A stretch of 64,000 nt of DNA from positions 97,579 through 161,578 of IMG/VR virus record IMGVR_UViG_3300032397_000002. The stretch is one strand, 5' to 3'. The position numbers and the translations under genes are program-made. How positions within the stretch are numbered: the first letter of the stretch is position 1; the number at the start of each line of letters is the position of its first letter. Below, in pieces: positions 1 to 64,000 of this stretch. The stretch is from a virus. The notes under the pieces were generated by a model. The model did no database searches and was not told where the DNA came from. It saw only the letters and a program-made list of their open reading frames with translations.

Positions 1-2
1 GC

Positions 3-2633
3 CAGAATGGCCAGCACCGCCTCGTGTACACGAATGGCGAGCATGAGGGCAAGTTCCACCAGACGAACCCACAGAACCCCATTGAGCACTTCGAGCAGCC
101 CCCAGACGACTTCTACACCAGCCTCCCCGGTCACGGTCACGCTCGCATCAACTTCGACTTCACGAAGATGCACGACCTCGACCCGGTGAACAAGGCAGAG
201 CGCGAGTTCAGCCCAGAGCTTGTTGCCTACCTGATGAAGAACAGCCTGGCTGAGCTTCTGGCCGACCAGGCTCCAGTTCGAGCCCATCCCCACAACTACG
301 AGTGGCACGATGGCCACAGTAGCCACCACGAAGAAGACCTCGCTGCCCCTCAGCTCCCCGGCCTCACAAAGGCCGATGCTCCAGGTGCCCATCCACACAT
401 GGACACCCCACCGAAGCCGCCCCCTGGTCAGCACCCGACCAATGAGCAGGCAGCTGGTGTTGGGGTCAGCACCTACAAGCAGTTCGCGTTGCCTTACGGT
501 GATGTGAAGCCCGGCTCGAAGCCGGACCTACTGCACTACAACTACCATGGCAAGCTGCCTGAGGCTGAGGGCCTGGTCCATGACCACGGCTACAAGACCT
601 ACTACGCCGGCGGCAAGTATGGCAAGCCCGACCTGGCCAACAAGAACTACAACACCGGCCACCTGATGGTCTATGACCCGAGCCCAGAAGCGGGAGCAAA
701 CTTTGGGCACGAGAACTACACCAACGCCTGGCGTCAGATTCACGAGCTGGCACATGCCCTCACCCTGCCCGAGCTGAACAAGATTTACGGTGAAGGCCGT
801 CGTATGGGCAAGCTCGGCACACATCGCACTACACATGAGGCCCTCAGGGCTGTTCATTGGGAGTGGCTGGCGGCGCACAAGCAGCGAGAGCTGTCGAAGC
901 AGATTGGCGTGCCCATCAAGGATGAAGACTTCCACAAAGAGCTGAACACCGTCATGCACGATGCAGCACACCGCGCTGTGACCGGCAAGTTCACCGAGCC
1001 CTCTGGTGAGGGCTTCACTCCGCACTCCCACAAGGTCCCACTCCATACTGCGCTGCAGATGGTGCGAGATGCGGGAAACCAGATGGGCCTTAAGGGCCTG
1101 CACGACTTGGTCCAGAAAGGCTTGCAGAAAAACCTCCCCAGCCAGGCCCCGGCACCAGCGATGCACAACACTGTTGAGGGGTTCATGGGCGCTCTCAAGG
1201 CGATGCCCAAGGGCGACCCATCTCGCGGCAAGCACATCACCTCTCACATGAACCACGCCCCCTTCCTGACGGCTCTCGCCAGCCATCCTCAAGGCAAGCA
1301 GATTCACAGCATGCTGACGGCACATCTCAACAGTACCGCCAATGCGGGTCTCAAACCTGGTTCGACCCAGGTCACCGTGAAATCTGAGGCCCCGGTAACA
1401 ATCTTTTCCAAGACTGAAGGAGACACCCCCGTGGCTGACGACAAAATGTACTCACCAGAGGAAGCCCGAGAGATTCTCATCAAGGCTACTCGCGAGAAGG
1501 TTGACGCCTACGCGAAGGAAATCGAGGCTCTACGCAGTCGCGAGCTGAAGAAGGCCCTCATCCCCAATCACAAGCACAACCAGGCCAGTCAGGCCAGTGC
1601 TGGTGTGGAGGATGTGCCCCCAGGCAAGGTGAATCCCAAGGGTGTGGACAAGAGTGCTCAAGAGGGCACTGGTCCAGCCATGGCGATGAGTGAGCTTTGC
1701 AAGGGTTGCGGCAAGTCGCACCCCTTGGACAAGAAGTGCATGGACAAGGCCGAGGACATGGACAAAGCAGTCGACAAAATCATCGTCCACGGTGACAAGA
1801 AGCCCGCCCCCGCCCCTCCTGGTGCAGACTACACCGTCAAGCCAGGTAAAGACAAGACCGTCATCGAAGCCAAGAAGTCTGAGCTGGTGGATGCCAAGGG
1901 CAACAAGAAAGACAACCACACCGTCTCAGGCAGCAAGACCCCCGACGACAAGAAGTCTGCCCATGTCAACAAGCCAGGAAAGTCCAGCAAGACCGCAGGG
2001 TCTGGTGGGGCGATCCTGCCCGGTTCCAAGCTCAAGAAGTCGGCTGGTGCACCACCGATGGCCAAGCCCCCAAGCGGCGCCAACATGGGTACCTCGGTCC
2101 CGACCAGCGCCCCCAAGGCACCTGCCATGAAGACCGGCCTGGAGAAGGGCATCATGGTGGACGCCGCCAAGCAGGCTGACCCCATCAGTGCGGCCCACGC
2201 AGCAGCCAAGGCTCCACCGGCTGGTCCTGGCCCAAAGATGCCCAGTCCAGCAGAGCATGCCCAAAGGGCAGCAGGTTTCCAGGCAGCAGCAGGCGGGGCA
2301 TTCCAGCCCAAGCCGGCGGCTCCTGCAGCTGCAGCCCCCAAGCCAGCTCTCGGTCTCAAGTCCCCGAAAGCAGCCGGCGTGACCCGGTCGGCTGGTCCCG
2401 TTCAGAACGCAGCCCGTCCTGTCAAGCCCGGGATTTTCGGCAAGATCGCTGGCGCCTTCGGCAAGGGTGAAGACGAGGGCGACAGGACCCGAGTGTGCGC
2501 CCACTGCAGCAAGACCGTGGCAGCAGACAAGGGTCACGCCTGCCCAGAGCAGAGCAAGTGGCTCAAAGACAACAAGGAAGCTACCGCCGCCGGCAAGAAA
2601 GGCGTCCCAACCAAACCCTCAGGTAAGAAGTAA
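3..2633 (+). CDS. Large protein with HExxH motif upstream of tail sheath, 5' truncated by window
   Basis: The frame is open from the first bases, so the true start lies before the window; the first possible start inside it is GTG at 24, giving at least 869 residues. Counting from that GTG, HELAH at 240-244 fits the zinc-binding HExxH pattern of metallopeptidases, and a His/Glu-containing stretch at about 270-290 could supply further ligands. The C-terminal half is low in complexity, with Pro/Ala/Lys-rich linkers from about 600 to 810 and two Cys pairs (CKGC near 559, CAHC near 825) that look like zinc knuckles. It directly precedes the sheath gene on the same strand, so a virion or assembly role is likely, but I do not recognise the family and protease activity is only suggested by the motif. 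An in-frame GTG at 1431, preceded by GAAGGAGA and a late-type promoter element, may start a separate C-terminal product of about 400 residues. Confidence 0.75.
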   Translation, partial: QNGQHRLVYTNGEHEGKFHQTNPQNPIEHFEQPPDDFYTSLPGHGHARINFDFTKMHDLDPVNKAEREFSPELVAYLMKNSLAELLADQAPVRAHPHNYEWHDGHSSHHEEDLAAPQLPGLTKADAPGAHPHMDTPPKPPPGQHPTNEQAAGVGVSTYKQFALPYGDVKPGSKPDLLHYNYHGKLPEAEGLVHDHGYKTYYAGGKYGKPDLANKNYNTGHLMVYDPSPEAGANFGHENYTNAWRQIHELAHALTLPELNKIYGEGRRMGKLGTHRTTHEALRAVHWEWLAAHKQRELSKQIGVPIKDEDFHKELNTVMHDAAHRAVTGKFTEPSGEGFTPHSHKVPLHTALQMVRDAGNQMGLKGLHDLVQKGLQKNLPSQAPAPAMHNTVEGFMGALKAMPKGDPSRGKHITSHMNHAPFLTALASHPQGKQIHSMLTAHLNSTANAGLKPGSTQVTVKSEAPVTIFSKTEGDTPVADDKMYSPEEAREILIKATREKVDAYAKEIEALRSRELKKALIPNHKHNQASQASAGVEDVPPGKVNPKGVDKSAQEGTGPAMAMSELCKGCGKSHPLDKKCMDKAEDMDKAVDKIIVHGDKKPAPAPPGADYTVKPGKDKTVIEAKKSELVDAKGNKKDNHTVSGSKTPDDKKSAHVNKPGKSSKTAGSGGAILPGSKLKKSAGAPPMAKPPSGANMGTSVPTSAPKAPAMKTGLEKGIMVDAAKQADPISAAHAAAKAPPAGPGPKMPSPAEHAQRAAGFQAAAGGAFQPKPAAPAAAAPKPALGLKSPKAAGVTRSAGPVQNAARPVKPGIFGKIAGAFGKGEDEGDRTRVCAHCSKTVAADKGHACPEQSKWLKDNKEATAAGKKGVPTKPSGKK
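1399..1406 (+). promoter_or_regulatory. CAATCTTT element inside the first gene, possible internal late promoter
   Basis: The octamer CAATCTTT matches the element found between plus-strand structural genes. It is followed by GAAGGAGA at 1416-1423 and an in-frame GTG at 1431, the same order and spacing as at the true intergenic sites. It lies inside an open frame, so chance is possible. Confidence 0.35.
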
Positions 2634-2646
2634 GCCCACCGGGTCT

Positions 2647-2654
2647 TAATCTTC
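2647..2654 (+). promoter_or_regulatory. Putative late promoter element TAATCTTC before tail sheath
   Basis: TAATCTTC lies 13 bp after the stop of the first gene and 27 bp before the sheath ATG, with CAGGAG (2666-2671) as ribosome site between. It is one of ten intergenic copies of (T/C)AATCTT(T/C) on this strand. No -35 box is visible 17 bp upstream. The promoter role is inferred from recurrence and position. Confidence 0.6.
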
Positions 2655-2681
2655 TCAACAGAATTCAGGAGAACCGCTACC

Positions 2682-5207
2682 ATGGCTCAATCGTACGTTA
2701 CCGACGCAGGCACGCTGATTATCCCGGGTGCCTACAGCAGCATCAAGGTGCAGACCGCGAACAGCGGGCTCGCGGCCACGGGCATCCTGATGCTCATCGG
2801 TGAGGCCGATGCAGGACCTCGTTTCAACTCTGAAGCGGACCTGGAGACGAACTCGTTCGGCCCCGACCAGCTCGCTGCTGTCGTCAGCAAGTACAAGAGC
2901 GGCCCACTGGTGGATGCCTTCCGCAACGCGGCGGCTCCTGCCAATGACCCGAACATCGTCGGTTCTCCCAATCGATTCGTTCTCGTCAAGACCAACCTCA
3001 GCACCAAGGCCAGCGGCGCTCTCGGCAAGCAGGCCGGCGGCACCTGGGGTACCCTGAAAGACAAGTCGTACGGCAAGCTCGGCAACCTCATCTACTGGCA
3101 GGTTGCAGCGTCCACCTCTGAAGTGGTTCCCAGCACTGGCTCCTTCAGCTTCATCCCTCCGGTGGGCACCGTCGGCATCGACTTCCGAGTCAACGGTGGC
3201 GCTGCCATCGGCATGACCACGGTCGCCAACATCCAGCCCGCAGCTTTCGTGTCCCAGGTCAACGCCCTCTCGGGTGTTGCAGCTTCTGGCGGCGTCGACC
3301 GCGTCATCCTCAGCGTCTCCGGCACCCTGGCACTCGATGCTAATCCGGGTGGCGCTGGCGCGACGGTCATCGAGCTTGCTCGCAGTGGCGCATGGACCAA
3401 TGCCCCTGTCGCAGGCGACACCCTCATCATCCCTGTCGGCTCTGTTGTGGCCGGTGCTTCTCAGGAGAACGTGGGTGCCTATGTCGTGACCCTCGTCACT
3501 TCGTCCACTCTCCGGGCTATCAAGCTCAGTGACGCTGGCAAGGCCTCCCCCTCGCCTGTCATTGGAACCATCACCAACCCCGTTGACGTGCCGGCTGCTG
3601 CAATCGCGGCGGTAACTGACGCCAAGTCCTTCTCGCCTGTCGTCATCAGCAATGAGGCCGGCGACCCCATCGATGGGCTCGGCAAGGCTCTGGAAATCTG
3701 TGAGTCGGCTGGCGGAACGGACCTCCTGTCCCGCACCGCGTTCCTGCTCGGCACCTCGGGTGCAGTGGCATGGGTCAGCAAGACCGGCGCTGCGAAGCTC
3801 CTGTCCAGCGCAGCTGAACTGAAGGCCAACCTGCAGGTCAACCGCCAGACGGACAACATCAACGAAGAGCTGATTGCAGGCGGAGAAATCGCCTTGAAGA
3901 TTGGCTACCTCGGCACCACGGCAGCTCTGACCATCACCGACACCACCCTCTCGACCACGGTCGTGGGCGGAGCCGGCGGGAACCTCAGCATCACGCTGGC
4001 GGACTTCCCCACCATCAGCGACCTGGCTACCTACATCAACAGCCAGACCGGCTACACCTGCTCTGTGGGCACCGCAGTTCTCGGCCAGCTCTCCAGCGTG
4101 GCCCTGGACAACATCTCGGCAGCCAGCATCTGCAGCGAGTTCGGTGAGCAGCCTGGCCGCATCAAAATCGACGCCTACCGAATGTTCGCTCAGATTCGCG
4201 ACAGCTCGGTTCTTGTGCAGTTGAATGAGCCGGCAGTTCAGGCTGATGCGGGTCTCCCCAAGGTCACCACGGGTATCGCATACCTGGCCGGTGGCAGCAA
4301 GGGCGGAAGCACCAGCGCAGACTTCACCTCGGCCATCGACGCCCTGGCGGCAGTTCGCGGCAACTTCGTCATCCCCCTGGTCAGCCGTGATGCAGCCTCG
4401 GACATTGCTGACGGGCTCACTGAGTCCAGCTCGACCTACTCCATCGACAGCATCAATGCGTACGCCAAGTCGCACTGCCTCAAGATGAGCACCCTGAAGA
4501 AGCGCCGGAATCGCCAGGCCTTCTGCAGCAAACTCGACACCTTCAGCAATGCAAAGGGCGCGTCGGCAAACCTGGCAAGCTTCCGCGTGAGCCTGGCCTT
4601 CCAGGACTTCAAGCAGGTGAACAGCCAGGGCATCCTGACTCAGTTCCAGCCTTGGATGGGCGCAGTGCTTGCGGCAGGCATGCAGGCAGCTGGCTTCTAC
4701 CGGGCCATCGTGAACAAGGGTATCAACACCAGCGGCGTTCTCATGCGGGACGGCAGCTTCAGCGACAAGGACGACAGCCAGGTCGAGGACGCACTCCTCG
4801 CGGGCCTGCTCCCTGCCCGCAAGAGCCTCACCGGTGGGTTCACCTGGGTGTCTGACCAGACCACCTACGGCAAGGACAGCAACTTCGTCTTCAACAGCAT
4901 CCAGGCTGTGTACGTGGCCGACATCATCGCCTTGAGCACCGCTCAGCGGATGGAAGCGGCTTTCGTGGGTCAGTCGGTTGCTGACGTCAGCGCCGGCATC
5001 GCCAAGGCCTACCTCGAAGGCATCATGGCAGATTTCATGGGCCTGAAGCTCATCGCCCCCAGCGACGACGCACCCAAGGGTTTCAAGAACCTGTCCGTGC
5101 AAATCAGCGGCCCCGCGATGGTGGTCAGCCTCGAAGTCAAGCTCGCCGGCGCCATCTACTTCATCCCCATCAGCTTCTTGGTGTCGCAAGTCACCCAGAC
5201 GGCCTAA
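2682..5207 (+). CDS. Tail sheath protein
   Basis: This 841-residue protein is the contractile sheath that surrounds the tail tube and shortens to drive DNA delivery. The N-terminus (residues about 10-60: TLIIPGAYSSIKV, then a GILMLIGEADAG strand) and the C-terminal quarter (about 730-841, ending in beta strands around SVQISGPAMVVSLEVKL) have the layout of the phage tail sheath family; the middle is expanded relative to the 659-residue T4 gp18. The ATG at 2682 follows a good ribosome site and a late-type promoter element. A tube-like gene follows after 25 bp, which is the usual sheath-tube order. Residues 756-785 reappear as a separate small protein on the opposite strand at 16721-17026 (18 of 30 residues identical). 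Confidence 0.9.
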   Translation: MAQSYVTDAGTLIIPGAYSSIKVQTANSGLAATGILMLIGEADAGPRFNSEADLETNSFGPDQLAAVVSKYKSGPLVDAFRNAAAPANDPNIVGSPNRFVLVKTNLSTKASGALGKQAGGTWGTLKDKSYGKLGNLIYWQVAASTSEVVPSTGSFSFIPPVGTVGIDFRVNGGAAIGMTTVANIQPAAFVSQVNALSGVAASGGVDRVILSVSGTLALDANPGGAGATVIELARSGAWTNAPVAGDTLIIPVGSVVAGASQENVGAYVVTLVTSSTLRAIKLSDAGKASPSPVIGTITNPVDVPAAAIAAVTDAKSFSPVVISNEAGDPIDGLGKALEICESAGGTDLLSRTAFLLGTSGAVAWVSKTGAAKLLSSAAELKANLQVNRQTDNINEELIAGGEIALKIGYLGTTAALTITDTTLSTTVVGGAGGNLSITLADFPTISDLATYINSQTGYTCSVGTAVLGQLSSVALDNISAASICSEFGEQPGRIKIDAYRMFAQIRDSSVLVQLNEPAVQADAGLPKVTTGIAYLAGGSKGGSTSADFTSAIDALAAVRGNFVIPLVSRDAASDIADGLTESSSTYSIDSINAYAKSHCLKMSTLKKRRNRQAFCSKLDTFSNAKGASANLASFRVSLAFQDFKQVNSQGILTQFQPWMGAVLAAGMQAAGFYRAIVNKGINTSGVLMRDGSFSDKDDSQVEDALLAGLLPARKSLTGGFTWVSDQTTYGKDSNFVFNSIQAVYVADIIALSTAQRMEAAFVGQSVADVSAGIAKAYLEGIMADFMGLKLIAPSDDAPKGFKNLSVQISGPAMVVSLEVKLAGAIYFIPISFLVSQVTQTA

Positions 5208-5232
5208 GCCGGAATCACTTTAGGAGAAGACC

Positions 5233-5700
5233 ATGACTGCAGCAAAAGTAATGACTGGGGCACGAGCGAAGGTGTCCGTCAACGGCAAGCCCGTCGGCAT
5301 CTTCAACAACATCAGCTACGGCCAGACCTTCACTGCTGACCCCATCTTCATTCTCGGTGCCTATGGCCCCGTGGAGACGGTGTACACTGCCCAGGATGCC
5401 ATCAACATCACTGCCAGTGGCTGGCGAGTCATCGACCATGGTCCCCACAAGGACGTGGCAATGCCGACCCTGTCGGAGCTTCTCCGCCACGAGTACATCG
5501 AAATCGCCGTGTTCGACCGCCTTGACACCGACCCAGCAGGCAAGCCCATCGCGAAGTTCCACCGGTGCCGCCCTGTCAGCTACAACACTACTCTCGCCAA
5601 CCGTCAGCCCTCTGAGGTCCAGGTGACCTTTATCGGCCTCCGCATGGACGACGAGAGCGCGGAGAACGACGAGCTTCCTACGGCAGCTTCGCTTCCGTAA
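5233..5700 (+). CDS. Tail tube-like protein (copy 1)
   Basis: This 155-residue protein follows the sheath gene directly and has the size and beta-rich character of myovirus tail tube (inner tube) subunits, which stack into the channel for DNA. The start ATG at 5233 follows TTTAGGAGA. A second, diverged copy is at 60308-60754: both begin with a short polar N-terminus followed by (V/I)NGKP(V/F)G, and both have a long loop then a C-terminal strand pair. The gene ends just before a strong hairpin terminator, so sheath and tube form one two-gene unit. Function is assigned from context and length rather than from a diagnostic motif. Confidence 0.75.
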   Translation: MTAAKVMTGARAKVSVNGKPVGIFNNISYGQTFTADPIFILGAYGPVETVYTAQDAINITASGWRVIDHGPHKDVAMPTLSELLRHEYIEIAVFDRLDTDPAGKPIAKFHRCRPVSYNTTLANRQPSEVQVTFIGLRMDDESAENDELPTAASLP

Positions 5701-5726
5701 CACCTTGAAGTTTGGTTCCCTCAAAG

Positions 5727-5763
5727 CGGGCTTTGGCATTGTGCCGAGGCCCGTTTTGTTTTA
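5727..5763 (+). terminator. Rho-independent terminator after sheath and tube genes
   Basis: A 12-bp stem (5727-5738 pairing with 5742-5753, including two G-T pairs) with a 3-base loop TTG is followed directly by TTTTGTTTT. This is a textbook intrinsic terminator 26 bp after the tube stop codon. Confidence 0.85.
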
Positions 5764-5772
5764 TGGTGTGGC

Positions 5773-5997
5773 ATGACCAGGAAAACCGCAGCCGATGCCT
5801 TCCGTGGCGCACTTGCTACCAGAGACAACGTGAGGACCATCCTTGAGTCGTTCAACATCGAAGCAGAGTACATCATCACGGTAACCGACTCAGGGCCAGG
5901 CGTGGAGATCCGCGTGTCCGAGAAATCGTACGGTGCCGCACAGGGAGCCTTGCCTTTCACCATCGGCAGTGCTACGGTGAAGATTGTAAAGAAGTGA
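5773..5997 (+). CDS. Hypothetical small protein
   Basis: A 74-residue protein with a basic, helical N-terminal half and a beta-prone C-terminal half ending TVKIVKK. Its ATG lies about 10 bases after the terminator T-run and no promoter element is recognisable, so it may depend on read-through. I do not recognise a family. Confidence 0.55.
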   Translation: MTRKTAADAFRGALATRDNVRTILESFNIEAEYIITVTDSGPGVEIRVSEKSYGAAQGALPFTIGSATVKIVKK

Positions 5998-6025
5998 ACC
6001 CTGCACTGAGGACCACACAATCGCC

Positions 6026-6433
6026 ATGCGCATGTACCCCATCGTCTTGAATCTGGAAGTCCAGAACAGCTTCGAGTATCCCAAGCAGACGCAGATGTTG
6101 GCCGAGGAAATCGGCGACATGTCAGCTCGCATCGAAGACACGACTGAGTTCGAGGAGAGGGACGTCTTCCTGTCGTCTGCCTTCGAGACGGGCCTGGAGG
6201 TCGTCAAGGACAACTTGGACCTGTACGCCAAGTGGGTGGCGGACCTGAGTAGGGAATTCCCCGACCTCGTTCTGGCAATGGACGCCACTGAGGGCGAGGG
6301 GGCCTACGAGGGATCCATCGGCGGTGACATCGTCTTCCGCTGGTACTTCCGCGATGGCCGACGGCAGGTTGCTGAGCCCTACATGGTGGTGCCAGACTTC
6401 GACCCTGATGAGGCGGGGGAAGAGATCAAGTGA
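6026..6433 (+). CDS. Hypothetical acidic protein
   Basis: A 135-residue acidic protein with a central helical stretch (about 35-75) and an aromatic FRWYF segment near 105-109. Two in-frame starts, ATG 6026 and ATG 6032, are possible; GAGGA lies upstream. Its stop overlaps the GTG start of the next gene (GTGA), suggesting coupled translation. No family recognised. Confidence 0.65.
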   Translation: MRMYPIVLNLEVQNSFEYPKQTQMLAEEIGDMSARIEDTTEFEERDVFLSSAFETGLEVVKDNLDLYAKWVADLSREFPDLVLAMDATEGEGAYEGSIGGDIVFRWYFRDGRRQVAEPYMVVPDFDPDEAGEEIK

Positions 6434-6855
6434 TTGTCTACCTCACGGGCCCATCCACTGAGGACCTCGACAGCCTACATTTTGTGTTGGACCAGCAGGG
6501 TATCGGCGTGGTGGTCAGACGACCTGAGACCTCCCCCGAGGAAGCCTATGAGGCGCTCATGGCCTGTGACGCTGTCCTCCTCATCCATGGCGGCCCCAAA
6601 GAGGAGCTGACCGAGCTGGCTGCCGAGCTGGGCATTGCCATCACCCTTGGTAGGCCAGTGTACGCCGTCAGGAACATTTACGGCATGCCAAGCCGGTTCC
6701 TGGCCATGCCGGGAGTACGAACCTTCCCAGAGGCAGCTGAGGCACTTGAAGCACTGTTGGCTGACATGCCAAAGGAAGAGGTACCTGATGTGGAACTTGA
6801 AGGACTTGGGTCTGGAGACCCCGAAGCTGGAGGAGACACCGGAGATGTTCCCTGA
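6430..6855 (+). CDS. Nucleoside 2-deoxyribosyltransferase-like small protein
   Basis: This 141-residue protein starts at GTG 6430, overlapping the previous stop. It has an N-terminal strand MIVYLTGP, a central ACDAVLLIHGG strand-loop, and then AELGIAITLGRPVYAV, the order seen in the nucleoside 2-deoxyribosyltransferase / TIR-related fold, in which the Glu before the LG(I/A)A helix is catalytic. Members exchange bases on deoxyribonucleosides or cleave nucleotide glycosidic bonds. The C-terminal 30 residues are acidic and low in complexity. The family link rests on pattern only and activity is untested. Confidence 0.5.
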   Translation: MIVYLTGPSTEDLDSLHFVLDQQGIGVVVRRPETSPEEAYEALMACDAVLLIHGGPKEELTELAAELGIAITLGRPVYAVRNIYGMPSRFLAMPGVRTFPEAAEALEALLADMPKEEVPDVELEGLGSGDPEAGGDTGDVP

Positions 6856-7081
6856 CCCCTTCGGGGACGTAGAGCCCGACTCTGAGCCGACCGGGAACAC
6901 CGCCGCCTGCTACATCTGTGGGAGAAGCTTTCAGGGGCTACCCCCTGAGTACGTCATCCGTCGCGACCACGAATACGGAGATGATCCAGGCTGGACCCCA
7001 AGGAGCAAGAAGGCCAGGGCGAAGATGACCCGGTATTTCTTGACCTTTTGTCTCTGGTGCGCCCACTCCCACAAGCTCTGA
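6845..7081 (+). CDS. Small zinc-finger protein
   Basis: A 78-residue protein with CYIC and, 40 residues later, CLWC, together a likely four-Cys zinc site with an HSH end. I chose ATG 6845 because GGAGGAG sits about 10 bases upstream and the overlap with the previous gene is only 11 bases; ATG 6788 with AGGAAGAGG upstream would add 19 residues. Confidence 0.6.
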   Translation: MFPDPFGDVEPDSEPTGNTAACYICGRSFQGLPPEYVIRRDHEYGDDPGWTPRSKKARAKMTRYFLTFCLWCAHSHKL

Positions 7082-7088
7082 AGGGCAG

Positions 7089-7096
7089 TAATCTTC
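7089..7096 (+). promoter_or_regulatory. Putative late promoter element TAATCTTC before lysis-like cluster
   Basis: TAATCTTC lies 7 bp after the preceding stop codon and 20 bp before the ATG at 7117. It matches the other intergenic elements on this strand. Confidence 0.55.
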
Positions 7097-7116
7097 TGAG
7101 TAGACCGAGGACTACC

Positions 7117-7530
7117 ATGCCCCCAGCCAGAAAGAAAGACGAAGGACACTTGGAAGCGAAGATTGACATCTTGTCAGACAAGATGGACGCCCAGGCAACC
7201 TCACACGCCAGACTCGACGAGAGGCTCTCGAACCATCTTGCCAACGAAGAGAGAACAAGTGAACGCATAGAGGGGCAGTTGGAAAGCGTCAACAGCCATC
7301 TCTTTGGTATCAAGGAAATCCTCGGAAAGCAACAGGCAAGCATCGACGAGCACATCCGTCGCACCGACATCCTCGAAGGCGCAGTCAAGCCACTGGTCGA
7401 GCAGAGGCAGCAGTTTGAGGGCTTCTTCAAGTTCGCCAAGGTGGCCCTGAAGATCGGCGCCCTCATCACCGCCCTCGGTGCCGGCGGCTTCGGCATCAAA
7501 CAAGTCATCGCCCTCATCTTCAAACTCTAA
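7117..7530 (+). CDS. Coiled-coil protein with C-terminal membrane anchor
   Basis: This 137-residue protein has a charged helical region (about 10-100, heptad-like) and a hydrophobic C-terminal segment at about 110-135 (ALKIGALITALGAGG then IKQVIALIF). The start ATG 7117 follows CCGAGGAC and the late-type element. The next gene encodes a two-helix membrane protein, so the pair could work in host lysis, for example as a holin and its partner. No endolysin is visible nearby, so this remains inference. Confidence 0.65.
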   Translation: MPPARKKDEGHLEAKIDILSDKMDAQATSHARLDERLSNHLANEERTSERIEGQLESVNSHLFGIKEILGKQQASIDEHIRRTDILEGAVKPLVEQRQQFEGFFKFAKVALKIGALITALGAGGFGIKQVIALIFKL

Positions 7531-7531
7531 C

Positions 7532-7825
7532 ATGCACGACACCTGGAAAAGCAAGAAGCTCTGGTTTGCGGTAGGCGTCATTGCCATCGCCTTCCTGTAC
7601 TCGGTGCTCGCCGCTTCGATTCTCCCGAACATGGAGCACACCTACGATGCCTTCATGGGCATCCTGGAGTTCGCCGCCGGCGCCTACCTGACCGGAAACG
7701 TCGCCAACAAGCTCGTCATTGCCAAAGCCAACCCAGGCACACTACCAGAACCCAAAGCACCGGTCAAGCCGGCTGCAGCACCTGCAAAGACGCCTCCAGG
7801 CGGCCCGCACGTACCAGAGGAGTAA
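7532..7825 (+). CDS. Holin-like protein with two membrane helices
   Basis: This 97-residue protein has predicted membrane segments at about 9-30 (WFAVGVIAIAFLYSVL) and 38-60 (FMGILEFAAGAYLTG) and a Pro/Ala-rich hydrophilic tail. ATG 7532 lies one base after the previous stop. Size, two helices and charged tail fit small phage holins, which form pores in the inner membrane at lysis. An alternative is a membrane protein unrelated to lysis. Confidence 0.55.
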   Translation: MHDTWKSKKLWFAVGVIAIAFLYSVLAASILPNMEHTYDAFMGILEFAAGAYLTGNVANKLVIAKANPGTLPEPKAPVKPAAAPAKTPPGGPHVPEE

Positions 7826-7828
7826 GAG

Positions 7829-8047
7829 ATGAGTCACAAATGCCAATTTGAAAACTGTGATGCCGATGCGGCAGTAGCCGTCATTGAGGCTGGAGTCGCT
7901 TCGCTTCGATGCTCAGCTCATGAAGCAAACAGGGGTGAGAACAGCTCGGTGGTCCGTCCTCCCCCAACACCCCCAATTGGAGATGATGATTCCAGGCCGG
8001 TTCCGGTTCACGAGCCCCTGCCAGTGCCTCCAGGAATGGAACCGTAA
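7829..8047 (+). CDS. Small zinc-binding protein (copy 1)
   Basis: A 72-residue protein with C5-x4-C10 and C28-x2-H31, a likely single zinc site, then a Pro-rich tail. ATG 7829 follows AGAGGAG. The next gene has the same Cys/His spacing, so the two are probably duplicates. Confidence 0.65.
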   Translation: MSHKCQFENCDADAAVAVIEAGVASLRCSAHEANRGENSSVVRPPPTPPIGDDDSRPVPVHEPLPVPPGMEP

Positions 8048-8217
8048 TGAGGGGCAATTTTCAGCAGTGCGAAAAAGAGGGCTGTGACAAGACCCCCAAG
8101 CACATCATCGTCGACCACGGTCGTGGGTGGATGTGGGCGGCCTGCGATGACCACGAGGCCTCAAAAGCAGAAGGTGAGCTGAGCACCCTCTTGCCCATCC
8201 CCGACCCGCCCCCTTAG
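8047..8217 (+). CDS. Small zinc-binding protein (copy 2)
   Basis: A 56-residue protein whose ATG shares a base with the previous TAA stop. C8-x4-C13 and C33-x2-H36 repeat the spacing of the preceding gene, and both end in a Pro-rich tail. Its TAG stop overlaps the TAA stop of the convergent gene on the other strand (8214-8217). Confidence 0.55.
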   Translation: MRGNFQQCEKEGCDKTPKHIIVDHGRGWMWAACDDHEASKAEGELSTLLPIPDPPP

Positions 8218-9020
8218 GCGGCCTTGAACTTCCCGGCGTACTTCACCTCGGGGAGGATGTCCAACTTCCAGCCAGCGATCCGGTTCTCCAGGCGGGCGAT
8301 TTCCGTCTTGGTCCACTTGACGTCGTTCTCGGCGTTGTAGATGGCCGAGCGGAGGAGCTGCTCGAACTGGTACTCGTCGGACTCCCTGGTGACTTCGACG
8401 GTCTTCTTGTTCTGGCCGTAGCCGACATCGCGGAAGAACTTGGTGACCTTGCCGGCGTTGAGGTTGGCCAGGTGCTCCTCGGCGATGACCAGGTGGGGGC
8501 GCACAGCCTGGGCCAGATAGGCCACCGCGCCCTCGCTGGACAGCTCCCAGGGCTGGAAACCGACCGCGAAGCAGCTGCCGTGCAGCATGCCATCGCCGGG
8601 GCGGCGAAAGCCGTGGTGACCGATGCTGCCATCGCTCTCCCGCTTGTAGTTGCCCTCGCACACCGGGCAGGTGCCAGTGTTGGTCAGGTCGCGGACGTAG
8701 AGGTCGTGGAGCTTCTTCTCGTTCTCGGGGGTGTCCATGCCCAGGAGCTTCGAGGTCTCGGCGACCAAGTCGAAGCCAATCGACTTCAGCCAGCTGCCGA
8801 GCTTGTAGAAAGTGATCCGGCGGTAGTTGGGCTCCTTGACGACCGTGAACAGCTCGCCACCGGCGGACGTGATGTCCACCTTGGTGATGGTGTTGCGGGT
8901 CTTCGCGACGCAGACCTGGAAGCCAAGGGCCACGAGGACCTCGCTCCACTGCTTGGTCTCGAAGGCGGCCGTTGCACCCTTCCGGGTCTTCAGCAGGAGT
9001 TCGTTGGTGGTCGAGGTCAT
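8214..9020 (-). CDS. Conserved zinc-site protein, function unknown
   Basis: This 268-residue protein contains CPVC at 118-121, a GHHG at 134-137 followed by RRPGDG, and C150 in HGSCFAVGF. I know this Cys2-His-Cys pattern from uncharacterised phage and plasmid proteins. The rest is mixed alpha/beta with a helical C-terminus. The ATG at 9020 has no ribosome site but sits 6 bp from the -10 box of a strong sigma-70-like promoter, as for the genes at 24548 and 25710, so these may be co-regulated. Confidence 0.7.
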   Translation of the reverse strand: MTSTTNELLLKTRKGATAAFETKQWSEVLVALGFQVCVAKTRNTITKVDITSAGGELFTVVKEPNYRRITFYKLGSWLKSIGFDLVAETSKLLGMDTPENEKKLHDLYVRDLTNTGTCPVCEGNYKRESDGSIGHHGFRRPGDGMLHGSCFAVGFQPWELSSEGAVAYLAQAVRPHLVIAEEHLANLNAGKVTKFFRDVGYGQNKKTVEVTRESDEYQFEQLLRSAIYNAENDVKWTKTEIARLENRIAGWKLDILPEVKYAGKFKAA

Positions 9021-9026
9021 GGGTGT

Positions 9027-9055
9027 GTTCTACATGAACCAGACCCAGACGTCAA
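9027..9055 (-). promoter_or_regulatory. Sigma-70-like promoter, leaderless type
   Basis: On the minus strand TTGACG (9050-9055), a 17-bp spacer and TAGAAC (9027-9032) are followed after 6 bp by the ATG at 9020. Transcription would begin at or next to the start codon. Confidence 0.75.
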
Positions 9056-9059
9056 GCAC

Positions 9060-9461
9060 CTATTTCAAATCTTCAACACTGGTGTCGATATTCGGTGGTG
9101 GATAGGCATGGTTGTAGAACTTGACCTTGCCCTTGGTACGTCTAAGCAGCTGTTTCCACAGGAATTCGACCATCATCCTTGTGCAGACCCCGCACCAGAT
9201 GCGCCCTTTCTCGGGCTCGAAGTGCCCTGTGGCGTCATGCCAGACACCACCACACATGTTGCAGCAGATGTCCGGGGTTGCCGGCAGGCCCTCAAACCAC
9301 GACCACATCCTGTAGCCTGGCGGTATGCGTGCCTGGACGGTCTTCAGGGCCCTTTCTGGGCTCAGGGAGTACGTGGACAGGGTCTGGACACTGAACCACC
9401 CAGGACGGCCCTCCTGGGGCGTTATGAGAGTGGTTGCAAAAGTGTACCAGGACCATTTCAT
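9060..9461 (-). CDS. Hypothetical zinc-ribbon protein
   Basis: A 133-residue protein with C67-x2-C70 and C90-x2-C93, a four-Cys zinc-ribbon layout with a His-rich loop between, and a basic C-terminal segment (LLRRTKGKVKFY). The N-terminal half is aromatic-rich. No family recognised. Confidence 0.6.
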   Translation of the reverse strand: MKWSWYTFATTLITPQEGRPGWFSVQTLSTYSLSPERALKTVQARIPPGYRMWSWFEGLPATPDICCNMCGGVWHDATGHFEPEKGRIWCGVCTRMMVEFLWKQLLRRTKGKVKFYNHAYPPPNIDTSVEDLK

Positions 9462-9470
9462 GGCCCGAGC

Positions 9471-9623
9471 TTAGCACAGCTGGATGTAAATTGCACCACT
9501 GTCCGGCTTCTTTTCGGGCTCCCTGGGCGGCTCGACGGGGATTTCAACCCGGGGCCTCTCAGCTTCCTGGCGCTCGCGCTTCTTTCGCTCTTCCTCAAGC
9601 TTCTCGATAATCCAGGGGTCCAT
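9471..9623 (-). CDS. Small charged helical protein
   Basis: A 50-residue protein beginning MDPWIIEKLEEERKKRERQ and turning Pro-rich (RPRVEIPVEPPREP). Short proteins with this W-I-I-charged-helix then IP(V/L) layout are common in bacteria and phages, with unknown role. The ATG at 9623 is 5 bp downstream of TAATCTAG on this strand and has no ribosome site. Confidence 0.6.
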   Translation of the reverse strand: MDPWIIEKLEEERKKRERQEAERPRVEIPVEPPREPEKKPDSGAIYIQLC

Positions 9624-9628
9624 GTAGG

Positions 9629-9670
9629 CTAGATTACCCCTTCTCAGGCCCTTTGTCTGTCCTAATCTAG
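9629..9670. promoter_or_regulatory. Inverted pair of TAATCTAG between divergent genes
   Basis: CTAGATTA (9629-9636) and TAATCTAG (9663-9670) form a perfect 8-bp inverted repeat with 26 bp between. Each copy reads toward its own gene, 5 bp before the ATG at 9623 (minus) and 8 bp before the ATG at 9679 (plus). They resemble the TAATCT core of the structural-gene element. They could be divergent promoters or a dyad operator. Confidence 0.5.
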
Positions 9671-9678
9671 TAAGTACC

Positions 9679-10461
9679 ATGAGAATCTTGCCCTTTTTCG
9701 CTCTTTTTTTGCTCCTCGGGAGCTGCAGTACCATCAAGCAGCAGCTCCAGGAACAGGACGCGAACCTCAGAAGGGACATGCAGGACTCTACAGTTCAACT
9801 CGAAATCAGCCTCAGTGTCAAGATGCCCAGCCTTCTTGAGCAACTTCGCAGGGGTCTGGGTCTCGCTCCGAACCCCAAGGATGAGGGCGAAGATGTTGTC
9901 ATGACGATGGCTTGTTCTGGCGTCGTTGTTGACAAAGCCGGCGGAATCGTGCGCAAGCCGCAGACGTTGATTGCCACCGCCCATCACTGCCTTGACATTG
10001 GGCCTGGGACAGAGCTAGATGGTGGAGGCACAGTCACTGCGGTCATCTTCATGGCCAAGGACAGCGCTGGTCGTAGCTGTGGCTTGACCCCCAAGACGCT
10101 TGGTGGGTATGGCCCGAATGACGTTGCTACCGGCGTTGCTTCATGCGACCTTGGCAAGACTGCCAAGCTGGCCGATGCAGTTCCTCAGCGCCAGGACCAG
10201 ATTTTCATCAGCGGACACCCCCTCGGCGTCTACCCCGGTCTCATCACCAGTGGCTACGTCAGTGGCTGGTTGAATGGGTGGATCCTCCTCAGCGCTCCGG
10301 CATGGGGTGGCAACAGCGGCGGACCTGTCTTCAATGCAGATGGCGAGGTCATCGGGCTTCTTGTCCGAGGCAGCCGCGAGTACTCTCAGCTGACCCTGGC
10401 AGCACCCCTGGGCGAGATTCAGGACAGAATCAGACAGACTGTCCATTGGGACTGGGATTGA
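9679..10461 (+). CDS. Trypsin-like serine protease lipoprotein
   Basis: This 260-residue protein has a lipoprotein signal (hydrophobic 4-14, lipobox LGSC with Cys16), then a coiled segment and a trypsin-fold protease. TAHHC at 100-104 supplies the catalytic His (H103), PNDVATG near 146-152 a plausible Asp (D148), and GGNSGGP at 210-216 the Ser (S213). Cys pairs could form disulfides. It would be exported and lipid-anchored on the cell envelope, outside the cytoplasm. That is unusual for a phage product; possible roles are surface remodelling or exclusion of other phages, both inferred. It stands alone on the plus strand between minus-strand genes and has its own promoter-like element. A cargo gene taken from a host is possible. 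Confidence 0.85.
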   Translation: MRILPFFALFLLLGSCSTIKQQLQEQDANLRRDMQDSTVQLEISLSVKMPSLLEQLRRGLGLAPNPKDEGEDVVMTMACSGVVVDKAGGIVRKPQTLIATAHHCLDIGPGTELDGGGTVTAVIFMAKDSAGRSCGLTPKTLGGYGPNDVATGVASCDLGKTAKLADAVPQRQDQIFISGHPLGVYPGLITSGYVSGWLNGWILLSAPAWGGNSGGPVFNADGEVIGLLVRGSREYSQLTLAAPLGEIQDRIRQTVHWDWD

Positions 10462-10592
10462 GTATCTTGGCTACTTCACTTGCTGTGGCTGCAATCCTAG
10501 CTGTCCTTGCGGCTGTGCTGCGACACAAGAAAGCTCACGCCCGCATCATGCTGCCAGTTCGACAAGGTCCTCGTCGGTCAACTCGTAAATAG
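10458..10592 (+). CDS. Possible small membrane protein
   Basis: A 44-residue frame starting at TTG 10458, overlapping the protease stop, has a hydrophobic helix (residues about 3-22, Ala/Leu/Val-rich) and a basic tail. It overlaps the end of the convergent minus-strand gene by 47 bases and has no clear ribosome site, so it may not be real. Otherwise 10462-10545 shows nothing. Confidence 0.3.
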   Translation: MSILATSLAVAAILAVLAAVLRHKKAHARIMLPVRQGPRRSTRK

Positions 10593-10866
10593 AGCCATCG
10601 ACAAGTTCCAGCTCCTGCAGCATCCTCGCCAGGGCCTTGATGTAAGTGAAGTCCTGGCTGAGTAGAATCTCTGCAGGGTGAATCGAATCCCTGGACAAGA
10701 GAGCCGTCGTCAAGACCTCATCGAACATCTCCACCACACGAGCACGCTGGGCAATGCCCATGCCAGTGGTCATTTTGTCGTAGTAGTTCAGGGCTGCCAT
10801 GCCCAGATGGCCGTAGCCGTTGACTTCGAGAGTTTGGACCGCGTCCATAAATCTAGTCTTCATCAT
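10546..10866 (-). CDS. Hypothetical helical protein downstream of AAA+ ATPase
   Basis: A 106-residue, largely helical acidic protein ending ELTDEDLVELAA. I chose the ATG at 10866, which overlaps the ATPase gene end by 14 bases; ATG 10863 and 10848 are alternatives. It is the last gene of the long minus-strand block and probably translated with the ATPase gene, so a partner role is possible. Confidence 0.55.
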   Translation of the reverse strand: MMKTRFMDAVQTLEVNGYGHLGMAALNYYDKMTTGMGIAQRARVVEMFDEVLTTALLSRDSIHPAEILLSQDFTYIKALARMLQELELVDGSIYELTDEDLVELAA

Positions 10867-12121
10867 CGTCCTCGTATCTTGAACCAAAGCCCAGCTTACG
10901 CTCTTTCGGGGGAGGAGTCCAGCCCTTGTCGCGTGCCATCTGGTAGATTTCAGCCAGGGAGACCCTGCTGGTGAACATCGGCCTGGCGTGGAGCGGTTCT
11001 CCAAGGTCGGGATAGATGACCGCATCATTTCCGGTCAGGCGCTTGTAGATTTCAGCTGCCTTCTCGGGGCTCACCAGGCCCACATGAACCATTGCTGAGA
11101 GACGACCCGGGCGCTTGATGGCCTCATCGACGTCCTGATGATGTGCATTCGTTGTGGCCACGATGCGCACATCAAGAAGCTGGCCCAAGATTCCGTCTCC
11201 AAGGTTCAGGATGACGCTCACCGAGGACATGTTGTCTCCCATACGTGGAGCCAGGCATTCATCCGCATCCTCGATGAGGAAGACCATCGGCTTCTCACCA
11301 CGGCTCTGGTGCAAGCTCACCAGGGCTGGAATCATGCCCGGCTGGCCAAGCTCCTGAACGAGGTTCGCCGGCACGATGACGAAGATGACGTCCTTGACCT
11401 GGTCCAAGAGCCCGCGCACAAGGAAGGTCTTCCCAGTGCCAGGCTTGCCGTCCAAGATGGCGACACGCCCAGCGGGAGTGGAGCTGCCCAGGTCGGCGAT
11501 GATGCGGTCAAAGCCCTTGAGGACATCGTCCTCGTAGTTGCCACGTTCCAGGGTTTGACCACCGATGCCCATGGACTTGAACTCTGGTCCATCGCTGGTG
11601 CTGATGAGCACGTGCACACGCCCCCTTGGAATCGAGGTGGTGGTGTTCTCGGCGATGAATTTCTGAGTCTCGGCCATGAAGGCCGGGTCCCGGCTGACGG
11701 CATGGACATCCACTTTCACATCACCGTCGTGATTGATGCACACAGCACCATGGTCTGCGATGTAGTGAAGCTGGGTCTCCTGCCGACGGTTGGCGGCCCT
11801 GTCGTAGTTCAACGGCCTGAGTCCAGGGAAGGCGGCTTCGTACCGGACACGAAAGGCTTCGACAGTGTCGTCGTCCTTCAGGCTGGCGGTGTACTGCTTT
11901 TCCAGGACCGGAGGCCCACCATGAAGGGCCATGATGCTGATGCCGATGCTTGCCCAGCCGGTGCTGTAGTGAGAGTCCAGAGTTGGCAGCCGTGAGGCTT
12001 TCCACCAGGGTCCATTAATGTCAATCGGGTCAGTCATGTCTTCTTCATCTCCGGTTTCCGTACCTTCACCTAAAATCGCCCTTCTGACTTCTCTCCACTC
12101 CCTGGACCGCTGAATGGTCAT
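10853..12121 (-). CDS. AAA+ ATPase
   Basis: This 422-residue protein has a C-terminal AAA+ domain: Walker A GKPGTGKT at 225-232, Walker B VFLIEDADE at 280-288, sensor 1 ATTNA about 319-323 and RPGR near 335 as arginine finger. The N-terminal 200 residues are a separate alpha/beta region. The layout resembles uncharacterised AAA proteins of phages and actinobacteria and, distantly, BCS1/ClpX-type remodelling ATPases. It would use ATP hydrolysis to unfold or remodel a protein or nucleoprotein target that is not evident here. The start overlaps the upstream stop by ATGA. A shorter start at the internal Met near residue 29 is possible. Confidence 0.85.
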   Translation of the reverse strand: MTIQRSREWREVRRAILGEGTETGDEEDMTDPIDINGPWWKASRLPTLDSHYSTGWASIGISIMALHGGPPVLEKQYTASLKDDDTVEAFRVRYEAAFPGLRPLNYDRAANRRQETQLHYIADHGAVCINHDGDVKVDVHAVSRDPAFMAETQKFIAENTTTSIPRGRVHVLISTSDGPEFKSMGIGGQTLERGNYEDDVLKGFDRIIADLGSSTPAGRVAILDGKPGTGKTFLVRGLLDQVKDVIFVIVPANLVQELGQPGMIPALVSLHQSRGEKPMVFLIEDADECLAPRMGDNMSSVSVILNLGDGILGQLLDVRIVATTNAHHQDVDEAIKRPGRLSAMVHVGLVSPEKAAEIYKRLTGNDAVIYPDLGEPLHARPMFTSRVSLAEIYQMARDKGWTPPPKERKLGFGSRYEDDDED

Positions 12122-12231
12122 TCCTTGTCAGACCTGCGACTGATATACATCAAGAAGCAGATGAGTATCAGAGTGGACCAAAGGACGCCAGCACCATAGA
12201 CAGCCAAGATGTCGATTACGAGCTGGCTCAT
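12118..12231 (-). CDS. Small single-helix membrane protein
   Basis: A 37-residue peptide with a hydrophobic helix at about 8-30 (VYGAGVLWSTLILICFLMY) and a charged SRRSDKE tail. ATGA overlaps at both ends place it inside an operon, and GAGG lies upstream. Function unknown. Confidence 0.6.
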   Translation of the reverse strand: MSQLVIDILAVYGAGVLWSTLILICFLMYISRRSDKE

Positions 12232-12551
12232 GTCATTGACCTCATGAGGGGACCTCGAAGGCGGCTTTTGAGCTGCTCCAGGCGCTCGACTCCACCAGGG
12301 GTCAGGTAGTAGCCGAAGTTGTGTCGGTGGAGGCACTTCGTGGTGACCAGGGAATCGATGTAGACCAGCATGGTCCTGTCTTCATGGAGGTTCGAGCCAA
12401 GCACCCCCAGGGCAGCGGCAGTCAACAGCCCCTTCCTGTAGCCAGGGTAGCGCCTTACTGCATCCAAAAGCACGAAGGCTTCGAGGTCGGGGGCAGCACA
12501 TGCACTATGAGGCAGTTGCTCGGAGCGCTTGTATTCGTTGAGGTCGTTCAT
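12228..12551 (-). CDS. Winged-helix-like small protein
   Basis: This 107-residue protein has helices followed by a FGYYLTPGGVERLEQL segment typical of the wing and last helix of winged-helix domains, so DNA binding is possible. Its ATG overlaps the stop of the nucleotidyltransferase gene, but a sigma-70-like promoter inside that gene gives it independent expression. Confidence 0.5.
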   Translation of the reverse strand: MNDLNEYKRSEQLPHSACAAPDLEAFVLLDAVRRYPGYRKGLLTAAALGVLGSNLHEDRTMLVYIDSLVTTKCLHRHNFGYYLTPGGVERLEQLKSRLRGPLMRSMT

Positions 12552-13636
12552 TCCATCGATTCTACCGTTTCCACGAGGAGCTTGTCAAGTTCCATGACTG
12601 GCGGGCTGTTGGGCAGCTTGCTGGTCTTGTAGAGAGCCTCCAGCTCTGCGTCCTGGCGGTCAGCCCACTCCAGGAGCTGGTCATAGGTCCACAGGCCGTT
12701 GCGGATCGCCAACAGCTCCTCGGCGTCGGGGCGCTTCACCAGCACCCCCTTGCCCTCCAGAATCTCACGGCACATGCGCATGAGGCGGATGAGGTGCATG
12801 CCGTGCTTGGTGTCGTAGCCCCACTTGCGCTCCAACTCACTCCTGGTAGCGTTGCGGGTGGCCAACCAGGTCTGGTAGCTGCGCCATTCAGCGATGGCGG
12901 TGTTGAAACGACGCTCACGGTCCATCAGGTCGATGAAGTTGTCGTCCAGGCCGAGCTTCTTGCCGGCCAGGATCCACTGGTTCTCCTTCAGAACGCCCTG
13001 CTCAGCGAGGCTTGCGGTGATGTGGCTCATCAGGTCGATACGGGCAGCGTCGTCCATGTGGGTCAGGTCGACGTCCCATGCCTCCACCTGCTTCTTGATG
13101 GCAGCCTGGACGACATCCAGCTGGTTCTTGGGGATGAGAGGGCTCGGGGGCAGTCCGAAGTCCCCTCGCTCTGGTGGCTTCTGGGGTCCACCGTCGATCC
13201 ACCTCTTGTGGGAGCGAATTTTCTTCAGCTGGGAGACCGCGTACCCCGAGAATGTGTGCTTGGCCTTCTTGCTGATGAAGAGGTCACGCTTTTGGAGGAT
13301 GGGGATGGCCAGCGGGTGGACAATCTGATGGTCGCTGACGTCGGTGAACAGAACCTCGATGATGCTCGGGTTGCAGTCGGCGGCCAGCTTGAAGAACTTC
13401 TGGATGCCGTAGACGACCATGTCAGGGTCGCCCTTGAACTCAGCCTGCTCGAAGCGCTTGGCGAAGCCCAGGAAGTACTGCTTGGGCGGCACACAGAAGC
13501 CCTTGTAGTCGCGGTCGCTGGTGGGCAGGTTGGTGCCGTAGGCGTGGCTGCCATGGGCCGTCAGGAACAGGGTCCTGGGCCAGAGCCAGTCGATGTCCTT
13601 GCGGTCTTTGGTCAGGTCGGGGAGTGTGAGCTTCAT
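12548..13636 (-). CDS. RlaP-type nucleotidyltransferase (RNA repair family)
   Basis: This 362-residue protein opens with a polymerase-beta-type nucleotidyltransferase site: G29-S30 in GSHAYGT, then D41-x-D43 in TSDRDYKGF, the two Asp residues that bind metal. The context fits the predicted nucleotidyltransferase family known as RlaP (PF10127), which was linked to RNA repair operons. A long helical C-terminal region follows (about 200-350). The same strand block carries RtcB (17893-19179) and a Thg1-like enzyme (27142-27918), which strengthens an RNA-end repair role, for example rebuilding tRNA ends before ligation. The exact substrate is unknown. Confidence 0.8.
   Translation of the reverse strand: MKLTLPDLTKDRKDIDWLWPRTLFLTAHGSHAYGTNLPTSDRDYKGFCVPPKQYFLGFAKRFEQAEFKGDPDMVVYGIQKFFKLAADCNPSIIEVLFTDVSDHQIVHPLAIPILQKRDLFISKKAKHTFSGYAVSQLKKIRSHKRWIDGGPQKPPERGDFGLPPSPLIPKNQLDVVQAAIKKQVEAWDVDLTHMDDAARIDLMSHITASLAEQGVLKENQWILAGKKLGLDDNFIDLMDRERRFNTAIAEWRSYQTWLATRNATRSELERKWGYDTKHGMHLIRLMRMCREILEGKGVLVKRPDAEELLAIRNGLWTYDQLLEWADRQDAELEALYKTSKLPNSPPVMELDKLLVETVESME
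12559..12588 (-). promoter_or_regulatory. Sigma-70-like promoter inside the RlaP gene end
   Basis: On the minus strand TTGACA (12583-12588), an 18-bp spacer and TAGAAT (12559-12564) precede the ATG at 12551 by 7 bp. It lies in the last codons of the upstream gene and again predicts a near-leaderless mRNA. Confidence 0.65.
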
Positions 13637-13821
13637 GTGATGGGTGCCTCGATCTTCTCAATCCAGCGGTTGCCCTCAGTCTCCCAGACCTCGATGCCAA
13701 CCTCAAGACGGCTGATCTCGATTTCATTGATGAATTGTCGAGCTTCCTGCTCGGTGAGAAAGACGCCCCAGACCTCGCCGAACTCGTACGGCACGTCGCG
13801 ATGAACGATGTAGACTTTCAT
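13633..13821 (-). CDS. Small conserved-type phage protein, VYIV...FLTEQEAR pattern
   Basis: A 62-residue protein with an initial strand MKVYIVHRD, then GVFLTEQEARQFI, a strand-strand-helix unit. The next upstream gene has a similar pattern and is probably a diverged duplicate. ATGA overlaps on both sides. Role unknown. Confidence 0.6.
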   Translation of the reverse strand: MKVYIVHRDVPYEFGEVWGVFLTEQEARQFINEIEISRLEVGIEVWETEGNRWIEKIEAPIT

Positions 13822-14009
13822 AGTGTGTCCATCAGGAAGTAGTGTTGGATGTTGGCCTGCGGACGTTCACCCCGGTCCCACAGCCGCTGACGCAACTCAC
13901 GGGCCTCCTCTATGGTCTTAAGCACGCCTCGAATCTCCACGAAGTGGCTGGCAATGTCGGGGCTGCCACGAACGACCACGTACACCATCTCTCGATGTTT
14001 CTTGGCCAT
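13818..14009 (-). CDS. Small protein related to its downstream neighbour
   Basis: A 63-residue protein with MVYVVVRGS, then GVLKTIEEARELRQRLW. The strand, loop and EEAR helix resemble 13633-13821 and 25055-25249. Its start is 3 bp from the upstream stop. Role unknown. Confidence 0.6.
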   Translation of the reverse strand: MAKKHREMVYVVVRGSPDIASHFVEIRGVLKTIEEARELRQRLWDRGERPQANIQHYFLMDTL

Positions 14010-14012
14010 GGC

Positions 14013-14255
14013 TTACCCCGCGTTGAATGAGGCCAGAACGACGCCGGCCTTGGTGCCTTCGACCGCAGTGCCGATCAGCTCGACCTTCACTCTTTCGGGC
14101 TTATGGGCCCAAGTGGAGGAGTAGCTATATTGGTCACCCCAATCACCGCCAGGCCTGATTTGCCGAGCTGCTTCTTCAGACTCGGCAGCCACGATGCAAC
14201 TGTCGTAGGTGTCGTAGCCGCGCTCATCGTCTTGGCTCAGGTAGTAGAGATTCAT
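14013..14255 (-). CDS. Conserved phage/bacterial small protein (YDTYDS...AAESEEAAR type)
   Basis: An 80-residue protein beginning MNLYYLSQDDERGYDTYDSCIVAAESEE in outline, a pattern I know from uncharacterised phage and bacterial proteins. It is a compact alpha/beta domain. Function unknown. Confidence 0.65.
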   Translation of the reverse strand: MNLYYLSQDDERGYDTYDSCIVAAESEEAARQIRPGGDWGDQYSYSSTWAHKPERVKVELIGTAVEGTKAGVVLASFNAG

Positions 14256-14258
14256 GTG

Positions 14259-14381
14259 TCACCAGAACTTGTTGAGGAAGTGGGCCGCAACGTAAATGGT
14301 CCCTCCCATGAAGGCCATGACGAAGAGGGTCCAGGTGATGAACAACTTGAAGAACGGGAGCTGCGGGAGGTCGAGTTTCAT
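14259..14381 (-). CDS. Small single-helix membrane protein
   Basis: A 40-residue peptide with a central hydrophobic helix (about 13-33, FITWTLFVMAFMGGTIYV). Its ATG overlaps the stop of the next membrane protein gene, so the two are likely made together. Confidence 0.55.
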   Translation of the reverse strand: MKLDLPQLPFFKLFITWTLFVMAFMGGTIYVAAHFLNKFW

Positions 14382-14629
14382 TTTGGTTTCTCCAGGTGCT
14401 TCTTGAGTGCGACGCCAAGTATGCCACCAACCCAAATGCCAATCAAGTAGGGAATCGCCTGAGCCGGGTCCTTGCTCACATCCACGAAGACATACAACAC
14501 GCAGGCGGTCACAACGACGTTCACACTTGCGGCCATCACCGCCTTGTTCTTGTTGGTGTAGTGAAAAACGAGCGTAGCTAGCACGTCCACGGCCACCCCA
14601 GAAGCGAAGGCGGCGAGGAAGTGAATCAT
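14378..14629 (-). CDS. Small membrane protein with three hydrophobic segments
   Basis: An 83-residue protein with hydrophobic stretches at about 2-25, 34-54 and 61-78. I chose ATG 14629, which overlaps the upstream stop by ATGA, rather than an upstream in-frame ATG at 14644. No family recognised; a holin-like or membrane-protecting role is conceivable. Confidence 0.6.
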   Translation of the reverse strand: MIHFLAAFASGVAVDVLATLVFHYTNKNKAVMAASVNVVVTACVLYVFVDVSKDPAQAIPYLIGIWVGGILGVALKKHLEKPK

Positions 14630-14964
14630 GCGACCGGACACCAAGGGCTATGGGTGGGAATCTTCGCCTTAGCCGAGCCGCACTCACACGCCGCCTTCTT
14701 CTTGACCACAGCAGAAGAGCCACAAAGAATGGTGGCCTTCAGGTAGTCGTGGTCCATTGGGTTCATGGCCAGGCCGAAAGGGTCCTCGCCTAGACCTCGA
14801 ACGGCGTCGTAGGCTACCTCCACCTCATGCAGGCTCTGCGGTGTCCAGACTGTGTGACGATTCCCTTGCTGTGTGTAGAAGTGGGATTCCCCACGCACGA
14901 CGCTTGAATCCTCGCTCACTTCGAGTGCTCCGTGGGGGAGCCAGAGAGTGAACGTCCCGCTCAC
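14626..14964 (-). CDS. Small protein with C-terminal zinc tail
   Basis: A 112-residue protein with a beta-rich body and a C-terminal motif C-E-C-G then H-S-P-W-C-P, likely one zinc site. The same tail (CECG, HSSWCPW) ends the protein at 20525-20806. ATGA overlaps both neighbours. Confidence 0.6.
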   Translation of the reverse strand: MSGTFTLWLPHGALEVSEDSSVVRGESHFYTQQGNRHTVWTPQSLHEVEVAYDAVRGLGEDPFGLAMNPMDHDYLKATILCGSSAVVKKKAACECGSAKAKIPTHSPWCPVA

Positions 14965-15173
14965 TTGTTCTCCTCGTAGTGGGCGAAGGCGCCCCGGCGG
15001 ACCCAGAAGCGATCCCAGCTGATGAGGCCCTCCAGCTCGTAGTCACCTTTGGCGAAGGTCTCAGGGTCGCCCCAGGTCCACAGGAAGTGGCCAGAGTCGA
15101 GCTGGACAATCTTGTACCCGGGCGGGAGCGGCTTGTACCGCTTGGGGAAGGGGACGTCGTCGCACCAGTTCAT
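14961..15173 (-). CDS. Hypothetical aromatic-rich small protein
   Basis: A 70-residue protein rich in Trp, Tyr and Phe (GHFLWTWGD, WDRFWVRRG), probably a small beta domain. ATGA overlaps on both sides. No family recognised. Confidence 0.6.
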   Translation of the reverse strand: MNWCDDVPFPKRYKPLPPGYKIVQLDSGHFLWTWGDPETFAKGDYELEGLISWDRFWVRRGAFAHYEENK

Positions 15174-15544
15174 CGTGGTGGCTCCGCTGGGTAGGTGACG
15201 ATCTTCACGGGTGTTCCCTTCGTTTGAGCCCTGGTGACCATGTCTCGCGTCCCTGGCGTGATGCCGGTGTCAGGGTGGAACGCTATCACGAGGTCTGGGT
15301 TCTGGTCAAGCATCTGCTGGTTGCGGAGGTGCCCGGCCTTCTTGCCGTAGGTCTTCCAGTCGGCCGGGAACTTCTGCACCTCGATGCCGTCGTAGATGGC
15401 GGCGACCTTGCCCAAGGTGTCTGCGCCACGGGCTTCACCCTCGATGATGACCGTTGGCTTGGTCTCCAGAGCGCGCAGGGTCTGGATGACCAGGTCGAGG
15501 AAGTGCCACGGCATGTCGCGGGAGCCGCACACCAGGACTTTCAC
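15170..15544 (-). CDS. DUF2493 / SLOG-family protein
   Basis: This 124-residue protein has GSRD at 7-10, EGEARGADTLG near 36-46, FPADW at 59-63 and a RNQQML helix at 74-79 before PDLVIAFHP, all hallmarks of the DUF2493 branch of the SLOG Rossmann-like superfamily. SLOG proteins bind nucleotide-derived ligands and some act as sensors or nucleotide-processing enzymes. The fold is complete at this length. The ligand and role here are unknown. Confidence 0.8.
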   Translation of the reverse strand: MKVLVCGSRDMPWHFLDLVIQTLRALETKPTVIIEGEARGADTLGKVAAIYDGIEVQKFPADWKTYGKKAGHLRNQQMLDQNPDLVIAFHPDTGITPGTRDMVTRAQTKGTPVKIVTYPAEPPR

Positions 15545-15762
15545 TTGGCTGGCTCGAATGCCTCAACGGCCCTGAGGCCATCGCTCAGGCAGCGGCCACA
15601 GGCATCACGGTAGCGCGGATCGACACCAAACATCTTGACCTGGTCAGCCTCAGTCAGCGTGAGGAGGCGCTTCAGGTCCTCAGGAATCTCTTCACCAGGC
15701 GCGAAGAAACCAGAGACCTGGTAGATGTTCTGGCAGAAGGGGCAGCGCTCGTAGGTGCTCAT
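15541..15762 (-). CDS. Small zinc-ribbon protein
   Basis: A 73-residue protein with CPFC at 7-10 and CGRC near 57-60, a four-Cys zinc ribbon with a long helical insertion. ATG 15762 overlaps the upstream stop. Confidence 0.6.
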   Translation of the reverse strand: MSTYERCPFCQNIYQVSGFFAPGEEIPEDLKRLLTLTEADQVKMFGVDPRYRDACGRCLSDGLRAVEAFEPAK

Positions 15763-15989
15763 GGCACATCCTCGATGAGGGTGTACACCTTGGACGAGGT
15801 GCCGTCCTTCAGCATGGGCAGCCCGTCTTCGTGCAGGACCAGAGAGTAGCGATCCTTGTGGGGGTCCTTGATCTTGTGGAAGATGCAGATGGGCCGAAAG
15901 CCTGGCAGACCATGCACACTCACCACCTTCAGACCGGTAACCACGCCGGTCTTCGGGTGCTTGTGGGACCAAATCTGTCCGGGCTTCAT
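15759..15989 (-). CDS. Hypothetical small beta-rich protein
   Basis: A 76-residue protein starting MKPGQIWSHKHPKTG, with a WxH...V pattern typical of small SH3-like barrels. ATGA overlaps on both sides. Function unknown. Confidence 0.6.
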   Translation of the reverse strand: MKPGQIWSHKHPKTGVVTGLKVVSVHGLPGFRPICIFHKIKDPHKDRYSLVLHEDGLPMLKDGTSSKVYTLIEDVP

Positions 15990-16282
15990 GCCTCCACCTC
16001 GGGGAGAAGTTCGACACGGTAGGTGCTGCCGGTCTCCGTCTCGAACTGGAAGAATTCAAGGCCGTCGGTAGTGTGGCCACCGGCGGTGATGTTCTTCACT
16101 CGACTGGTCTGAATGATGCGCACAGTGGCGCCCTCGGTGAGAGATTCGCCATAGAAGGTGAAGCTCTCTTCGGTCACCGGCGCTTCCCAGAAGAACCCCA
16201 CTATCTCGGAGGTTCGAAGGGGGTTGCCGCTCTTTTTCTCCCCGGCGGCGAGGCGAATCAACTTCGCTGCTCTGGCACTCAT
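15986..16282 (-). CDS. Hypothetical protein with SH3-like C-terminus
   Basis: A 98-residue protein with a basic helical N-terminus (ARAAKLIRLAAGEKK) and a beta-rich remainder (EGATVRIIQTSRVKN, STYRVELLPEVEA). I chose ATG 16282, 2 bp after the upstream stop. Confidence 0.6.
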   Translation of the reverse strand: MSARAAKLIRLAAGEKKSGNPLRTSEIVGFFWEAPVTEESFTFYGESLTEGATVRIIQTSRVKNITAGGHTTDGLEFFQFETETGSTYRVELLPEVEA

Positions 16283-16284
16283 GG

Positions 16285-16500
16285 CTACTCCTTCTTGAAG
16301 GAAGGAGAGATGCCAGTGGCGCCAGCCAGAGAGCGCACGCCAACGGCGAGCACCATGGCCTGGAAGAACGTGATGTGTGGCAGGTTCAGGACGGCCGGGA
16401 CGAAGTAGTTCCAACACGCCTGGGTGATGAAGGTGGTGATGAGCATGGTGGCGATGGCCGAAACGATGACGGCAAGGACGGTGTTGACGGAAAGACTCAT
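16285..16500 (-). CDS. Small membrane protein, two helices
   Basis: A 71-residue protein with hydrophobic segments at about 5-28 and 42-62 and a short basic end (SFKKE). It sits between soluble small-protein genes with ATGA coupling upstream. Confidence 0.6.
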   Translation of the reverse strand: MSLSVNTVLAVIVSAIATMLITTFITQACWNYFVPAVLNLPHITFFQAMVLAVGVRSLAGATGISPSFKKE

Positions 16501-16721
16501 TTGCTTCTCCTGGGGTTGGACAGTCGATTTCTTGCTTCGCGCGCCTTCTTTTGCGCTTCCTGCAGGTTATGTTCTGCTTGCCGCATCTCTGCGACCTTCA
16601 GATGTTCTCTGACGATTGTAGCAAGGGCCGCGCTCTGTGACAAGCCGGTAAGCCTTGCGAAGCCCTCTACGAATTTGTACTCGGGCTCCTCCAAAGTCGT
16701 AGTGACAGGTCTACCTCGCAT
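16497..16721 (-). CDS. Ribbon-helix-helix DNA-binding protein
   Basis: A 74-residue protein whose first 40 residues (RPVTTTLEEPEYKFVEGFARLTGLSQSAAL in outline) fit the ribbon-helix-helix fold: a short strand, a helix, a GLS turn and a second helix. A basic coiled-coil tail follows. Such proteins dimerise and bind operators, often as repressors or antitoxins. Its start overlaps the stop of the sheath-domain homologue (TGATG), so the two are translated together. Confidence 0.65.
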   Translation of the reverse strand: MRGRPVTTTLEEPEYKFVEGFARLTGLSQSAALATIVREHLKVAEMRQAEHNLQEAQKKAREARNRLSNPRRSK

Positions 16722-17026
16722 CAGTCGAACCCCTGGTTGAAGAGGAAGTTGACTGCCCGGCGGTGGTCGTGGTCGTCCAGGCCCTTCTTGGGCTCCATGA
16801 CGACGTGCATCACGTTGCCCTGGAAGGTGACGTCCCAGTCGATCAGCTCCATGACTGAAGGGAAGCTGCCCTGCTGCTGTAGGTCCTTCATGATGCCGTC
16901 GAGGAAGCCCCTGACGACGGCGGCTGAGACGTCGCTCATTGACTGCCCGACGAAGGCCTTCTCCATGCGCAGGCTCATCTCGCGGCTGATGAGGGCCTTC
17001 GTCTCGATGATTTCTTCCTGGGTCAT
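16721..17026 (-). CDS. Free-standing homologue of the tail sheath C-terminal region
   Basis: This 101-residue protein aligns with the end of the sheath encoded at 2682-5207. Residues 20-49 share 18 of 30 positions with sheath residues 756-785, including RME, AFVGQS, DVSA and GIM, and the following strands keep a V-x-x-x-G-x-x-M-x-V pattern. It therefore carries the sheath C-terminal domain without the rest of the protein. It is encoded on the opposite strand, 12 kb away, in the small-gene block that I infer is expressed early. Possible roles are control of sheath polymerisation or interference with another contractile machine; a decaying duplicate is the dull alternative, although the frame is intact and ATGA-coupled upstream. 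Confidence 0.8.
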   Translation of the reverse strand: MTQEEIIETKALISREMSLRMEKAFVGQSMSDVSAAVVRGFLDGIMKDLQQQGSFPSVMELIDWDVTFQGNVMHVVMEPKKGLDDHDHRRAVNFLFNQGFD

Positions 17027-17232
17027 TCCCGGCTCCTGTACACGCGAAGCAGGTACTCCTTGGCAGCCCTGAGACCCTCTTCCCTGTCGACCTTCATGAT
17101 GAGTCTCTTGACCGCATCGAGGACCTGCTCAGACTCAAGGAGGGTCTGGAGCTTCGTGCCAACGTCCAGGTCGTCGCTCAGCTCCTTGAGGCGGTAGTAC
17201 TCGTCGTAGCGCATCGCGTCATCGATGTTCAT
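17023..17232 (-). CDS. Hypothetical small helical protein
   Basis: A 69-residue charged helical protein starting MNIDDAMRYDEYYRLKEL. ATG 17232 overlaps the upstream stop, and the stop overlaps the sheath-domain homologue start, so the two are coupled. No family recognised. Confidence 0.55.
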   Translation of the reverse strand: MNIDDAMRYDEYYRLKELSDDLDVGTKLQTLLESEQVLDAVKRLIMKVDREEGLRAAKEYLLRVYRSRE

Positions 17233-17600
17233 GGGTTCTCCTTGTATTGGGGGCATTCCCTGGCATGACCACAGTACCACGCTTCACAGGTGCACGCCGG
17301 AACGAATCCGTTCTCTTTGCGAACCTGGTCAGCGACTGCCAGGACGTTGGCGGGAAGCTGGTCACGGCCCACCAGCAAGGTTCTCTCCCCGAACTTCAGG
17401 GCGGTCTTCTTGGTGGCCTTGCAATGGCCGTAGTCATCGTCAATGCCCACGATGGAGAGGTACTCTCGTGGGCCTCGCCAGGAGTCGCTCTGCTTGGCCC
17501 CGAGCACCACCCCGAAGCGCAGGCCGGCACAGCGGCCCTTGTTGTGCCCGTAGACGATGATGTCGAAGGGGCTCAGCTCTTTGCCCGCTTTGTCTTTCAT
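17229..17600 (-). CDS. Hypothetical protein with C-terminal Cys cluster
   Basis: A 123-residue protein with an SH3-like beta N-terminal half (PFDIIVYG, GLRFGVVLG) and a C-terminal CTC-x5-C-x5-C cluster that could bind zinc. ATGA overlaps both neighbours. Confidence 0.6.
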   Translation of the reverse strand: MKDKAGKELSPFDIIVYGHNKGRCAGLRFGVVLGAKQSDSWRGPREYLSIVGIDDDYGHCKATKKTALKFGERTLLVGRDQLPANVLAVADQVRKENGFVPACTCEAWYCGHARECPQYKENP

Positions 17601-17890
17601 GAGACGTTGTCCTCGATGTTCTTGAAGTCGTCGGGAAGGCCGCCGAGGTCTTCCATGATGATGTTCGCTTCCTCCCCCTGGAGACAGCCGTCCTTGAAGT
17701 CCACGTCCTTCGCCAACCCAGCGGACTGCAGGTGGTCCATGAAGTCGCGTATGGAGATGCCGTGGTTCTCATGCACCCTTTTGCCGTTGATGTAGATACC
17801 CGACCACCCGTCGTCGGTGCCCACCAGCCACACCTCGGTCTTCTTCGGTTTCATGGCTTCGAACGCCTCCCTGAACTTCTTGTCGTTCAT
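17597..17890 (-). CDS. Hypothetical acidic protein
   Basis: A 97-residue protein with a GTDDGWSGIYINGKRV beta region and an acidic C-terminus. Its start lies 2 bp after the rtcB stop, so it is probably translated with rtcB. No family recognised. Confidence 0.6.
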   Translation of the reverse strand: MNDKKFREAFEAMKPKKTEVWLVGTDDGWSGIYINGKRVHENHGISIRDFMDHLQSAGLAKDVDFKDGCLQGEEANIIMEDLGGLPDDFKNIEDNVS

Positions 17891-17892
17891 GA

Positions 17893-19179
17893 CTACCCTT
17901 TCACGCAGAGGACTTGCTTCAAGGTGTGGACGACCTCAACGAGGTCTCGCTGAGCTTCCATCACCGCGTCAATGTCCTTGTAGGCTGCAGGGGTCTCATC
18001 GACCACCTCGGCGTCCTTGCGGCACTCGACACCCTCGGTGGCCTTGATGTGGTCCTCGACCGTGAATTGCTTGCGCGCCTGGGTACGAGACATGGCACGA
18101 CCAGCCCCGTGGCTGCACGAGTCGAAGCTGTCTGGGTTGCCGAGGCCACGGACGATGTAGGAGCGGGTCCCCATCGAGCCGGGTATGATGCCCAGGTCGC
18201 CCTTGCGCGCACGTACAGCCCCCTTGCGGGTCACGTAGACGTTGGCTCCGAAGTGATGCTCCTTGGCAACGTAGTTGTGGTGGCAGTTGACGGCGAACTC
18301 GTAGCCGGCTGCCAGGTCCAGCACGTTCATGGCAGGTTGGATGATTTCAGGGAAGTAGTGGTGCATCTGCCCCATGACGGCAAGAGCCATGAGGTCGCGA
18401 TTCTTGGAGGCATACTCCTGCGCCCAGCCGACTGCTTCCATGTAGTCGTTGAAAAGCTCGGTGTTCTCGGGGAAGTAGGCGAGGTCCTTGTCGGGGAGGT
18501 TGATGTAGAACTTCTGCATCTCCTCACGAGCCTTGCTGATGAAGAAGGAGCCGATGGCGTTGCCGGGCCCACGCGAGCCGCTGTGCAGCATCACCCAGAC
18601 ATGTTGCTCTTCGTCCAGGCAGACCTCCACGAAGTGGTTGCCAGTGCCAAGGGTACCAAGGTGGCGATCCACCGACTTGTGCTTGATTTTCGGATACTTG
18701 TCGGTGATGCGCTTGTAGCGCTCCACCATGGATTCCTGCATGAAGGGGGCGTACTCCAGCGTGGCCTTCACGTCCAGCGGGATGGTTCCCCACGCTCCAC
18801 GGTCGCCGGGCCCACCATTGGAGGTACGACCGTGCGGCACCGCACGCTCAATGGCGTTGCGAAGCTTGGCCAGGTTGTCGGGCAGGTCAGAGGCACGGAG
18901 GGGAGTGCGAATTGCCATCATGCCACAGCCGATGTCAACTCCCACGGCAGCGGGGATGATGGCCCCACGGGTGGGAATCACAGAGCCGACGGTGGCGCCA
19001 ATGCCGGCGTGGACGTCGGGCATGATGGCCACGTGCTCGTGAATGAAGGGCATGCTGGCGATGTTCAGGACCTGCTGACGCGCTTGCTCCTCGAAGAGGA
19101 CGCCTCGGGTCCAGGACTTCACCAGGGCCTTGCCAGACTCAGCTTGGAATGGAACATCGTAATTTCGGTTGGGATTCAT
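17893..19179 (-). CDS. rtcB: RNA ligase RtcB
   Basis: This 428-residue protein is a full-length RtcB, which joins RNA ends carrying 2',3'-cyclic phosphate or 3'-phosphate to 5'-OH ends using GTP and Mn2+. Visible family motifs are DVHAG at 55-59, VDIGCG at 81-86 with metal ligand C85, GTGNHFVEV, HSGSRGPGN, CHHNYV, GSMGTRSYIVRG, and SCSHGAGRAMSR with H357 as the guanylylated His. ATG 19179 overlaps the upstream stop by ATGA. Archease, a common partner, is not seen. With the RlaP and Thg1-like genes on the same strand, repair of tRNAs cut by host defence nucleases is the likely role, though this is inference. Confidence 0.95.
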   Translation of the reverse strand: MNPNRNYDVPFQAESGKALVKSWTRGVLFEEQARQQVLNIASMPFIHEHVAIMPDVHAGIGATVGSVIPTRGAIIPAAVGVDIGCGMMAIRTPLRASDLPDNLAKLRNAIERAVPHGRTSNGGPGDRGAWGTIPLDVKATLEYAPFMQESMVERYKRITDKYPKIKHKSVDRHLGTLGTGNHFVEVCLDEEQHVWVMLHSGSRGPGNAIGSFFISKAREEMQKFYINLPDKDLAYFPENTELFNDYMEAVGWAQEYASKNRDLMALAVMGQMHHYFPEIIQPAMNVLDLAAGYEFAVNCHHNYVAKEHHFGANVYVTRKGAVRARKGDLGIIPGSMGTRSYIVRGLGNPDSFDSCSHGAGRAMSRTQARKQFTVEDHIKATEGVECRKDAEVVDETPAAYKDIDAVMEAQRDLVEVVHTLKQVLCVKG

Positions 19180-19649
19180 ATGTCCATCGCCCTCTCGTGG
19201 TAGCAGCCTTTGCACAGTACCACAGGAACGTCTCGGTTGTGAATCTCGGATGCGAACGGGCAGAAGCCTTCGCTCACGCTATCATCAGTGCCACCACAGT
19301 CCTGGCAGACGAGCTTGACGCTTCTTGGCGAGTTGTTGATCTCCTCCAAGATGCGGTCGTTGGCGGCCTTTTTCTTGGCCAATTTTATGAGGCTCATAGC
19401 CTGCCAATGAGCCTCAATCTCTGCAGCGTCCATGTGCTTGAAGTCAACCAGACACGCGCCACACTGCATCTCGCCGTCGTCCCCGTACAAGATGGAGAAG
19501 TGGTTGGGGTCGTGACGGAGCCAGAGCAGCCTCTGGAGTCGCTCCACCTCACCTACCAGGTCGTAGACCAGCCGATGGGGCTTGTCCTTCCATTCAGCTG
19601 CCAGGGGCCCAAGCCCGCTGGGTGCGCGGTGGTAGTCGTCGGTGTTCAT
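19176..19649 (-). CDS. Zinc-finger protein upstream of rtcB
   Basis: A 157-residue protein with CGAC near 83-86, CQDC near 121-124 and a CKGC pair near the C-terminus, giving one or two zinc sites around a helical centre. Translation is coupled to rtcB by ATGA. I do not recognise it; a role with RtcB is only suggested by position. Confidence 0.6.
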   Translation of the reverse strand: MNTDDYHRAPSGLGPLAAEWKDKPHRLVYDLVGEVERLQRLLWLRHDPNHFSILYGDDGEMQCGACLVDFKHMDAAEIEAHWQAMSLIKLAKKKAANDRILEEINNSPRSVKLVCQDCGGTDDSVSEGFCPFASEIHNRDVPVVLCKGCYHERAMDI

Positions 19650-20005
19650 CGGTTCTCCAGTTCCTTCCGGTCGGCCTCGATGGCCCGCCAATTGGCGCAG
19701 TAGGCCTCGGAGCCGTAGGCCGGGTCGACCTCTTCCCATGCCGCCCGGCCGACGGGGCCAAACCAGGTGCCGGCCTCCTGGGCAATCAGGACCTTGGCGA
19801 AGAGGGTGCCGACAGCCGTCCTGGTCCTCTCCAGCCAGCCCCGGGAGGGGGAGTTGAAGCGCATGAAGTGAACGAACCGTCGGCCGTTGGAGGCGGTGGC
19901 CACCAGGTAGAAGCTGAGTCCTTCCATCATCTCGCCATCCTCCGAGACGCCGGCGTCGTAGACGTCAGAGGCGATTTCGACTTCCCAGCTGGTGTTTGCG
20001 TTCAT
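19646..20005 (-). CDS. Hypothetical protein with own promoter
   Basis: A 119-residue protein, beta-rich at first (SWEVEIASDVYD, LSFYLVATAS) and helical after. I chose ATG 20005, 7 bp after the -10 box of a sigma-70-like promoter; no ribosome site is present. It heads the unit leading to rtcB. Confidence 0.6.
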   Translation of the reverse strand: MNANTSWEVEIASDVYDAGVSEDGEMMEGLSFYLVATASNGRRFVHFMRFNSPSRGWLERTRTAVGTLFAKVLIAQEAGTWFGPVGRAAWEEVDPAYGSEAYCANWRAIEADRKELENR

Positions 20006-20012
20006 GTGAGGC

Positions 20013-20041
20013 ACACTACGCCCCCTTCAGCTTGGTGTCAA
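20013..20041 (-). promoter_or_regulatory. Sigma-70-like promoter driving the rtcB unit
   Basis: TTGACA (20036-20041), a 17-bp spacer and TAGTGT (20013-20018) on the minus strand precede the ATG at 20005 by 7 bp. It lies within the last codons of the RNase H gene. Confidence 0.65.
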
Positions 20042-20528
20042 TAGCCCTTCGAGCTTTTCTTCTGGCACCTCGATTGGTCTTCTTCTGGACCCCGCCGTAC
20101 TGGTACTTTCCAGCCTTGGCCAATTTATCGCACATTTCATTGATGGGGTGGCCGTCGTGACCTCGGACCCACCTGGTGCTGACGATGGCTTGGGCACAAA
20201 TTTGTCGCACATGGTTGGCCAGGGCGACGTTTTTGGTCGCTGAGAAGGCCCCGTTGGCCAGCCCCAGGACGTACTGGCTGTCTGACACCAGCTCGATGCT
20301 GTACACCTTGCCCTTCATCGCCTCGAACTCTGGGTGCCCCAATAGAGCACGAAGTCCTTCTCGGGCGCCCATCAGCTCGGCAATGTTGTTCGTGCCCACT
20401 GGTGCCCCGCCAGAGCCCGCACAGAGGACTCTGTCGTCCATCAGAACCACCCACCCCCAACCGATGGCCCCGTGACTGTTGCCACCGCTGGAGCCGTCTG
20501 CATAGACGCTGAACTTCGTCGCTGTCAC
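20016..20528 (-). CDS. rnhA: Ribonuclease HI
   Basis: This 170-residue protein has the RNase HI active-site layout: Asp in YADGSSGG near residue 10, Glu in NIAELMGAREGL near 50, Asp in VSDSQYVLG near 85, and His/Asp in HDGHPINEMCDKLA near 125-138. It would cut the RNA strand of RNA-DNA hybrids, for example primers or R-loops. The C-terminus is strongly basic. The start is GTG 20528, overlapping the upstream stop as GTGA. Confidence 0.85.
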   Translation of the reverse strand: MTATKFSVYADGSSGGNSHGAIGWGWVVLMDDRVLCAGSGGAPVGTNNIAELMGAREGLRALLGHPEFEAMKGKVYSIELVSDSQYVLGLANGAFSATKNVALANHVRQICAQAIVSTRWVRGHDGHPINEMCDKLAKAGKYQYGGVQKKTNRGARRKARRAIDTKLKGA

Positions 20529-20806
20529 TTCTTGCTCCAGGGGCACCACGAGCTGTGAAAGGGGGAGCCGAACTTGTGCCCCAGCTTGTGTGCCCCGCAC
20601 TCACATGTGCTGGTGAGGTCGTCAAAGAAGACGTTCTTGCGCGGCTGCAAGACCTTCTGCATGCCGTAGTACCTCATGTTGGTGCCTGGGACGGCCACAC
20701 CGGGGCATGGTCGGACCTGGTTTGTCATGACGGCCATGATGGTTACCCGTGCCCTACAGACCCGACAGACACTCACCAGGTCTTTCGTTTCAAAGTCGTG
20801 GTCCAT
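20525..20806 (-). CDS. Small protein with two zinc sites
   Basis: A 93-residue protein with CRVC at 14-17 plus a later Cys, and a C-terminal CECG then HSSWCPW tail like that of 14626-14964. The middle is basic. It is coupled to RNase H by GTGA. Confidence 0.6.
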   Translation of the reverse strand: MDHDFETKDLVSVCRVCRARVTIMAVMTNQVRPCPGVAVPGTNMRYYGMQKVLQPRKNVFFDDLTSTCECGAHKLGHKFGSPFHSSWCPWSKK

Positions 20807-20807
20807 G

Positions 20808-21269
20808 TTAGTTCAGAAGACCGCCGGTAGGCGAAGAGGTACGAGGGAGCTTCGCTCTGACAGCAACCTCATCCAGAAGCTCCGCACTCTCGAAAATCTT
20901 CCTCAATTCAGTGACATGGACACGAATCGGAGCCAAGATGGGCTCCAACTTCTCCTCTTCGAGGCCCGGGAAGTCGTCGGCGCTGAGAGAGATTTCCAGA
21001 AGCTTAGTGAAGAAGTTGAATCTCTCGTTGTCCAGCGGGAGCATTGCCGTCGGGATACCGTGGAGACCCATCAGGGCCCCAACCACGACCAGTGGTTGCT
21101 CGGCCTGATTCATGTACTCGGTCGTCCTCAGGATGCTCACGCATTGGAGGGGGACGGAGTCCTCGCTGTAGAGAATTTTCTTCAGGGCCCTGGTGAAGTC
21201 GAGCCGAAGCAGGCTTCTGAGGGCTCCGAGCTGGTCTACATTGACGACTGGCACTCTGAGCAAGCTCAC
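20808..21269 (-). CDS. Hypothetical helical protein
   Basis: A 153-residue helical protein (SLLRLDFTRALKKIL, FFTKLLEISLS, VTELRKIFESAELL). Its ATG at 21269 overlaps the upstream stop. No family recognised. Confidence 0.6.
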   Translation of the reverse strand: MSLLRVPVVNVDQLGALRSLLRLDFTRALKKILYSEDSVPLQCVSILRTTEYMNQAEQPLVVVGALMGLHGIPTAMLPLDNERFNFFTKLLEISLSADDFPGLEEEKLEPILAPIRVHVTELRKIFESAELLDEVAVRAKLPRTSSPTGGLLN

Positions 21270-21523
21270 ACTGCCTCCTGGTGCAAGACTTGGAAGGGTT
21301 GGGCGTTGTTCCAGTAGACGAGGTCCCCTGGGTCACCTTCCGACATGATGAACTCCAAGATGAGGTCTGCCAGCGTCCCCTTGGGGGTGACGCCACAGTC
21401 GAACTTGATGCCTCTTTCCAAATTCTCGTACACGACCGAAACTCCTTGTTTTGTATCTCTGACAGTCCAGCGGGCTCCGAGGGATTTCATGGTGCCCCAT
21501 GTGTATCTGACTGGGGCCCACAT
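21266..21523 (-). CDS. Hypothetical small protein
   Basis: An 85-residue protein. The start at 21523 lies one base after the upstream stop. An alternative ATG at 21490 (MKSLGARW) would follow a weak TTGACA-17-TACACA promoter at 21500-21528 and would drop 11 unremarkable residues. No family recognised. Confidence 0.55.
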   Translation of the reverse strand: MWAPVRYTWGTMKSLGARWTVRDTKQGVSVVYENLERGIKFDCGVTPKGTLADLILEFIMSEGDPGDLVYWNNAQPFQVLHQEAV

Positions 21524-21524
21524 G

Positions 21525-21734
21525 TCAAGTCACCAGGAGGACCTGAATGCGCTCTTCCCCGGCCTCGACATTGGTCTTGAAGTCCTCCTCAATGCCGTAC
21601 TTGGTCTTGAGGGCCGTCGTGGCGTGGACATCGGCCACACGGTAGTTGTGGTCACACCCTTCGACCACCAGGAGGGCGTTCTCGTCCACGTCGGCGAGCA
21701 TTTCGCGAAGCTTCTTGACAGTAATAGCTCTCAC
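21525..21734 (-). CDS. Small conserved-type protein with DHNYR motif
   Basis: A 69-residue alpha/beta protein: a helix MRAITVKKLREML, then VVEGCDHNYRVADV, a pattern I know from small uncharacterised phage proteins. ATGA overlap upstream. Confidence 0.6.
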   Translation of the reverse strand: MRAITVKKLREMLADVDENALLVVEGCDHNYRVADVHATTALKTKYGIEEDFKTNVEAGEERIQVLLVT

Positions 21735-21946
21735 ACTCGGCCTCCCTCAAGCCACTCTTCGAGGGCCATCCTCACGGCCTTGGCTGGTGCAATGGTCCCG
21801 TCGTTCCAGTCGGTGATGAGGTCGCCAATCTCATTGCGCACCTCACGCGGGAGAGAGTTGAAGATTTTGGCTGTCTCGTCGAGGGCCTTGAGCACCTTGG
21901 TGACGGCCCGCTGGTTCTTGGCCGTTTCGGTATGGAGACTTTTCAT
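21731..21946 (-). CDS. Hypothetical small helical protein
   Basis: A 71-residue helical protein ending EEWLEGGRV. It overlaps both neighbours by ATGA. No family recognised. Confidence 0.55.
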   Translation of the reverse strand: MKSLHTETAKNQRAVTKVLKALDETAKIFNSLPREVRNEIGDLITDWNDGTIAPAKAVRMALEEWLEGGRV

Positions 21947-22125
21947 GCTGTCCCCGGCGACTTGATGAAGACAATGACGCGGCCATCGGGATGGGTCTTG
22001 GAAATCTCCAAGAGCTTCTCCAGAGAGGAGGTGGTCAGGACCAGGACCTCCCCGTCCTTGACCTTGAAGAGGGCCACTCCCTGCTGTTCGATTTGCCCTT
22101 CGATGCTCTTGACGATGTCACTCAC
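21943..22125 (-). CDS. Hypothetical small protein
   Basis: I chose the GTG at 22125, which follows GGAGG with 6-base spacing and overlaps the upstream stop by 8 bases, giving 60 residues. An upstream GTG at 22188 (after GAGGT) would add a Lys-rich stretch inside the neighbouring gene. The body is a small alpha/beta fold (VALFKVKDGEVLVLTTSSLEKL). Confidence 0.55.
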   Translation of the reverse strand: MSDIVKSIEGQIEQQGVALFKVKDGEVLVLTTSSLEKLLEISKTHPDGRVIVFIKSPGTA

Positions 22126-22417
22126 TGACAGCCTCCGTGTTTTCTTGGGGGACTTCTTGCTCTTCTTGGGTGCTGCTTTCTTGCTCACGTGGTACCTCAC
22201 ATGGGATGAAGACGTCGATTGGAAGGGCAATCAGTTTGCCGCAAGTGCCCGCGTTGGTGCAGAAGGTGATGAGAATACCATCGTCCAGGAGCTGGACACG
22301 AGGCTGGCCACCGATGAAGATGCCACCACTGAGAGACTTGACCAGGGTGGCCAGGTCTTGCGGTCGCATGCGGATGCGCGCCTCAGGGAAGCGCTGCCAG
22401 CTCTCGTCGAGGCTCAC
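22118..22417 (-). CDS. Hypothetical protein with acidic tail
   Basis: A 99-residue protein with a beta-rich middle (GGIFIGGQPRVQLLDDGILITF) and an acidic Gln/Glu-rich C-terminal 25 residues. ATGA overlap upstream. No family recognised. Confidence 0.6.
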   Translation of the reverse strand: MSLDESWQRFPEARIRMRPQDLATLVKSLSGGIFIGGQPRVQLLDDGILITFCTNAGTCGKLIALPIDVFIPCEVPREQESSTQEEQEVPQENTEAVSE

Positions 22418-22839
22418 TTGGTGCCCTTCTTGGGCTTCTTTGCATTCTTGTCGACCAGGGCCTTGATGGCCTCAATGGCCTCGCTGTCGTGAGCCCCGTA
22501 GCCGTAGAGGCTGCCGTCGGGGTTGCGCATTGCCAGGGCCTCCCAGGAGGTCTCGGTGGCACTGAAGGCGTCCTCTTCGAGGCCGTTGCAGCTGCAGTGG
22601 CTGCCGCCGTACTCCATCAGCTTGCCGTTCTTCTTGAAGAAGATGGTCGCAGAGCCGCTGTAGTCCTCGTAGTCGTAGGCTGCCCAGAGGATTTCCTTGT
22701 CGGTGGGGAAGTTGGGGTTGTTCTCCCGCCAGTTCTTGCGGTCTTGCTCCTGGCTGTTGCTGTAGCCGGTGTTGGCGAGGCTGTCGACGACGTCCTCGTA
22801 CTTCTCCCAGATACCGAAGTACTTCTTTGCGGTGGTCAT
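22414..22839 (-). CDS. Hypothetical protein
   Basis: A 141-residue protein rich in Tyr, Asp and Glu with a SATIFFKKNGKLMEYGG strand pair and a GSHCSC segment, ending in a basic tail. ATGA overlaps both neighbours. No family recognised. Confidence 0.6.
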   Translation of the reverse strand: MTTAKKYFGIWEKYEDVVDSLANTGYSNSQEQDRKNWRENNPNFPTDKEILWAAYDYEDYSGSATIFFKKNGKLMEYGGSHCSCNGLEEDAFSATETSWEALAMRNPDGSLYGYGAHDSEAIEAIKALVDKNAKKPKKGTK

Positions 22840-23198
22840 TTCTTCTCCAGGGACTTCTTGTAGAGCTTCAGGAACAGCTTCAGGGCGCCCATGGCTCCAA
22901 CGGCGTCCACATTGAACTTCTTTCCAAGAGTGTGGCGGACATCTGAGTCCCAGTCAAGGGCCTCGTCAATCATCCGTCGCATCGCCACCTTGTCGATGAC
23001 CAGGAGGTGATTGCGTTCCTTTTCATTGGCGAGGTCCTCATCTGCCTTCTTCAGGGCCCTCTTCAGTTCGGCGTGAGTCATGACCTCATTCTCGTACTCG
23101 TCAATCTCGTTGGCGAATTCCGTCAGCCTCTCGGAGGTCTGCTTGAGGATCTTTTCCGCATCCTCCACTTCAGCCAAGATTTGCCAGGCGGTGGTCAT
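22836..23198 (-). CDS. Coiled-coil protein
   Basis: A 120-residue protein, mostly a charged coiled coil at about 5-70 (EDAEKILKQTSERLTEFANE in outline) with a basic C-terminus. It shares its MTTA start with the next gene. Function unknown. Confidence 0.6.
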   Translation of the reverse strand: MTTAWQILAEVEDAEKILKQTSERLTEFANEIDEYENEVMTHAELKRALKKADEDLANEKERNHLLVIDKVAMRRMIDEALDWDSDVRHTLGKKFNVDAVGAMGALKLFLKLYKKSLEKK

Positions 23199-23413
23199 CG
23201 TCCTCTCCTCTTGCGGTTGGCGAGCTTCTCGTTGGCCTCCGCCTTCACGATGCGGAAGAAGACCATCTCCGCCACATCTCGAAGGGGGAGGGTGTACTCC
23301 CGCCGCCGGCGGTAGGGCTTGACGCTGAAGAGGTTGGCCCCACGGTCGATGATGATGGTGACCCCAGCTGCCTGGTCAAACTTCCCGTCAACCCTGAACT
23401 TGGACTTGCTCAT
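23195..23413 (-). CDS. Small basic protein
   Basis: A 72-residue basic protein with FRVDGKFDQAAGVTIIIDRG, then KPYRRRREYTLPLRDVAEMV, a layout I know from uncharacterised phage proteins. A nucleic-acid role is possible from charge only. Confidence 0.6.
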   Translation of the reverse strand: MSKSKFRVDGKFDQAAGVTIIIDRGANLFSVKPYRRRREYTLPLRDVAEMVFFRIVKAEANEKLANRKRRGR

Positions 23414-23595
23414 GCTTCCCCCAGGTCTACCATGTTCTCGAAGTCCAGAACAGGGTCCTGACCAAGCTGGTAGGCGAACCAGGCATTTTCTTGGTCTTGG
23501 ACCGTGAGGTCGCAGGGGTCATCGCCTTCGTCATGCTCGACGACAATGACGACCTTCTTGCGGGCAACTACTTCGACTTCCACCTTGCTCTTCAC
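23410..23595 (-). CDS. Hypothetical small acidic protein
   Basis: A 61-residue protein with an initial strand pair (KVEVEVVARKKVVIVVEH) and an acidic C-terminus. ATGA overlaps both neighbours. Confidence 0.55.
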   Translation of the reverse strand: MKSKVEVEVVARKKVVIVVEHDEGDDPCDLTVQDQENAWFAYQLGQDPVLDFENMVDLGEA

Positions 23596-24548
23596 TTGGT
23601 CTCCAGTGCGGCCTTTGCCGCCTTCTTGGCAGCGCGGGCCGCCTTCTTCTCAGCCTTCGCCTTCTCAGCGTCGACCCACTCCTGGGTGACCGCATTGACG
23701 CGGGTCAGAGTGGTCTGCTTCAGGCCCTTGTAGTCCTCGTTCTTCTTGACGGTGCCGGCCAGGATGTACTCGTTGCCGATGACCCAGGTGCCCTCGGAGA
23801 AGCTGCCCGAGGCGAACCAGGTGAGGGCGTTGCCGGCCTCAGAGACGAACTTGAGCATCGTGGTGCAGCCGTAGTTGCCTTCCAGCTCCTTCTGGCCCAT
23901 GAGGGTGGCCTTCACCACCACCTTGTCGCCCTCGGTGGCGAAGAACTTCGAGGTCTCCTTGAGGTTCGAGAACTTGCGGCGCTCGATCTCCTTGCCCTGC
24001 TCGCGGGTGGCGGTGGCGATGATGCTGGCCGCGATGCCCGAGCCCTTGAAGTCGATGACGCCCATGCGGCAGACGATGTTCAGGTTGTGGAGGTAGTCGT
24101 TCAGCTCGCCCTTGTCCAGCTCGCTGTCGATGAAGACCTGGAGGTACTCCTTGCAGTCCTGGCCGCGCTTGAAGTCTTCGGCGGTGGGGATGTACTTGGG
24201 GTTGATGTCGCGGGTCTTGCCCGAGGCGACCGCCATCATCACGCCCCAGGCGGTGTCAGCCGAGGCGTGGATGGTAGCCCCACCACCGTTGTTCATGTTG
24301 CGGGCCTGGGTGCGGCTCATCCAGCCATCGACCCGGATGACGGCGGCCACGTGGCCCAGGAAGGTGACGAGGCTGAAGTGGGTCATCCGCTCGCCACCCA
24401 TGCCACCCTCGAACTCCTCGCCAGCCGAGACGGCGTCGGCCAGGTACTCGAAGAGCTTGGCGACATTCTCGGGGTTCGCGTGGCCCAGGAAGTCAGCGAG
24501 GCAGTTGCTGCCGACGACCTTGAACTCGGGGTTGGTGGTTGCGTTCAT
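23592..24548 (-). CDS. Conserved plasmid/phage protein, C-terminal part of a split zinc protein
   Basis: This 318-residue protein starts PEFKVVGSNCLADFLGHANPE (in outline), the segment that in related plasmid and phage proteins I recall follows a CDHC...RRR zinc half-site within one polypeptide. That half-site is encoded separately here at 25246-25710. The C-terminal part (about 210-290: DKVVVKATL, then LTWFAS, then AGTVKKNEDYKGLKQTTLTRV) has OB-fold character, and the last 30 residues are an Ala/Lys helix. Nucleic-acid binding is a reasonable guess. The ATG at 24548 has no ribosome site and lies 7 bp from a strong -10 box, predicting high, near-leaderless expression. Confidence 0.7.
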   Translation of the reverse strand: MNATTNPEFKVVGSNCLADFLGHANPENVAKLFEYLADAVSAGEEFEGGMGGERMTHFSLVTFLGHVAAVIRVDGWMSRTQARNMNNGGGATIHASADTAWGVMMAVASGKTRDINPKYIPTAEDFKRGQDCKEYLQVFIDSELDKGELNDYLHNLNIVCRMGVIDFKGSGIAASIIATATREQGKEIERRKFSNLKETSKFFATEGDKVVVKATLMGQKELEGNYGCTTMLKFVSEAGNALTWFASGSFSEGTWVIGNEYILAGTVKKNEDYKGLKQTTLTRVNAVTQEWVDAEKAKAEKKAARAAKKAAKAALETK

Positions 24549-24555
24549 GAGTTGT

Positions 24556-24584
24556 GTTCTACAGGAGTCTTTCTGGGCCGTCAA
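24556..24584 (-). promoter_or_regulatory. Sigma-70-like promoter, leaderless type
   Basis: TTGACG (24579-24584), a 17-bp spacer and TAGAAC (24556-24561) precede the ATG at 24548 by 7 bp. Its spacer shares AGAAAG and TCCTG with the promoter at 25717-25745, so the two are near copies. Confidence 0.8.
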
Positions 24585-24588
24585 GCCC

Positions 24589-25065
24589 TCAGCTGTCGAA
24601 ATCGAACACAATTCGCAAGTTGTCGGGATTCCCGGGCATTGCGAGGTCGACCAACTCCTTCAGGATGTCGGCCCAGCCCTCACCCAGGAACTCCAGGAGG
24701 GTGACCGGCGGGCCAGGCTCGAAGCCAGGAGCCCCAGTGTACGGTGGGCGGACATCGACGAAGGTCTGGTTGTAGTCGACCGCCAACAGCTCTGTCAGGG
24801 TCAGGTAGGAAGCGCTGTGGACGCCCCAGTCGGTGCCATCCTTGTACTCCTTGATGCGGTGCTGGGTGGCAGGGGAGCCGTCCTGGGGATAGCCACGAGG
24901 CTCTGGGAGCACCTTGGGCACGTCAGAGTAGTTCCGCACGGCCCCGCCTGTCAGGAAGGCGAAGCGGCCGTAGGTGCGGTCTTCGAGGTAGTCTGGAGCC
25001 GGCATGTCGACCCAGGTGCCGTCAGTCATGCGAATTTCCACGTACGGATGAATGTCACAGCCCAT
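24589..25065 (-). CDS. MGCDIH-family phage protein
   Basis: This 158-residue protein begins MGCDIHPYVEIR, the signature of an uncharacterised phage and bacterial family. Aromatic and Pro-rich segments follow (YLEDRTYGRFAFL, GTDWGVHSASYLTLTELL). I chose ATG 25065 because it starts this motif; it overlaps the upstream stop by 11 bases. Function unknown. Confidence 0.75.
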   Translation of the reverse strand: MGCDIHPYVEIRMTDGTWVDMPAPDYLEDRTYGRFAFLTGGAVRNYSDVPKVLPEPRGYPQDGSPATQHRIKEYKDGTDWGVHSASYLTLTELLAVDYNQTFVDVRPPYTGAPGFEPGPPVTLLEFLGEGWADILKELVDLAMPGNPDNLRIVFDFDS

Positions 25066-25249
25066 CTTCGACCTCCACTTCAAGGACTTCGTAGCGGCTC
25101 GTCTTGCTCTTGCTCAGCCGATTCATCTTGGAGGCCAGGCCATAGGCCCTTTCCTTGGAGAAGAAGGCTGCCTCGGGGGCGCTGTAGCCCTCGTAGTCAG
25201 CCTCGAAGGCCACCAGGTAGACGGTTCGTTTCTCGGGCTTGTCGGTCAC
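25055..25249 (-). CDS. Small alpha/beta protein
   Basis: A 64-residue protein with YLVAFEADYEGYSAPEAAFFSKERA, a strand-helix pattern similar to 13633-13821 and 13818-14009. It lies between the two halves of the split zinc protein. ATGA overlap upstream. Confidence 0.6.
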   Translation of the reverse strand: MTDKPEKRTVYLVAFEADYEGYSAPEAAFFSKERAYGLASKMNRLSKSKTSRYEVLEVEVEDGL

Positions 25250-25710
25250 GGGGTCTTCCTCAGCACGTACAGCGTCTTGCGACGGCGCTCAGTGTTGCAG
25301 TGGTCGCAGCCGGTGGCGTGCTCGCGGAGGTGGGCGGGGATGGTCTCACCGGGGGCGTTGCGAACCATGACGGCCTTCTCACCGTCCACGTCCACCACGT
25401 CCAGGGCTGCAGCGAAGGTCCAGCCGGCCAGCTTGGGGCGGGGGCCCGAGACGGTCACAGTGTGGAAGCGGTCGAACACGCCCAGGCCGATCTCCTTGCC
25501 GTTGATGTCCAGGCGGGTCTCGCCGTACGGGGTCTTGGACTTGCGCTCCACGTCCTCGGTGGCGATGACCTTCATCTCGATGGGCTGGCCCACCAGCTTC
25601 ACGGCCTTCTTGGAGAGCTTGGCAAGCCTCTCGCGGAGGGCTTCCAGGTTGCCGTCCGGGATGCGGAAGGTCTGGATGACTTCGGTCTCGGTGGTGGTTT
25701 CGTTGGACAT
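25246..25710 (-). CDS. Conserved plasmid/phage protein, N-terminal part of a split zinc protein
   Basis: This 154-residue protein has an N-terminal helix region, RFHTVTVSGPRPKLAGWTF in the middle and a C-terminal CDHC-x-TERRRKTLYVL zinc half-site, where it stops. In related proteins I recall the chain continues directly into a VG(S/R)(N/T)CL(A/K)DFLG segment that completes the site; here that segment begins the gene at 23592-24548. Two small genes separate the halves. The ATG at 25710 has no ribosome site and lies 6 bp after a -10 box. Confidence 0.7.
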   Translation of the reverse strand: MSNETTTETEVIQTFRIPDGNLEALRERLAKLSKKAVKLVGQPIEMKVIATEDVERKSKTPYGETRLDINGKEIGLGVFDRFHTVTVSGPRPKLAGWTFAAALDVVDVDGEKAVMVRNAPGETIPAHLREHATGCDHCNTERRRKTLYVLRKTP

Positions 25711-25716
25711 GGCAGT

Positions 25717-25745
25717 GTTCTACAGGAACGCTTTCTGGCTGTCAA
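25717..25745 (-). promoter_or_regulatory. Sigma-70-like promoter overlapping the HNH gene end
   Basis: TTGACA (25740-25745), a 17-bp spacer and TAGAAC (25717-25722) precede the ATG at 25710 by 6 bp. The promoter lies in the last codons of the HNH endonuclease gene, so those residues are dictated by promoter sequence. Confidence 0.8.
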
Positions 25746-26904
25746 GGGCCCCAAAGAGCTTGCTGCAGTGCTCGTAGATTTTCCTCACGTGGGCAAGGTA
25801 CTCGCCACCAGCTTGCTTACCTTTTGCATAGTTACATGTAGTACAACAAGGAACGCAGTTCCCAGGCACGTATCCCTTGCTGTTGTCCCAGCGGTCAATC
25901 CCATTGACTAAAATCTCCGACGGCGTACCCCCACCCAAAACTCTGGAGAACCGCTCGCCGCAGAAAGCACATGCCCCTCTGAACAATTCAATCGCCTTCT
26001 CTTCAGAGAGAGACCAGCAGTAGCCACGGGATTCAGCGCCTTGGCGGTACCCTCTTATCAATCGAATAAACCGGCCCTTCACCGTTACCTTCAGCATTTG
26101 CTGGTGTTGCCAACTGCCGCGTAGACATCCGCAACTACGAGCGCCAGCCTTCTTTTTGCGAAGGTGCCCCGCCGAGACTAAGTAGTTCTTTGTCCCGCAA
26201 GAGCAGTCAGCCCGCCACCACCTGCCATCACCACCATAACCCTTTTCGGCTCTGGACACTACAGTCAACATTCCGAAAATCTGTCCGATTTGGATTTTGT
26301 CGGGTTGACTGAGTCCTCGTTCCCGGGCCAACTCCACCGAGAGGCATCCACAGCTCCTTGTCTTGCCGCCGAGAAGGGTCGAGGCCCGCCGTAACAGATT
26401 GTGCCGGCCACAAGAGCAGTCGACTCGCCATCTGGTGCCGCCTTGTTTGTCAATCCTGCTGGATTCACCAACAACGGTTAATCGACCAAAGGTCTGGCCG
26501 ATTGTAATCCCGGCACGGTTGATCCTCTTTAGCCCTAGTTGACGGCACATTTCATCGTTGAGGCAGCCACAGCTCCTGGTACTGCCAGCATGCAGGCCCT
26601 TCTGTTCTCTCAGTAGCCCTTTCTTACCGCAAGAGCAGTCGACGACCCATACCCGACCACCACGTCGTCTTTCCTCAGCCTCAGCTACAACCGTCAATCT
26701 TCCGAAGGTCTGGCCGACGTAAACTTTCAGACACGCACAGCCCGTGGATTTTCCACTCATCAACTTGCTGGCGGTGACAACGCGCTCTGTCCCGCATTGA
26801 CATTTGACACCCCAGGCGACCGCGCCCAGGTGGCGGCTTTCTGGTCCAACGACCGTCCACTTTCCGAAAACCTGACCAACCTGAAGTTGTGGAGATCTAG
26901 CCAT
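25720..26904 (-). CDS. HNH endonuclease with four N-terminal zinc repeats
   Basis: This 394-residue protein has four tandem repeats of about 55-60 residues (about 9-62, 63-118, 135-190, 205-263), each G-Q-x-F-G-x-L-T-V-V followed by a C-x-C pair and a C-x-C-L end, likely zinc-stabilised DNA-binding modules. The C-terminus (about 310-375) is an HNH nuclease: CAFC, NGIDRWDNSKGYVPGN and CCTTCNYAKG. This is the build of a free-standing homing endonuclease that cuts a specific DNA site to spread its gene. Its base composition is visibly more AT-rich than its neighbours, which suggests transfer. It ends inside the promoter of the split zinc protein gene. Confidence 0.85.
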   Translation of the reverse strand: MARSPQLQVGQVFGKWTVVGPESRHLGAVAWGVKCQCGTERVVTASKLMSGKSTGCACLKVYVGQTFGRLTVVAEAEERRRGGRVWVVDCSCGKKGLLREQKGLHAGSTRSCGCLNDEMCRQLGLKRINRAGITIGQTFGRLTVVGESSRIDKQGGTRWRVDCSCGRHNLLRRASTLLGGKTRSCGCLSVELARERGLSQPDKIQIGQIFGMLTVVSRAEKGYGGDGRWWRADCSCGTKNYLVSAGHLRKKKAGARSCGCLRGSWQHQQMLKVTVKGRFIRLIRGYRQGAESRGYCWSLSEEKAIELFRGACAFCGERFSRVLGGGTPSEILVNGIDRWDNSKGYVPGNCVPCCTTCNYAKGKQAGGEYLAHVRKIYEHCSKLFGALDSQKAFL

Positions 26905-27145
26905 GGCTGCATTTTCGGTACATCGAGTTGAAGAGGGCCAGTCGGGCAGCAGCCAGTGGCAGGTAGGCGCCGCCAGTTTCGGGCCACCGAGCGATGAGGC
27001 CCTCTACCTCCGTCTCCAGCTCTGCGCGAACCCGCTGAATGGCCATATCCTTGATCTCATTGAGACCGTAGTGCCCACGAAGATCGGGCTTCAGCTGGTC
27101 ATACATAGCCATGACGCGAGTCGTCAGGTCGTCTCTGGTGGTCAT
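26897..27145 (-). CDS. Hypothetical helical protein coupled to Thg1-like gene
   Basis: An 82-residue helical protein with charged helices (AIQRVRAELETEVEGL). Its ATG overlaps the stop of the Thg1-like gene. No family recognised. Confidence 0.55.
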   Translation of the reverse strand: MTTRDDLTTRVMAMYDQLKPDLRGHYGLNEIKDMAIQRVRAELETEVEGLIARWPETGGAYLPLAAARLALFNSMYRKCSHG

Positions 27146-27918
27146 GGCATCCTCACGAACTTGTCAACGAACTCGCGGTCAGCCGTGAACACCGGCGTCT
27201 CCTCGGGGATGTACCACTCGCTGCGCAGCACGGTGCCAATCTCCCTGGTGCCGGCCGGCTGGAACTTGACAAACTCGTTGAAGAACTCCTTCTCGACCTG
27301 GCGCTTCACCACCACGCGACCGTCCTTCAGGTGGGAGTGGAGGTCTGCCCAGTTGTGGCCCTTCTGGAAGCACAGCTCGTGTTGCTCAGCTCGACCCTTG
27401 CCCTGCAGCTCCTTGTGGCTGTAGAGGCTCTGAGAGAGCATGGAGAGGCTGTTCCGGTTCCAGTCCTGCTGTCTCCACACAAAGTAGTTGGTTACCTCAC
27501 CTGGTGGGAGAATGAAGGCACGTGCGTCGAAGGTGGCCACACGGACCTCGGGGAAGAGACGGTCGCTTTGAGCCGTCAACATCGCCGAGGCCATGCCTGC
27601 GGCCACACTAACCATCTTCTGCAGGTTGTTGTCGAACCAGGAGCTGGTCTTGATGTCCTGGTAGTCCACCAGGAGCAGGCTGATTTCATCGCTCTGGGTG
27701 TAGGCCATGACACAATTCTGCACGTTGTGACAGAGGTACTTCGTCACCGTGTCCATGACGTCCATCAGGTCTTCACTGAAGGGGCGCTTGAGACCCTTCG
27801 TGTAGGTGTGGAACGCCTTCCCGTCCAGGCGGATGATGACTGGGAGCTTCGTGGTCAGGTGAGCCCGCGAGACATCCTCGTAGGCCTTCATGCGGTCGCC
27901 CAAGCTGTCGTGACTCAT
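27142..27918 (-). CDS. Thg1-like 3'-5' RNA polymerase (tRNA guanylyltransferase family)
   Basis: This 258-residue protein carries the family's RLDGKAFHTYTKGL at about 29-42, with the metal-binding Asp, and AYTQSDEISLLL near 72-83, with the second Asp. Thg1 adds G to the 5' end of tRNA-His; bacterial and phage-like members (TLPs) more often rebuild 5'-truncated tRNAs by 3'-5' templated addition. The length fits the bacterial type. Its ATG overlaps the upstream stop by ATGA. With RtcB and the RlaP-type enzyme on the same strand it suggests a phage RNA repair set. Confidence 0.92.
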   Translation of the reverse strand: MSHDSLGDRMKAYEDVSRAHLTTKLPVIIRLDGKAFHTYTKGLKRPFSEDLMDVMDTVTKYLCHNVQNCVMAYTQSDEISLLLVDYQDIKTSSWFDNNLQKMVSVAAGMASAMLTAQSDRLFPEVRVATFDARAFILPPGEVTNYFVWRQQDWNRNSLSMLSQSLYSHKELQGKGRAEQHELCFQKGHNWADLHSHLKDGRVVVKRQVEKEFFNEFVKFQPAGTREIGTVLRSEWYIPEETPVFTADREFVDKFVRMP

Positions 27919-28097
27919 TCTTCCTCCTCAGTGCCGTCCTCGTCTTCTTCCTCTTCGTCCTCGCCTGCAATCTCTTTCTCGTACTGCTTGAGGCAGTCAT
28001 CGCCGCAGAAACCGTCGTCATAGCTCCCATACGAGTAGTCATGGAAGCATTGCTGACAGATGCCCACCTGCTTTGGAATCTTGTTTGGCTTGCTCAT
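27915..28097 (-). CDS. Small zinc-finger protein with acidic tail
   Basis: A 60-residue protein with CQQC at 14-17 and CGDDC near 31-35, a likely zinc finger, and a tail that is almost all Asp and Glu. It is coupled to the Thg1-like gene. The acidic tail could mimic nucleic acid, which is speculation. Confidence 0.6.
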   Translation of the reverse strand: MSKPNKIPKQVGICQQCFHDYSYGSYDDGFCGDDCLKQYEKEIAGEDEEEEDEDGTEEEE

Positions 28098-28276
28098 GGC
28101 TTTTTCGTGTAGCTCCAGATGACCTTGCCATCGGGCCCCTTCACTTCCAGGGTGCCGACTGGCTGCCCCTGGGTCATGAGATGGGCGAGGTCGGTGGCCT
28201 CTTCGTAGGAGGTGAAGTGCAGGCTCTTGCCCAGGACCATGCCCATGGTGGCCGTCACTGTGTACTTACCGTCCAC
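28094..28276 (-). CDS. Hypothetical small beta-rich protein
   Basis: A 60-residue protein starting at GTG 28276 (after AAAGGA), with VDGKYTVTATMGMVLGKSLHF, then EEATDLAHLM. The start avoids a longer overlap with the upstream gene. Function unknown. Confidence 0.5.
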   Translation of the reverse strand: MDGKYTVTATMGMVLGKSLHFTSYEEATDLAHLMTQGQPVGTLEVKGPDGKVIWSYTKKP

Positions 28277-28463
28277 TGTTGGCCGTCCTTTTCTGGTCCA
28301 CCAGAGCCAGGCCCTCGGTGATGGCACGGAGCACGAGCTTCAGCACCAGCCTCCCATCGATTTCCGTCCTGACGGCCTTCTTGCCAAGCTGGCGGTCGAC
28401 AAGGAAAACCTTGCCCGTCAACTCCAATGTTGTATCGGTCCTCTGCTTCTTTTTAGTCGCCAC
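28266..28463 (-). CDS. Hypothetical small basic protein
   Basis: A 65-residue protein from GTG 28463, which follows GAGGAG and overlaps the upstream stop by 11 bases. The N-terminus is Lys-rich and the rest alternates strands and helix. No family recognised. Confidence 0.5.
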   Translation of the reverse strand: MATKKKQRTDTTLELTGKVFLVDRQLGKKAVRTEIDGRLVLKLVLRAITEGLALVDQKRTANSGR

Positions 28464-28668
28464 TGTCAACTCCTCTTCGAATGTGAACCTGCCGTCCCTT
28501 GATGCTGACGTCGAACTCCTGACCGTACCACGCCTTCCTTTCAACGTCAATGAAGGCCAAAATCTCCTCGGGGGTGGTGTCGTCATCGAAGTCCACCACC
28601 CGATTGCTCACATAGTAGCATCGCCCACCCGCTCCAGCAAGGTAGCCGGTATCCTTGGTGATTTTCAC
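28453..28668 (-). CDS. Hypothetical small protein
   Basis: A 71-residue protein from GTG 28668, which overlaps the upstream stop as GTGA and follows GGAGG. It has a beta N-terminus and a DTTPEEILAFIDVERKAW helix. Function unknown. Confidence 0.5.
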   Translation of the reverse strand: MKITKDTGYLAGAGGRCYYVSNRVVDFDDDTTPEEILAFIDVERKAWYGQEFDVSIKGRQVHIRRGVDSGD

Positions 28669-28865
28669 TTGTCCTCCGGGCCATACATGGTGGTGTTGTA
28701 GGTTCTCAGTGCTGGCCAAGTGGTGTCTCCGGTGCGCTTGGCCAGGACCAGGGCGAATTCCTCCAGCTGGTCGACAACCTTTTCCCAGTCATCATCATCG
28801 GCCCTGCGTTTGATGATGTCAAGTGCTCGGCCTGCGCGGATTTTCAAGGCGTCCTTGCGATTCAT
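28665..28865 (-). CDS. Hypothetical small helical protein
   Basis: A 66-residue basic-acidic helical protein (ALKIRAGRALDIIKRR, then WEKVVDQLEEFALVL). ATGA overlap upstream. No family recognised. Confidence 0.55.
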   Translation of the reverse strand: MNRKDALKIRAGRALDIIKRRADDDDWEKVVDQLEEFALVLAKRTGDTTWPALRTYNTTMYGPEDK

Positions 28866-29179
28866 GCTTCCATCCTGTCCATGACAGCTTCAGCGAGGGT
28901 GTCGTAGCCCATGTGGTCGTTGCGGTCATCCCGGCGCTCCAAGAGGAAGTCCTCGTAGGAGGCCACCTCGGCCATCGCGTGACGGTACCAGTGGTGGGCG
29001 GCGGTCACGTAGCCCCTGGGGGTGGCATCAAGGCTTCTGACCTTGAGTTCTTCCGCCACATCGCGGTCGAAGTCGCCGGTGGTGTAGTAGCCGATGGCCC
29101 GGACGGTGAGGTCGCGGAGTCGGCGGTATTCGTTGCGGAGCATCGGGGTATCCATCTCTTCGAGTCGGAGGTTGTTCAT
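28862..29179 (-). CDS. Hypothetical charged helical protein
   Basis: A 105-residue Arg/Glu/Asp-rich helical protein. The ATG at 29179 lies 6 bp after a -10 box of a sigma-70-like promoter placed within the upstream gene and also overlaps that gene's stop. Confidence 0.6.
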   Translation of the reverse strand: MNNLRLEEMDTPMLRNEYRRLRDLTVRAIGYYTTGDFDRDVAEELKVRSLDATPRGYVTAAHHWYRHAMAEVASYEDFLLERRDDRNDHMGYDTLAEAVMDRMEA

Positions 29180-29385
29180 GGGTCCTTTCTATCAGCCGTA
29201 CCGTTGGCTGTCAAGAGCTGTTTGTGAATGTGGCGCTTCAAAGCATCGAGTTTGGTGTTTTCTTTGCCGATGCAGAGGAGCATGTCGGCCAGGAGATTGT
29301 TGAGGCGCCTGAGGACCTCCCACTCACCTTGGCCAGCGTAAACCTGGAGAAGCTCTGAGATGTAAGCATCTTCGATGGTCTTCAT
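29176..29385 (-). CDS. Hypothetical small helical protein
   Basis: A 69-residue helical protein from ATG 29385, overlapping the SprT-like gene stop. Contains VLRRLNNLLADMLLCIGKE. No family recognised. Confidence 0.55.
   Translation of the reverse strand: MKTIEDAYISELLQVYAGQGEWEVLRRLNNLLADMLLCIGKENTKLDALKRHIHKQLLTANGTADRKDP
29186..29214 (-). promoter_or_regulatory. Sigma-70-like promoter
   Basis: TTGACA (29209-29214), a 17-bp spacer and TAGAAA (29186-29191) precede the ATG at 29179 by 6 bp. Confidence 0.7.
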
Positions 29386-30149
29386 CGGCACGCCTTGCAG
29401 TAACTCTGGGCACGCATCTTCACTGGCACGCCGTTTGCATCCCTCTTCATGACACGCACCCCGAAGTTCTGCTTGGGGATGTGAGCCTTGCAGCACGGGC
29501 AGGTGAGCTTCTCGGGCAAGGCCTCGAAGAACTTCGCCACCACGTCGCCATCGTTGCGAGGTGCAGCAACCGGGTCCAGGCCGTTGCGGAGGACCTCCTG
29601 GAAGGCGAGGTCGGTGCGAGCCAGCTCACCCTCGGGGGTCTCGGCAAAGTAGCGCTGGAGGGCAGGCAGGGCCTTCACGGCGGCGATGCCCTTCTCGACG
29701 AAGGCTCGGTGCTCGGGCCCGTGCCACTTCTCCTTGCGCATCGGGAAGGGGCGGATACGGAGACGACCGGCGAAGTCGGTGTACTCCTTGGTAAGCTCCC
29801 ACTTGGCGCGGATTTCAGTGTAGCGCTTCTTGCGGTCCAGGTCGTGGACGTAGTGGGCCACCTCGTGGACGACAGTCAGGGGGTTGAGCATCGTGGGGTG
29901 GTAGACGATTTCCTGGCCTTTCCGCGACGAATCAGCCTGGACCCTACCAGAGCTGTACCAGGACTTGGTCTTCTTAACCCTTGAGAATCGCTTGGAGTTT
30001 TTGTCCAGGAGGGTGACCGGGATGGCCTCCAGACCGAAGTACTTGCAGAGCCAGGTGGTGAGGTCTGCGCAGGCTTGGAAGCTCAGCTTGATGGACTCGG
30101 CGGTCTTGTGGCGGCGGTTCTCATCGGCGTAGTACTTGAGGTAGGCCAT
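29382..30149 (-). CDS. SprT-like zinc metalloprotein
   Basis: This 255-residue protein has HEVAHYVHDLDRK (HExxH, about 95-107) and, about 50 residues on, HGPEHRAFV, which together fit the SprT-like zinc metalloprotease layout. A C-terminal CPCC and CKAC form a zinc ribbon, as in many SprT members. SprT/Spartan proteins cut DNA-bound proteins; the role in this phage is unknown. I chose ATG 30149, which lies 9 bp after the -10 box of a sigma-70-like promoter. It is the first gene of the long minus-strand block. Confidence 0.75.
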   Translation of the reverse strand: MAYLKYYADENRRHKTAESIKLSFQACADLTTWLCKYFGLEAIPVTLLDKNSKRFSRVKKTKSWYSSGRVQADSSRKGQEIVYHPTMLNPLTVVHEVAHYVHDLDRKKRYTEIRAKWELTKEYTDFAGRLRIRPFPMRKEKWHGPEHRAFVEKGIAAVKALPALQRYFAETPEGELARTDLAFQEVLRNGLDPVAAPRNDGDVVAKFFEALPEKLTCPCCKAHIPKQNFGVRVMKRDANGVPVKMRAQSYCKACR

Positions 30150-30158
30150 GGTAGAATG

Positions 30159-30188
30159 TTTGTAGCAGAAGGGATCGGAGCCTGTCAA
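30159..30188 (-). promoter_or_regulatory. Sigma-70-like promoter at the head of the minus-strand block
   Basis: TTGACA (30183-30188), an 18-bp spacer and TACAAA (30159-30164) precede the ATG at 30149 by 9 bp. Five bases away on the other strand is the TAATCTTT element of the first tail operon. Confidence 0.65.
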
Positions 30189-30192
30189 GCGG

Positions 30193-30200
30193 TAATCTTT
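30193..30200 (+). promoter_or_regulatory. Putative late promoter element TAATCTTT before tail operon
   Basis: TAATCTTT lies 60 bp before the GTG at 30261 in the divergent intergenic region. The leader 30201-30260 ends in AGGAG and holds a GGGG/CCCC pairing. Confidence 0.55.
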
Positions 30201-30260
30201 ACTTCGGATAGGCCGGGGTAGAGAAATCCCCCAGGTCACCATAACCCCAGGAGAAACACA

Positions 30261-30656
30261 GTGGCAAACATTCCAGTGGAATTTAGTATCAATGTCAAGG
30301 GCGAAGTCACCGGTGAGGACTTCAAGGGCGTCTTCAAGGCCGTCCCCCGTCTCAGTCACCGGGACAATCTCCGGCGTGACCAGCTCCGGCGTGACCTGCT
30401 GGGTGGGAAGCCTGAGGACGCCAGCCCTGACGCCATGAACGTCAGCTTGGTCTTCTCGAAGATTTGGGTCCACCTGGTGGAAGCCCCCAGCTGGTGGAAG
30501 GACAGCGGGAACGGAGTGAATCTCCTCGATGAGGCCCCAGTTGCTGCGGTCTACGACAACGTGGCCCGCATCGAGCGTGAGGCTATCGAGGCCGTCCAGA
30601 AGAAGTCCCAGGAGGCTTCTGAGGCCGTCAAAGAGGAATTGAAGGAGAAGCTGTGA
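30261..30656 (+). CDS. Tail assembly chaperone-like protein
   Basis: This 131-residue protein starts at GTG 30261 after CCAGGAG. A short beta N-terminus is followed by a helical region with KIWVHLVEAPSWWKDSGNGVNLLDEAPV, a W...G...L.D pattern common in tail assembly chaperones, and a charged helical tail. It lies two genes before the tape measure, where such chaperones sit. They bind the tape measure during tail assembly and are absent from the virion. Confidence 0.6.
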   Translation: MANIPVEFSINVKGEVTGEDFKGVFKAVPRLSHRDNLRRDQLRRDLLGGKPEDASPDAMNVSLVFSKIWVHLVEAPSWWKDSGNGVNLLDEAPVAAVYDNVARIEREAIEAVQKKSQEASEAVKEELKEKL

Positions 30657-30877
30657 AGAACTTCAAGGTGATAGCAGGTAAGACAGGCGCCACCACGAAG
30701 GTCTTCATCGACGGCAAGAAGGTGGGGAACTGCACCCGTCTGGTCTTTGAGGCCCAGGCTGGCGGCCTGAACAAGGTCGTCATGGAGTTCTTCCCAGTCT
30801 CTGTGGAGATTGAGAACGGCGAAGCCGGTGCGACACTGCTCCGCACGAAGCCGAGGAAGCCCAAGAAGGTTGTATGA
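30653..30877 (+). CDS. Small beta-rich tail-region protein
   Basis: A 74-residue protein starting at GTG 30653, overlapping the previous stop as GTGA. It is beta-rich (KVFIDGKKVGNCTRLVFEA) with a basic tail. Function unknown; position suggests tail assembly. Confidence 0.6.
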   Translation: MKNFKVIAGKTGATTKVFIDGKKVGNCTRLVFEAQAGGLNKVVMEFFPVSVEIENGEAGATLLRTKPRKPKKVV

Positions 30878-31413
30878 ACCACTACGACGCCCTCAAGCTC
30901 CTGGCTCTCAGGGCTGTCATGAAGCCGGATGGTGAGGCCAGTTATCGAAGTATCTGCCGCTGGTACAGCACCACTTTCCATACGCCCCTCCATCTTGTTG
31001 ATGAAATTCCCGAGGATGAAGTTTTGACGGCCTACTTCGAGTCTACCTGCGAGAACATGGAAGACCCCGAAAGACAAGACCTATTGAGCAAGCTCCTAGA
31101 AACTGATGAGGATCGGCGACGTAAAGCCCTCGCTAAAGACCTGGAAGAGGTTGAATCCTTTGAATTTGCTCGTCAGATGGCCCAAGAAGAGAAACAAAAG
31201 AGGGCCAAGGCTAAAATTGCCGATGTCAAGGTAGAAAAGAGAGTCTCTATGCTTTCTGCTGCAGATCGGCGCCCCGCCTCCTTGCCCCAAGATTCAGCCA
31301 AACCGGCATTCGAAAAATTAGAGCCAGACGTCAACATCAAGTTCGTGGGAGCAGAGGATTTTGAGAAGGAACTTGAAGGGTTTGGTAACATGACTCCCAA
31401 AGAGGGGAAGTGA
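30874..31413 (+). CDS. Tail assembly protein preceding tape measure
   Basis: This 179-residue protein starts by ATGA overlap. It opens with a helical ALRAVM, then ICRWYSTTFHTPLHLVDEIP and EDEVLTAYFES, and continues as a charged helix. Its place directly before the tape measure fits the second tail chaperone. I see no slippery site for a frameshift with the previous genes. Confidence 0.6.
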   Translation: MNHYDALKLLALRAVMKPDGEASYRSICRWYSTTFHTPLHLVDEIPEDEVLTAYFESTCENMEDPERQDLLSKLLETDEDRRRKALAKDLEEVESFEFARQMAQEEKQKRAKAKIADVKVEKRVSMLSAADRRPASLPQDSAKPAFEKLEPDVNIKFVGAEDFEKELEGFGNMTPKEGK

Positions 31414-31421
31414 CAATCTTT
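31414..31421 (+). promoter_or_regulatory. Putative late promoter element CAATCTTT before tape measure
   Basis: CAATCTTT begins directly after the previous TGA stop and lies 22 bp before the tape measure ATG. Confidence 0.55.
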
Positions 31422-31443
31422 CAGGTACTCCCCGAGGTCTAAG

Positions 31444-33960
31444 ATGGCAGACTCTAAGCAAATCAAATTCCAGTTCGTAGTTGACCAGGGCAGCGCCCGC
31501 GAAGTCAACCGAGTTCTTGATGAGATGATCAAAAAGGCCCAGGACCTCGGCAAAGCCTTGCAAGGGGTCGGTGGCGGTGGCGGTGGTATTTTGGGTGGGG
31601 TCAGAGCGGGCTCTGGGACTCCCAGCTCTCAGAGCACGCTTGCTGGCCGTGGTGGCTCTGCCAGCCAGAGGGGCGGGACCTTCACTCAGATTCTCGGTGG
31701 TAGTGCTGATGGCTTCAAGAAGCTGGCGTCAGAAAGCGGCGCGGCCATGAAGGCCATGACCGACTCCCTTCAACGGGCAGCCAGTCAGCAACAGAGCGCA
31801 GTCGATAAGCTCTCGAAGGAGCTGGACGCCCTTGCCAAGATGTACGACAAGGTCGGCGGTAAAGCCAGCGGCGCTTTCGGCGAGAAGCTCCAGGGCCTGA
31901 TCCTCAACAAGGCCCAAGAAGTTCAAGACTCCAGACGAGAGCTGAGCAAGCTTCGCCAGATGGAGGGGGACCAGATGGCTGGCCCCCGGGATGACACCGT
32001 CATTCCTGGGGAAGCGAAGAGAGGCTTCGGCGGGCGCATGAAGGATGCCTACGCCCAAGGCGGCGTGCGAGGGCTCATGGGTGCCGAGATGGCGCCTGGA
32101 TTCGGTGGTGGGCGCTTCGGCATGTCAGGGGTCGGGACTATCGGTCAGGCATTGGCCCTGGCTGCGGTCGGCAAGTGGGGCTACGACGAGGTTCGTGAAG
32201 GCGGTGGGGGCATCTTCTCCAGCGATCCCAACAACGCCGGCCAGGGGGCCATGGACCTTCGGGCCAAGTCTCGGCGGGGCAAGCTGCTCAACAGCCGGAT
32301 TGACGCACTCCGTGGCGGCGACATCTCTCAGTTGATCGTCCGAGAGGATATTGCAAGGGACTCGGCCACCGAGAAGTACTACCAGCAGCAGATGGATGCC
32401 GCTTCAACCGCAGAGGCCTACGCCAAGGGCGGTATGGAAGGTCTCGGCAAGCTTCCCCTCATCAAGCAGGCCCTCGGGTTGGTCGGCAAGGGTGGCGGCG
32501 AAGGAACAGCTCTTGAGGGGCTCACCACTGCAGAGATCCAGAGCAAACTCCTGGAGAACATCCAGTCTGTCGAGGCAAAACAGTCGGACAACGTTGACAC
32601 GCACCAGCGCCTCAAAGACTTTCAGTACTACCAGAGCAGCCTTGGTAGTCGCACCAATGCTCAAAGAGTGATGGGCCTGACCCTGCACGGCAAAGACGGT
32701 CGTGGTGGGCCGCAAGGGACCTACGGCAATCTGGCCGGCTGGGCGACGGAGCAAGCTCTCAATCCCGACCAGGTGGTCAGCAACTTTGGCAGCCTCCGAA
32801 TGATGGGGGGCTCGAAGTTTGCTGGTCAGATGGCTAAGTACGAGACCCTATCACAAGCTGGCGGCTATAGCGGTTTCGGCCAGCTCGCAGCCCATGCCCA
32901 GGGTGGTGGTGGTACCGCACAGCAGGCCTTCCAGTTGGCCCGTGGTGCCTTAGGCGGTGGCATTGCTACCGGAGCTGGCATGCAGCTCGGCGGGTTGATG
33001 TTCGGGTACAACCCGCTCGGTACTACGAGCGGTGAAGGCCTTCTGGCCGCATCCCAGATGGGGATCGATTGGAAGTCCCTGAACGAAGGCCAGCAGTTCA
33101 ATAAGGTCCAGGCGCTCGGTGGAGGGATGAAAGGCCTCAATGCCGTTGCCACCGGCACGCTTGACAACGAGTCTCTGGGCGCCAGTGTGCTCAGCGCCAA
33201 ACGCATCTTGGGGCAGGACACCACCAACCCCAACCGTCTGGGCACCCGTGCTATCGACTATCTAGCCAGTGGAATGGACCTGAAGCAGATGTATGACATT
33301 GGGCAACGTGGCGGCAAGATGACAGACAAGATGGATGTCTACGGAATTGGTCGAAGCGATGTTCGCCAACAGTTTTCGGCCAAAATCTCTTCACTATTTA
33401 AGTCTCAGCTGGACGATCCAGCGGTAGCACCTGGCTTGAAGAAGCTCATCGGCGGCTTGGATGCTGACGCTGCCAGCGTGGCGGCTGGAGGGCCCGAAGG
33501 TAACACCCTCCAAAGGCTGCTCGGAAAGGGGAAGGGATCGCTCTCGGCTGCCGAGAAAAAACAAATCAACGTAGCTCTGTCCAACCGAACGGGCATGGGT
33601 GGAGAGGAGGCTGAGGCAGCACGCGAGGTGCTCGGCGGCTTCGGACTTGGAATCAAGAACTACAAGATCAAGACGGGAGACGCTCTCGGAGCCAAGCTGT
33701 CTGGGCCTGAGCAGGCTTCAGCAGCCGCTGCTGCTGAAGAGGTTCGGCTTCGAGAGGCGGGGCTCAAGACCGATGACCCGACCGCGAAGATCAAGGGGGG
33801 CCATGAAGCGGCCAAGGCGCAGAAGGACTTCGGCTCGAATCTAGGCGCTGAGGTGTCCGACGTAGCTGCGCATCTTGCCAGGCTCGCAACTGCCATCTCA
33901 AAGGCCACTGAAAAGATCGAAGGAAAGAGCGGGATGCGAGAGAAGGCCACGGGCGGGTAA
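31444..33960 (+). CDS. Tape measure protein
   Basis: This 838-residue protein follows the chaperone-like genes and precedes the hub, the usual place for the tape measure, which sets tail length. It has an N-terminal helix (SAREVNRVLDEMIKKAQDLGKAL in part), a run of Gly at about 42-50, long Ala/Gly/Lys/Gln-rich helical stretches and an Ala-rich C-terminus. By the rough rule of 0.15 nm per residue it would give a tail near 125 nm. No lytic domain is visible. Confidence 0.8.
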   Translation: MADSKQIKFQFVVDQGSAREVNRVLDEMIKKAQDLGKALQGVGGGGGGILGGVRAGSGTPSSQSTLAGRGGSASQRGGTFTQILGGSADGFKKLASESGAAMKAMTDSLQRAASQQQSAVDKLSKELDALAKMYDKVGGKASGAFGEKLQGLILNKAQEVQDSRRELSKLRQMEGDQMAGPRDDTVIPGEAKRGFGGRMKDAYAQGGVRGLMGAEMAPGFGGGRFGMSGVGTIGQALALAAVGKWGYDEVREGGGGIFSSDPNNAGQGAMDLRAKSRRGKLLNSRIDALRGGDISQLIVREDIARDSATEKYYQQQMDAASTAEAYAKGGMEGLGKLPLIKQALGLVGKGGGEGTALEGLTTAEIQSKLLENIQSVEAKQSDNVDTHQRLKDFQYYQSSLGSRTNAQRVMGLTLHGKDGRGGPQGTYGNLAGWATEQALNPDQVVSNFGSLRMMGGSKFAGQMAKYETLSQAGGYSGFGQLAAHAQGGGGTAQQAFQLARGALGGGIATGAGMQLGGLMFGYNPLGTTSGEGLLAASQMGIDWKSLNEGQQFNKVQALGGGMKGLNAVATGTLDNESLGASVLSAKRILGQDTTNPNRLGTRAIDYLASGMDLKQMYDIGQRGGKMTDKMDVYGIGRSDVRQQFSAKISSLFKSQLDDPAVAPGLKKLIGGLDADAASVAAGGPEGNTLQRLLGKGKGSLSAAEKKQINVALSNRTGMGGEEAEAAREVLGGFGLGIKNYKIKTGDALGAKLSGPEQASAAAAAEEVRLREAGLKTDDPTAKIKGGHEAAKAQKDFGSNLGAEVSDVAAHLARLATAISKATEKIEGKSGMREKATGG

Positions 33961-33966
33961 GAATTC

Positions 33967-35742
33967 ATGAGCTTCAATATCAGCAATGAGTACGAAAGTC
34001 AGGACTACCTGTCCCTCAATCCGCATTGGATTGTGGTTGTGCTGCCTTTGAAGTTTCCGGTTACCTACAAAAGAAGCTCGGCCACCTCGTTCAGTCAAGA
34101 CTACTCGCAAGCGGTTGCACTTCAGGCCGCCGTAATACTGACCAGCGAGGTCCAGTCAATCGGCGTCAGCTCCACCAAAGGCAATCATGTTGGCTCACTG
34201 AATGCTACCCTGTTCCCGGACAAAGAGTTCCTGTCTATCATCAACCCGGGCGACTATGTTTTTTGTTGGATGATGAACGACGAAGAGACCTTCAGAGATG
34301 TGATAGACAAACTGAAGAAGGTTACCGGCCACGAAGTGGGTGATGCGCCCAACGGTTTCCGAGACGGACTCAAATTCTACGGGAGAGTGAACTCAATCAG
34401 GGAGCAGGTTCAACAGTTCCCTGATGGTCGACGGCAAGCCCGTTTCCTCATGAATGCGAACAGCTTCACCGAGCTGGACGCGACCTTCTTCTACGAAGAG
34501 CACCTCTCTTTGCTGCAGGCTGGCCCAGCCACTCAGATCAAGAAAATGAACCTGGAGATCGACAAGATCTTCGACGACTCCACAGGCGAGGCGGGTATCA
34601 TTCCCAATCAGATGATTGTATCGCTGATTGACGTATTCCTCGGAAAGGGGGTCCAGAAAAATCTTGGAAGTGGTCAAGAGGACCCCGCACTCAAATCGAC
34701 CTTTGGTACCGAGGGGGACTACGCCCACATCGTTCCAGAGCTGGTTGGGGCCATTCTCAACAAGCCTGACGTCTCCACCCGCATCCAGAAGACCGCAGAC
34801 ATCATCGAGGTGGTCCACGGAATTCAGCACTACAGCGACTCGGCTGCGCAGGAGTTCGGAACAAAAGACTCCAAGACCCTCTACGAGTCCTTTGCTCCCA
34901 CCGGTACGAATCAGACTAGTAGCCGCAGGTTCACGGGCGAGAATCTCCTTGGAAGAAACACCCCGGTCCCACCCACCCTCACGAATAAGCCCCTGTGGGC
35001 CGTATTGAATGACTACCTGAATCCGTCCTGCAATGAGATGTACGCAACCCTGAGGGCCAACACAGAAGGCAAGGTGGTCCCAACAGTGATTGTCCGTCAG
35101 ATGCCCTTCACTACTGACGCCTACACCCAGGCTAACGTAGCTGCCACCTACTTTCAAGAGCTGCCCCGCTGGAAGGTGCCGGAGATTATCGTCAGGGACG
35201 CTGACATTGGGCGCTCCGACGCTCTTCGATTCAACTTCGTTCACATCTATGGCACATCAGACACTATCGGTGCCAGGAACGCTACCCAGCAGATCGTAGA
35301 CGCGCCTCCTTACGCAGATCCACTCGACATCGCTCGATCAGGCCTCAGGCCGTTCATGATGACCGTGCCCTGCTGGGTCAATGAGACCAGGGAGGAGCAA
35401 GGCCCCAAGAAGTGGATGACTTTGGCGTCCGACTTCATCATGGGCCAGCAAATGACGCTGACTGGCATCCTACATACCGTCGGCATTCAGACCCCCGTTT
35501 GTGTTGGGGACAACCTGGAGTGGGATGGAAACCTGTACCATATCGAATCCATCAGTCACTCCTGTCAGGTCTCATCGGATGGGAAGAAAAACTTCAGCAC
35601 CACCCTCGGCCTGACCCACGGGATGGGCATCGACACCTTTCAGTCTGGCGACTCCACAGACCTCCGCCTGTACGCAAGGGTAGATTCCACTAAAGAAGAG
35701 TCAACTTTTATTCCGAAGCTCACGGTTGAGAGAAAAGACTAA
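33967..35742 (+). CDS. Baseplate hub protein
   Basis: This 591-residue protein lies between the tape measure and the spike and has the character of gp27/gpD-type hub proteins: N-terminal beta domain with LFPDKEFLSIINPGDYVFCWMM (in outline), then a helical middle and a C-terminal beta domain (VCVGDNLEWDGNLYHIESISHSC). It would link the tail tube to the spike. Stop and next ATG overlap as TAATG. Family assignment rests on context plus pattern. Confidence 0.7.
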   Translation: MSFNISNEYESQDYLSLNPHWIVVVLPLKFPVTYKRSSATSFSQDYSQAVALQAAVILTSEVQSIGVSSTKGNHVGSLNATLFPDKEFLSIINPGDYVFCWMMNDEETFRDVIDKLKKVTGHEVGDAPNGFRDGLKFYGRVNSIREQVQQFPDGRRQARFLMNANSFTELDATFFYEEHLSLLQAGPATQIKKMNLEIDKIFDDSTGEAGIIPNQMIVSLIDVFLGKGVQKNLGSGQEDPALKSTFGTEGDYAHIVPELVGAILNKPDVSTRIQKTADIIEVVHGIQHYSDSAAQEFGTKDSKTLYESFAPTGTNQTSSRRFTGENLLGRNTPVPPTLTNKPLWAVLNDYLNPSCNEMYATLRANTEGKVVPTVIVRQMPFTTDAYTQANVAATYFQELPRWKVPEIIVRDADIGRSDALRFNFVHIYGTSDTIGARNATQQIVDAPPYADPLDIARSGLRPFMMTVPCWVNETREEQGPKKWMTLASDFIMGQQMTLTGILHTVGIQTPVCVGDNLEWDGNLYHIESISHSCQVSSDGKKNFSTTLGLTHGMGIDTFQSGDSTDLRLYARVDSTKEESTFIPKLTVERKD

Positions 35743-36860
35743 TGATCGACAACACCATCATACCCTGCTACTTCAACACCGAAACGCGGGGGGCTCCTCA
35801 GTCTACAGAGAGCATGAACAATCTGGCCATGAGGATCGGTGAGGTCAAGGCTATCTTCTACCCAGACGACAAGAAGAATATCTCGGGTAAGTTGGTTGAG
35901 TATACGGTGGAGGTTCTCCAGCAGGACGGGAGTTCGACCATGTCGTCCACCCTCTATCACGGATGTGTCGTCAGTCATCTCTTTGGCGGAGTAGCAGACC
36001 GCATCAACTACACGCTACGCCCCGCTGAGAAACAGAACGGCGGTGAGAAGAAGACCGGCGGTGCTGGAGTTGGGTCTAAGGTGCTGCTCCTGTGCATCAA
36101 TGGCAACAAGACGAACGCTGTCATCATCGGGGGATTGCCAGACCTGGACAGCTCCGAAGACGACAAGAAGGACGACGGGCACAACCTCGCGTTCGAATTC
36201 AATGGCGTTCAGATTGGGGTCAACAAGGACGGTGAGCTGCGGATTCGCTACCGTGGTCAGACGAAAGTAGATGGAACCCTGGGCGACAATGCCAACGCCG
36301 ATGCAGAAGGTAGCACTGTCATCTTCAACAAAGATGGCGACATCAAGTTGTACACCAAGGACGAGAAGCAGTTCATCCACCTGAACCACAAGGACAAGAA
36401 GCTCGAAATCCTGGCTGATGAAGAGTGGAACGTCAAGGTCAACAAGAAGCTCATCTTCGAGGCTGGCGACGACATCAGTATCACCGGTAAGAAGGCCTGC
36501 AGCATCGAAATTACCGACAACATCACCATGAAGTCGAAGGGCGTCCTGGTTGGTGACGCCACTGACGCCTGGCTCCTGGCCAACAAGTACCGAGACGCCG
36601 AGACCCAGATGTTGAAACAAATCAGCACCGCCATGCAGACGCTCATGAGTCTCATTCAGACGGCCGCCATCAGCCTGACTGCAGCTGCAGCCGCCAATGC
36701 CCCTCCAATCGTTGGTGGAGCCATTGCGGCAACCCCATTTGCTGCAGCCGGCACAGCCCTCACGAGCGCCGCCCCAATCTTCATGCAGGTGTCCACTGCC
36801 ATCGAATCATTCGAGGCCCAGGCGTCCACCTACCTCTCAACTAAGAACAAGAACGACTAG
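35742..36860 (+). CDS. Baseplate spike protein (gpV/gp5-like)
   Basis: This 372-residue protein has an N-terminal OB-like domain (MRIGEVKAIFYPDDKK, then GSKVLLLCINGNKTNAVIIGGL at about 105-127) as in gpV and VgrG spikes, then repeating short strands (about 145-270: GVQIGVNKDGELRI, STVIFNKDGDIKL, IHLNHKDKKLEIL, MKSKGVLVG) that would form a triple beta-helix needle. A hydrophobic Ala-rich helical C-terminus is unusual for a spike and could be an anchor or chaperone-like tail. Confidence 0.75.
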   Translation: MIDNTIIPCYFNTETRGAPQSTESMNNLAMRIGEVKAIFYPDDKKNISGKLVEYTVEVLQQDGSSTMSSTLYHGCVVSHLFGGVADRINYTLRPAEKQNGGEKKTGGAGVGSKVLLLCINGNKTNAVIIGGLPDLDSSEDDKKDDGHNLAFEFNGVQIGVNKDGELRIRYRGQTKVDGTLGDNANADAEGSTVIFNKDGDIKLYTKDEKQFIHLNHKDKKLEILADEEWNVKVNKKLIFEAGDDISITGKKACSIEITDNITMKSKGVLVGDATDAWLLANKYRDAETQMLKQISTAMQTLMSLIQTAAISLTAAAAANAPPIVGGAIAATPFAAAGTALTSAAPIFMQVSTAIESFEAQASTYLSTKNKND

Positions 36861-36863
36861 CCC

Positions 36864-37433
36864 ATGGCCGCCCTCATACTCACCACCCTTCAGTCTCAGT
36901 TCATGACCTCTCTTGAGGCCCCGCTCCTCAGCGCCTTTGGCGATGGCGTCGTGTTACCTGGAGGGAATCCAGCTAGCATTGCTGGATTCAAGGGCTTCAA
37001 CGACCTCAGCGCCGACCAAAAGCTCACCGCCTTGAATGGCATGAAGTCGACCTTCGCCCCCCTGATAGCGAAGCTGGTTGCAGACGAGACACCAGTCTAC
37101 ACCGAGGTCACATTCCAGAATGGGTTTTCAGCTTGGGGAGATGGGAACTATGGTGCTGGCACGGTGCGGTACTACAAGGACCCACGGGGGTATGTCCATG
37201 TCCACGGCCTCGTGAGAGCCCCCTCAACTGGCACCCTTCGGTACGCCATCATGTTTTACCTACCGGCAGGTTTTCAGCCAGTCAATGGTGATTCTCGAAT
37301 CTTCGCTTGTGCAATGAACGAAACTCTCGCCGCGAACATCGAGGTCAGTTGGAGTGGTAGTGTGAGGTCACTCACTGACATTTCTTACGGCGCCTGGATT
37401 TCTCTCGACTTCAGTTTCTACGCTGGAGGGTAA
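36864..37433 (+). CDS. Small tail fibre tip-like protein
   Basis: This 189-residue protein has a helical N-terminal 75 residues and a C-terminal beta domain with GYVHVHGLVRAPSTG, then IMFYLPAGFQP, the pattern of receptor-binding tips in many tail fibres. It sits between spike and wedge genes, so it may attach to the baseplate. The TAA stop is part of the next TAATCTTT element. Confidence 0.6.
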   Translation: MAALILTTLQSQFMTSLEAPLLSAFGDGVVLPGGNPASIAGFKGFNDLSADQKLTALNGMKSTFAPLIAKLVADETPVYTEVTFQNGFSAWGDGNYGAGTVRYYKDPRGYVHVHGLVRAPSTGTLRYAIMFYLPAGFQPVNGDSRIFACAMNETLAANIEVSWSGSVRSLTDISYGAWISLDFSFYAGG

Positions 37434-37438
37434 TCTTT
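37431..37438 (+). promoter_or_regulatory. Putative late promoter element TAATCTTT, leaderless spacing
   Basis: TAATCTTT includes the previous stop codon and ends 5 bp before the ATG at 37444. If it is a -10-like element, transcription would start at the start codon. Confidence 0.55.
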
Positions 37439-37443
37439 AGGCC

Positions 37444-39969
37444 ATGGCATCAGACATCTTCAGACCCATACCCCAGATTCAGCTAGAACAAGCCGTAAAG
37501 TCAAACATCGACATTCGAGATGATGCCGGCGACTTCAAGGACGCCTTCTGGGATTATTCGGACCTCCGTGCCACTGCCAACTACTGGAGCCATCGTCTTC
37601 CTTACCGGCTCAAGGTCTGGAAGAGGGTCGATGGAAACTGGACCAACACAAGTCCATTCACATCGTTCATTCTTCCAATTCCACCGGAAAGTCTCACCGT
37701 TAGCGTTCCCTATGCCATCACCACGACTGTAACCCTTGGCGGCATCGTTGAGGAACACAACGGTGCACCACTGAGAACCATCGTCATCAGTGGCACCACC
37801 GGGGTGACACCTCTCCGTGGCACTGCCATGTCGGAAGCAATTGCAAACCGTGGGGCTTCCAGCATTCCAGCGTCCATTTTTGCTGGCACCCTTAGTGGTG
37901 TCAGCTCTTTGGCGTCGAGTGTTGAACAGCTCGGAACCGGAAACGGAAAAACCGGCGCTCTCATCGATACCAATTTGGATGAAACCAAAGACAGTAGCGG
38001 CTACATGCAGTTCAAGCTTCTGCAACGCTTCCTTGAAGCCTACATCGCTCTCAAAAAGACGTCCAAGGGGAGAGACTACGTCTTGGTTTTCGAGATGTGG
38101 AAAGACGCAGAGATGTACTTCGTGACGCCGGTGAGTTTTGAACTGCGAAGGTCGACTGCCAGTCCACTTGAGTACCAGTACTCAATCATCATGAAGGCCT
38201 GGAAGCGTCAGAATCCTGGGGTGTACAAGACCGCCGCATTTGATAACCCGATTGTCGCCAAGGACCTAAACAACCTAGCCAAGGCAATGAACTCTCTGGA
38301 GCTTGCCAGGGGCGTTCTTGAGGGGGCAAGGAAAGTCCTGACCGGAATTCGAGCGGACATCAACGAAAGTTTGTTCACTCCCATCAGAGAGAGCGTCTTG
38401 TTTGTCAAGGACATCTTGGGGGTAGCCCTGACCGCTGTCGATCTCCCGTCAAATATCATCTCAGACATGAAGGGGCCCATCGCAGCAGCTTCTGGGGTCG
38501 CTGGAACACTCAAAGAGTTCGGTGGGGTCGGGAATCGTCTGAAGAATGCTGGAGAGGGGCTGGTCAATGCAGCCAAAGACATGGCTCAGGCCTTTCAGAA
38601 CCTCAGCATCAGTAGCGGGGCCTCTCAGACCGGCTCTCCAGACCAGCAGGATAGCGGCAGCAACCAGCAGTCTTTGGAAGACGGAAGCCCGGCCCACAAG
38701 GGGGCTGCTAACCCAGACGACAACTTCGAGTTTTTCAAGACTATCAAACCGGGTACGTTGAACCTGTCTCCCCATACTCAGAAGAAAATCACCGATGAAA
38801 AACTTCGTGTCCGCAAGCTCAAGCGAGAAGACTTCGAGGCTCGCAGAGACCTCATTGCGGGCACCCTCACTGATTTTCAAGACTCCATCGGTCTTGGCAA
38901 TGCCACCTACACGAGAATCTACGGTCTAACCCCCAAGACCCAGCTCCGGGAGGCCAGCGAGTCCGACTTCGATGTCATCTTCGCCTTGAACGCTACGGTC
39001 ATTGAGATGAACCGCCTCGCTGCCAGCTCGAACATCAACCGAGACGAGGTTTCAGCCATTGACTACATCGCTGGCCTGGCTTCCAGGTCGGGGATTGCCT
39101 TCAAGACGCCCAAGTCGAAGTTCTTGGTCCCGTTCCCCTACGGCCACACCCTTGAGCAGATCAGCAAGATGTACCTTGGGACCGAAGACAGGTGGCATGA
39201 AATTGCCGCTCTGAACGGCCTCCTTGCCCCCTACGTGGACGAAACAGGCTTCACCCTCCCCCTCCTCACGAATGGCAACGGAAACACCGTCACGGTCAGC
39301 GATGGCTCGAAATTGTTCGTGAATCAGCCTGTTTGGATTAGCAGTACGGCTGTCGGGCGCATCAAGCAGCGCATCACCAAAATTGAGCCCCTGAGCCCCG
39401 GCTTGGTGGCTGTGACCATGACGGGCGACAGCACCTTGAGCCAATTCACCGTGGGAGCCGGCGCCGCAATCCAAGCCTTCCTTCCCAACACCGTGAATTC
39501 ACAGCAATCGCTCTTCATTCCAAGTGACGAAGAGGTTGTTGAAGAGGACTACCGGCTCAAGTCGGTGCCCGGTGTCGACCATTTCGACCCCCTCCTGAGG
39601 GTTGGTGGCATCGATTTGCTCTTGACTCAGTCTGGAGACCTGGTCATCACCCCAGATGGTGACACACGCCTGGCTGTAGGCCTCACGAACATTGTTCAGA
39701 AGGTGCGGCTGGTCATTGACACGACGCGAGGTAGCCTTCTGCACCACCCAGACTACGGTTTCCCTTCCATTCTGGGTGAAAGTACGGCCGACGTCAGCGC
39801 CACCGACCTCCTGAAAATCTGCAAGGACCTTTTTCGAGATGACCCCACCTTCACTGGGGTTGAGTCTGCAGCAATCTTGAAGGACGGGCCGGTCTGTAAA
39901 ATCACCCTCTCGGTGGGGATTGCCGGCACTCAGCAGGTCATCCCCATCACTGTAGAGATCCCCCGGTAA
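37444..39969 (+). CDS. Fused baseplate protein: N-terminal domain, LysM/gp53-like and gp25-like domains
   Basis: This 841-residue protein joins functions that are usually separate. The N-terminal part (about 70-270) has TVSVPYAITTTVTLGGIVEEH, common in LysM-type baseplate proteins. FPYGHTLEQISKMYLGTEDRWHEIA at about 562-586 is a LysM/gp53-like unit. The C-terminus (about 710-841, RVGGIDLLL to ITVEIPR, with HPDYGFPS) is gp25-like, the conserved wedge component that starts sheath assembly. The gene lies just before the gp6/J-like wedge gene, matching the gp25-gp6 order of contractile systems. Confidence 0.75.
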   Translation: MASDIFRPIPQIQLEQAVKSNIDIRDDAGDFKDAFWDYSDLRATANYWSHRLPYRLKVWKRVDGNWTNTSPFTSFILPIPPESLTVSVPYAITTTVTLGGIVEEHNGAPLRTIVISGTTGVTPLRGTAMSEAIANRGASSIPASIFAGTLSGVSSLASSVEQLGTGNGKTGALIDTNLDETKDSSGYMQFKLLQRFLEAYIALKKTSKGRDYVLVFEMWKDAEMYFVTPVSFELRRSTASPLEYQYSIIMKAWKRQNPGVYKTAAFDNPIVAKDLNNLAKAMNSLELARGVLEGARKVLTGIRADINESLFTPIRESVLFVKDILGVALTAVDLPSNIISDMKGPIAAASGVAGTLKEFGGVGNRLKNAGEGLVNAAKDMAQAFQNLSISSGASQTGSPDQQDSGSNQQSLEDGSPAHKGAANPDDNFEFFKTIKPGTLNLSPHTQKKITDEKLRVRKLKREDFEARRDLIAGTLTDFQDSIGLGNATYTRIYGLTPKTQLREASESDFDVIFALNATVIEMNRLAASSNINRDEVSAIDYIAGLASRSGIAFKTPKSKFLVPFPYGHTLEQISKMYLGTEDRWHEIAALNGLLAPYVDETGFTLPLLTNGNGNTVTVSDGSKLFVNQPVWISSTAVGRIKQRITKIEPLSPGLVAVTMTGDSTLSQFTVGAGAAIQAFLPNTVNSQQSLFIPSDEEVVEEDYRLKSVPGVDHFDPLLRVGGIDLLLTQSGDLVITPDGDTRLAVGLTNIVQKVRLVIDTTRGSLLHHPDYGFPSILGESTADVSATDLLKICKDLFRDDPTFTGVESAAILKDGPVCKITLSVGIAGTQQVIPITVEIPR

Positions 39970-39976
39970 GCGCCGG

Positions 39977-39984
39977 CAATCTTT
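39977..39984 (+). promoter_or_regulatory. Putative late promoter element CAATCTTT before wedge gene
   Basis: CAATCTTT lies 7 bp after the previous stop and 35 bp before the ATG at 40020. A TATAAT hexamer follows at 39994-39999 but has no -35 partner. Confidence 0.55.
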
Positions 39985-40019
39985 GCCGTAGGGTATAATC
40001 TCCACAGGGATTCAAACTC

Positions 40020-43000
40020 ATGGCAACCATTCCCACTCCCAGGTCGTACTCTGCCACAGTCGGAGACATGCTGGACGCCCTGCTCTCAAAGCTCGGCATC
40101 CCCAATGTCCGTGTCGGTTCTGGCACCCTGTCTATCATCGAGGCAGCAGCCCAGTCCGACCTTCGGAGTAGCCAGGACATCTTCAATCTCCTGAACTCGA
40201 CCAGCCTGGATAGAGCTACCGGCCAGGCCCTGGACCGCCTGGGGAATGACGAGGACGCCCCCCGCATTGCCGAATCTGCATCCAGCGGCGGCATCACCGT
40301 CAGTGACACCAGCTTCACCAAGGTCTCGACCAAGGTCTTCCAGGGCAAGCCCCCTCCCATCATCGGCAGTGCCGTTCTCTACGTCTCTGACGCCCTTCTC
40401 TTTCCATCCAGTGGCAGCGTCTACATCGGTCGAGGCACCACAAACTACGAGGGCCCCCTCGCCTACACCTCGAAGACCAACAACACCAACTACTGGACAC
40501 TGAACCTGGCCGTAAGCAACTACACGACCAAATACCACAACCTTGGTGAGACAGTTGTCCTTGCTCAGGGTGGAGACCGCATCGTCGCAGCCGGCACCGT
40601 GGTCCAGACTGCCCAGGCGAATGCAGCCTCAGCCGTCCAATTCTCGGTCCAGTATGCTGCAACCCTCCCAGATGGGGAAACCAGCATCACCGGTGTCTCT
40701 GTCGTTGCCAAGACCCCTGGCGTGGTCGGAAACGTCATTGCTGGCAGCATCAACTCCTTCGTCAGCGCCCCGTTCACCGGAGCAGCTGTCAATAACCCAT
40801 CCCCCTTCAGCAATGGCCTGGGTACTGAAGACGACAACACCTACCGTGAGCGCATCAGGGCTGTTCGCCAGTCCCGCAGCCGTGCCACCCCTCTGGCAAT
40901 CAAGACTGGTATCACCGGCATCAGCTCCCTGACTGAGAACAAGAGGGTCATCAGCTGCTCTGTCATCCGCCGCCAGGCCTATCCCACAACTGTCTACATC
41001 GACGACGGCACTGGCTATGAAGAGGCCACCCAGGGCGTCGCCTTGGAAACCCTCGTTGATGAGGCCCTGGGAGGGGAGCAGTACTTCCAGTTGGTCCACG
41101 GACGTCCCGTCGCCAAGGCCTATGTCGCCAGCGTCTTCCAGGCCCCTTTCATTCTCTCTTCTTCAATGAAGCTCGCTGTCCAGGTTGGTGGGAAGCTCAG
41201 CGAACACGTTTTCAGCTCCTCTGAATTCCGCTCCATCAGCAACGCCAGCGCCTACGAAGTTGTCGCGAGCATCAACGCCAATGTCGACCTGACCTGGAAC
41301 GCCAGAACGCTGAACTCAGGCACTCAGGTCGCTCTCTTTTCGAAGTCCGACACCGAGGAGGACATCGAGGTTGTGACTCCCAGCGGCAGCTTCGTGGACG
41401 CCAATACGGCAATGGGCTTCAGCTCGGGCAAGGTGGACACTCTCCGCCTCTACAAAAACGACGTTCTTCTCAGTAAAGACGGTCAGTTGGCCGTCCTTAC
41501 CGGAAACAACCAGGGCCTGTGGGTGGGTACCTCTTCTGGTGAAACCCTCATCATCCAGGTGGATGGTGTCAACGTTGCTCTGGCAGCTGGCACGAACACC
41601 TACACCATCAATGACATCGACTTTGTCAACGCTGGAACGGCCTTTCGAACCGTCAGCTCGACCAACAGCCTTGAAAGCTGGGCCGAGGTGCTGAACTACA
41701 AGATTCCAGGCATCACTGCAGCTGTGGTTGGTGGAAGCGTTACCTTGACGTCGAATCGAGGTCGTACCTCCAAGGCCAGCGTTGCTGTCACCGGCGGCAC
41801 CCTGAACACCAAGGGGCTCTTTCCCATCAGCACCGCCACCGGCAAGGACCTTGACTACACGCTTGACCGTAACCTGGGTCAGATTCGTCTCGAAGATTCA
41901 CTCCTCCTTCATACTGGAGATCGCCTGACGGCTGGAAGCTACGCAACCAGAGCCTTCTTGGAGTCGGGAGAGCTGACCACCCTGACCATCAGTGGCACCG
42001 CCAACACCAGTGTTTCCGGTGAAGCCGGAGCAGAGCTGTGGTTCGTGGTCGATGGCAGCGCCCAGCTCATCACCACCCGCATTGGCAACTCGACCTCTGT
42101 CACCTTCGTGGCTGCAGGCACCTGGACCGGTGGGGCACGCAAGGTTCAAATCACAGGCCTCTCAACCCTCTTCGAAAACGTCGTTGCTGGTGACTGGCTC
42201 ATCGTCAACGACGCCAACATCAACATCGCCAATCGGGGTGCTTTCCGAGTTGTCGCTGTCACCGGTGGTGGTCTGACGGTGGAAGTCGAGAGACCGGCAT
42301 CCTACGTGGGGCCCTACGAGACTGTTGCTCTGTCAACGGGTGGAATGATTGTCGTCAGAACCACCGCAGATGTGCAGAGGGTGTACCTTCCCAATGCAGC
42401 CAACTACACGGCAGCCAGTATCGCCACCAGCATCACCTCGCAGCTTCGTGGCGCTGCAGCCGCGACCTACCGGACCAAACAGTTCCGTGTTCGCACCAAC
42501 AGCTTCTTGACTGAAGGGGACATTGCTCTTGTGGCCAGCAATGTTGAGGGCCTGAAGTTGACCTTGAATGTGGGTTCGGCTACCTCCAATCAGACCTCCC
42601 ACCTGGCATCTATCGAAGCCGGCAACCCTGAGACCGGCACCCCTCAATTCAACATCAACACCATCGCTTCCGCATCCAGCACTTCCGTCTTCACCGTGAA
42701 CAACACCTGGGTCAGGAACGCTGGCGACCTGGTCGTAGGGCTCAGTCCGGTTGATTCAGTTGGTGCCAGGTATGGCAATGTCAGACACGTCACCCCCATT
42801 GAATACCTCAACGGCAACATTCTCACGACCCGTCGACCTGCTGTCAACTCTTGGCTGGTGAACGACCGCGTCTACTCTGCCAGCTCGTACGCGATGACGG
42901 CAGACGACGAGATGGCTGTTGTGGTGGATGGGGATACGTCCGGCAAACGCTTCGTCCTGCCGATGTTCAGGCGTGTGAAGCCTGGCTCAAGCACCTACGG

Positions 43001-46000
43001 TATCACCAACGACTTCAAAGACGCCGACAACAGCAACCTGAGCCTGGCCAAGGCCTTCGCCACCTCCATGGACTGGCGCGACTTTGCTGTCTTCATGCCG
43101 GCCCGCACCAAGTCCAATGGTATCCCCGACACCAACAAGACCTTGATGTGGCGCTACAAGCGGCTCGGGGCAGAGGGGAACAAGGCCCGCATCCAGTATG
43201 TCTATCCGACGGCCATCAACCAGACGACCCTGGTGACTTGGTCCCCGCTGACCAGTTCCTATACTGACATCAAGGTGCGTTTGCCAAGCGGCTCTGCCCT
43301 CCGCACTGGTGTCACCTACACCAACAGTACCCGCATCGGCACCTCTGCCCAGCTTTCCGGCAGCGGTCTGTACAACTACCAGCACATCTTCAACCTCAGC
43401 ATCGCCTCTGCTGTTCGAGAGGTCCATCTTGACATCACCTCTTCCGACGGTACCATGCTTGTTGGACAGACCGTCACTGGAGCCACCAGTGGTGCTCATG
43501 GTGTCATTGCCACGGGTTCCGGTCTTGGGTCTGGCTCTGCCACCCTCGTCTTGACCAGCGTCGCCGGCGGCGCCTTCGTCTCTGGAGAGGCCCTGAACGT
43601 CACCGGTGTACCTCATGCCCTTGTCAGTGGTACCCAATACGGTGTCACCACCCTGACTCTGGTCCTGCCCTCAGGCATCACTGGCTGTGGTTTCTTCAGC
43701 GGCGACACTCTGCACATCGAGTACAACGGAACTGGAACTGGGGTTGGGTTCCTCTCCGGGAATCGCACTCTTGTCGCCGCTACCTCGACCTCAAACATTA
43801 TCTCTTTTGTCGAGGGAACGACGGCTATCAGCGCCACGGCAAGTGTGGGCACCGTCAGCTACGATTCTTCTGAGGTCAGACTCAACGGCTCGAATGTCGT
43901 CTCCACCGACATCATGACCATCGCCTCTGGCTCCAGCCTACCCACGGCCTTTGAGCAGAGCACCAAAATTCAGACCCTCACCAGCAACTACATCGTCACT
44001 CAGTCGCCGACGGTACCGCTAGCCCCGGACCTTGGCGTGAACATCCAGTGGCACCCCATCAACGCAACAACGAACATTGTCTGGTTCCCCCTGGGCACCA
44101 CGACCATTTCAGCCATCGCCACCGCCGTCAATGCCCAAGCCAACTGTCCCGTCAGTGTCTTCTTGGCAGGTGATGGTGCGGGCAACACGGGCGGGGCCAT
44201 CACCTCTGCTACCTACGAGTCGGTTGCCAATGGCGGGCTGGGCTCTACCACCTCCGACACGCCTTGGTACTACTTCGCGGATGGTCTGAACTGGATTCGA
44301 AGCAATACGACTCCCCTGCTCGACAGCTTGGACTTCAACTTCACCTTCAAGGAGCCGGTCACCGTCGGCCTCGCCACCAACAGCGACTGGCTCAACGAGA
44401 CTGTCCGTCTGGTACCCATCACCGCTGAGAACATCAGTGAGTACCTCTCCACCAGTGGCCCAGGTGGCCTCTTCGCCAATGGAGAGTCGGTGGTCAGCAA
44501 CAGAGGTGGAAGGCCTCAAATCACCACCCTGACGGCTGGCAGCGGTGGCAGTATTCAGGTTCAAGGCGGGACGGCCAACAGCCTCACTTCTGTCGTCAAA
44601 GGACAAGCAACCCAGGTTGCGAGCACCTATGCGGTTGCTACAGTTGCCACCAGCGACACCACGGGCCTGAGTGCTGGCCACTGGATGCGACTGCAGAACA
44701 GCTACGCGGTACCAAAGACCCGCATCATCTCCACCACAGACCTGGAAAGCATTGATACGAACGGAGTTGTCAGGCTCGATCAAATTCGACTGAACTACAC
44801 TGCCGGCTCATCTATTTCCTGGGTAACGGGAGAGACTATCACTGGAGCTACCAGTGGCGCTCATGGTGTCGTCTCCGGTTCTTCGTCTGGTACCTTTGGC
44901 TTCATCAGCTTTGAGTCCGCCAGTTTTTTCGGAAACTTCATCAACGGAGAGGCCTTGAACGGAAGTATCAGTGGTCCTTCTCATGGTTTAGCCTCTGGCA
45001 CCAACTACATCAGGGCCACCAATACTCAAGCCTGGACCTTCGCCAATACCGGCAATGCCCCCTTTGCCAGCCTGGTTTGGCAGGTGGAGAAGCAGGGCAA
45101 CTTCATTGCCTACCAGTACATCAGTGGGGGCAGCCCAGACCTCAGTGGCATCCAAGAAGGTGATTGGGTCCACATCGGTACAGCCGGCACCACCAATGCC
45201 CGTAACCGGGGTCTCCATCGCGTTGTCCGTATCGACAACACGACCAAGACCTTCTGGATTGAGAACAGCAACGCTTTGGAAGAGATCGCCACCATGACCA
45301 TGGCTTTCTTGACCTACGACAGCATCGTGCCTGGCGACAAGCTCGCCATCAACACCAGTCTGTGGGGTATCAACAACCTTGGCACTTGGACGGTGGCCAG
45401 CATCGACCTCAGCACCTACGGTGGTGGCAACAATCAGTGGAAGTTCACCCTAGATGTTAGCTCCAGAACCCCCACGGCCGTGGCGTCCCCCGGTCCCGGC
45501 GATCTTGGCGACAGCTCCAACCTCGTTCAGGTCATCGAGGGGTCTGCCAGCAGTCTGGTGAAGCGAATCTGGGCCATCAGCCCGAACCCGGACGACGCCA
45601 GCCTCACCGACATCAAGTTTGACTCCTGGGCGGGTGGGACGAAGGTCAGTGAGTCCGCTGGAACCATCCTGTCGAGCCTTGACAAGCTCGCCTTTGATAC
45701 CAGCCTGGCATCCGGCATCGATGGCTACCAGCACAGCACCGGTCTCATCGAGGAAGCCAACAAGGTGGGCTACGGGGTAGACTCAGACCCCAGCACCTAC
45801 CCAGGTCTCATCGCGGCTGGTGCCTCTGTGAACATCACTGGCCCCCTGGTGCATCGCATCCAGGTCTCCCTGGCTCTTCGAATTCGTTCCGGCGTCAGCG
45901 CTCGGGACATCAAGTCTGCCGTCCGTTCAGCCGTGGCCGCCTACATCAATGGCTCAGGAGTTGGCAAGCAAATCAGTCTTTCAGAGGTGGTCACAGCTGC

Positions 46001-46145
46001 CCAGGGCGTCAACGGGGTTGTCTCCGTGACGATTCTCAGCCCCAGCTACACTGCAGGAACAGACCTCATCAACGTTCAACCCTACGAAAAACCCATGGTT
46101 CTGAATCTCGACGACGACATTCAGGTCTCCTTCGTGGGGGAGTAA
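40020..46145 (+). CDS. Giant baseplate J/gp6-like wedge protein
   Basis: At 2041 residues this is far longer than P2 gpJ (about 300) or T4 gp6 (about 660). The first 360 residues (DRATGQALDRLG, EDDNTYRERIRAVRQSR, then a TTVYIDDGTG segment) and the last 110 residues (VHRIQVSLALRIRSGVSARDIKSA region to DDIQVSFVGE) are typical of baseplate J proteins, which form the wedge ring that triggers contraction. About 1500 residues of beta-rich Ser/Thr/Gly sequence sit between them, with at least one internal repeat pair (about 1148-1205 and 1602-1663). The insertion probably forms outward baseplate arms or adhesin domains. Confidence 0.8.
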   Translation: MATIPTPRSYSATVGDMLDALLSKLGIPNVRVGSGTLSIIEAAAQSDLRSSQDIFNLLNSTSLDRATGQALDRLGNDEDAPRIAESASSGGITVSDTSFTKVSTKVFQGKPPPIIGSAVLYVSDALLFPSSGSVYIGRGTTNYEGPLAYTSKTNNTNYWTLNLAVSNYTTKYHNLGETVVLAQGGDRIVAAGTVVQTAQANAASAVQFSVQYAATLPDGETSITGVSVVAKTPGVVGNVIAGSINSFVSAPFTGAAVNNPSPFSNGLGTEDDNTYRERIRAVRQSRSRATPLAIKTGITGISSLTENKRVISCSVIRRQAYPTTVYIDDGTGYEEATQGVALETLVDEALGGEQYFQLVHGRPVAKAYVASVFQAPFILSSSMKLAVQVGGKLSEHVFSSSEFRSISNASAYEVVASINANVDLTWNARTLNSGTQVALFSKSDTEEDIEVVTPSGSFVDANTAMGFSSGKVDTLRLYKNDVLLSKDGQLAVLTGNNQGLWVGTSSGETLIIQVDGVNVALAAGTNTYTINDIDFVNAGTAFRTVSSTNSLESWAEVLNYKIPGITAAVVGGSVTLTSNRGRTSKASVAVTGGTLNTKGLFPISTATGKDLDYTLDRNLGQIRLEDSLLLHTGDRLTAGSYATRAFLESGELTTLTISGTANTSVSGEAGAELWFVVDGSAQLITTRIGNSTSVTFVAAGTWTGGARKVQITGLSTLFENVVAGDWLIVNDANINIANRGAFRVVAVTGGGLTVEVERPASYVGPYETVALSTGGMIVVRTTADVQRVYLPNAANYTAASIATSITSQLRGAAAATYRTKQFRVRTNSFLTEGDIALVASNVEGLKLTLNVGSATSNQTSHLASIEAGNPETGTPQFNINTIASASSTSVFTVNNTWVRNAGDLVVGLSPVDSVGARYGNVRHVTPIEYLNGNILTTRRPAVNSWLVNDRVYSASSYAMTADDEMAVVVDGDTSGKRFVLPMFRRVKPGSSTYGITNDFKDADNSNLSLAKAFATSMDWRDFAVFMPARTKSNGIPDTNKTLMWRYKRLGAEGNKARIQYVYPTAINQTTLVTWSPLTSSYTDIKVRLPSGSALRTGVTYTNSTRIGTSAQLSGSGLYNYQHIFNLSIASAVREVHLDITSSDGTMLVGQTVTGATSGAHGVIATGSGLGSGSATLVLTSVAGGAFVSGEALNVTGVPHALVSGTQYGVTTLTLVLPSGITGCGFFSGDTLHIEYNGTGTGVGFLSGNRTLVAATSTSNIISFVEGTTAISATASVGTVSYDSSEVRLNGSNVVSTDIMTIASGSSLPTAFEQSTKIQTLTSNYIVTQSPTVPLAPDLGVNIQWHPINATTNIVWFPLGTTTISAIATAVNAQANCPVSVFLAGDGAGNTGGAITSATYESVANGGLGSTTSDTPWYYFADGLNWIRSNTTPLLDSLDFNFTFKEPVTVGLATNSDWLNETVRLVPITAENISEYLSTSGPGGLFANGESVVSNRGGRPQITTLTAGSGGSIQVQGGTANSLTSVVKGQATQVASTYAVATVATSDTTGLSAGHWMRLQNSYAVPKTRIISTTDLESIDTNGVVRLDQIRLNYTAGSSISWVTGETITGATSGAHGVVSGSSSGTFGFISFESASFFGNFINGEALNGSISGPSHGLASGTNYIRATNTQAWTFANTGNAPFASLVWQVEKQGNFIAYQYISGGSPDLSGIQEGDWVHIGTAGTTNARNRGLHRVVRIDNTTKTFWIENSNALEEIATMTMAFLTYDSIVPGDKLAINTSLWGINNLGTWTVASIDLSTYGGGNNQWKFTLDVSSRTPTAVASPGPGDLGDSSNLVQVIEGSASSLVKRIWAISPNPDDASLTDIKFDSWAGGTKVSESAGTILSSLDKLAFDTSLASGIDGYQHSTGLIEEANKVGYGVDSDPSTYPGLIAAGASVNITGPLVHRIQVSLALRIRSGVSARDIKSAVRSAVAAYINGSGVGKQISLSEVVTAAQGVNGVVSVTILSPSYTAGTDLINVQPYEKPMVLNLDDDIQVSFVGE
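43476..43505 (+). repeat. Internal 30-bp repeat, copy 1 (partner 44841-44870)
   Basis: These 30 bases differ at only 2 positions from 44841-44870 in the same gene. The repeated protein module is GxTxTGATSGAHGV and extends about 60 residues with weaker similarity through GEALN...HxL(V/A)SGTxY. Confidence 0.8.
44841..44870 (+). repeat. Internal 30-bp repeat, copy 2 (partner 43476-43505)
   Basis: This copy encodes ITGATSGAHGV at about residues 1607-1617 of the wedge protein and matches 43476-43505 at 28 of 30 bases. Confidence 0.8.
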
Positions 46146-46150
46146 TCTTC
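46143..46150 (+). promoter_or_regulatory. Putative late promoter element TAATCTTC
   Basis: TAATCTTC includes the stop codon of the wedge gene and ends 17 bp before the ATG at 46168. Confidence 0.55.
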
Positions 46151-46167
46151 TAGCCTGAGGAACACAC

Positions 46168-48069
46168 ATGTCAAAGCTCTTCCGTCGAACCTGGGAACGT
46201 CAACGCTACGGGCGCGCAGGCGCTATCAGTGCAGTCTTGAGTGCCCGAACCGGCACCGATGGGGTCATCAGCGGAGCCAGCTTCTCAGCTCCAGTGAAGG
46301 CCTTCACGTCGGCTACCGCAGCCTTCGTTGCCAGTGACGTTGGCAGGAAGATTCGCATCACCGGAGCCGTCAGCAATCGCTACAATGGCATGTACGTCAT
46401 CGACGCCGTAAACTCTGGCACCAGCGTCAATCTCCGCTGCAACCACAATGTGGGTGGAACCCCCACTTCCGACGCCAAGTTCTACGAGAACGGCACCACA
46501 ATCACCTGGAAAATCCTGGAGTCTTGCACGTTTACGGCCGATTCAGCCGGTGACATGGAGGACTTCTATCCGGGCAGCTACATGTTCGTCGAGTCGGCCA
46601 CCAACGCAAATAGGGGCTTGTGGTTGATTTGCCACCGCATCGATTCTCAAACTGTGTACCTTTCGAAGTCCTATGTCTACTGGATGTCGGACAACAACCC
46701 CTACACAGACTACATCATCGAGGCTACGGAAGATTTTCAGACCCAAAGCGGTCTACGTTGGTATGTCGTTGACCGACAGCCGATGTCGCTGCCAGACTAC
46801 TACGAACTCTTCACTCAGTTCCTTATCGACACCGGCTGGAGCCTCTACCAGCAGCGCGGTCACAACACCACCATGCAGACCTACCGGGACAACATCTACA
46901 AATCCACCGGAGAAACAGACACCCTGATTCCTGGCGGCAAAGCGATGTTTCTGCGGTACTCCATGGCTGGAGTCAAGGGGACTACAGCCCAATCGACGAA
47001 CGGTAATGGGCTCGGTCTCTGTTCAGCTATCTTCAATCACTGGGACCCCACATTGACAGCAGTGTTGCCGGGAGATGGCGCGGCAGGGTGCCGAGCTAGC
47101 TCAAACTTTAACGATGGCCAGGCGACTCAGCCGGGTTTGAACTACGCCAGCAACAACAGCTTCAGCTGGGCCAACTACCAGTGGAGACCAGTCAGCGTTT
47201 CATGGTTGGAGAGAGGTCGCTCCGACCTTCCAGACTCACAGATTTTTTCGGACTACGCCTTCTTTGGTGACAGAGACGAAATAATTTCTCATGCGAATCA
47301 GCTTGGGTATCTTGGCACCATCCAATATGTAAGATACATGGTCAGTCATCTCAAGTTGATGGGGGCTAACCCGAACATTGTCACAGTCATCAATAACGTG
47401 ACTTCTGGCTCCAACAAAGACCTCAACACCGGGACCATCGACATCACGACTCTGACTCCTCCCTATGCCGTGGGTGACAACATCACCCTTCTCGGCAGAA
47501 AGTCCAGCTCCCCAGCTGAGTTCGTGGAGACTACCACCATTGTCAGCTTCAACAATACTGACACGAACAATCGCCTAGTTCGGGTTGCTGCCATCAGCAT
47601 GGCTTTTGGTAACGGACCAGATACCCTCAAGCTGCAGATTGGTGAAGACCCATTCCCAATGGCCATCATGTCGACCGCAAGCAGTACCTTCACTCCGTAT
47701 CTTCACAATCTCTCCAAACTAGGCAATGCCGTCGTTCGCAATGGTTCGCCTGGTCGAGACTTTGATGGAACCGCCTCAGGCTCTACAAGCACCGCTTTCG
47801 AGATTTGGAGTGCTGGTTTTTCAGAAGCGGACCCAAACAGAAAAACTGGCAAGTTTGGGCTTCTGGCCATTGGAGTTCGCAACGTAGCCAACGGAGAATT
47901 TCGTGGTCGTTTTCGCTATATCTGGGACACCCCAGACTACAGATGGCCAGTTGGAGCCAAGTTTCTGGTCTCTGGCGTCGATGCCTATGTCCAGACCACC
48001 GTTGGCGCATCTGGCAATATGCAAGCAGTGGGCCCCATGTCCAAGGCCATGGCTGGCATCTACCCGTAA
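46168..48069 (+). CDS. Tail/baseplate structural protein
   Basis: This 633-residue beta-rich protein follows the wedge gene. Residues about 240-270 (DNIYKSTGETDTLIPGGKAMFLRY in outline) resemble a VYTSTGESGNEKLFIRV segment of the next protein, so the two share a domain. The C-terminus (RFRYIWDTPDYRWPVGAKFLVSG) looks like a compact beta tip. A baseplate or fibre role is inferred from position. Confidence 0.65.
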   Translation: MSKLFRRTWERQRYGRAGAISAVLSARTGTDGVISGASFSAPVKAFTSATAAFVASDVGRKIRITGAVSNRYNGMYVIDAVNSGTSVNLRCNHNVGGTPTSDAKFYENGTTITWKILESCTFTADSAGDMEDFYPGSYMFVESATNANRGLWLICHRIDSQTVYLSKSYVYWMSDNNPYTDYIIEATEDFQTQSGLRWYVVDRQPMSLPDYYELFTQFLIDTGWSLYQQRGHNTTMQTYRDNIYKSTGETDTLIPGGKAMFLRYSMAGVKGTTAQSTNGNGLGLCSAIFNHWDPTLTAVLPGDGAAGCRASSNFNDGQATQPGLNYASNNSFSWANYQWRPVSVSWLERGRSDLPDSQIFSDYAFFGDRDEIISHANQLGYLGTIQYVRYMVSHLKLMGANPNIVTVINNVTSGSNKDLNTGTIDITTLTPPYAVGDNITLLGRKSSSPAEFVETTTIVSFNNTDTNNRLVRVAAISMAFGNGPDTLKLQIGEDPFPMAIMSTASSTFTPYLHNLSKLGNAVVRNGSPGRDFDGTASGSTSTAFEIWSAGFSEADPNRKTGKFGLLAIGVRNVANGEFRGRFRYIWDTPDYRWPVGAKFLVSGVDAYVQTTVGASGNMQAVGPMSKAMAGIYP

Positions 48070-48078
48070 GGAGCTTGG

Positions 48079-49803
48079 ATGGCACTTGTAGCCAAAAGAA
48101 CTGCTGCAGCTGGTGGGGCCGACGCCACGGTTACCACTGCGGCTGGCGTCTGGGGCGTCATCGACGCCCTCCTCATTGCCGCCGGTTGGACGGTTGCTTT
48201 CGATTTTACTACGGCTGTTGTTCCCTATGTGCCCAGCACCAGCCCGACGCCAGGGCCACAGATAGATATGGTCTTCTCAGCAGGCCAGGTCGTGGAGACG
48301 AACGGAAACCGATACCAGGCCAACACAGCTGGACTCACCGCTTTTTCTCCTGGAACAGGTCCCGCCGGGATAACGCTTACAATTGCAGACCGCTCAGGCA
48401 ACTGGCGCTATCTCAGTTCTGCTGGTGCAGGAGACAAGGTCTACACAAGCACTGGTGAGTCTGGCAACGAAAAGCTTTTTATTCGAGTCAATTACTCGAC
48501 GGCGGCGGCGATCTCGACACCTGTTGTCAACATCTATTTCTATCAATACTGGAGTGGCGTCTGGGGATACAACACCTACGGCCCCAACATATGGAGTCTC
48601 CAACAGCACACCTTCACTGCAGGAAACACCGTCAACTACGCAATGGTTGCCAACAAGAATGGGTTCTGTGGTGTCACTCTTGATAGCGCCGGTGCCAAGA
48701 GGGGTCACTTTGGAGGGGGCCTGCTGACAAGGCCGCCTGGCACTATCAACACCTTTTTCGTGGCGAACGCTTCGGTCACTGCTGGTGCCAACAAGACCTT
48801 CAACTTCTCGTCTGGCAATCCAGTCTCCGCCGGTTACAAGATTGGAGACCGAATTTTTGTTGTCTCCCAGGAGGCCGGTTCTGGTACTACCTGGAACTCG
48901 AACATCCCCGTGTACGCTGCAGTTATCACAGCGCTGACGACTTCAAGTATCACCATCGACCAAGCACAAGAAGCCACCCAGGCAGGCGCGTTTGTCGGAG
49001 CAGACCCACAGCCACTCTTCTATTTTGATGTCGCTAACATCTCTGACAACATTGGCAGCGGTAACACCATGTACATGTTCTACCGTTGGACCCAGAACAC
49101 CCCAAACTTGTTTCTGTTGCCAGGTTCGTTTGGTGGAACTGCGGGTCGTGGATATGTCAATGCTGCTGGGGTGGGAGCCCTCGGGACACAGGCACCCGCT
49201 GAGATGGACCCCAACAATCGCACTGGTCGCGTTGTCATTGGCGAAACTGCTGTCATCAACAATGACAACGAAATCTGTGGCATTGTCCCATTCATCTTCT
49301 CTCAGCCGCGCGCCACAGACGCCTTCTGGACCATCGGTCGAAGTGTCAAGGAATCAACCAACTACGACTACGTGACCTTTCTTCTGGTCCCAAGCCCCAC
49401 TACAGGTCGACGGCTCTGCCTTGGTCCCATCGCCATCAGCGGAAGTGCGGGCTACACAGTCGACCTCTACAAGATGGACGCCAACACCTGGATTGAGGCA
49501 GAGCCTACGGGTCCAGGAAACAGAGACGCTAGCACTCTTGGGGCTGTCGATAGATGTCTTCAAACCTACACGGTAGGCAGAGACGGGTTTCCCCTTCAGG
49601 GGGAGCTGCTTGGTCCTAACCAAGCACAGTTTAGCGTCACTGACATCTTGGTTGATGCGGTTATCTTGCCAAATACCATTCAAAATGGGATAGACCGCCC
49701 TCTTAGTGCCATCGCGCTCACAGGCGAGAACGTACCAGCAGACTCTTCTTCTGGGCCAACTGGTGGCAGTGGGAATGGCAGCTTCAACTCGGGGTTAAAC
49801 TAA
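48079..49803 (+). CDS. Tail/baseplate structural protein, partly related to the previous gene
   Basis: This 574-residue Gly/Ser/Thr-rich beta protein begins 9 bp after the previous stop with AAGGAG as ribosome site. It shares the STGE-containing domain (about 130-165) with 46168-48069 and ends in a Gly/Ser-rich tail. Likely a virion surface protein. Confidence 0.65.
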   Translation: MALVAKRTAAAGGADATVTTAAGVWGVIDALLIAAGWTVAFDFTTAVVPYVPSTSPTPGPQIDMVFSAGQVVETNGNRYQANTAGLTAFSPGTGPAGITLTIADRSGNWRYLSSAGAGDKVYTSTGESGNEKLFIRVNYSTAAAISTPVVNIYFYQYWSGVWGYNTYGPNIWSLQQHTFTAGNTVNYAMVANKNGFCGVTLDSAGAKRGHFGGGLLTRPPGTINTFFVANASVTAGANKTFNFSSGNPVSAGYKIGDRIFVVSQEAGSGTTWNSNIPVYAAVITALTTSSITIDQAQEATQAGAFVGADPQPLFYFDVANISDNIGSGNTMYMFYRWTQNTPNLFLLPGSFGGTAGRGYVNAAGVGALGTQAPAEMDPNNRTGRVVIGETAVINNDNEICGIVPFIFSQPRATDAFWTIGRSVKESTNYDYVTFLLVPSPTTGRRLCLGPIAISGSAGYTVDLYKMDANTWIEAEPTGPGNRDASTLGAVDRCLQTYTVGRDGFPLQGELLGPNQAQFSVTDILVDAVILPNTIQNGIDRPLSAIALTGENVPADSSSGPTGGSGNGSFNSGLN

Positions 49804-49804
49804 C

Positions 49805-50437
49805 ATGCTTGAGTACAAACAGAGTGTAGCCGCCTTTGCCCCAGTCCGCATCTTCGATGCCGGTGGCACCCCCGTCGGTGGAATTGGCTTCGGTGGGGTA
49901 GTTGCAACGGTACAAAAAGCCGACGGTAGCACTCAAACCCTCAGCCTGACCTTGTCAGATTGGTCAGAAATCACCACTGGTAGCTTCTCTGGTGCTGGTG
50001 TCTACATTTTGAAGCTGCCGGTCTCCGCCCTCAACCAAACCGGCCTCCTGACCTACGCAGTGTCCAGTACCGCCAACAAGACTTACATCGGTGCAGTCAA
50101 AGTGGTTGCCAATGAGGAAGTTGACACCTACGGGCGCATCGGTGCGCCAGTTCTCTCTACCATCAGTGCCGACATCGCAGGCGTCAAGACAGACGTCGGA
50201 ACCGTGAACACCAACGTGCTGGCCCTGGCGGCTGGCCAGACGAGCATTTTGACGGTCGTAAACCTCCTGAAGAAGTACGAGATTGGCCGTTGGAAGATTC
50301 ATGTCACCGGGACAGATGCCAACCGCCTTGTTCTCTACGACACCGACAATGTGACCGCCCTGTTGAAGTTCGACCTCAAGGACAGCGGTGGATCGGCCAC
50401 CTTCATCAATCCCTTCGAACGTCTCCCCGTCCCCTAA
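49805..50437 (+). CDS. Tail adaptor-like protein with conserved C-terminal module (copy 1)
   Basis: This 210-residue protein has an N-terminal Ig-like beta domain (PVRIFDAGGTPV, GVYILKLPVSALN), a helical stalk (about 115-155) and a C-terminal module GRWKI...NRLVLYDTDNVTALLKFDL...INPFERLPV. The same module ends the protein at 54272-54727. Ig-like domain plus trimer-like stalk suggests a fibre connector. Confidence 0.65.
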   Translation: MLEYKQSVAAFAPVRIFDAGGTPVGGIGFGGVVATVQKADGSTQTLSLTLSDWSEITTGSFSGAGVYILKLPVSALNQTGLLTYAVSSTANKTYIGAVKVVANEEVDTYGRIGAPVLSTISADIAGVKTDVGTVNTNVLALAAGQTSILTVVNLLKKYEIGRWKIHVTGTDANRLVLYDTDNVTALLKFDLKDSGGSATFINPFERLPVP

Positions 50438-50447
50438 GCTAGGCCGG

Positions 50448-50455
50448 CAATCTTC
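50448..50455 (+). promoter_or_regulatory. Putative late promoter element CAATCTTC before fibre gene
   Basis: CAATCTTC lies 10 bp after the previous stop and 40 bp before the ATG at 50496. A small hairpin (GGGGT/ACCCC, 50469-50482) in the leader precedes the AGGAG ribosome site. Confidence 0.55.
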
Positions 50456-50495
50456 TGGCTAGGACGCGGGGGTATCAACCCCTCAGGAGAATTCC

Positions 50496-53400
50496 ATGCC
50501 AGCAGCCATCCCAGGACCGCCGCCGTTTGCCACAGCCACTGTGGCAGGCCTCCTGTCCGCCGTCGCTCAGAGCATCGGTGGTGACAAGACCTTCTTCGGA
50601 AAAGTCATCAATTCCAACCCCTTGGGGTTGATGTCCTACACGACCGGCACCCTGCCAGCAGCAGCTGACAACACCGGATGCCTGGTCTACAACAGCTCCA
50701 CTTCGAAGGTCATGTACAGCACCGGCAGTGCTTGGGTCGCTCTCGATGTCAGCAGTGGTTCGTTCGTTCTGAACACCGGCGACACCATGACTGGCCAGTT
50801 GAACATCACCGGCGCCGGCATCAGCGTTGATACGGCAGACCAGACCTTCTTTGTTGACGCAGCAGGCAACAAGGTGGGCATCGGCACCATCACCCCTGCT
50901 GACAAGCTCGACGTCGCAACTGGTGGTCTGGCGGTTCGTGGTGCCACCTCCGCCTCTGGTGCCGGAGCCTTCGTCAGCCACACCGGCTCTGTGACCACCA
51001 TTTCCAGCGTGAACTGGACTGGGCCAGCCTACCGGGACCTCATCATCTCAGACCAGACCCTCAGCCTTAGGACCGGCACCTCTTCTGTCACCGAGCGCGT
51101 GTTGATTGGCGCCACTGGCAACGTCGCCTTCGACACCAACACCCTCTTCGTGGATGCCGTCAACAATCGTGTCGGCATTCTCACTGTCGTGCCCACCCAG
51201 CCCCTAGAAGTGGCCGGCATCATCTTCAGTAACACGGGTGGCTTCAAGTTCCCAGACAACACCACCCAGACCTCGTCTGGTGTCAAGCTCACCGGCGACA
51301 CCATGATTGGAACACTGGTCATTACCGGCGCTGGAATGGATGTCAACAGTGCCGACCATACACTCTTTGTCGACTCAGTCAACAGTCGAGTTGGTATTGG
51401 CACGAACGTCCCCAGCAAGAAGCTCCACATCAAGTCGTCGGTCGTCGACCACCTCGTTCAGATTGAAAACACGAACGTCAGTGGCAGCTCTGGCATTTCC
51501 TGTTTCTCGAACGCTGGTAGTGAGAAGCTTCGTGTTGGATATGCAAACCCCAGCTTCGGCGCACCGCTTCAGGGCTTGAGCTTCATCGCTACGGACGGCA
51601 CCACCGACCTCATCATTGCCCATGCCAGCACTGAGTACCACCGCTTCTTCCAGACGGGCAGCGTGAAGTTTGACCAGGCTGACAACCTCCTTGTCATCGA
51701 CAGCGCCAACAATCGCATCGGAATCGGCCTCGCAACGCCAAGTGCTACTCATCAAGTCACGATGGCTGGTAACACCAGCACCGTCAATAGCCATGTACTG
51801 AAGATTTACAATTCCAGCGGCAATGGGTACTCTGGGATTGAATTCTTCCATGCCAACGGTTCCACTACAGGGGGGAGTCTGAGCTACGGGGGCGGCACCA
51901 CCACTGCAGGTGGAAACGGCCAGTTCACCCTGGACATCCCAGCTGGCTTCTACATCCGCAACGGCACCGCTATTTACCACCAGTTCTCCAGCTCAGGAAA
52001 TGTCGTTCTCGATACAACCGACAACCTCTTCTACATGGACGCCACCAACAACAAGGTTGGCATCAACCTTGGTACAGGCTCTCTGGCAACTGCAGCAGGG
52101 GCCTATAGCTACCCGCTTGTGGTAGAGCTTGGCTCCACCGGCACCAGGGCCTCCTTGATTCGAGGCCTTGGTACCAACCGGAAGGCCCTTGCCATCCAGG
52201 ACAGCACCAACAACCGCACTTGGTCCTGGGACCACGCTACTTCTTCGAACAACAACCGCTTCGAGCTGTACTACCACAACGGCACTACGGAAGGTCGACA
52301 TCTCGTTCTTACCACCGACGGCAAGTTGGGGGTCGGGGAAATCACCCCCACCGTTGAACTCGATGTCATTGGTAGCGGCCAGTTCACTGGCGGGCTCACC
52401 GTCGACACCAACACTCTGGTCGTCGATGCAACTGCCAACCAGGTAGGTATCGGAACAACTCCTGGCGCAGGCAACAAGCTTGATGTGGCTGGTGACATCA
52501 ACCTCACTGGCGCCCTGAAGCCCAATGGCGTCGCTGGTACGGTCGGCTACGTCCTTCAATCTGGAGGAGCTGGTGTGGCGCCGACCTGGGTGGCACCTGG
52601 TACCGCTACGATGACCATCGGCAGTGCCGTTGCCTCTGGCACTGTTGGTTCTGTACTCTTTGTCGGTGCTGGCACCACGCTGGCTCAGGACAACGCGAAT
52701 CTCTTCTGGGACGACACCAACAATCGTCTTGGTATCGACAATGCAGCACCCAGCGAAGCTCTCCATGTCACCGGCAACGTCAGATTCTCTGGCGCATTGA
52801 TGCCGAACAACGCAGCCGGTACGTCAGGTCAGATTCTCACATCTGCTGGTCCTGGTGTTCCACCGACCTGGGGCAGTGGAGCTGTCACTGGCACTGGTAC
52901 ATCCGGCAACGTTGCTTACTGGACTGGTACATCTGCCATCGCCGCCGACGCTGGACAGCTCCAATGGGACGCTGCAGCCAATCGATTGGGCATTGGGTCG
53001 GTTGGGACTCCAAGCTTTACTCTTCAGGTTGCCGGCGACTTTGGTTTCACCAGCACGATGTACATCGGGCCCAGCGCCCAGGCTGGTACTGCTGGCCAGG
53101 TCTTGACGTCTGGCGGTGCTGGAGCCGCACCCACCTGGGGTACTGCACCGGTAACTGGCAGCGGCACCGCCGGTCAATTTGCCTACTGGAACGGTGCCAA
53201 CGCACTCCTTGGCGTAGGCACCGGCATGAAGTGGGTCGACGCTTCGGCACTTCTTGCAATTGGTACTTCAGCTCCGACCCCGACTAGGACTCTTGAGGTT
53301 TATGGTCGAGCCTACACCGACTACAACGCAAGCAACAGCCTGCCAGCGTTCCAGATTGAAAGAAGCGGTGTCACTTCGATTGGCCAGGCGCACTTGCATC

Positions 53401-54272
53401 TAGGAGGCGCTACTAGCACTGGCAGTACTACGCGCTATTCCATGACGCTGGGGTACTCTGCTACGCCTGGCACCACAAATGCCCCTTGTGAAATCGGGCT
53501 GGTCAATACGGACGGAACTGGCGACACCAAAGGTGACCTCTACTTTGCCACTCGCAGCACGACCACCGGCACTTCTGCTCCTACTGAGAGGATGCGCATC
53601 AAGTCCAGTGGCGATGTAATCATCAACACAAACACCCTGGTTGTGGACGCCACCAACAACAAGGTTGGTATCGCCACTACAAGTCCCAATGAGGCTCTTG
53701 AGGTCACCGGCAACGTCAGATTCTCTGGCGCATTGATGCCGGCTAACGCCGCAGGTACCTCTGGTCAAGTCCTTGTGTCAGCTGGCACCGGAGCTGCACC
53801 CACCTGGGGTACTTCTCCGGCCGGTGGGCCACCGAGCTTCGGCGAGCTGTACGAAGACAATGACCCCACAGGTTCCTCCATCACCGTCACAACTGCCGGC
53901 ACCTACTACCAGTGGGTGACGACCACGGTCGGTGAGTCGGCTGGAAGCGGGCTTGTCGTTGCTTCTGCCACCACGGACGATCTGACCGTTGGGGCCAGTG
54001 GCGCCGGGAAGTACCTGGTGGTGTGGTCGGCGACCATTTCAGCGAACACCAACGCGACCGTGCATGGGGCTGCACACGTCGGGGGCTCCATCAGCTCAAA
54101 GAGCAAATCTGGAGTGCATGGCGGAAACGCCGGGGACCGAACTCATCTTGGTAGCAGTTGCATCGCAACCTTGGCCGCGTCTGACGCCGTAGACCTTCGC
54201 TTCACGAGCGACACCAACGGTGACGTCGTTGTTGTCTATCACGCCAACCTCTCCATTCACAGGATTGCCTAA
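50496..54272 (+). CDS. Long tail fibre with repeated VGIGT modules and C1q/TNF-like tip
   Basis: This 1258-residue protein contains about nine copies of a module L(F/V)VD(A/S)xxN(K/R)VGIGTxxPxxxLxVxG, often followed by a GxxGQ(V/I)L(T/V)S(A/G)GxGxxPTW segment, a repeat pattern known from fibre shafts and attachment proteins. The last 150 residues (about 1110-1258) form a jelly-roll-like tip (YYQWVTTTVGES, GKYLVVWSATISANTNATVHG), similar to C1q/TNF-type receptor-binding domains. It would be a trimeric fibre binding the host surface. Two modules are almost identical at DNA level over 39 bases. Confidence 0.85.
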   Translation: MPAAIPGPPPFATATVAGLLSAVAQSIGGDKTFFGKVINSNPLGLMSYTTGTLPAAADNTGCLVYNSSTSKVMYSTGSAWVALDVSSGSFVLNTGDTMTGQLNITGAGISVDTADQTFFVDAAGNKVGIGTITPADKLDVATGGLAVRGATSASGAGAFVSHTGSVTTISSVNWTGPAYRDLIISDQTLSLRTGTSSVTERVLIGATGNVAFDTNTLFVDAVNNRVGILTVVPTQPLEVAGIIFSNTGGFKFPDNTTQTSSGVKLTGDTMIGTLVITGAGMDVNSADHTLFVDSVNSRVGIGTNVPSKKLHIKSSVVDHLVQIENTNVSGSSGISCFSNAGSEKLRVGYANPSFGAPLQGLSFIATDGTTDLIIAHASTEYHRFFQTGSVKFDQADNLLVIDSANNRIGIGLATPSATHQVTMAGNTSTVNSHVLKIYNSSGNGYSGIEFFHANGSTTGGSLSYGGGTTTAGGNGQFTLDIPAGFYIRNGTAIYHQFSSSGNVVLDTTDNLFYMDATNNKVGINLGTGSLATAAGAYSYPLVVELGSTGTRASLIRGLGTNRKALAIQDSTNNRTWSWDHATSSNNNRFELYYHNGTTEGRHLVLTTDGKLGVGEITPTVELDVIGSGQFTGGLTVDTNTLVVDATANQVGIGTTPGAGNKLDVAGDINLTGALKPNGVAGTVGYVLQSGGAGVAPTWVAPGTATMTIGSAVASGTVGSVLFVGAGTTLAQDNANLFWDDTNNRLGIDNAAPSEALHVTGNVRFSGALMPNNAAGTSGQILTSAGPGVPPTWGSGAVTGTGTSGNVAYWTGTSAIAADAGQLQWDAAANRLGIGSVGTPSFTLQVAGDFGFTSTMYIGPSAQAGTAGQVLTSGGAGAAPTWGTAPVTGSGTAGQFAYWNGANALLGVGTGMKWVDASALLAIGTSAPTPTRTLEVYGRAYTDYNASNSLPAFQIERSGVTSIGQAHLHLGGATSTGSTTRYSMTLGYSATPGTTNAPCEIGLVNTDGTGDTKGDLYFATRSTTTGTSAPTERMRIKSSGDVIINTNTLVVDATNNKVGIATTSPNEALEVTGNVRFSGALMPANAAGTSGQVLVSAGTGAAPTWGTSPAGGPPSFGELYEDNDPTGSSITVTTAGTYYQWVTTTVGESAGSGLVVASATTDDLTVGASGAGKYLVVWSATISANTNATVHGAAHVGGSISSKSKSGVHGGNAGDRTHLGSSCIATLAASDAVDLRFTSDTNGDVVVVYHANLSIHRIA
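52767..52805 (+). repeat. 39-bp exact direct repeat, copy 1 (partner 53703-53741)
   Basis: These 39 bases are identical to 53703-53741, 936 bp downstream, and encode VTGNVRFSGALMP in both. Recent duplication or gene conversion between fibre modules is likely. Confidence 0.85.
53703..53741 (+). repeat. 39-bp exact direct repeat, copy 2 (partner 52767-52805)
   Basis: Exact copy of 52767-52805 inside the same fibre gene; the flanks differ. Confidence 0.85.
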
Positions 54273-54727
54273 TGTCCAGTCCAAAAATCGAAGTCTTCTT
54301 TCTCTACGACGCGACTACACAGGCTCCTCTGACTGGGGTGACCCCCGTGTTCGACACCTACAAGGACGACCTGGGCACCAACTTGACGCAACCGACCATC
54401 ACGGAGATTGGTGGAGGGGCGTACAAGTTCACCCCGGACATCACCACCAACCCCAACCGTGGCATTGTCTACGTCGTTGATGGGACTGCAGCCGCCAGCC
54501 CCAGACGCCTTGCGCGCTTCTGCCGCCCTGAGGACTACGCTCCAGACCTCATTCCCGACATGTACGACATGGACTTCGGGAAGTGGCAAATTGCCACCAG
54601 TGGGCCGGACATCAACCGCATGGTGACTTACAAGTCGGACGGTATCACCATCTTGAAGAAGTTCAACCTTTTCGATGCAGCGGGGGTGCCGACCAGCATC
54701 AACCCCTTCCGCAGGGACCCGGTGTAA
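54272..54727 (+). CDS. Tail adaptor-like protein with conserved C-terminal module (copy 2)
   Basis: This 151-residue protein has an Ig-like N-terminal domain (IEVFFLYDATTQAPLTGVTP, GGGAYKFTPD) and ends with GKWQI...NRMVTYKSDGITILKKFNL...INPFRRDPV, matching the C-terminus of 49805-50437. Its ATG shares a base with the previous stop (TAATG). It probably links a fibre to the baseplate. Confidence 0.65.
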   Translation: MSSPKIEVFFLYDATTQAPLTGVTPVFDTYKDDLGTNLTQPTITEIGGGAYKFTPDITTNPNRGIVYVVDGTAAASPRRLARFCRPEDYAPDLIPDMYDMDFGKWQIATSGPDINRMVTYKSDGITILKKFNLFDAAGVPTSINPFRRDPV

Positions 54728-54728
54728 C

Positions 54729-55394
54729 GTGCCATTTCCCATCACTAAGGGTTTCGGTTCCCAGGGCGATGCCAGCAGCTCTGCCCTTGTCAGTACACAG
54801 GGGTATGGAGACCCAGGCGTGCCCACTGGGTCCTGCAACACCTTCACCCTTCTTCTCACTGAGGTCTTCAGCGACCGCATCGAACTCGTCTTCACGACCA
54901 ATGTGCAGACGATTGGACCAGCTGCAGTGCCAGCTCAGTGGATTGTCACGACTGCCGTCAGCGGGGCACCAATCCCCGTGGTGAGTTCCGTAGTCGTAGC
55001 TGGTCCGAGAATCAAGCTATACTACAGTGAGGCACGCGATGGTGTGCTGTATGTTTTGAACCTACCTGTCGTTGGCATCAAGGACATGTCAAACAACCCC
55101 TTCCCAGGCCCTTTCACAACCAACTTCAGCGGCGTTGGCATCCCTCCCTACCTGGTTGTCGCCGGGGCTGAAGATGGGTACCACGTGAAGGTAATCTTCT
55201 CAGAGCCGATTGTGACCTCCGAAGCCCTGGTGGCTGGAAACTACGTCATCACCGGTGGCGCAGGGCTCACCGTCTACGAAGTCACCCAAGAGACCGCCTT
55301 GACCTTCGTGCTGCGCACCAGCCTGCAGACAATCGGTCAGAGCTACCTAGTGACGGTCAGCAATATCCACGACTTGCAGGGAAACCTCATCTAA
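54729..55394 (+). CDS. Fibre-region protein with Ig-like repeats
   Basis: This 221-residue protein starts at GTG 54729, one base after the previous stop. It opens PFPITKGFGSQGD and holds two Ig-like repeats (about 35-115 and 125-221, each with a V.F...(V/I) and Y.V...(I/V).D pattern ending in a DMSNNP or DLQGN turn). Such domains act as spacers on virions. The next gene continues with a similar Ig-like domain. Confidence 0.6.
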   Translation: MPFPITKGFGSQGDASSSALVSTQGYGDPGVPTGSCNTFTLLLTEVFSDRIELVFTTNVQTIGPAAVPAQWIVTTAVSGAPIPVVSSVVVAGPRIKLYYSEARDGVLYVLNLPVVGIKDMSNNPFPGPFTTNFSGVGIPPYLVVAGAEDGYHVKVIFSEPIVTSEALVAGNYVITGGAGLTVYEVTQETALTFVLRTSLQTIGQSYLVTVSNIHDLQGNLI

Positions 55395-58300
55395 ATGTCC
55401 AGCTCAGCATCATTCATCGGCTCTGGGTTCTACGTCGCCGGTGCCAGTCAGTACGCCCCTGGCACCGTGCGTGTCAAGTACAGCAGTGCACCGAAAGCCA
55501 TCAGCAGCGTGGGCGTGAATGATGCTCTCAACCCGGTCAACTACGTCCTCAGCGGGCCTGGTGCCTACTCCATTGTCAGCATTCAGCCTGTCAGCGGAGA
55601 TCCACTTAGCTTCGACATCATCCTTGCTTCCAGCTTGACTGTTGGCACCTGGACCGTCCAGGTCTCGAACGTACAGACCACCGCATCCAATCCACTGACC
55701 GCACCCACGGCAGCTCAGTTCCAGGTCATCAGCAGCGCATCATTGATGCCACTCAGCGGTGGGGCCGAGGATGACGACCCAGAGACCATCATTCGCAAGC
55801 ACCTCAGTCCGGCTCTCAGGGGTCCCACGTGGGACGCCCTCATTAAGGCACTGAGCGTTGGCGATGACATCAACTGGACCAATGCCAGGGCGGCGTTCGA
55901 CCAGCTCTACCTCTCCACCGCCTCTGGCTCCTACCTGGAGCGCAAGGCTGGAGACCAGGGTCTCATCAAGCCCCTCAATGTCGGCATGGACGACGAGTTG
56001 TTTCGCAAGCTCGCCATCAAGACCAGTGCCAACAAGGTCGTGCATGAGGCCATCAGGGAGATTCTGGAGGTCTACTTCGGCCAGGACAGCCTTCGAGCTT
56101 TCGTTGAAGCCGACCTCGATGAGAAATACAACCTGTCGGGCAGTGTGGACCTGACTTGGACCCTGGATGAGAAGGAAACCTTCTCTCACACCTTCGTTGG
56201 TTCAGAATTTGGTTCCGTCTCTGCAGCCAAGGCCATCGAGGTTGCCTTCGCTCTCACGAAGGTGATGCGTGACGCTGGCAGCCGGGGCTTCGCGGCGGTT
56301 TACCAGTCACCATTGACCGGTGGCAACAGAGTTCGCATCTACAGTGGTTCCCTGGGGCTGGGCTCCTTTGTGCGGGTCACCGGTGGATCGGCACAGAATG
56401 TCCTTCAGTTCCCGACTCTGATTGGCACTTACAGCGGCACCATCAGCACCGGAACTGGGTACACGTGGTCCTACACCCATCCCGACTCTGACACCACCCG
56501 CGCCAGTTTGACCATCAACACTGGCACCACGGCCGTCCTATTCGACATCAGCCTTGTCCAGGTCGGCGACTACGTCATCATGGGAACTGACGCCCAGACT
56601 GGGGTCACTGGAACCTACACCATCAAGGCGGTTTCGGTCACTTGGTCAGGCGCCCTGCTGACTCAGTCCTTCGACATTCAACGCTTGACCTTCAACAGCA
56701 CCGCGATTCAGGCAAGCAATGCTGCCTACACCTTCTATCGCCCCACCAAGAACAGCATTGCGGCGGCGGGTGGGCGCACGGTGGTCGTAGCACAGACCAA
56801 GAATGGCCAGGTTGACATCAGCATCCCGGCTACGACGCAGGTCGTCAGTCGTGGACCGAATCAAGCCCTCTATGGGCGCTTGAACTCCAGCTTTGACATC
56901 ATCCGCCTGATTCGCGATGCCGCCGGCGTCACGACCATCACCACTGCACTGCCACATGGTCTCACGACTGGCAACCAGGTGTGGATTGATGACTTCATGC
57001 CAGCACCGAGCATCCCCTACATTACCCCTGGCAACAGTGCAACCTTCCCCTCTTCTTTCAGGTACGCCGCCAGCAAAGCTGGCATCATTGCAGAAAGCCA
57101 GGTGCCATCGTCCCCTGTGACCGAAGATGCTCGGGTGACGACTCTTAGCAATGGACAGTTCCTCTTCTGTGGTGGCTTCACCAGGGCCGCAGGACCTATC
57201 ACCAATAGCACCGGGTTTTGGTCGAGTGGTGCTGGCACCACCAGAGTTGCCTGTAATCGGTACGTGTCTGGCTCCACGTCCACCATCACCGACGCAACCG
57301 AAGCGGATGGGGCAACCCAAAGCGGTCACACCTGGGTAGCAACTTCAGACTTGAACTCCGCTCGTGAGCACCATGCAGTCAGTGCGTATGATACTGGGGC
57401 CATCGCCAGTGGCGGCATGGCTGAATCTCCTATCGCCGTTCTGGCCAGTGCCGAACAGTACCTCCTGGACAGCATCTGGGTCAATCTCCCCGACATGAGT
57501 TCGCCTCGTGCTGGTCACCAGCAGGTCACTCTTCCTAACGGCAACGTCATGGTCATCGGTGGGGCGACTACCGAGGGAACCGCTCTTGCCACGACGGAAA
57601 TCTACAATGGGGTCAGCTGGAGCGCTGGGCCCACCATGAACAAGCCCAGGACTGACTTCCAGGCGGTCTGGCTCAGCAACGGCAAGCTCATGGTCATTGG
57701 CGGCAGGACCATGGGCGAAGGGCACACCAGCGATGCCCAAACTCTAGGTCTCTGGCGCATGGACGAAACCACCGGAACTGCATCCGCAGATGCCACCGGC
57801 AACTACCCTCTGACGGCGATTGGAGCTTCTCTCGATGGTAACGGCGCCACCATCACCACCCAGGGGAAGGTCAACGCTTGCCGTGACTTCAACACTTCTG
57901 GAACGTACCTCACTGGTGCCGGTAACGCTACGGCAGTCACGAAGCTTCTTGGGGAGTGGACCCTGGAGTGCTGGTTCAAACGTACCACCATCAATCAGCC
58001 TCAGAACTTCGCCTCCTACGGTGGAGCTACGAACTCGGCAGCTGACAATCTCCTTTTGAATGCAGGCATCGACACCACCAACCATCTCTTCTGGATGTGG
58101 GAGACCGGGACCGGGACTGACGTTACGGCAACAACCACCGCCACCGTGGAATCCCTCCCCAGCTACAGAGCGGACTACTTCAACCATCTCGCTGTCCGCA
58201 AGGCCTTTCATCTGCCCAAGTTGGTTGTCAGTGCTAGCAGGGCCTCGAACGTCACCACTCTGGTCTTCTCGGCAGCTCACGGTTTTTCCAACAGCGACGT

Positions 58301-60308
58301 CATCTATTTTGCAAGTGGAGATTCCTTGTTTGGTAGTGGGGCCAAGACAATCACTGCAAGCACCACCACGAGCATCAGCTTCGCTGAGACTGGCTCCGAT
58401 ATTGGCTTCAGGTTGATGGGTGGGTACGTCGCCAAAACCTTCGATGTGACGATTTTCATCAACGGAGTCCAGATTCAGGCCTGGACAAACCAAGCAAACT
58501 CAACTGGTGGCACCAGCGGGGCATGGTACATCGCCCATCAGCCAGAAATTCCCAGCAGCGGCTTCCAGGGGTTCCTCGATGATGTTCGTGTCAGTTCTAC
58601 GGCGCGAAGCGACGAGGAAATTCGTGGCAACTTCCTCAAGGGCTGGGGACATCAAAAGTCTCACGTCGATGCAGATAGAGCTGTAGGTGCCGTCACTGAC
58701 ACCTGTGAAATCTACGACGGTGTCTCTTGGGCTATGACGGGCCGAATGTCCATTGGCCGAGCGTTTCATCAGGCGATTGTTGTGCCGGGCGGTCTCAATG
58801 ATGGCTTCGGCAACGACTACGTCCTTGTTCATGGCGGGCTCGGCTGCGACATCACCCAGGTGCCGCCTATCAACTATCCGGCGACCATTGGTCTTTGGCC
58901 AAACAACAGCCTCCGAGACACAGAGGTCTATGATGCCAGCGTTGGACGGTGGTCTCCAGTCAAAGCCTCTGGCGTGAGGCGGCATGGCCACAGCATGACC
59001 TACCTGCCTACTTCGGGCCAGGTAGTTGTTCATGGTGGACAAAGCCTCAATCAGAATATCGCTGATGTAGATGATGCCGGCTACCCGGAAATCCTCGATG
59101 TTGCCACCAGGACCTGGAAGACGGCTCCTGTGAAGTACCGGACTCCAGTTGGCACCTTTTGCGCCACTCCGACAGCCTCCCTTCGTGAGGTCGTCCTCTA
59201 TGGCGGGTTTGACCAGACTGGGGCAACCAACACCAAGGCTCTGACCTACATCGATGGAGACCACATGGTCTCTGGCTCTGGCATCAATGGCCAACATGTG
59301 GTGACAGCAACCCCCAGTTCGACCACCTTGCAGATTCAGACGGCCAAAACGACGGGAGAGAGGGGCTACACCTCCAGTATGGGGTCCCGCTACCTGGGAG
59401 ACGATGGTACCTGGAATCAGGCTCGCGTCAATGGCACTTGGAAAATCAGCACTGGCTCTCGAAGCTCCAGCAAGACCACTCTGGTCCTCTCTTTCCCGAC
59501 CGGCTACTTGGCCCATGACATCAGTGTTGGGGACTATGTCTACGTGAACTCCAGGACCAGTCAGTTCGGCGGTGGGCTCAAGCTGGTCACCGCTGTAACC
59601 TCGACCAGTATTACCTACGTCGAGGCGGCAAGCAATCAGTCCAGCATCAGTGTTACTGGCAGCGTTTCTGAAAACTGGAGCCCCAATGCGGGCTTGGTGC
59701 CCGTTGCGGCAACAGCTCAGCCGGTCAACGACCCGGGGCCCTACTTCTTTGACCCCCTGGCTGGGCTGGCTATCACCTCCACGGAGTCGACCGTCACAAA
59801 CTTCCCCCTGTACGCCAATCAGAACTACGAAGAGGTCGAGCTGGATGACGTCAGCGGTTCTGGCTCCAAGTTCCCGGACTCCAACGGCTACATCGTCTTC
59901 AACTTTGGCACAGATGCTCAAACCCAGCCCATCAAGTACTTGGGTCGCTACAAGAGCAGCCCCAGCACCGTCCGCCTGACTCTCGACTACAGCTACAGAT
60001 TCGTCGCAGACCAGGCTGTAGGGGCCAAGGTGACGCTTTTGAGCCAAAGGGAGCCCTATGCCCCAACCAGTGCTGTCGGAAGCTCCTACGTGACAGCCAG
60101 CAGCGCTGGAAGGGCAGCTGCAGCAGCGGCGGCGGAGGAGGCGATGGCGGCAGGGGTGACCCCGGTCGTGACCATCGTCTATCCGGGAGACCGAGGCCTT
60201 GGTGGAGAGGGTTACCCAAGCCATGGTGCCCAGAAGCTCAGTGACAAGGTCGGTATCTTCGCTGGTGACGATATTACCCTGGAAGTTCAAGAGGATAGGG
60301 AGAAATAA
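55395..60308 (+). CDS. Large adhesin-type tail protein: Ig-like, Kelch propeller with nested LamG domain
   Basis: This 1637-residue protein starts ATG 55395 directly after the previous stop. An Ig-like N-terminus (1-115) is followed by a helical segment (about 125-240) that may anchor to the tail. About seven Kelch-type blades run from 580 to 1280, each with a (V/I)xGG core such as FCGGF, VIGGAT, VIGGRT, VHGGLG, VHGGQS and LYGGFD. Between blades four and five, residues about 783-1085 form a LamG/concanavalin-like domain (LGLWRMDETTG to GFLDDVRVSSTARSDEEI), itself interrupted by an 80-residue beta module. Both folds commonly bind glycans, so host-surface binding is likely. The C-terminus has an Ala-rich helix and a short beta end. 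Confidence 0.8.
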   Translation: MSSSASFIGSGFYVAGASQYAPGTVRVKYSSAPKAISSVGVNDALNPVNYVLSGPGAYSIVSIQPVSGDPLSFDIILASSLTVGTWTVQVSNVQTTASNPLTAPTAAQFQVISSASLMPLSGGAEDDDPETIIRKHLSPALRGPTWDALIKALSVGDDINWTNARAAFDQLYLSTASGSYLERKAGDQGLIKPLNVGMDDELFRKLAIKTSANKVVHEAIREILEVYFGQDSLRAFVEADLDEKYNLSGSVDLTWTLDEKETFSHTFVGSEFGSVSAAKAIEVAFALTKVMRDAGSRGFAAVYQSPLTGGNRVRIYSGSLGLGSFVRVTGGSAQNVLQFPTLIGTYSGTISTGTGYTWSYTHPDSDTTRASLTINTGTTAVLFDISLVQVGDYVIMGTDAQTGVTGTYTIKAVSVTWSGALLTQSFDIQRLTFNSTAIQASNAAYTFYRPTKNSIAAAGGRTVVVAQTKNGQVDISIPATTQVVSRGPNQALYGRLNSSFDIIRLIRDAAGVTTITTALPHGLTTGNQVWIDDFMPAPSIPYITPGNSATFPSSFRYAASKAGIIAESQVPSSPVTEDARVTTLSNGQFLFCGGFTRAAGPITNSTGFWSSGAGTTRVACNRYVSGSTSTITDATEADGATQSGHTWVATSDLNSAREHHAVSAYDTGAIASGGMAESPIAVLASAEQYLLDSIWVNLPDMSSPRAGHQQVTLPNGNVMVIGGATTEGTALATTEIYNGVSWSAGPTMNKPRTDFQAVWLSNGKLMVIGGRTMGEGHTSDAQTLGLWRMDETTGTASADATGNYPLTAIGASLDGNGATITTQGKVNACRDFNTSGTYLTGAGNATAVTKLLGEWTLECWFKRTTINQPQNFASYGGATNSAADNLLLNAGIDTTNHLFWMWETGTGTDVTATTTATVESLPSYRADYFNHLAVRKAFHLPKLVVSASRASNVTTLVFSAAHGFSNSDVIYFASGDSLFGSGAKTITASTTTSISFAETGSDIGFRLMGGYVAKTFDVTIFINGVQIQAWTNQANSTGGTSGAWYIAHQPEIPSSGFQGFLDDVRVSSTARSDEEIRGNFLKGWGHQKSHVDADRAVGAVTDTCEIYDGVSWAMTGRMSIGRAFHQAIVVPGGLNDGFGNDYVLVHGGLGCDITQVPPINYPATIGLWPNNSLRDTEVYDASVGRWSPVKASGVRRHGHSMTYLPTSGQVVVHGGQSLNQNIADVDDAGYPEILDVATRTWKTAPVKYRTPVGTFCATPTASLREVVLYGGFDQTGATNTKALTYIDGDHMVSGSGINGQHVVTATPSSTTLQIQTAKTTGERGYTSSMGSRYLGDDGTWNQARVNGTWKISTGSRSSSKTTLVLSFPTGYLAHDISVGDYVYVNSRTSQFGGGLKLVTAVTSTSITYVEAASNQSSISVTGSVSENWSPNAGLVPVAATAQPVNDPGPYFFDPLAGLAITSTESTVTNFPLYANQNYEEVELDDVSGSGSKFPDSNGYIVFNFGTDAQTQPIKYLGRYKSSPSTVRLTLDYSYRFVADQAVGAKVTLLSQREPYAPTSAVGSSYVTASSAGRAAAAAAAEEAMAAGVTPVVTIVYPGDRGLGGEGYPSHGAQKLSDKVGIFAGDDITLEVQEDREK

Positions 60309-60754
60309 TGTCAAGAGCCAGAGTGATACCAAGTGCTGCCGTCTACGTCTACATCAACGGCAAGCCTTTTGGTCGATGTTCAGATTTCAACTTTCGTGCC
60401 ATAACCCCTCGGCGGGCTATCTACGGCATCGACTCTCTTACCCCTTACGAGCTTGCTCCCTCACAGACGAAGGTCACGGCCAGCATGAAGGTCTATCGCA
60501 CCGTCGGTGATGGCGGAGCCGAAGGGGTTGGCATGGCAGCCCCCTACGAGCACGTGCAATTGGAGAAGTACTTCAGTGTGATGTTGGTGGATCGTGGCGC
60601 CATGGACACGGTCATCTTCCAAGCTGACTTCTGTAGCATCACCGGTCAATCTTGGAGCATTCCGGTTCGTGGTATCATCACCGGAAGCCTTGAATTTGAG
60701 GCCCTTGCATGGAACAACGATGTCAAACCCATGGGAATCAACTTCGCTGGGTAA
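60308..60754 (+). CDS. Tail tube-like protein (copy 2)
   Basis: This 148-residue protein resembles the tube-like protein at 5233-5700: INGKPFG early in the chain, a following ILGAYGPVE/IYGIDSLTPYE-type segment at about 38-50, and a C-terminal strand pair. It lies among fibre genes, 55 kb from the sheath, so it may form a special ring, such as a tail terminus or fibre-base adaptor, rather than the main tube. ATG overlaps the previous stop (TAATG). Confidence 0.6.
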   Translation: MSRARVIPSAAVYVYINGKPFGRCSDFNFRAITPRRAIYGIDSLTPYELAPSQTKVTASMKVYRTVGDGGAEGVGMAAPYEHVQLEKYFSVMLVDRGAMDTVIFQADFCSITGQSWSIPVRGIITGSLEFEALAWNNDVKPMGINFAG

Positions 60755-60758
60755 GCAG

Positions 60759-60766
60759 CAATCTTT
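60759..60766 (+). promoter_or_regulatory. Putative late promoter element CAATCTTT before Gly-rich fibre
   Basis: CAATCTTT lies 4 bp after the previous stop and 53 bp before the ATG at 60820. Confidence 0.55.
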
Positions 60767-60819
60767 CACTCGGGTCCGGTCGGTAGAACCACAGACCTAA
60801 ATCCCCGGAGACATTGGAA

Positions 60820-63800
60820 ATGAGCGTCCTTCGACAATTGAACATTCTTGGGCAGATGCGGATCGACGTCCCGCATCTTCGCAGCATTGAGTCGAGCATC
60901 GCCGCCGACTTCGATGTGGTCGCGGGTCGCGTCCAGGCCGGTGAGAAGGCTGTTGTCATCCGTGGATTCGCTCTCGCCAACTTCACTTCTGGCACCGCCG
61001 CGAGCAGTGTTCAGCTGAGCACTGCAGACGGCATCGTCTACAACATGAGCGCCAGCGAGGCTGGCACCTTCCTTTGGGTCCCTGCAGATCGAGCTGTCGA
61101 AACACTGAACTCGGCTACCAATGCCCGCGTCAGTGGCAGCTTCACGGCAGGCCAAGTCAACTACGTCGGACTCGACTTCACTCGTGCTGCCGATGCCACC
61201 ACTGCAGACCTGGTGCAGTTCCTGGACCCCAACACCCTTCTGGAGAACGCGAAGAACGTCCCGCTGGGTCGCACCCTTGACTACCGCATCGTCATCAGCA
61301 CCACTCCATTCAGCTCCAGCCCCAACCTGGTGCCGATTGCCAAAATCAAGACGGACGCATCGAACAACGTTGACTCTGCTACCAGCTCTGTCCAGGACGC
61401 AAGAAACATCCTGTGGCGCCTGGGTTCTGGTGGAGACTTCCCAAACCGCTACAACAGTTTCAGCTGGGCTCAGAATCGTGTAGAGTCTGTGTCAGGCGCC
61501 GGTGTCTTTGTCGGTGGTGACAAGTCCATTCAGAGCGAGAAGGACTGGATGGATGCGGTCATGTCCCGCATCTGGGAAATTGGTGGTGGCGAGAACTGGT
61601 ACAGCACCACGGCAGACCGCAATGTTCGCATGGTCAGGGCTCCTAGCCCGTCAGTGTTCGCGACTACCGGCGACAACTTCGAGTGGGTTGCTGGTCTCTA
61701 CAGCAGCACGCACCTGCACTGGCAGGGGTTGAAAATTGCCTTCGACAACTCCAATACCTCATCGGTGTACTACAACACCATCAATGACCAGACCGGAGAC
61801 GATACCACTAGCGCTGCGCTGACCAGCAAGACGGCCTTGGCTGATGGTGACTGCCTCTACGTCGACATCGACCGTACGGCCAACTCTGGCCTCACCGCCA
61901 AGAAAGCCTCACTGCAGCTTCTCTCAGTTCCCTCCATCCCTGGCTCTCGCTTCGTTTTTGCTTGGAGGATCGGCAGCAACGTCTATACGCGGGATGCCGC
62001 ATGGCCAGTGAACGTTGCTCAACAGCCGGCCACTACCACGGTGGTGGGCGCGGTGCGCCTCAACAACACCGCAGGTACTCCAGCTACTCCGACCATCCCC
62101 ACTCTGGATGCCAACAACGCCATCACCCTTGGTGTTGGGTCCTACCTCATCGCGGGTGCCAACACCGGTCTCACTGTCACCGGCGGCAGCGCGAGCGGCA
62201 TCGGTATCAAAGGAATTGGTGGAGCTGTCAGTGGTTTCGGTGGCGTGGGCGTCTACGGGCAGGGTGGAGATGGCTACGGTACCGGCGTCTATGGTAGGGG
62301 CGGGGCCAGCGGCGCGGGCGGACAGTTTGTCGGAGGCCCTTCTGGCGCAAGTGGAGTTACGGGTAGCGGTACCATCGGCCAGACCGGCGTGTACGGTAGT
62401 TCTGATACCGGCGTAGGGGTCATGGGTGGCAGCGGTAGCTCCACCGGATTTTTCGTTGTTGGCGTGAGCGGTTTTGGCAACTCAACAAGCTCCATTGCCG
62501 TATACGCCCAAGGCTTTACCGCAAGCAGTGGTCCTGATGCGGCTGGGGCTATGGCTTTGCAGGCTGTGGGTGGCGATGCCTACGCCAGCGCCAGCGGGAC
62601 ACGAGCTGGTGGCCCTGGCGCGTGGATTCTTGGTGGCAATGGGAACGGCAGTACCAACACGGGTGGTGACGGCGGGCTCGGCGCCTGGATTGTTGGTGGA
62701 AGCGCCGGCAATGCAACACACGTCAGTGCCTTTGGTGGAGCTGGAGGTCGAGGAGCCACCATCGCTGGTGGAACCGGAGGTAACGTTGGCAATGCCGTCA
62801 ACAACCCAGGAACTGGTGGCACTGGAATCTATGTAACTGGCGGCGATGCCGGTCTTCGAGTTGGTGGAACCCTCGGTGGCGGCCCGGGCGGCACCGGCAT
62901 CATCACTACTGGTGGCATCGGTGGATTCCCCAGCGGTGCCGGACCCGGCATCGTGGCCACTGGCGGAGTCTCAAATGGGACCAACGTTGGTAGCGGCTCT
63001 GGCGGACAATTCTTTGGTGGAGCCAACACTGTTGGTGGCCAGGGTGGCTACGGCATCTACGCTTACGGTGGCAATTCAAGCACTGGATACGGCGGAAACG
63101 GCATCTATGCTGTAGGTGGAAACTCCAGCTACTCGGGTGCTCCGGCAGGCCATGGTATTACTGCCTATGGCGGGGGCAACGCTGTATCCTTTCAATCTTG
63201 CTACGGTGTCTACGGCAAGGGCGGCACCGGTGGTAGCACTCTGAACTTCGGTGGCTACTTTGAGGGCGGTGCGGGTAACGCTCACGCCCTCTATGCACAG
63301 CCTGCTGGGAACGGAAACGCCATCATCGCTTCGAATGGCGGTGGCAGCGGCTATGCGTTCCTGTCGAACAGCGGCGACATCGCCATTCAGCCGGCCAACT
63401 TCTATCGCTACGCCTCGGCTGTCTCTCGTGCCATCTACATCCCTGTTTCCGATTTCATATACACCACCGTTTCTAGCGGTTACACTCCGCTGCCGAGCAA
63501 CACCCTTGGCCCTCTCATTGGTATTGGAACTGGTGGCAGTCTTCAGGCAGGCGCCAAAGTCAGACTACCGTATGGAGCCATCATCACTTCTATACAGTTC
63601 CTCTCATACAATGACGACGGTGCAGCAAGAAATCTCACTGTGGCCGTTGGTCACATGGCCTACAATGCTGGCGGAGCTTTCACGTTGACGCAAGTCCACA
63701 CCGGCGTGTCCGGGGGCGTGGCTGTTTCGCAGCCCCTCACCGGTGGTCTGGCTGGAACTGAAACCTGGAAGACTGTCCCAATCAACGCAACATTGACGGC

Positions 63801-63921
63801 TCCAGCTGACGGGTACACTTTCATCTACTTCGTCACGACGGCGTGTGTGACCACGTCGAAGGTGGGAGTCTACGGCTTTCGCGTCGCCTACACCACCACC
63901 TACGAAGCCGCAATGCGGTAA
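60820..63921 (+). CDS. Gly-rich tail fibre/adhesin
   Basis: This 1033-residue protein has an N-terminal beta domain (about 1-270) likely to attach to the tail, a spacer, then about 400 residues (440-840) of Gly-rich repeats with G(I/V)YGxGGxGxG and GGxGxGI(Y/I)xxGG patterns, and a C-terminal beta domain. The repeats would fit a polyglycine type II sandwich, as in some phage adhesins, or a collagen-like shaft. I chose ATG 60820 over an in-frame TTG two codons upstream because CCCGGAG precedes it. Confidence 0.75.
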   Translation: MSVLRQLNILGQMRIDVPHLRSIESSIAADFDVVAGRVQAGEKAVVIRGFALANFTSGTAASSVQLSTADGIVYNMSASEAGTFLWVPADRAVETLNSATNARVSGSFTAGQVNYVGLDFTRAADATTADLVQFLDPNTLLENAKNVPLGRTLDYRIVISTTPFSSSPNLVPIAKIKTDASNNVDSATSSVQDARNILWRLGSGGDFPNRYNSFSWAQNRVESVSGAGVFVGGDKSIQSEKDWMDAVMSRIWEIGGGENWYSTTADRNVRMVRAPSPSVFATTGDNFEWVAGLYSSTHLHWQGLKIAFDNSNTSSVYYNTINDQTGDDTTSAALTSKTALADGDCLYVDIDRTANSGLTAKKASLQLLSVPSIPGSRFVFAWRIGSNVYTRDAAWPVNVAQQPATTTVVGAVRLNNTAGTPATPTIPTLDANNAITLGVGSYLIAGANTGLTVTGGSASGIGIKGIGGAVSGFGGVGVYGQGGDGYGTGVYGRGGASGAGGQFVGGPSGASGVTGSGTIGQTGVYGSSDTGVGVMGGSGSSTGFFVVGVSGFGNSTSSIAVYAQGFTASSGPDAAGAMALQAVGGDAYASASGTRAGGPGAWILGGNGNGSTNTGGDGGLGAWIVGGSAGNATHVSAFGGAGGRGATIAGGTGGNVGNAVNNPGTGGTGIYVTGGDAGLRVGGTLGGGPGGTGIITTGGIGGFPSGAGPGIVATGGVSNGTNVGSGSGGQFFGGANTVGGQGGYGIYAYGGNSSTGYGGNGIYAVGGNSSYSGAPAGHGITAYGGGNAVSFQSCYGVYGKGGTGGSTLNFGGYFEGGAGNAHALYAQPAGNGNAIIASNGGGSGYAFLSNSGDIAIQPANFYRYASAVSRAIYIPVSDFIYTTVSSGYTPLPSNTLGPLIGIGTGGSLQAGAKVRLPYGAIITSIQFLSYNDDGAARNLTVAVGHMAYNAGGAFTLTQVHTGVSGGVAVSQPLTGGLAGTETWKTVPINATLTAPADGYTFIYFVTTACVTTSKVGVYGFRVAYTTTYEAAMR

Positions 63922-63929
63922 CAATCTTC
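63922..63929 (+). promoter_or_regulatory. Putative late promoter element CAATCTTC before last gene
   Basis: CAATCTTC begins immediately after the previous TAA and lies 22 bp before the ATG at 63952, with AGGAG between. Confidence 0.55.
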
Positions 63930-63951
63930 CCAAAGTACCAGGAGAACTACC

Positions 63952-64000
63952 ATGGCAGGCAGAATCACCCCAGCAACTCATGCAACCGTCACCGCAGCTA
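63952..64000 (+). CDS. Start of a further structural-region gene, cut by window end
   Basis: Only the first 16 codons (MAGRITPATHATVTAA) are present. The ATG follows a late-type element and the AGGAG ribosome site with spacing like the sheath gene, so a real gene is likely. Product unknown. Confidence 0.6.
   Translation, partial: MAGRITPATHATVTAA

Follow-up and report, generated by a model that had tools for sequence, protein, structure and literature searches.

A free-standing homolog of the tail sheath C-terminal domain

The 64,000-nucleotide window analyzed here comes from the 168,622-base record (G000) of a large contractile-tailed phage related to Myxococcus phage Mx1. It carries a free-standing paralog of the C-terminal domain (CTD) of the phage's own tail sheath, encoded by a small gene at positions 16721-17026 on the minus strand (P0001, 101 aa, stop codon included in the coordinates). 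As judged from its sequence, the small protein is a genuine sheath-CTD homolog, and it looks like an accessory tail-assembly regulator or a re-used part. The sheath gene (2682-5207, plus strand; 841 aa, phrog_279, E 2.6e-32) has its CTD at about 4887-5204. A first-pass annotation of this DNA had described the small gene as an intact, ATGA-coupled, free-standing copy of that domain on the strand opposite to the sheath; all of this was confirmed, with the distance to the sheath gene being 11.5 kb rather than the claimed 12 kb.

The similarity is strongest where the annotation had first noticed it, and a recount of residues 20-49 against sheath residues 756-785 gave exactly the 18 identical positions out of 30 that it had reported. 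Searched against its own genome, the small protein matched the sheath with E 4.5e-8, and it alone of the block's 128 ORFs had a paralog (E < 0.002) in another part of the genome. In 2.3 Gb of phage DNA from 50,697 phage records, its only match was the sheath of Myxococcus phage Mx1 (E 9e-7), the CTD of which matches at 41% across residues 12-80. An HMM of the sheath CTD scored the small protein and its two orthologs at 41.9, 32.4 and 31.9 bits, while the best of 15,000 shuffles reached 13.6 bits, and profile-profile comparison by hhalign aligned residues 12-81 to the sheath CTD (probability 98.2, E 4.5e-14). Chance similarity is ruled out by the shuffles, the HMM and hhalign. The resemblance is unevenly distributed. 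The helix part (residues 1-52) is the most sheath-like, with a z of about 20 over shuffles, and its FVGQS..DVS motif and helix-2 pattern have remained close to the sheath, whereas the hairpin that follows is only modestly or weakly similar (z 3.4, 4.5 and 1.9 for the three orthologs, the lowest being P0003). At the end of the C-terminal tail a short FL..Q similarity to the sheath was seen that is slightly above chance, its score being reached by 22-29 of 2000 shuffles.

The gene lies in a minus-strand accessory block, outside the tail operon and the structural clusters. Its ATG start follows an AGGAG by 8 nt and forms an ATGA overlap with an upstream gene at 17023-17280 (minus strand; 85 aa, function unassigned), the junction reading GGGAATGACC. 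At its other end a TGATG overlap (junction GACTGATGCG) joins it to a gene at 16497-16721 (minus strand) for a 74-aa ribbon-helix-helix-like protein with a weak PSK_trans_fac match, and the next gene, at 16285-16500 (minus strand), encodes a small membrane protein (phrog_2169, E 3.4e-7). These last two genes accompany the CTD gene in all three phages that carry it; the 85-aa upstream gene was not found in G016. An RtcB-type RNA ligase gene (17893-19215, minus strand) adjoins the block in this phage; no counterpart was seen in the syntenic stretches of G010 and G016 that were examined. A scan for promoters and terminators gave results near chance level.

Predicted fold of the small protein

We modeled the small protein with AlphaFold2 from an input of the three orthologs (mean pLDDT 85, pTM 0.72), and the sheath fragment separately with its own relatives (mean pLDDT 72). 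In the predicted structure, helix 1 (residues 3-25; 16952-17020, minus strand) is the counterpart of the long helix of the sheath CTD, which spans residues 44-70 of the fragment. Helix 2 (residues 35-51; 16874-16924, minus strand) follows the FVGQSM motif, and a beta-hairpin with strands at residues 62-69 and 72-79 (16790-16843, minus strand) forms the core of the acceptor platform described below. The sheath fragment continues from its long helix with a helix at 80-96 and strands at 110-118, 121-130 and 136-144, so that the order helix-helix-strand-strand is common to the two independent models. The earlier claim that the small protein keeps the strand pattern following the match thus stands for the hairpin but, by prediction, not for the last strand: where the sheath fragment has strand 136-144, the C-terminal tail of the small protein (KKGL..DH.RAVNFLFNQ; 16724-16789, minus strand) is predicted to form a helix at residues 85-95. 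The CTD core of two long helices and a beta-hairpin is therefore predicted to be retained, and the last sheath strand, which is donated to neighboring subunits, has apparently become a helix. The small protein begins at the CTD helix and is without the N-terminal arm and the N-terminal part of the core, being 101 aa long compared to the 841 aa of the sheath.

A Foldseek search with the sheath CTD fragment found solved sheaths first, with a probability of 1.00. For the small protein, the best match in the PDB was chain X of 9euf, the phi812 baseplate (TM 0.52, probability 0.84, E 0.5); this entry includes the phi812 sheath sequence among its chains, and chain X is not necessarily that protein. 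The E-values of these fold searches (best 0.5 in PDB and 0.049 in BFVD) are not significant by themselves.

Distribution among related phages and selection

Full-length orthologs of the small protein were identified in two relatives, G010 (168,933 bases; sheath 89% identical) and G016 (a 38 kb fragment; sheath 83% identical), with 66% and 55% identity, respectively. Both are encoded at the same place, in the syntenic minus-strand block. Mx1 (169,621 bases) and the relative G020 (169,280 bases; sheath 53% identical) do have the sheath and the initiator domain; however, no copy of the CTD gene was found in either, where a profile of the three sequences matched the sheath only. Second matches to the sheath CTD in Mx1, G020 and G010 corresponded to the fused initiator domain and were not standalone copies. 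Further standalone members were found neither in an alignment scan of viral contigs nor in bacterial genomes or plasmids, scans with the neighboring genes revealed no additional relatives with the block, and other matches to the DNA pattern of FVGQSM were unrelated proteins. Weak matches in an abalone-associated virus and in Arthrobacter phages (E 0.6 or worse) fell inside or across other genes and were taken as chance; a 248-aa frame in another contig (G001, 9749-9826, L052) resembling residues 1-26 with E 0.009 is probably a chance helix match. Since G010 and G016 have copies, while Mx1, G020 and the wider scans gave none, the CTD gene looks like a clade-specific accessory gene.

Between the copies of this phage and G010, 25.8 of 65.5 synonymous sites differ, compared to 48.2 of 237.5 other sites (Fisher p 0.002). 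Because these differences are biased against amino acid change, the gene is not decaying, and decay in related phages, which the first-pass annotation had named as evidence against its reading, was not seen. With intact copies at matching positions in three phages, purifying selection, and coupled or overlapping starts kept among the relatives, the gene is ruled out as a decaying fragment. It changes faster than the sheath, however, with a dN/dS of about 0.42 compared to 0.16. The constraint is concentrated in the C-terminal tail: among the three orthologs, 15 of 19 positions (residues 80-98) are invariant, compared to 28 of 82 elsewhere (p 0.0006), and the copies of this phage and G010 differ at 2 amino acids in the tail and at 9-12 in each of the other segments. 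In a phylogenetic tree the three orthologs group together and apart from every sheath (100/100), separated by a branch of 2.7 changes per column, which is too long for the donor sheath lineage to be assigned from the tree.

Comparison with sheath initiators and other known systems

In Vibrio phage XM1 the sheath CTD, made of two long helices and antiparallel strands, is the platform where two subunits of the next ring add their N- and C-arms as strands, and the free-standing 117-aa initiator gp15 is similar to the sheath CTD and takes hold of those arms as well (PMC10457771). The initiator gp30 of phage A-1(L) likewise holds sheath arms (PMC10966104). Free-standing proteins with the CTD fold are thus already known as initiators, and the claim that no phage protein of this kind had been described is too strong, for T4 gp25, XM1 gp15, A-1(L) gp30 and TssE share the fold and are free-standing. 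It is for a sheath-derived accessory copy that is not an initiator that we found no precedent, and no earlier report, in the open-access literature.

The small protein resembles these initiators (T4 gp25, XM1 gp15, A-1(L) gp30, and TssE/HsiF of type VI secretion systems) in being free-standing, about 100-140 aa in size and of sheath-CTD fold. It differs in being nearer to the sheath, in its location outside the baseplate cluster, and in not being found in relatives that also build tails. The EPR motif is the hallmark of gp25 (PMC3352280), whereas the EPR(L) turn motif was absent from all three ortholog sequences, and no Pfam match of the small protein to the gp25-like family (PF04965) was obtained. 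Moreover, this phage already has a gp25-like initiator domain (39571-39966, plus strand), the C-terminal part of an 841-aa baseplate protein (37444-39969, plus strand; phrog_975), with weak PDB profile matches to the phi812 baseplate wedge subunit and TssE. By hhalign the small protein matched this domain of its own phage with a probability of 10.7%, compared to 98.2% with the sheath CTD. Membership in the sheath initiator family is ruled out by this profile comparison, the missing EPR motif, the fused initiator already present and the minus-strand accessory context, and these comparisons argue that the small protein is not an initiator. The domain is conserved in Mx1, G010 and G020, where it closes a frame of 826-850 aa. 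The initiator domain itself aligned to the sheath CTD with an hhalign probability of 91.9% and shares with it a detectable VG.S.AD motif. As sheath, fused initiator and small protein are all related, this phage and G010 carry the CTD-type domain three times.

With the CTDs of phrog_279 sheaths, including the solved structures of Lin1278 (3lml), DSY3957 (3hxl) and phi812 (5li2), the small protein shares homology over residues 12-81, covering two helices and the hairpin. It is unlike them in being free-standing, without the N-terminal domains and N-arm, with a predicted helix as its last element, and outside the tail genes. Jumbo phages have second sheath copies, paralogs that arose by gene duplication (PMC9230969); the small protein is likewise a sheath paralog, but the jumbo phage paralogs are described as sheath protein copies, and here only the C-terminal domain is present. 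Tab and Tai are known for tail-assembly interference in phage-phage conflict, targeting tape measure or tail tip proteins (PMC10884400, PMC11364771). They set a precedent for small proteins, encoded by phages or satellites, with an effect on tail assembly, and are not described as sheath-derived.

Possible origin and function

Sequence comparison indicates that the gene arose from the tail-sheath CTD of this phage group, with the cut falling where the long CTD helix begins, and that one clade has retained it as an accessory gene. The reading that we put forward tentatively, well below even confidence, is that its product is a soluble mimic of the sheath platform, one that engages the arms of the sheath and keeps polymerization in check. 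The small protein would keep the acceptor platform, the docking site in real sheaths for an N-arm and a C-arm from two neighboring subunits, and would act as a soluble, dead-end analog of the sheath initiator, to whose hairpin free sheath monomers could add their arms as strands. Lacking the N-terminal 700 residues with their arm and, by prediction, the donor strand, it could not support onward linking; monomers would therefore be held back from docking, or stray polysheath stopped, until the tubes are ready. A regulator- or target-specific contact may be added by the conserved helical tail. A more specific and more doubtful version is that the acceptor domain was duplicated and its donor strand turned into a helix, giving a soluble dead-end mimic, expressed separately from the tail genes, that controls sheath polymerization in trans, like a capping protein.

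This model is built on three sequences, and is consistent with the CTD homology, the domain boundary at the CTD helix, the element order common to the two predicted structures, the top PDB match in the phi812 baseplate entry, the synteny and purifying selection in three phages, and the accessory, non-core distribution of a gene not found in Mx1 and G020. In XM1 and A-1(L), no more than a free protein of the CTD fold is needed to hold the N- and C-arms of the sheath. The diffocin C-strand, which folds onto the monomer it belongs to prior to assembly and is exchanged on assembly (PMC6088184), offers a further analogy. Against the mimic, the best conserved stretch is the non-sheath-like helical tail rather than the platform, which points to a new partner, the hairpin similarity is weak (z only 1.9 in P0003), and the predicted helix at 85-95 could lie over the edge of the hairpin and prevent strands from adding there. 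As the tail, the most constrained segment, suggests a partner of its own, we rank as equally plausible, and consider just as tentatively, that a sheath-derived scaffold has lost contact with the sheath and uses its conserved helical tail to bind a different target, of the phage or the host. The coupling to unrelated genes in an accessory minus-strand block that includes the ribbon-helix-helix-like gene and the small membrane protein, a tail whose conservation far exceeds that of the sheath-like part, the long branch from all sheaths and a dN/dS above that of the sheath all favor such re-use. The FVGQS..DVS motif and helix-2 pattern, still near the sheath, speak against it, though they may reflect only fold constraint.

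The first-pass annotation had proposed that the protein could cap or delay sheath polymerization, or poison a rival contractile device. This interpretation is partly supported, in that a sheath-derived CTD kept in related phages outside the tail operon, without the N-arm and by prediction without the donor strand, could bind sheath arms and not extend the chain; the poisoning of a rival device is unsupported. We consider it unlikely that the protein, by occupying arms, acts on the sheath of a competing phage or on a host type VI secretion system. The location in an accessory block would suit such a weapon and Tab and Tai provide an analogy, but the closest sheaths belong to its own group, so that its own tail would be expected to be hit too; neither a match to PADLOC anti-phage defense profiles nor similarity to TssB, TssC or TssE in the PDB profile search was found. 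Slightly less probable still is a minor virion part, such as a second initiator-like or collar component in the tail of this clade: the fold and size are those of XM1 gp15, but this phage, G010, G020 and Mx1 each already have a fused initiator domain, the gene lies outside the structural clusters, and its profile and missing EPR motif set it far from the initiator domain. That the gene is a functionless relic of a duplicated sheath fragment would account for the fast evolution relative to the sheath, and is hardly credible given three intact copies at the same place, amino acid changes below neutral expectation and retained coupled or overlapping starts.

Sheath assembly is known to be controlled by the baseplate and the terminator. 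Should the mimic prove to bind sheath arms, contractile sheath assembly would have a natural inhibitor or chaperone that acts in trans, and a small protein tool against sheath polymerization would be at hand. Even if the domain was re-used, a virion assembly domain would have become a stand-alone accessory protein within one phage clade, with the parent sheath and the derived copy coexisting in one genome.

Two further observations concern the tail genes of this phage. The N-terminal part of the baseplate protein at 37444-39969 (plus strand) matches the tail-tube-initiator family PF23980. An 838-aa protein encoded at 31444-33960 (plus strand) is a tape-measure candidate, and since it is 33% identical to its G010 counterpart, compared to 89% for the sheath, it changes much faster than its neighbors.
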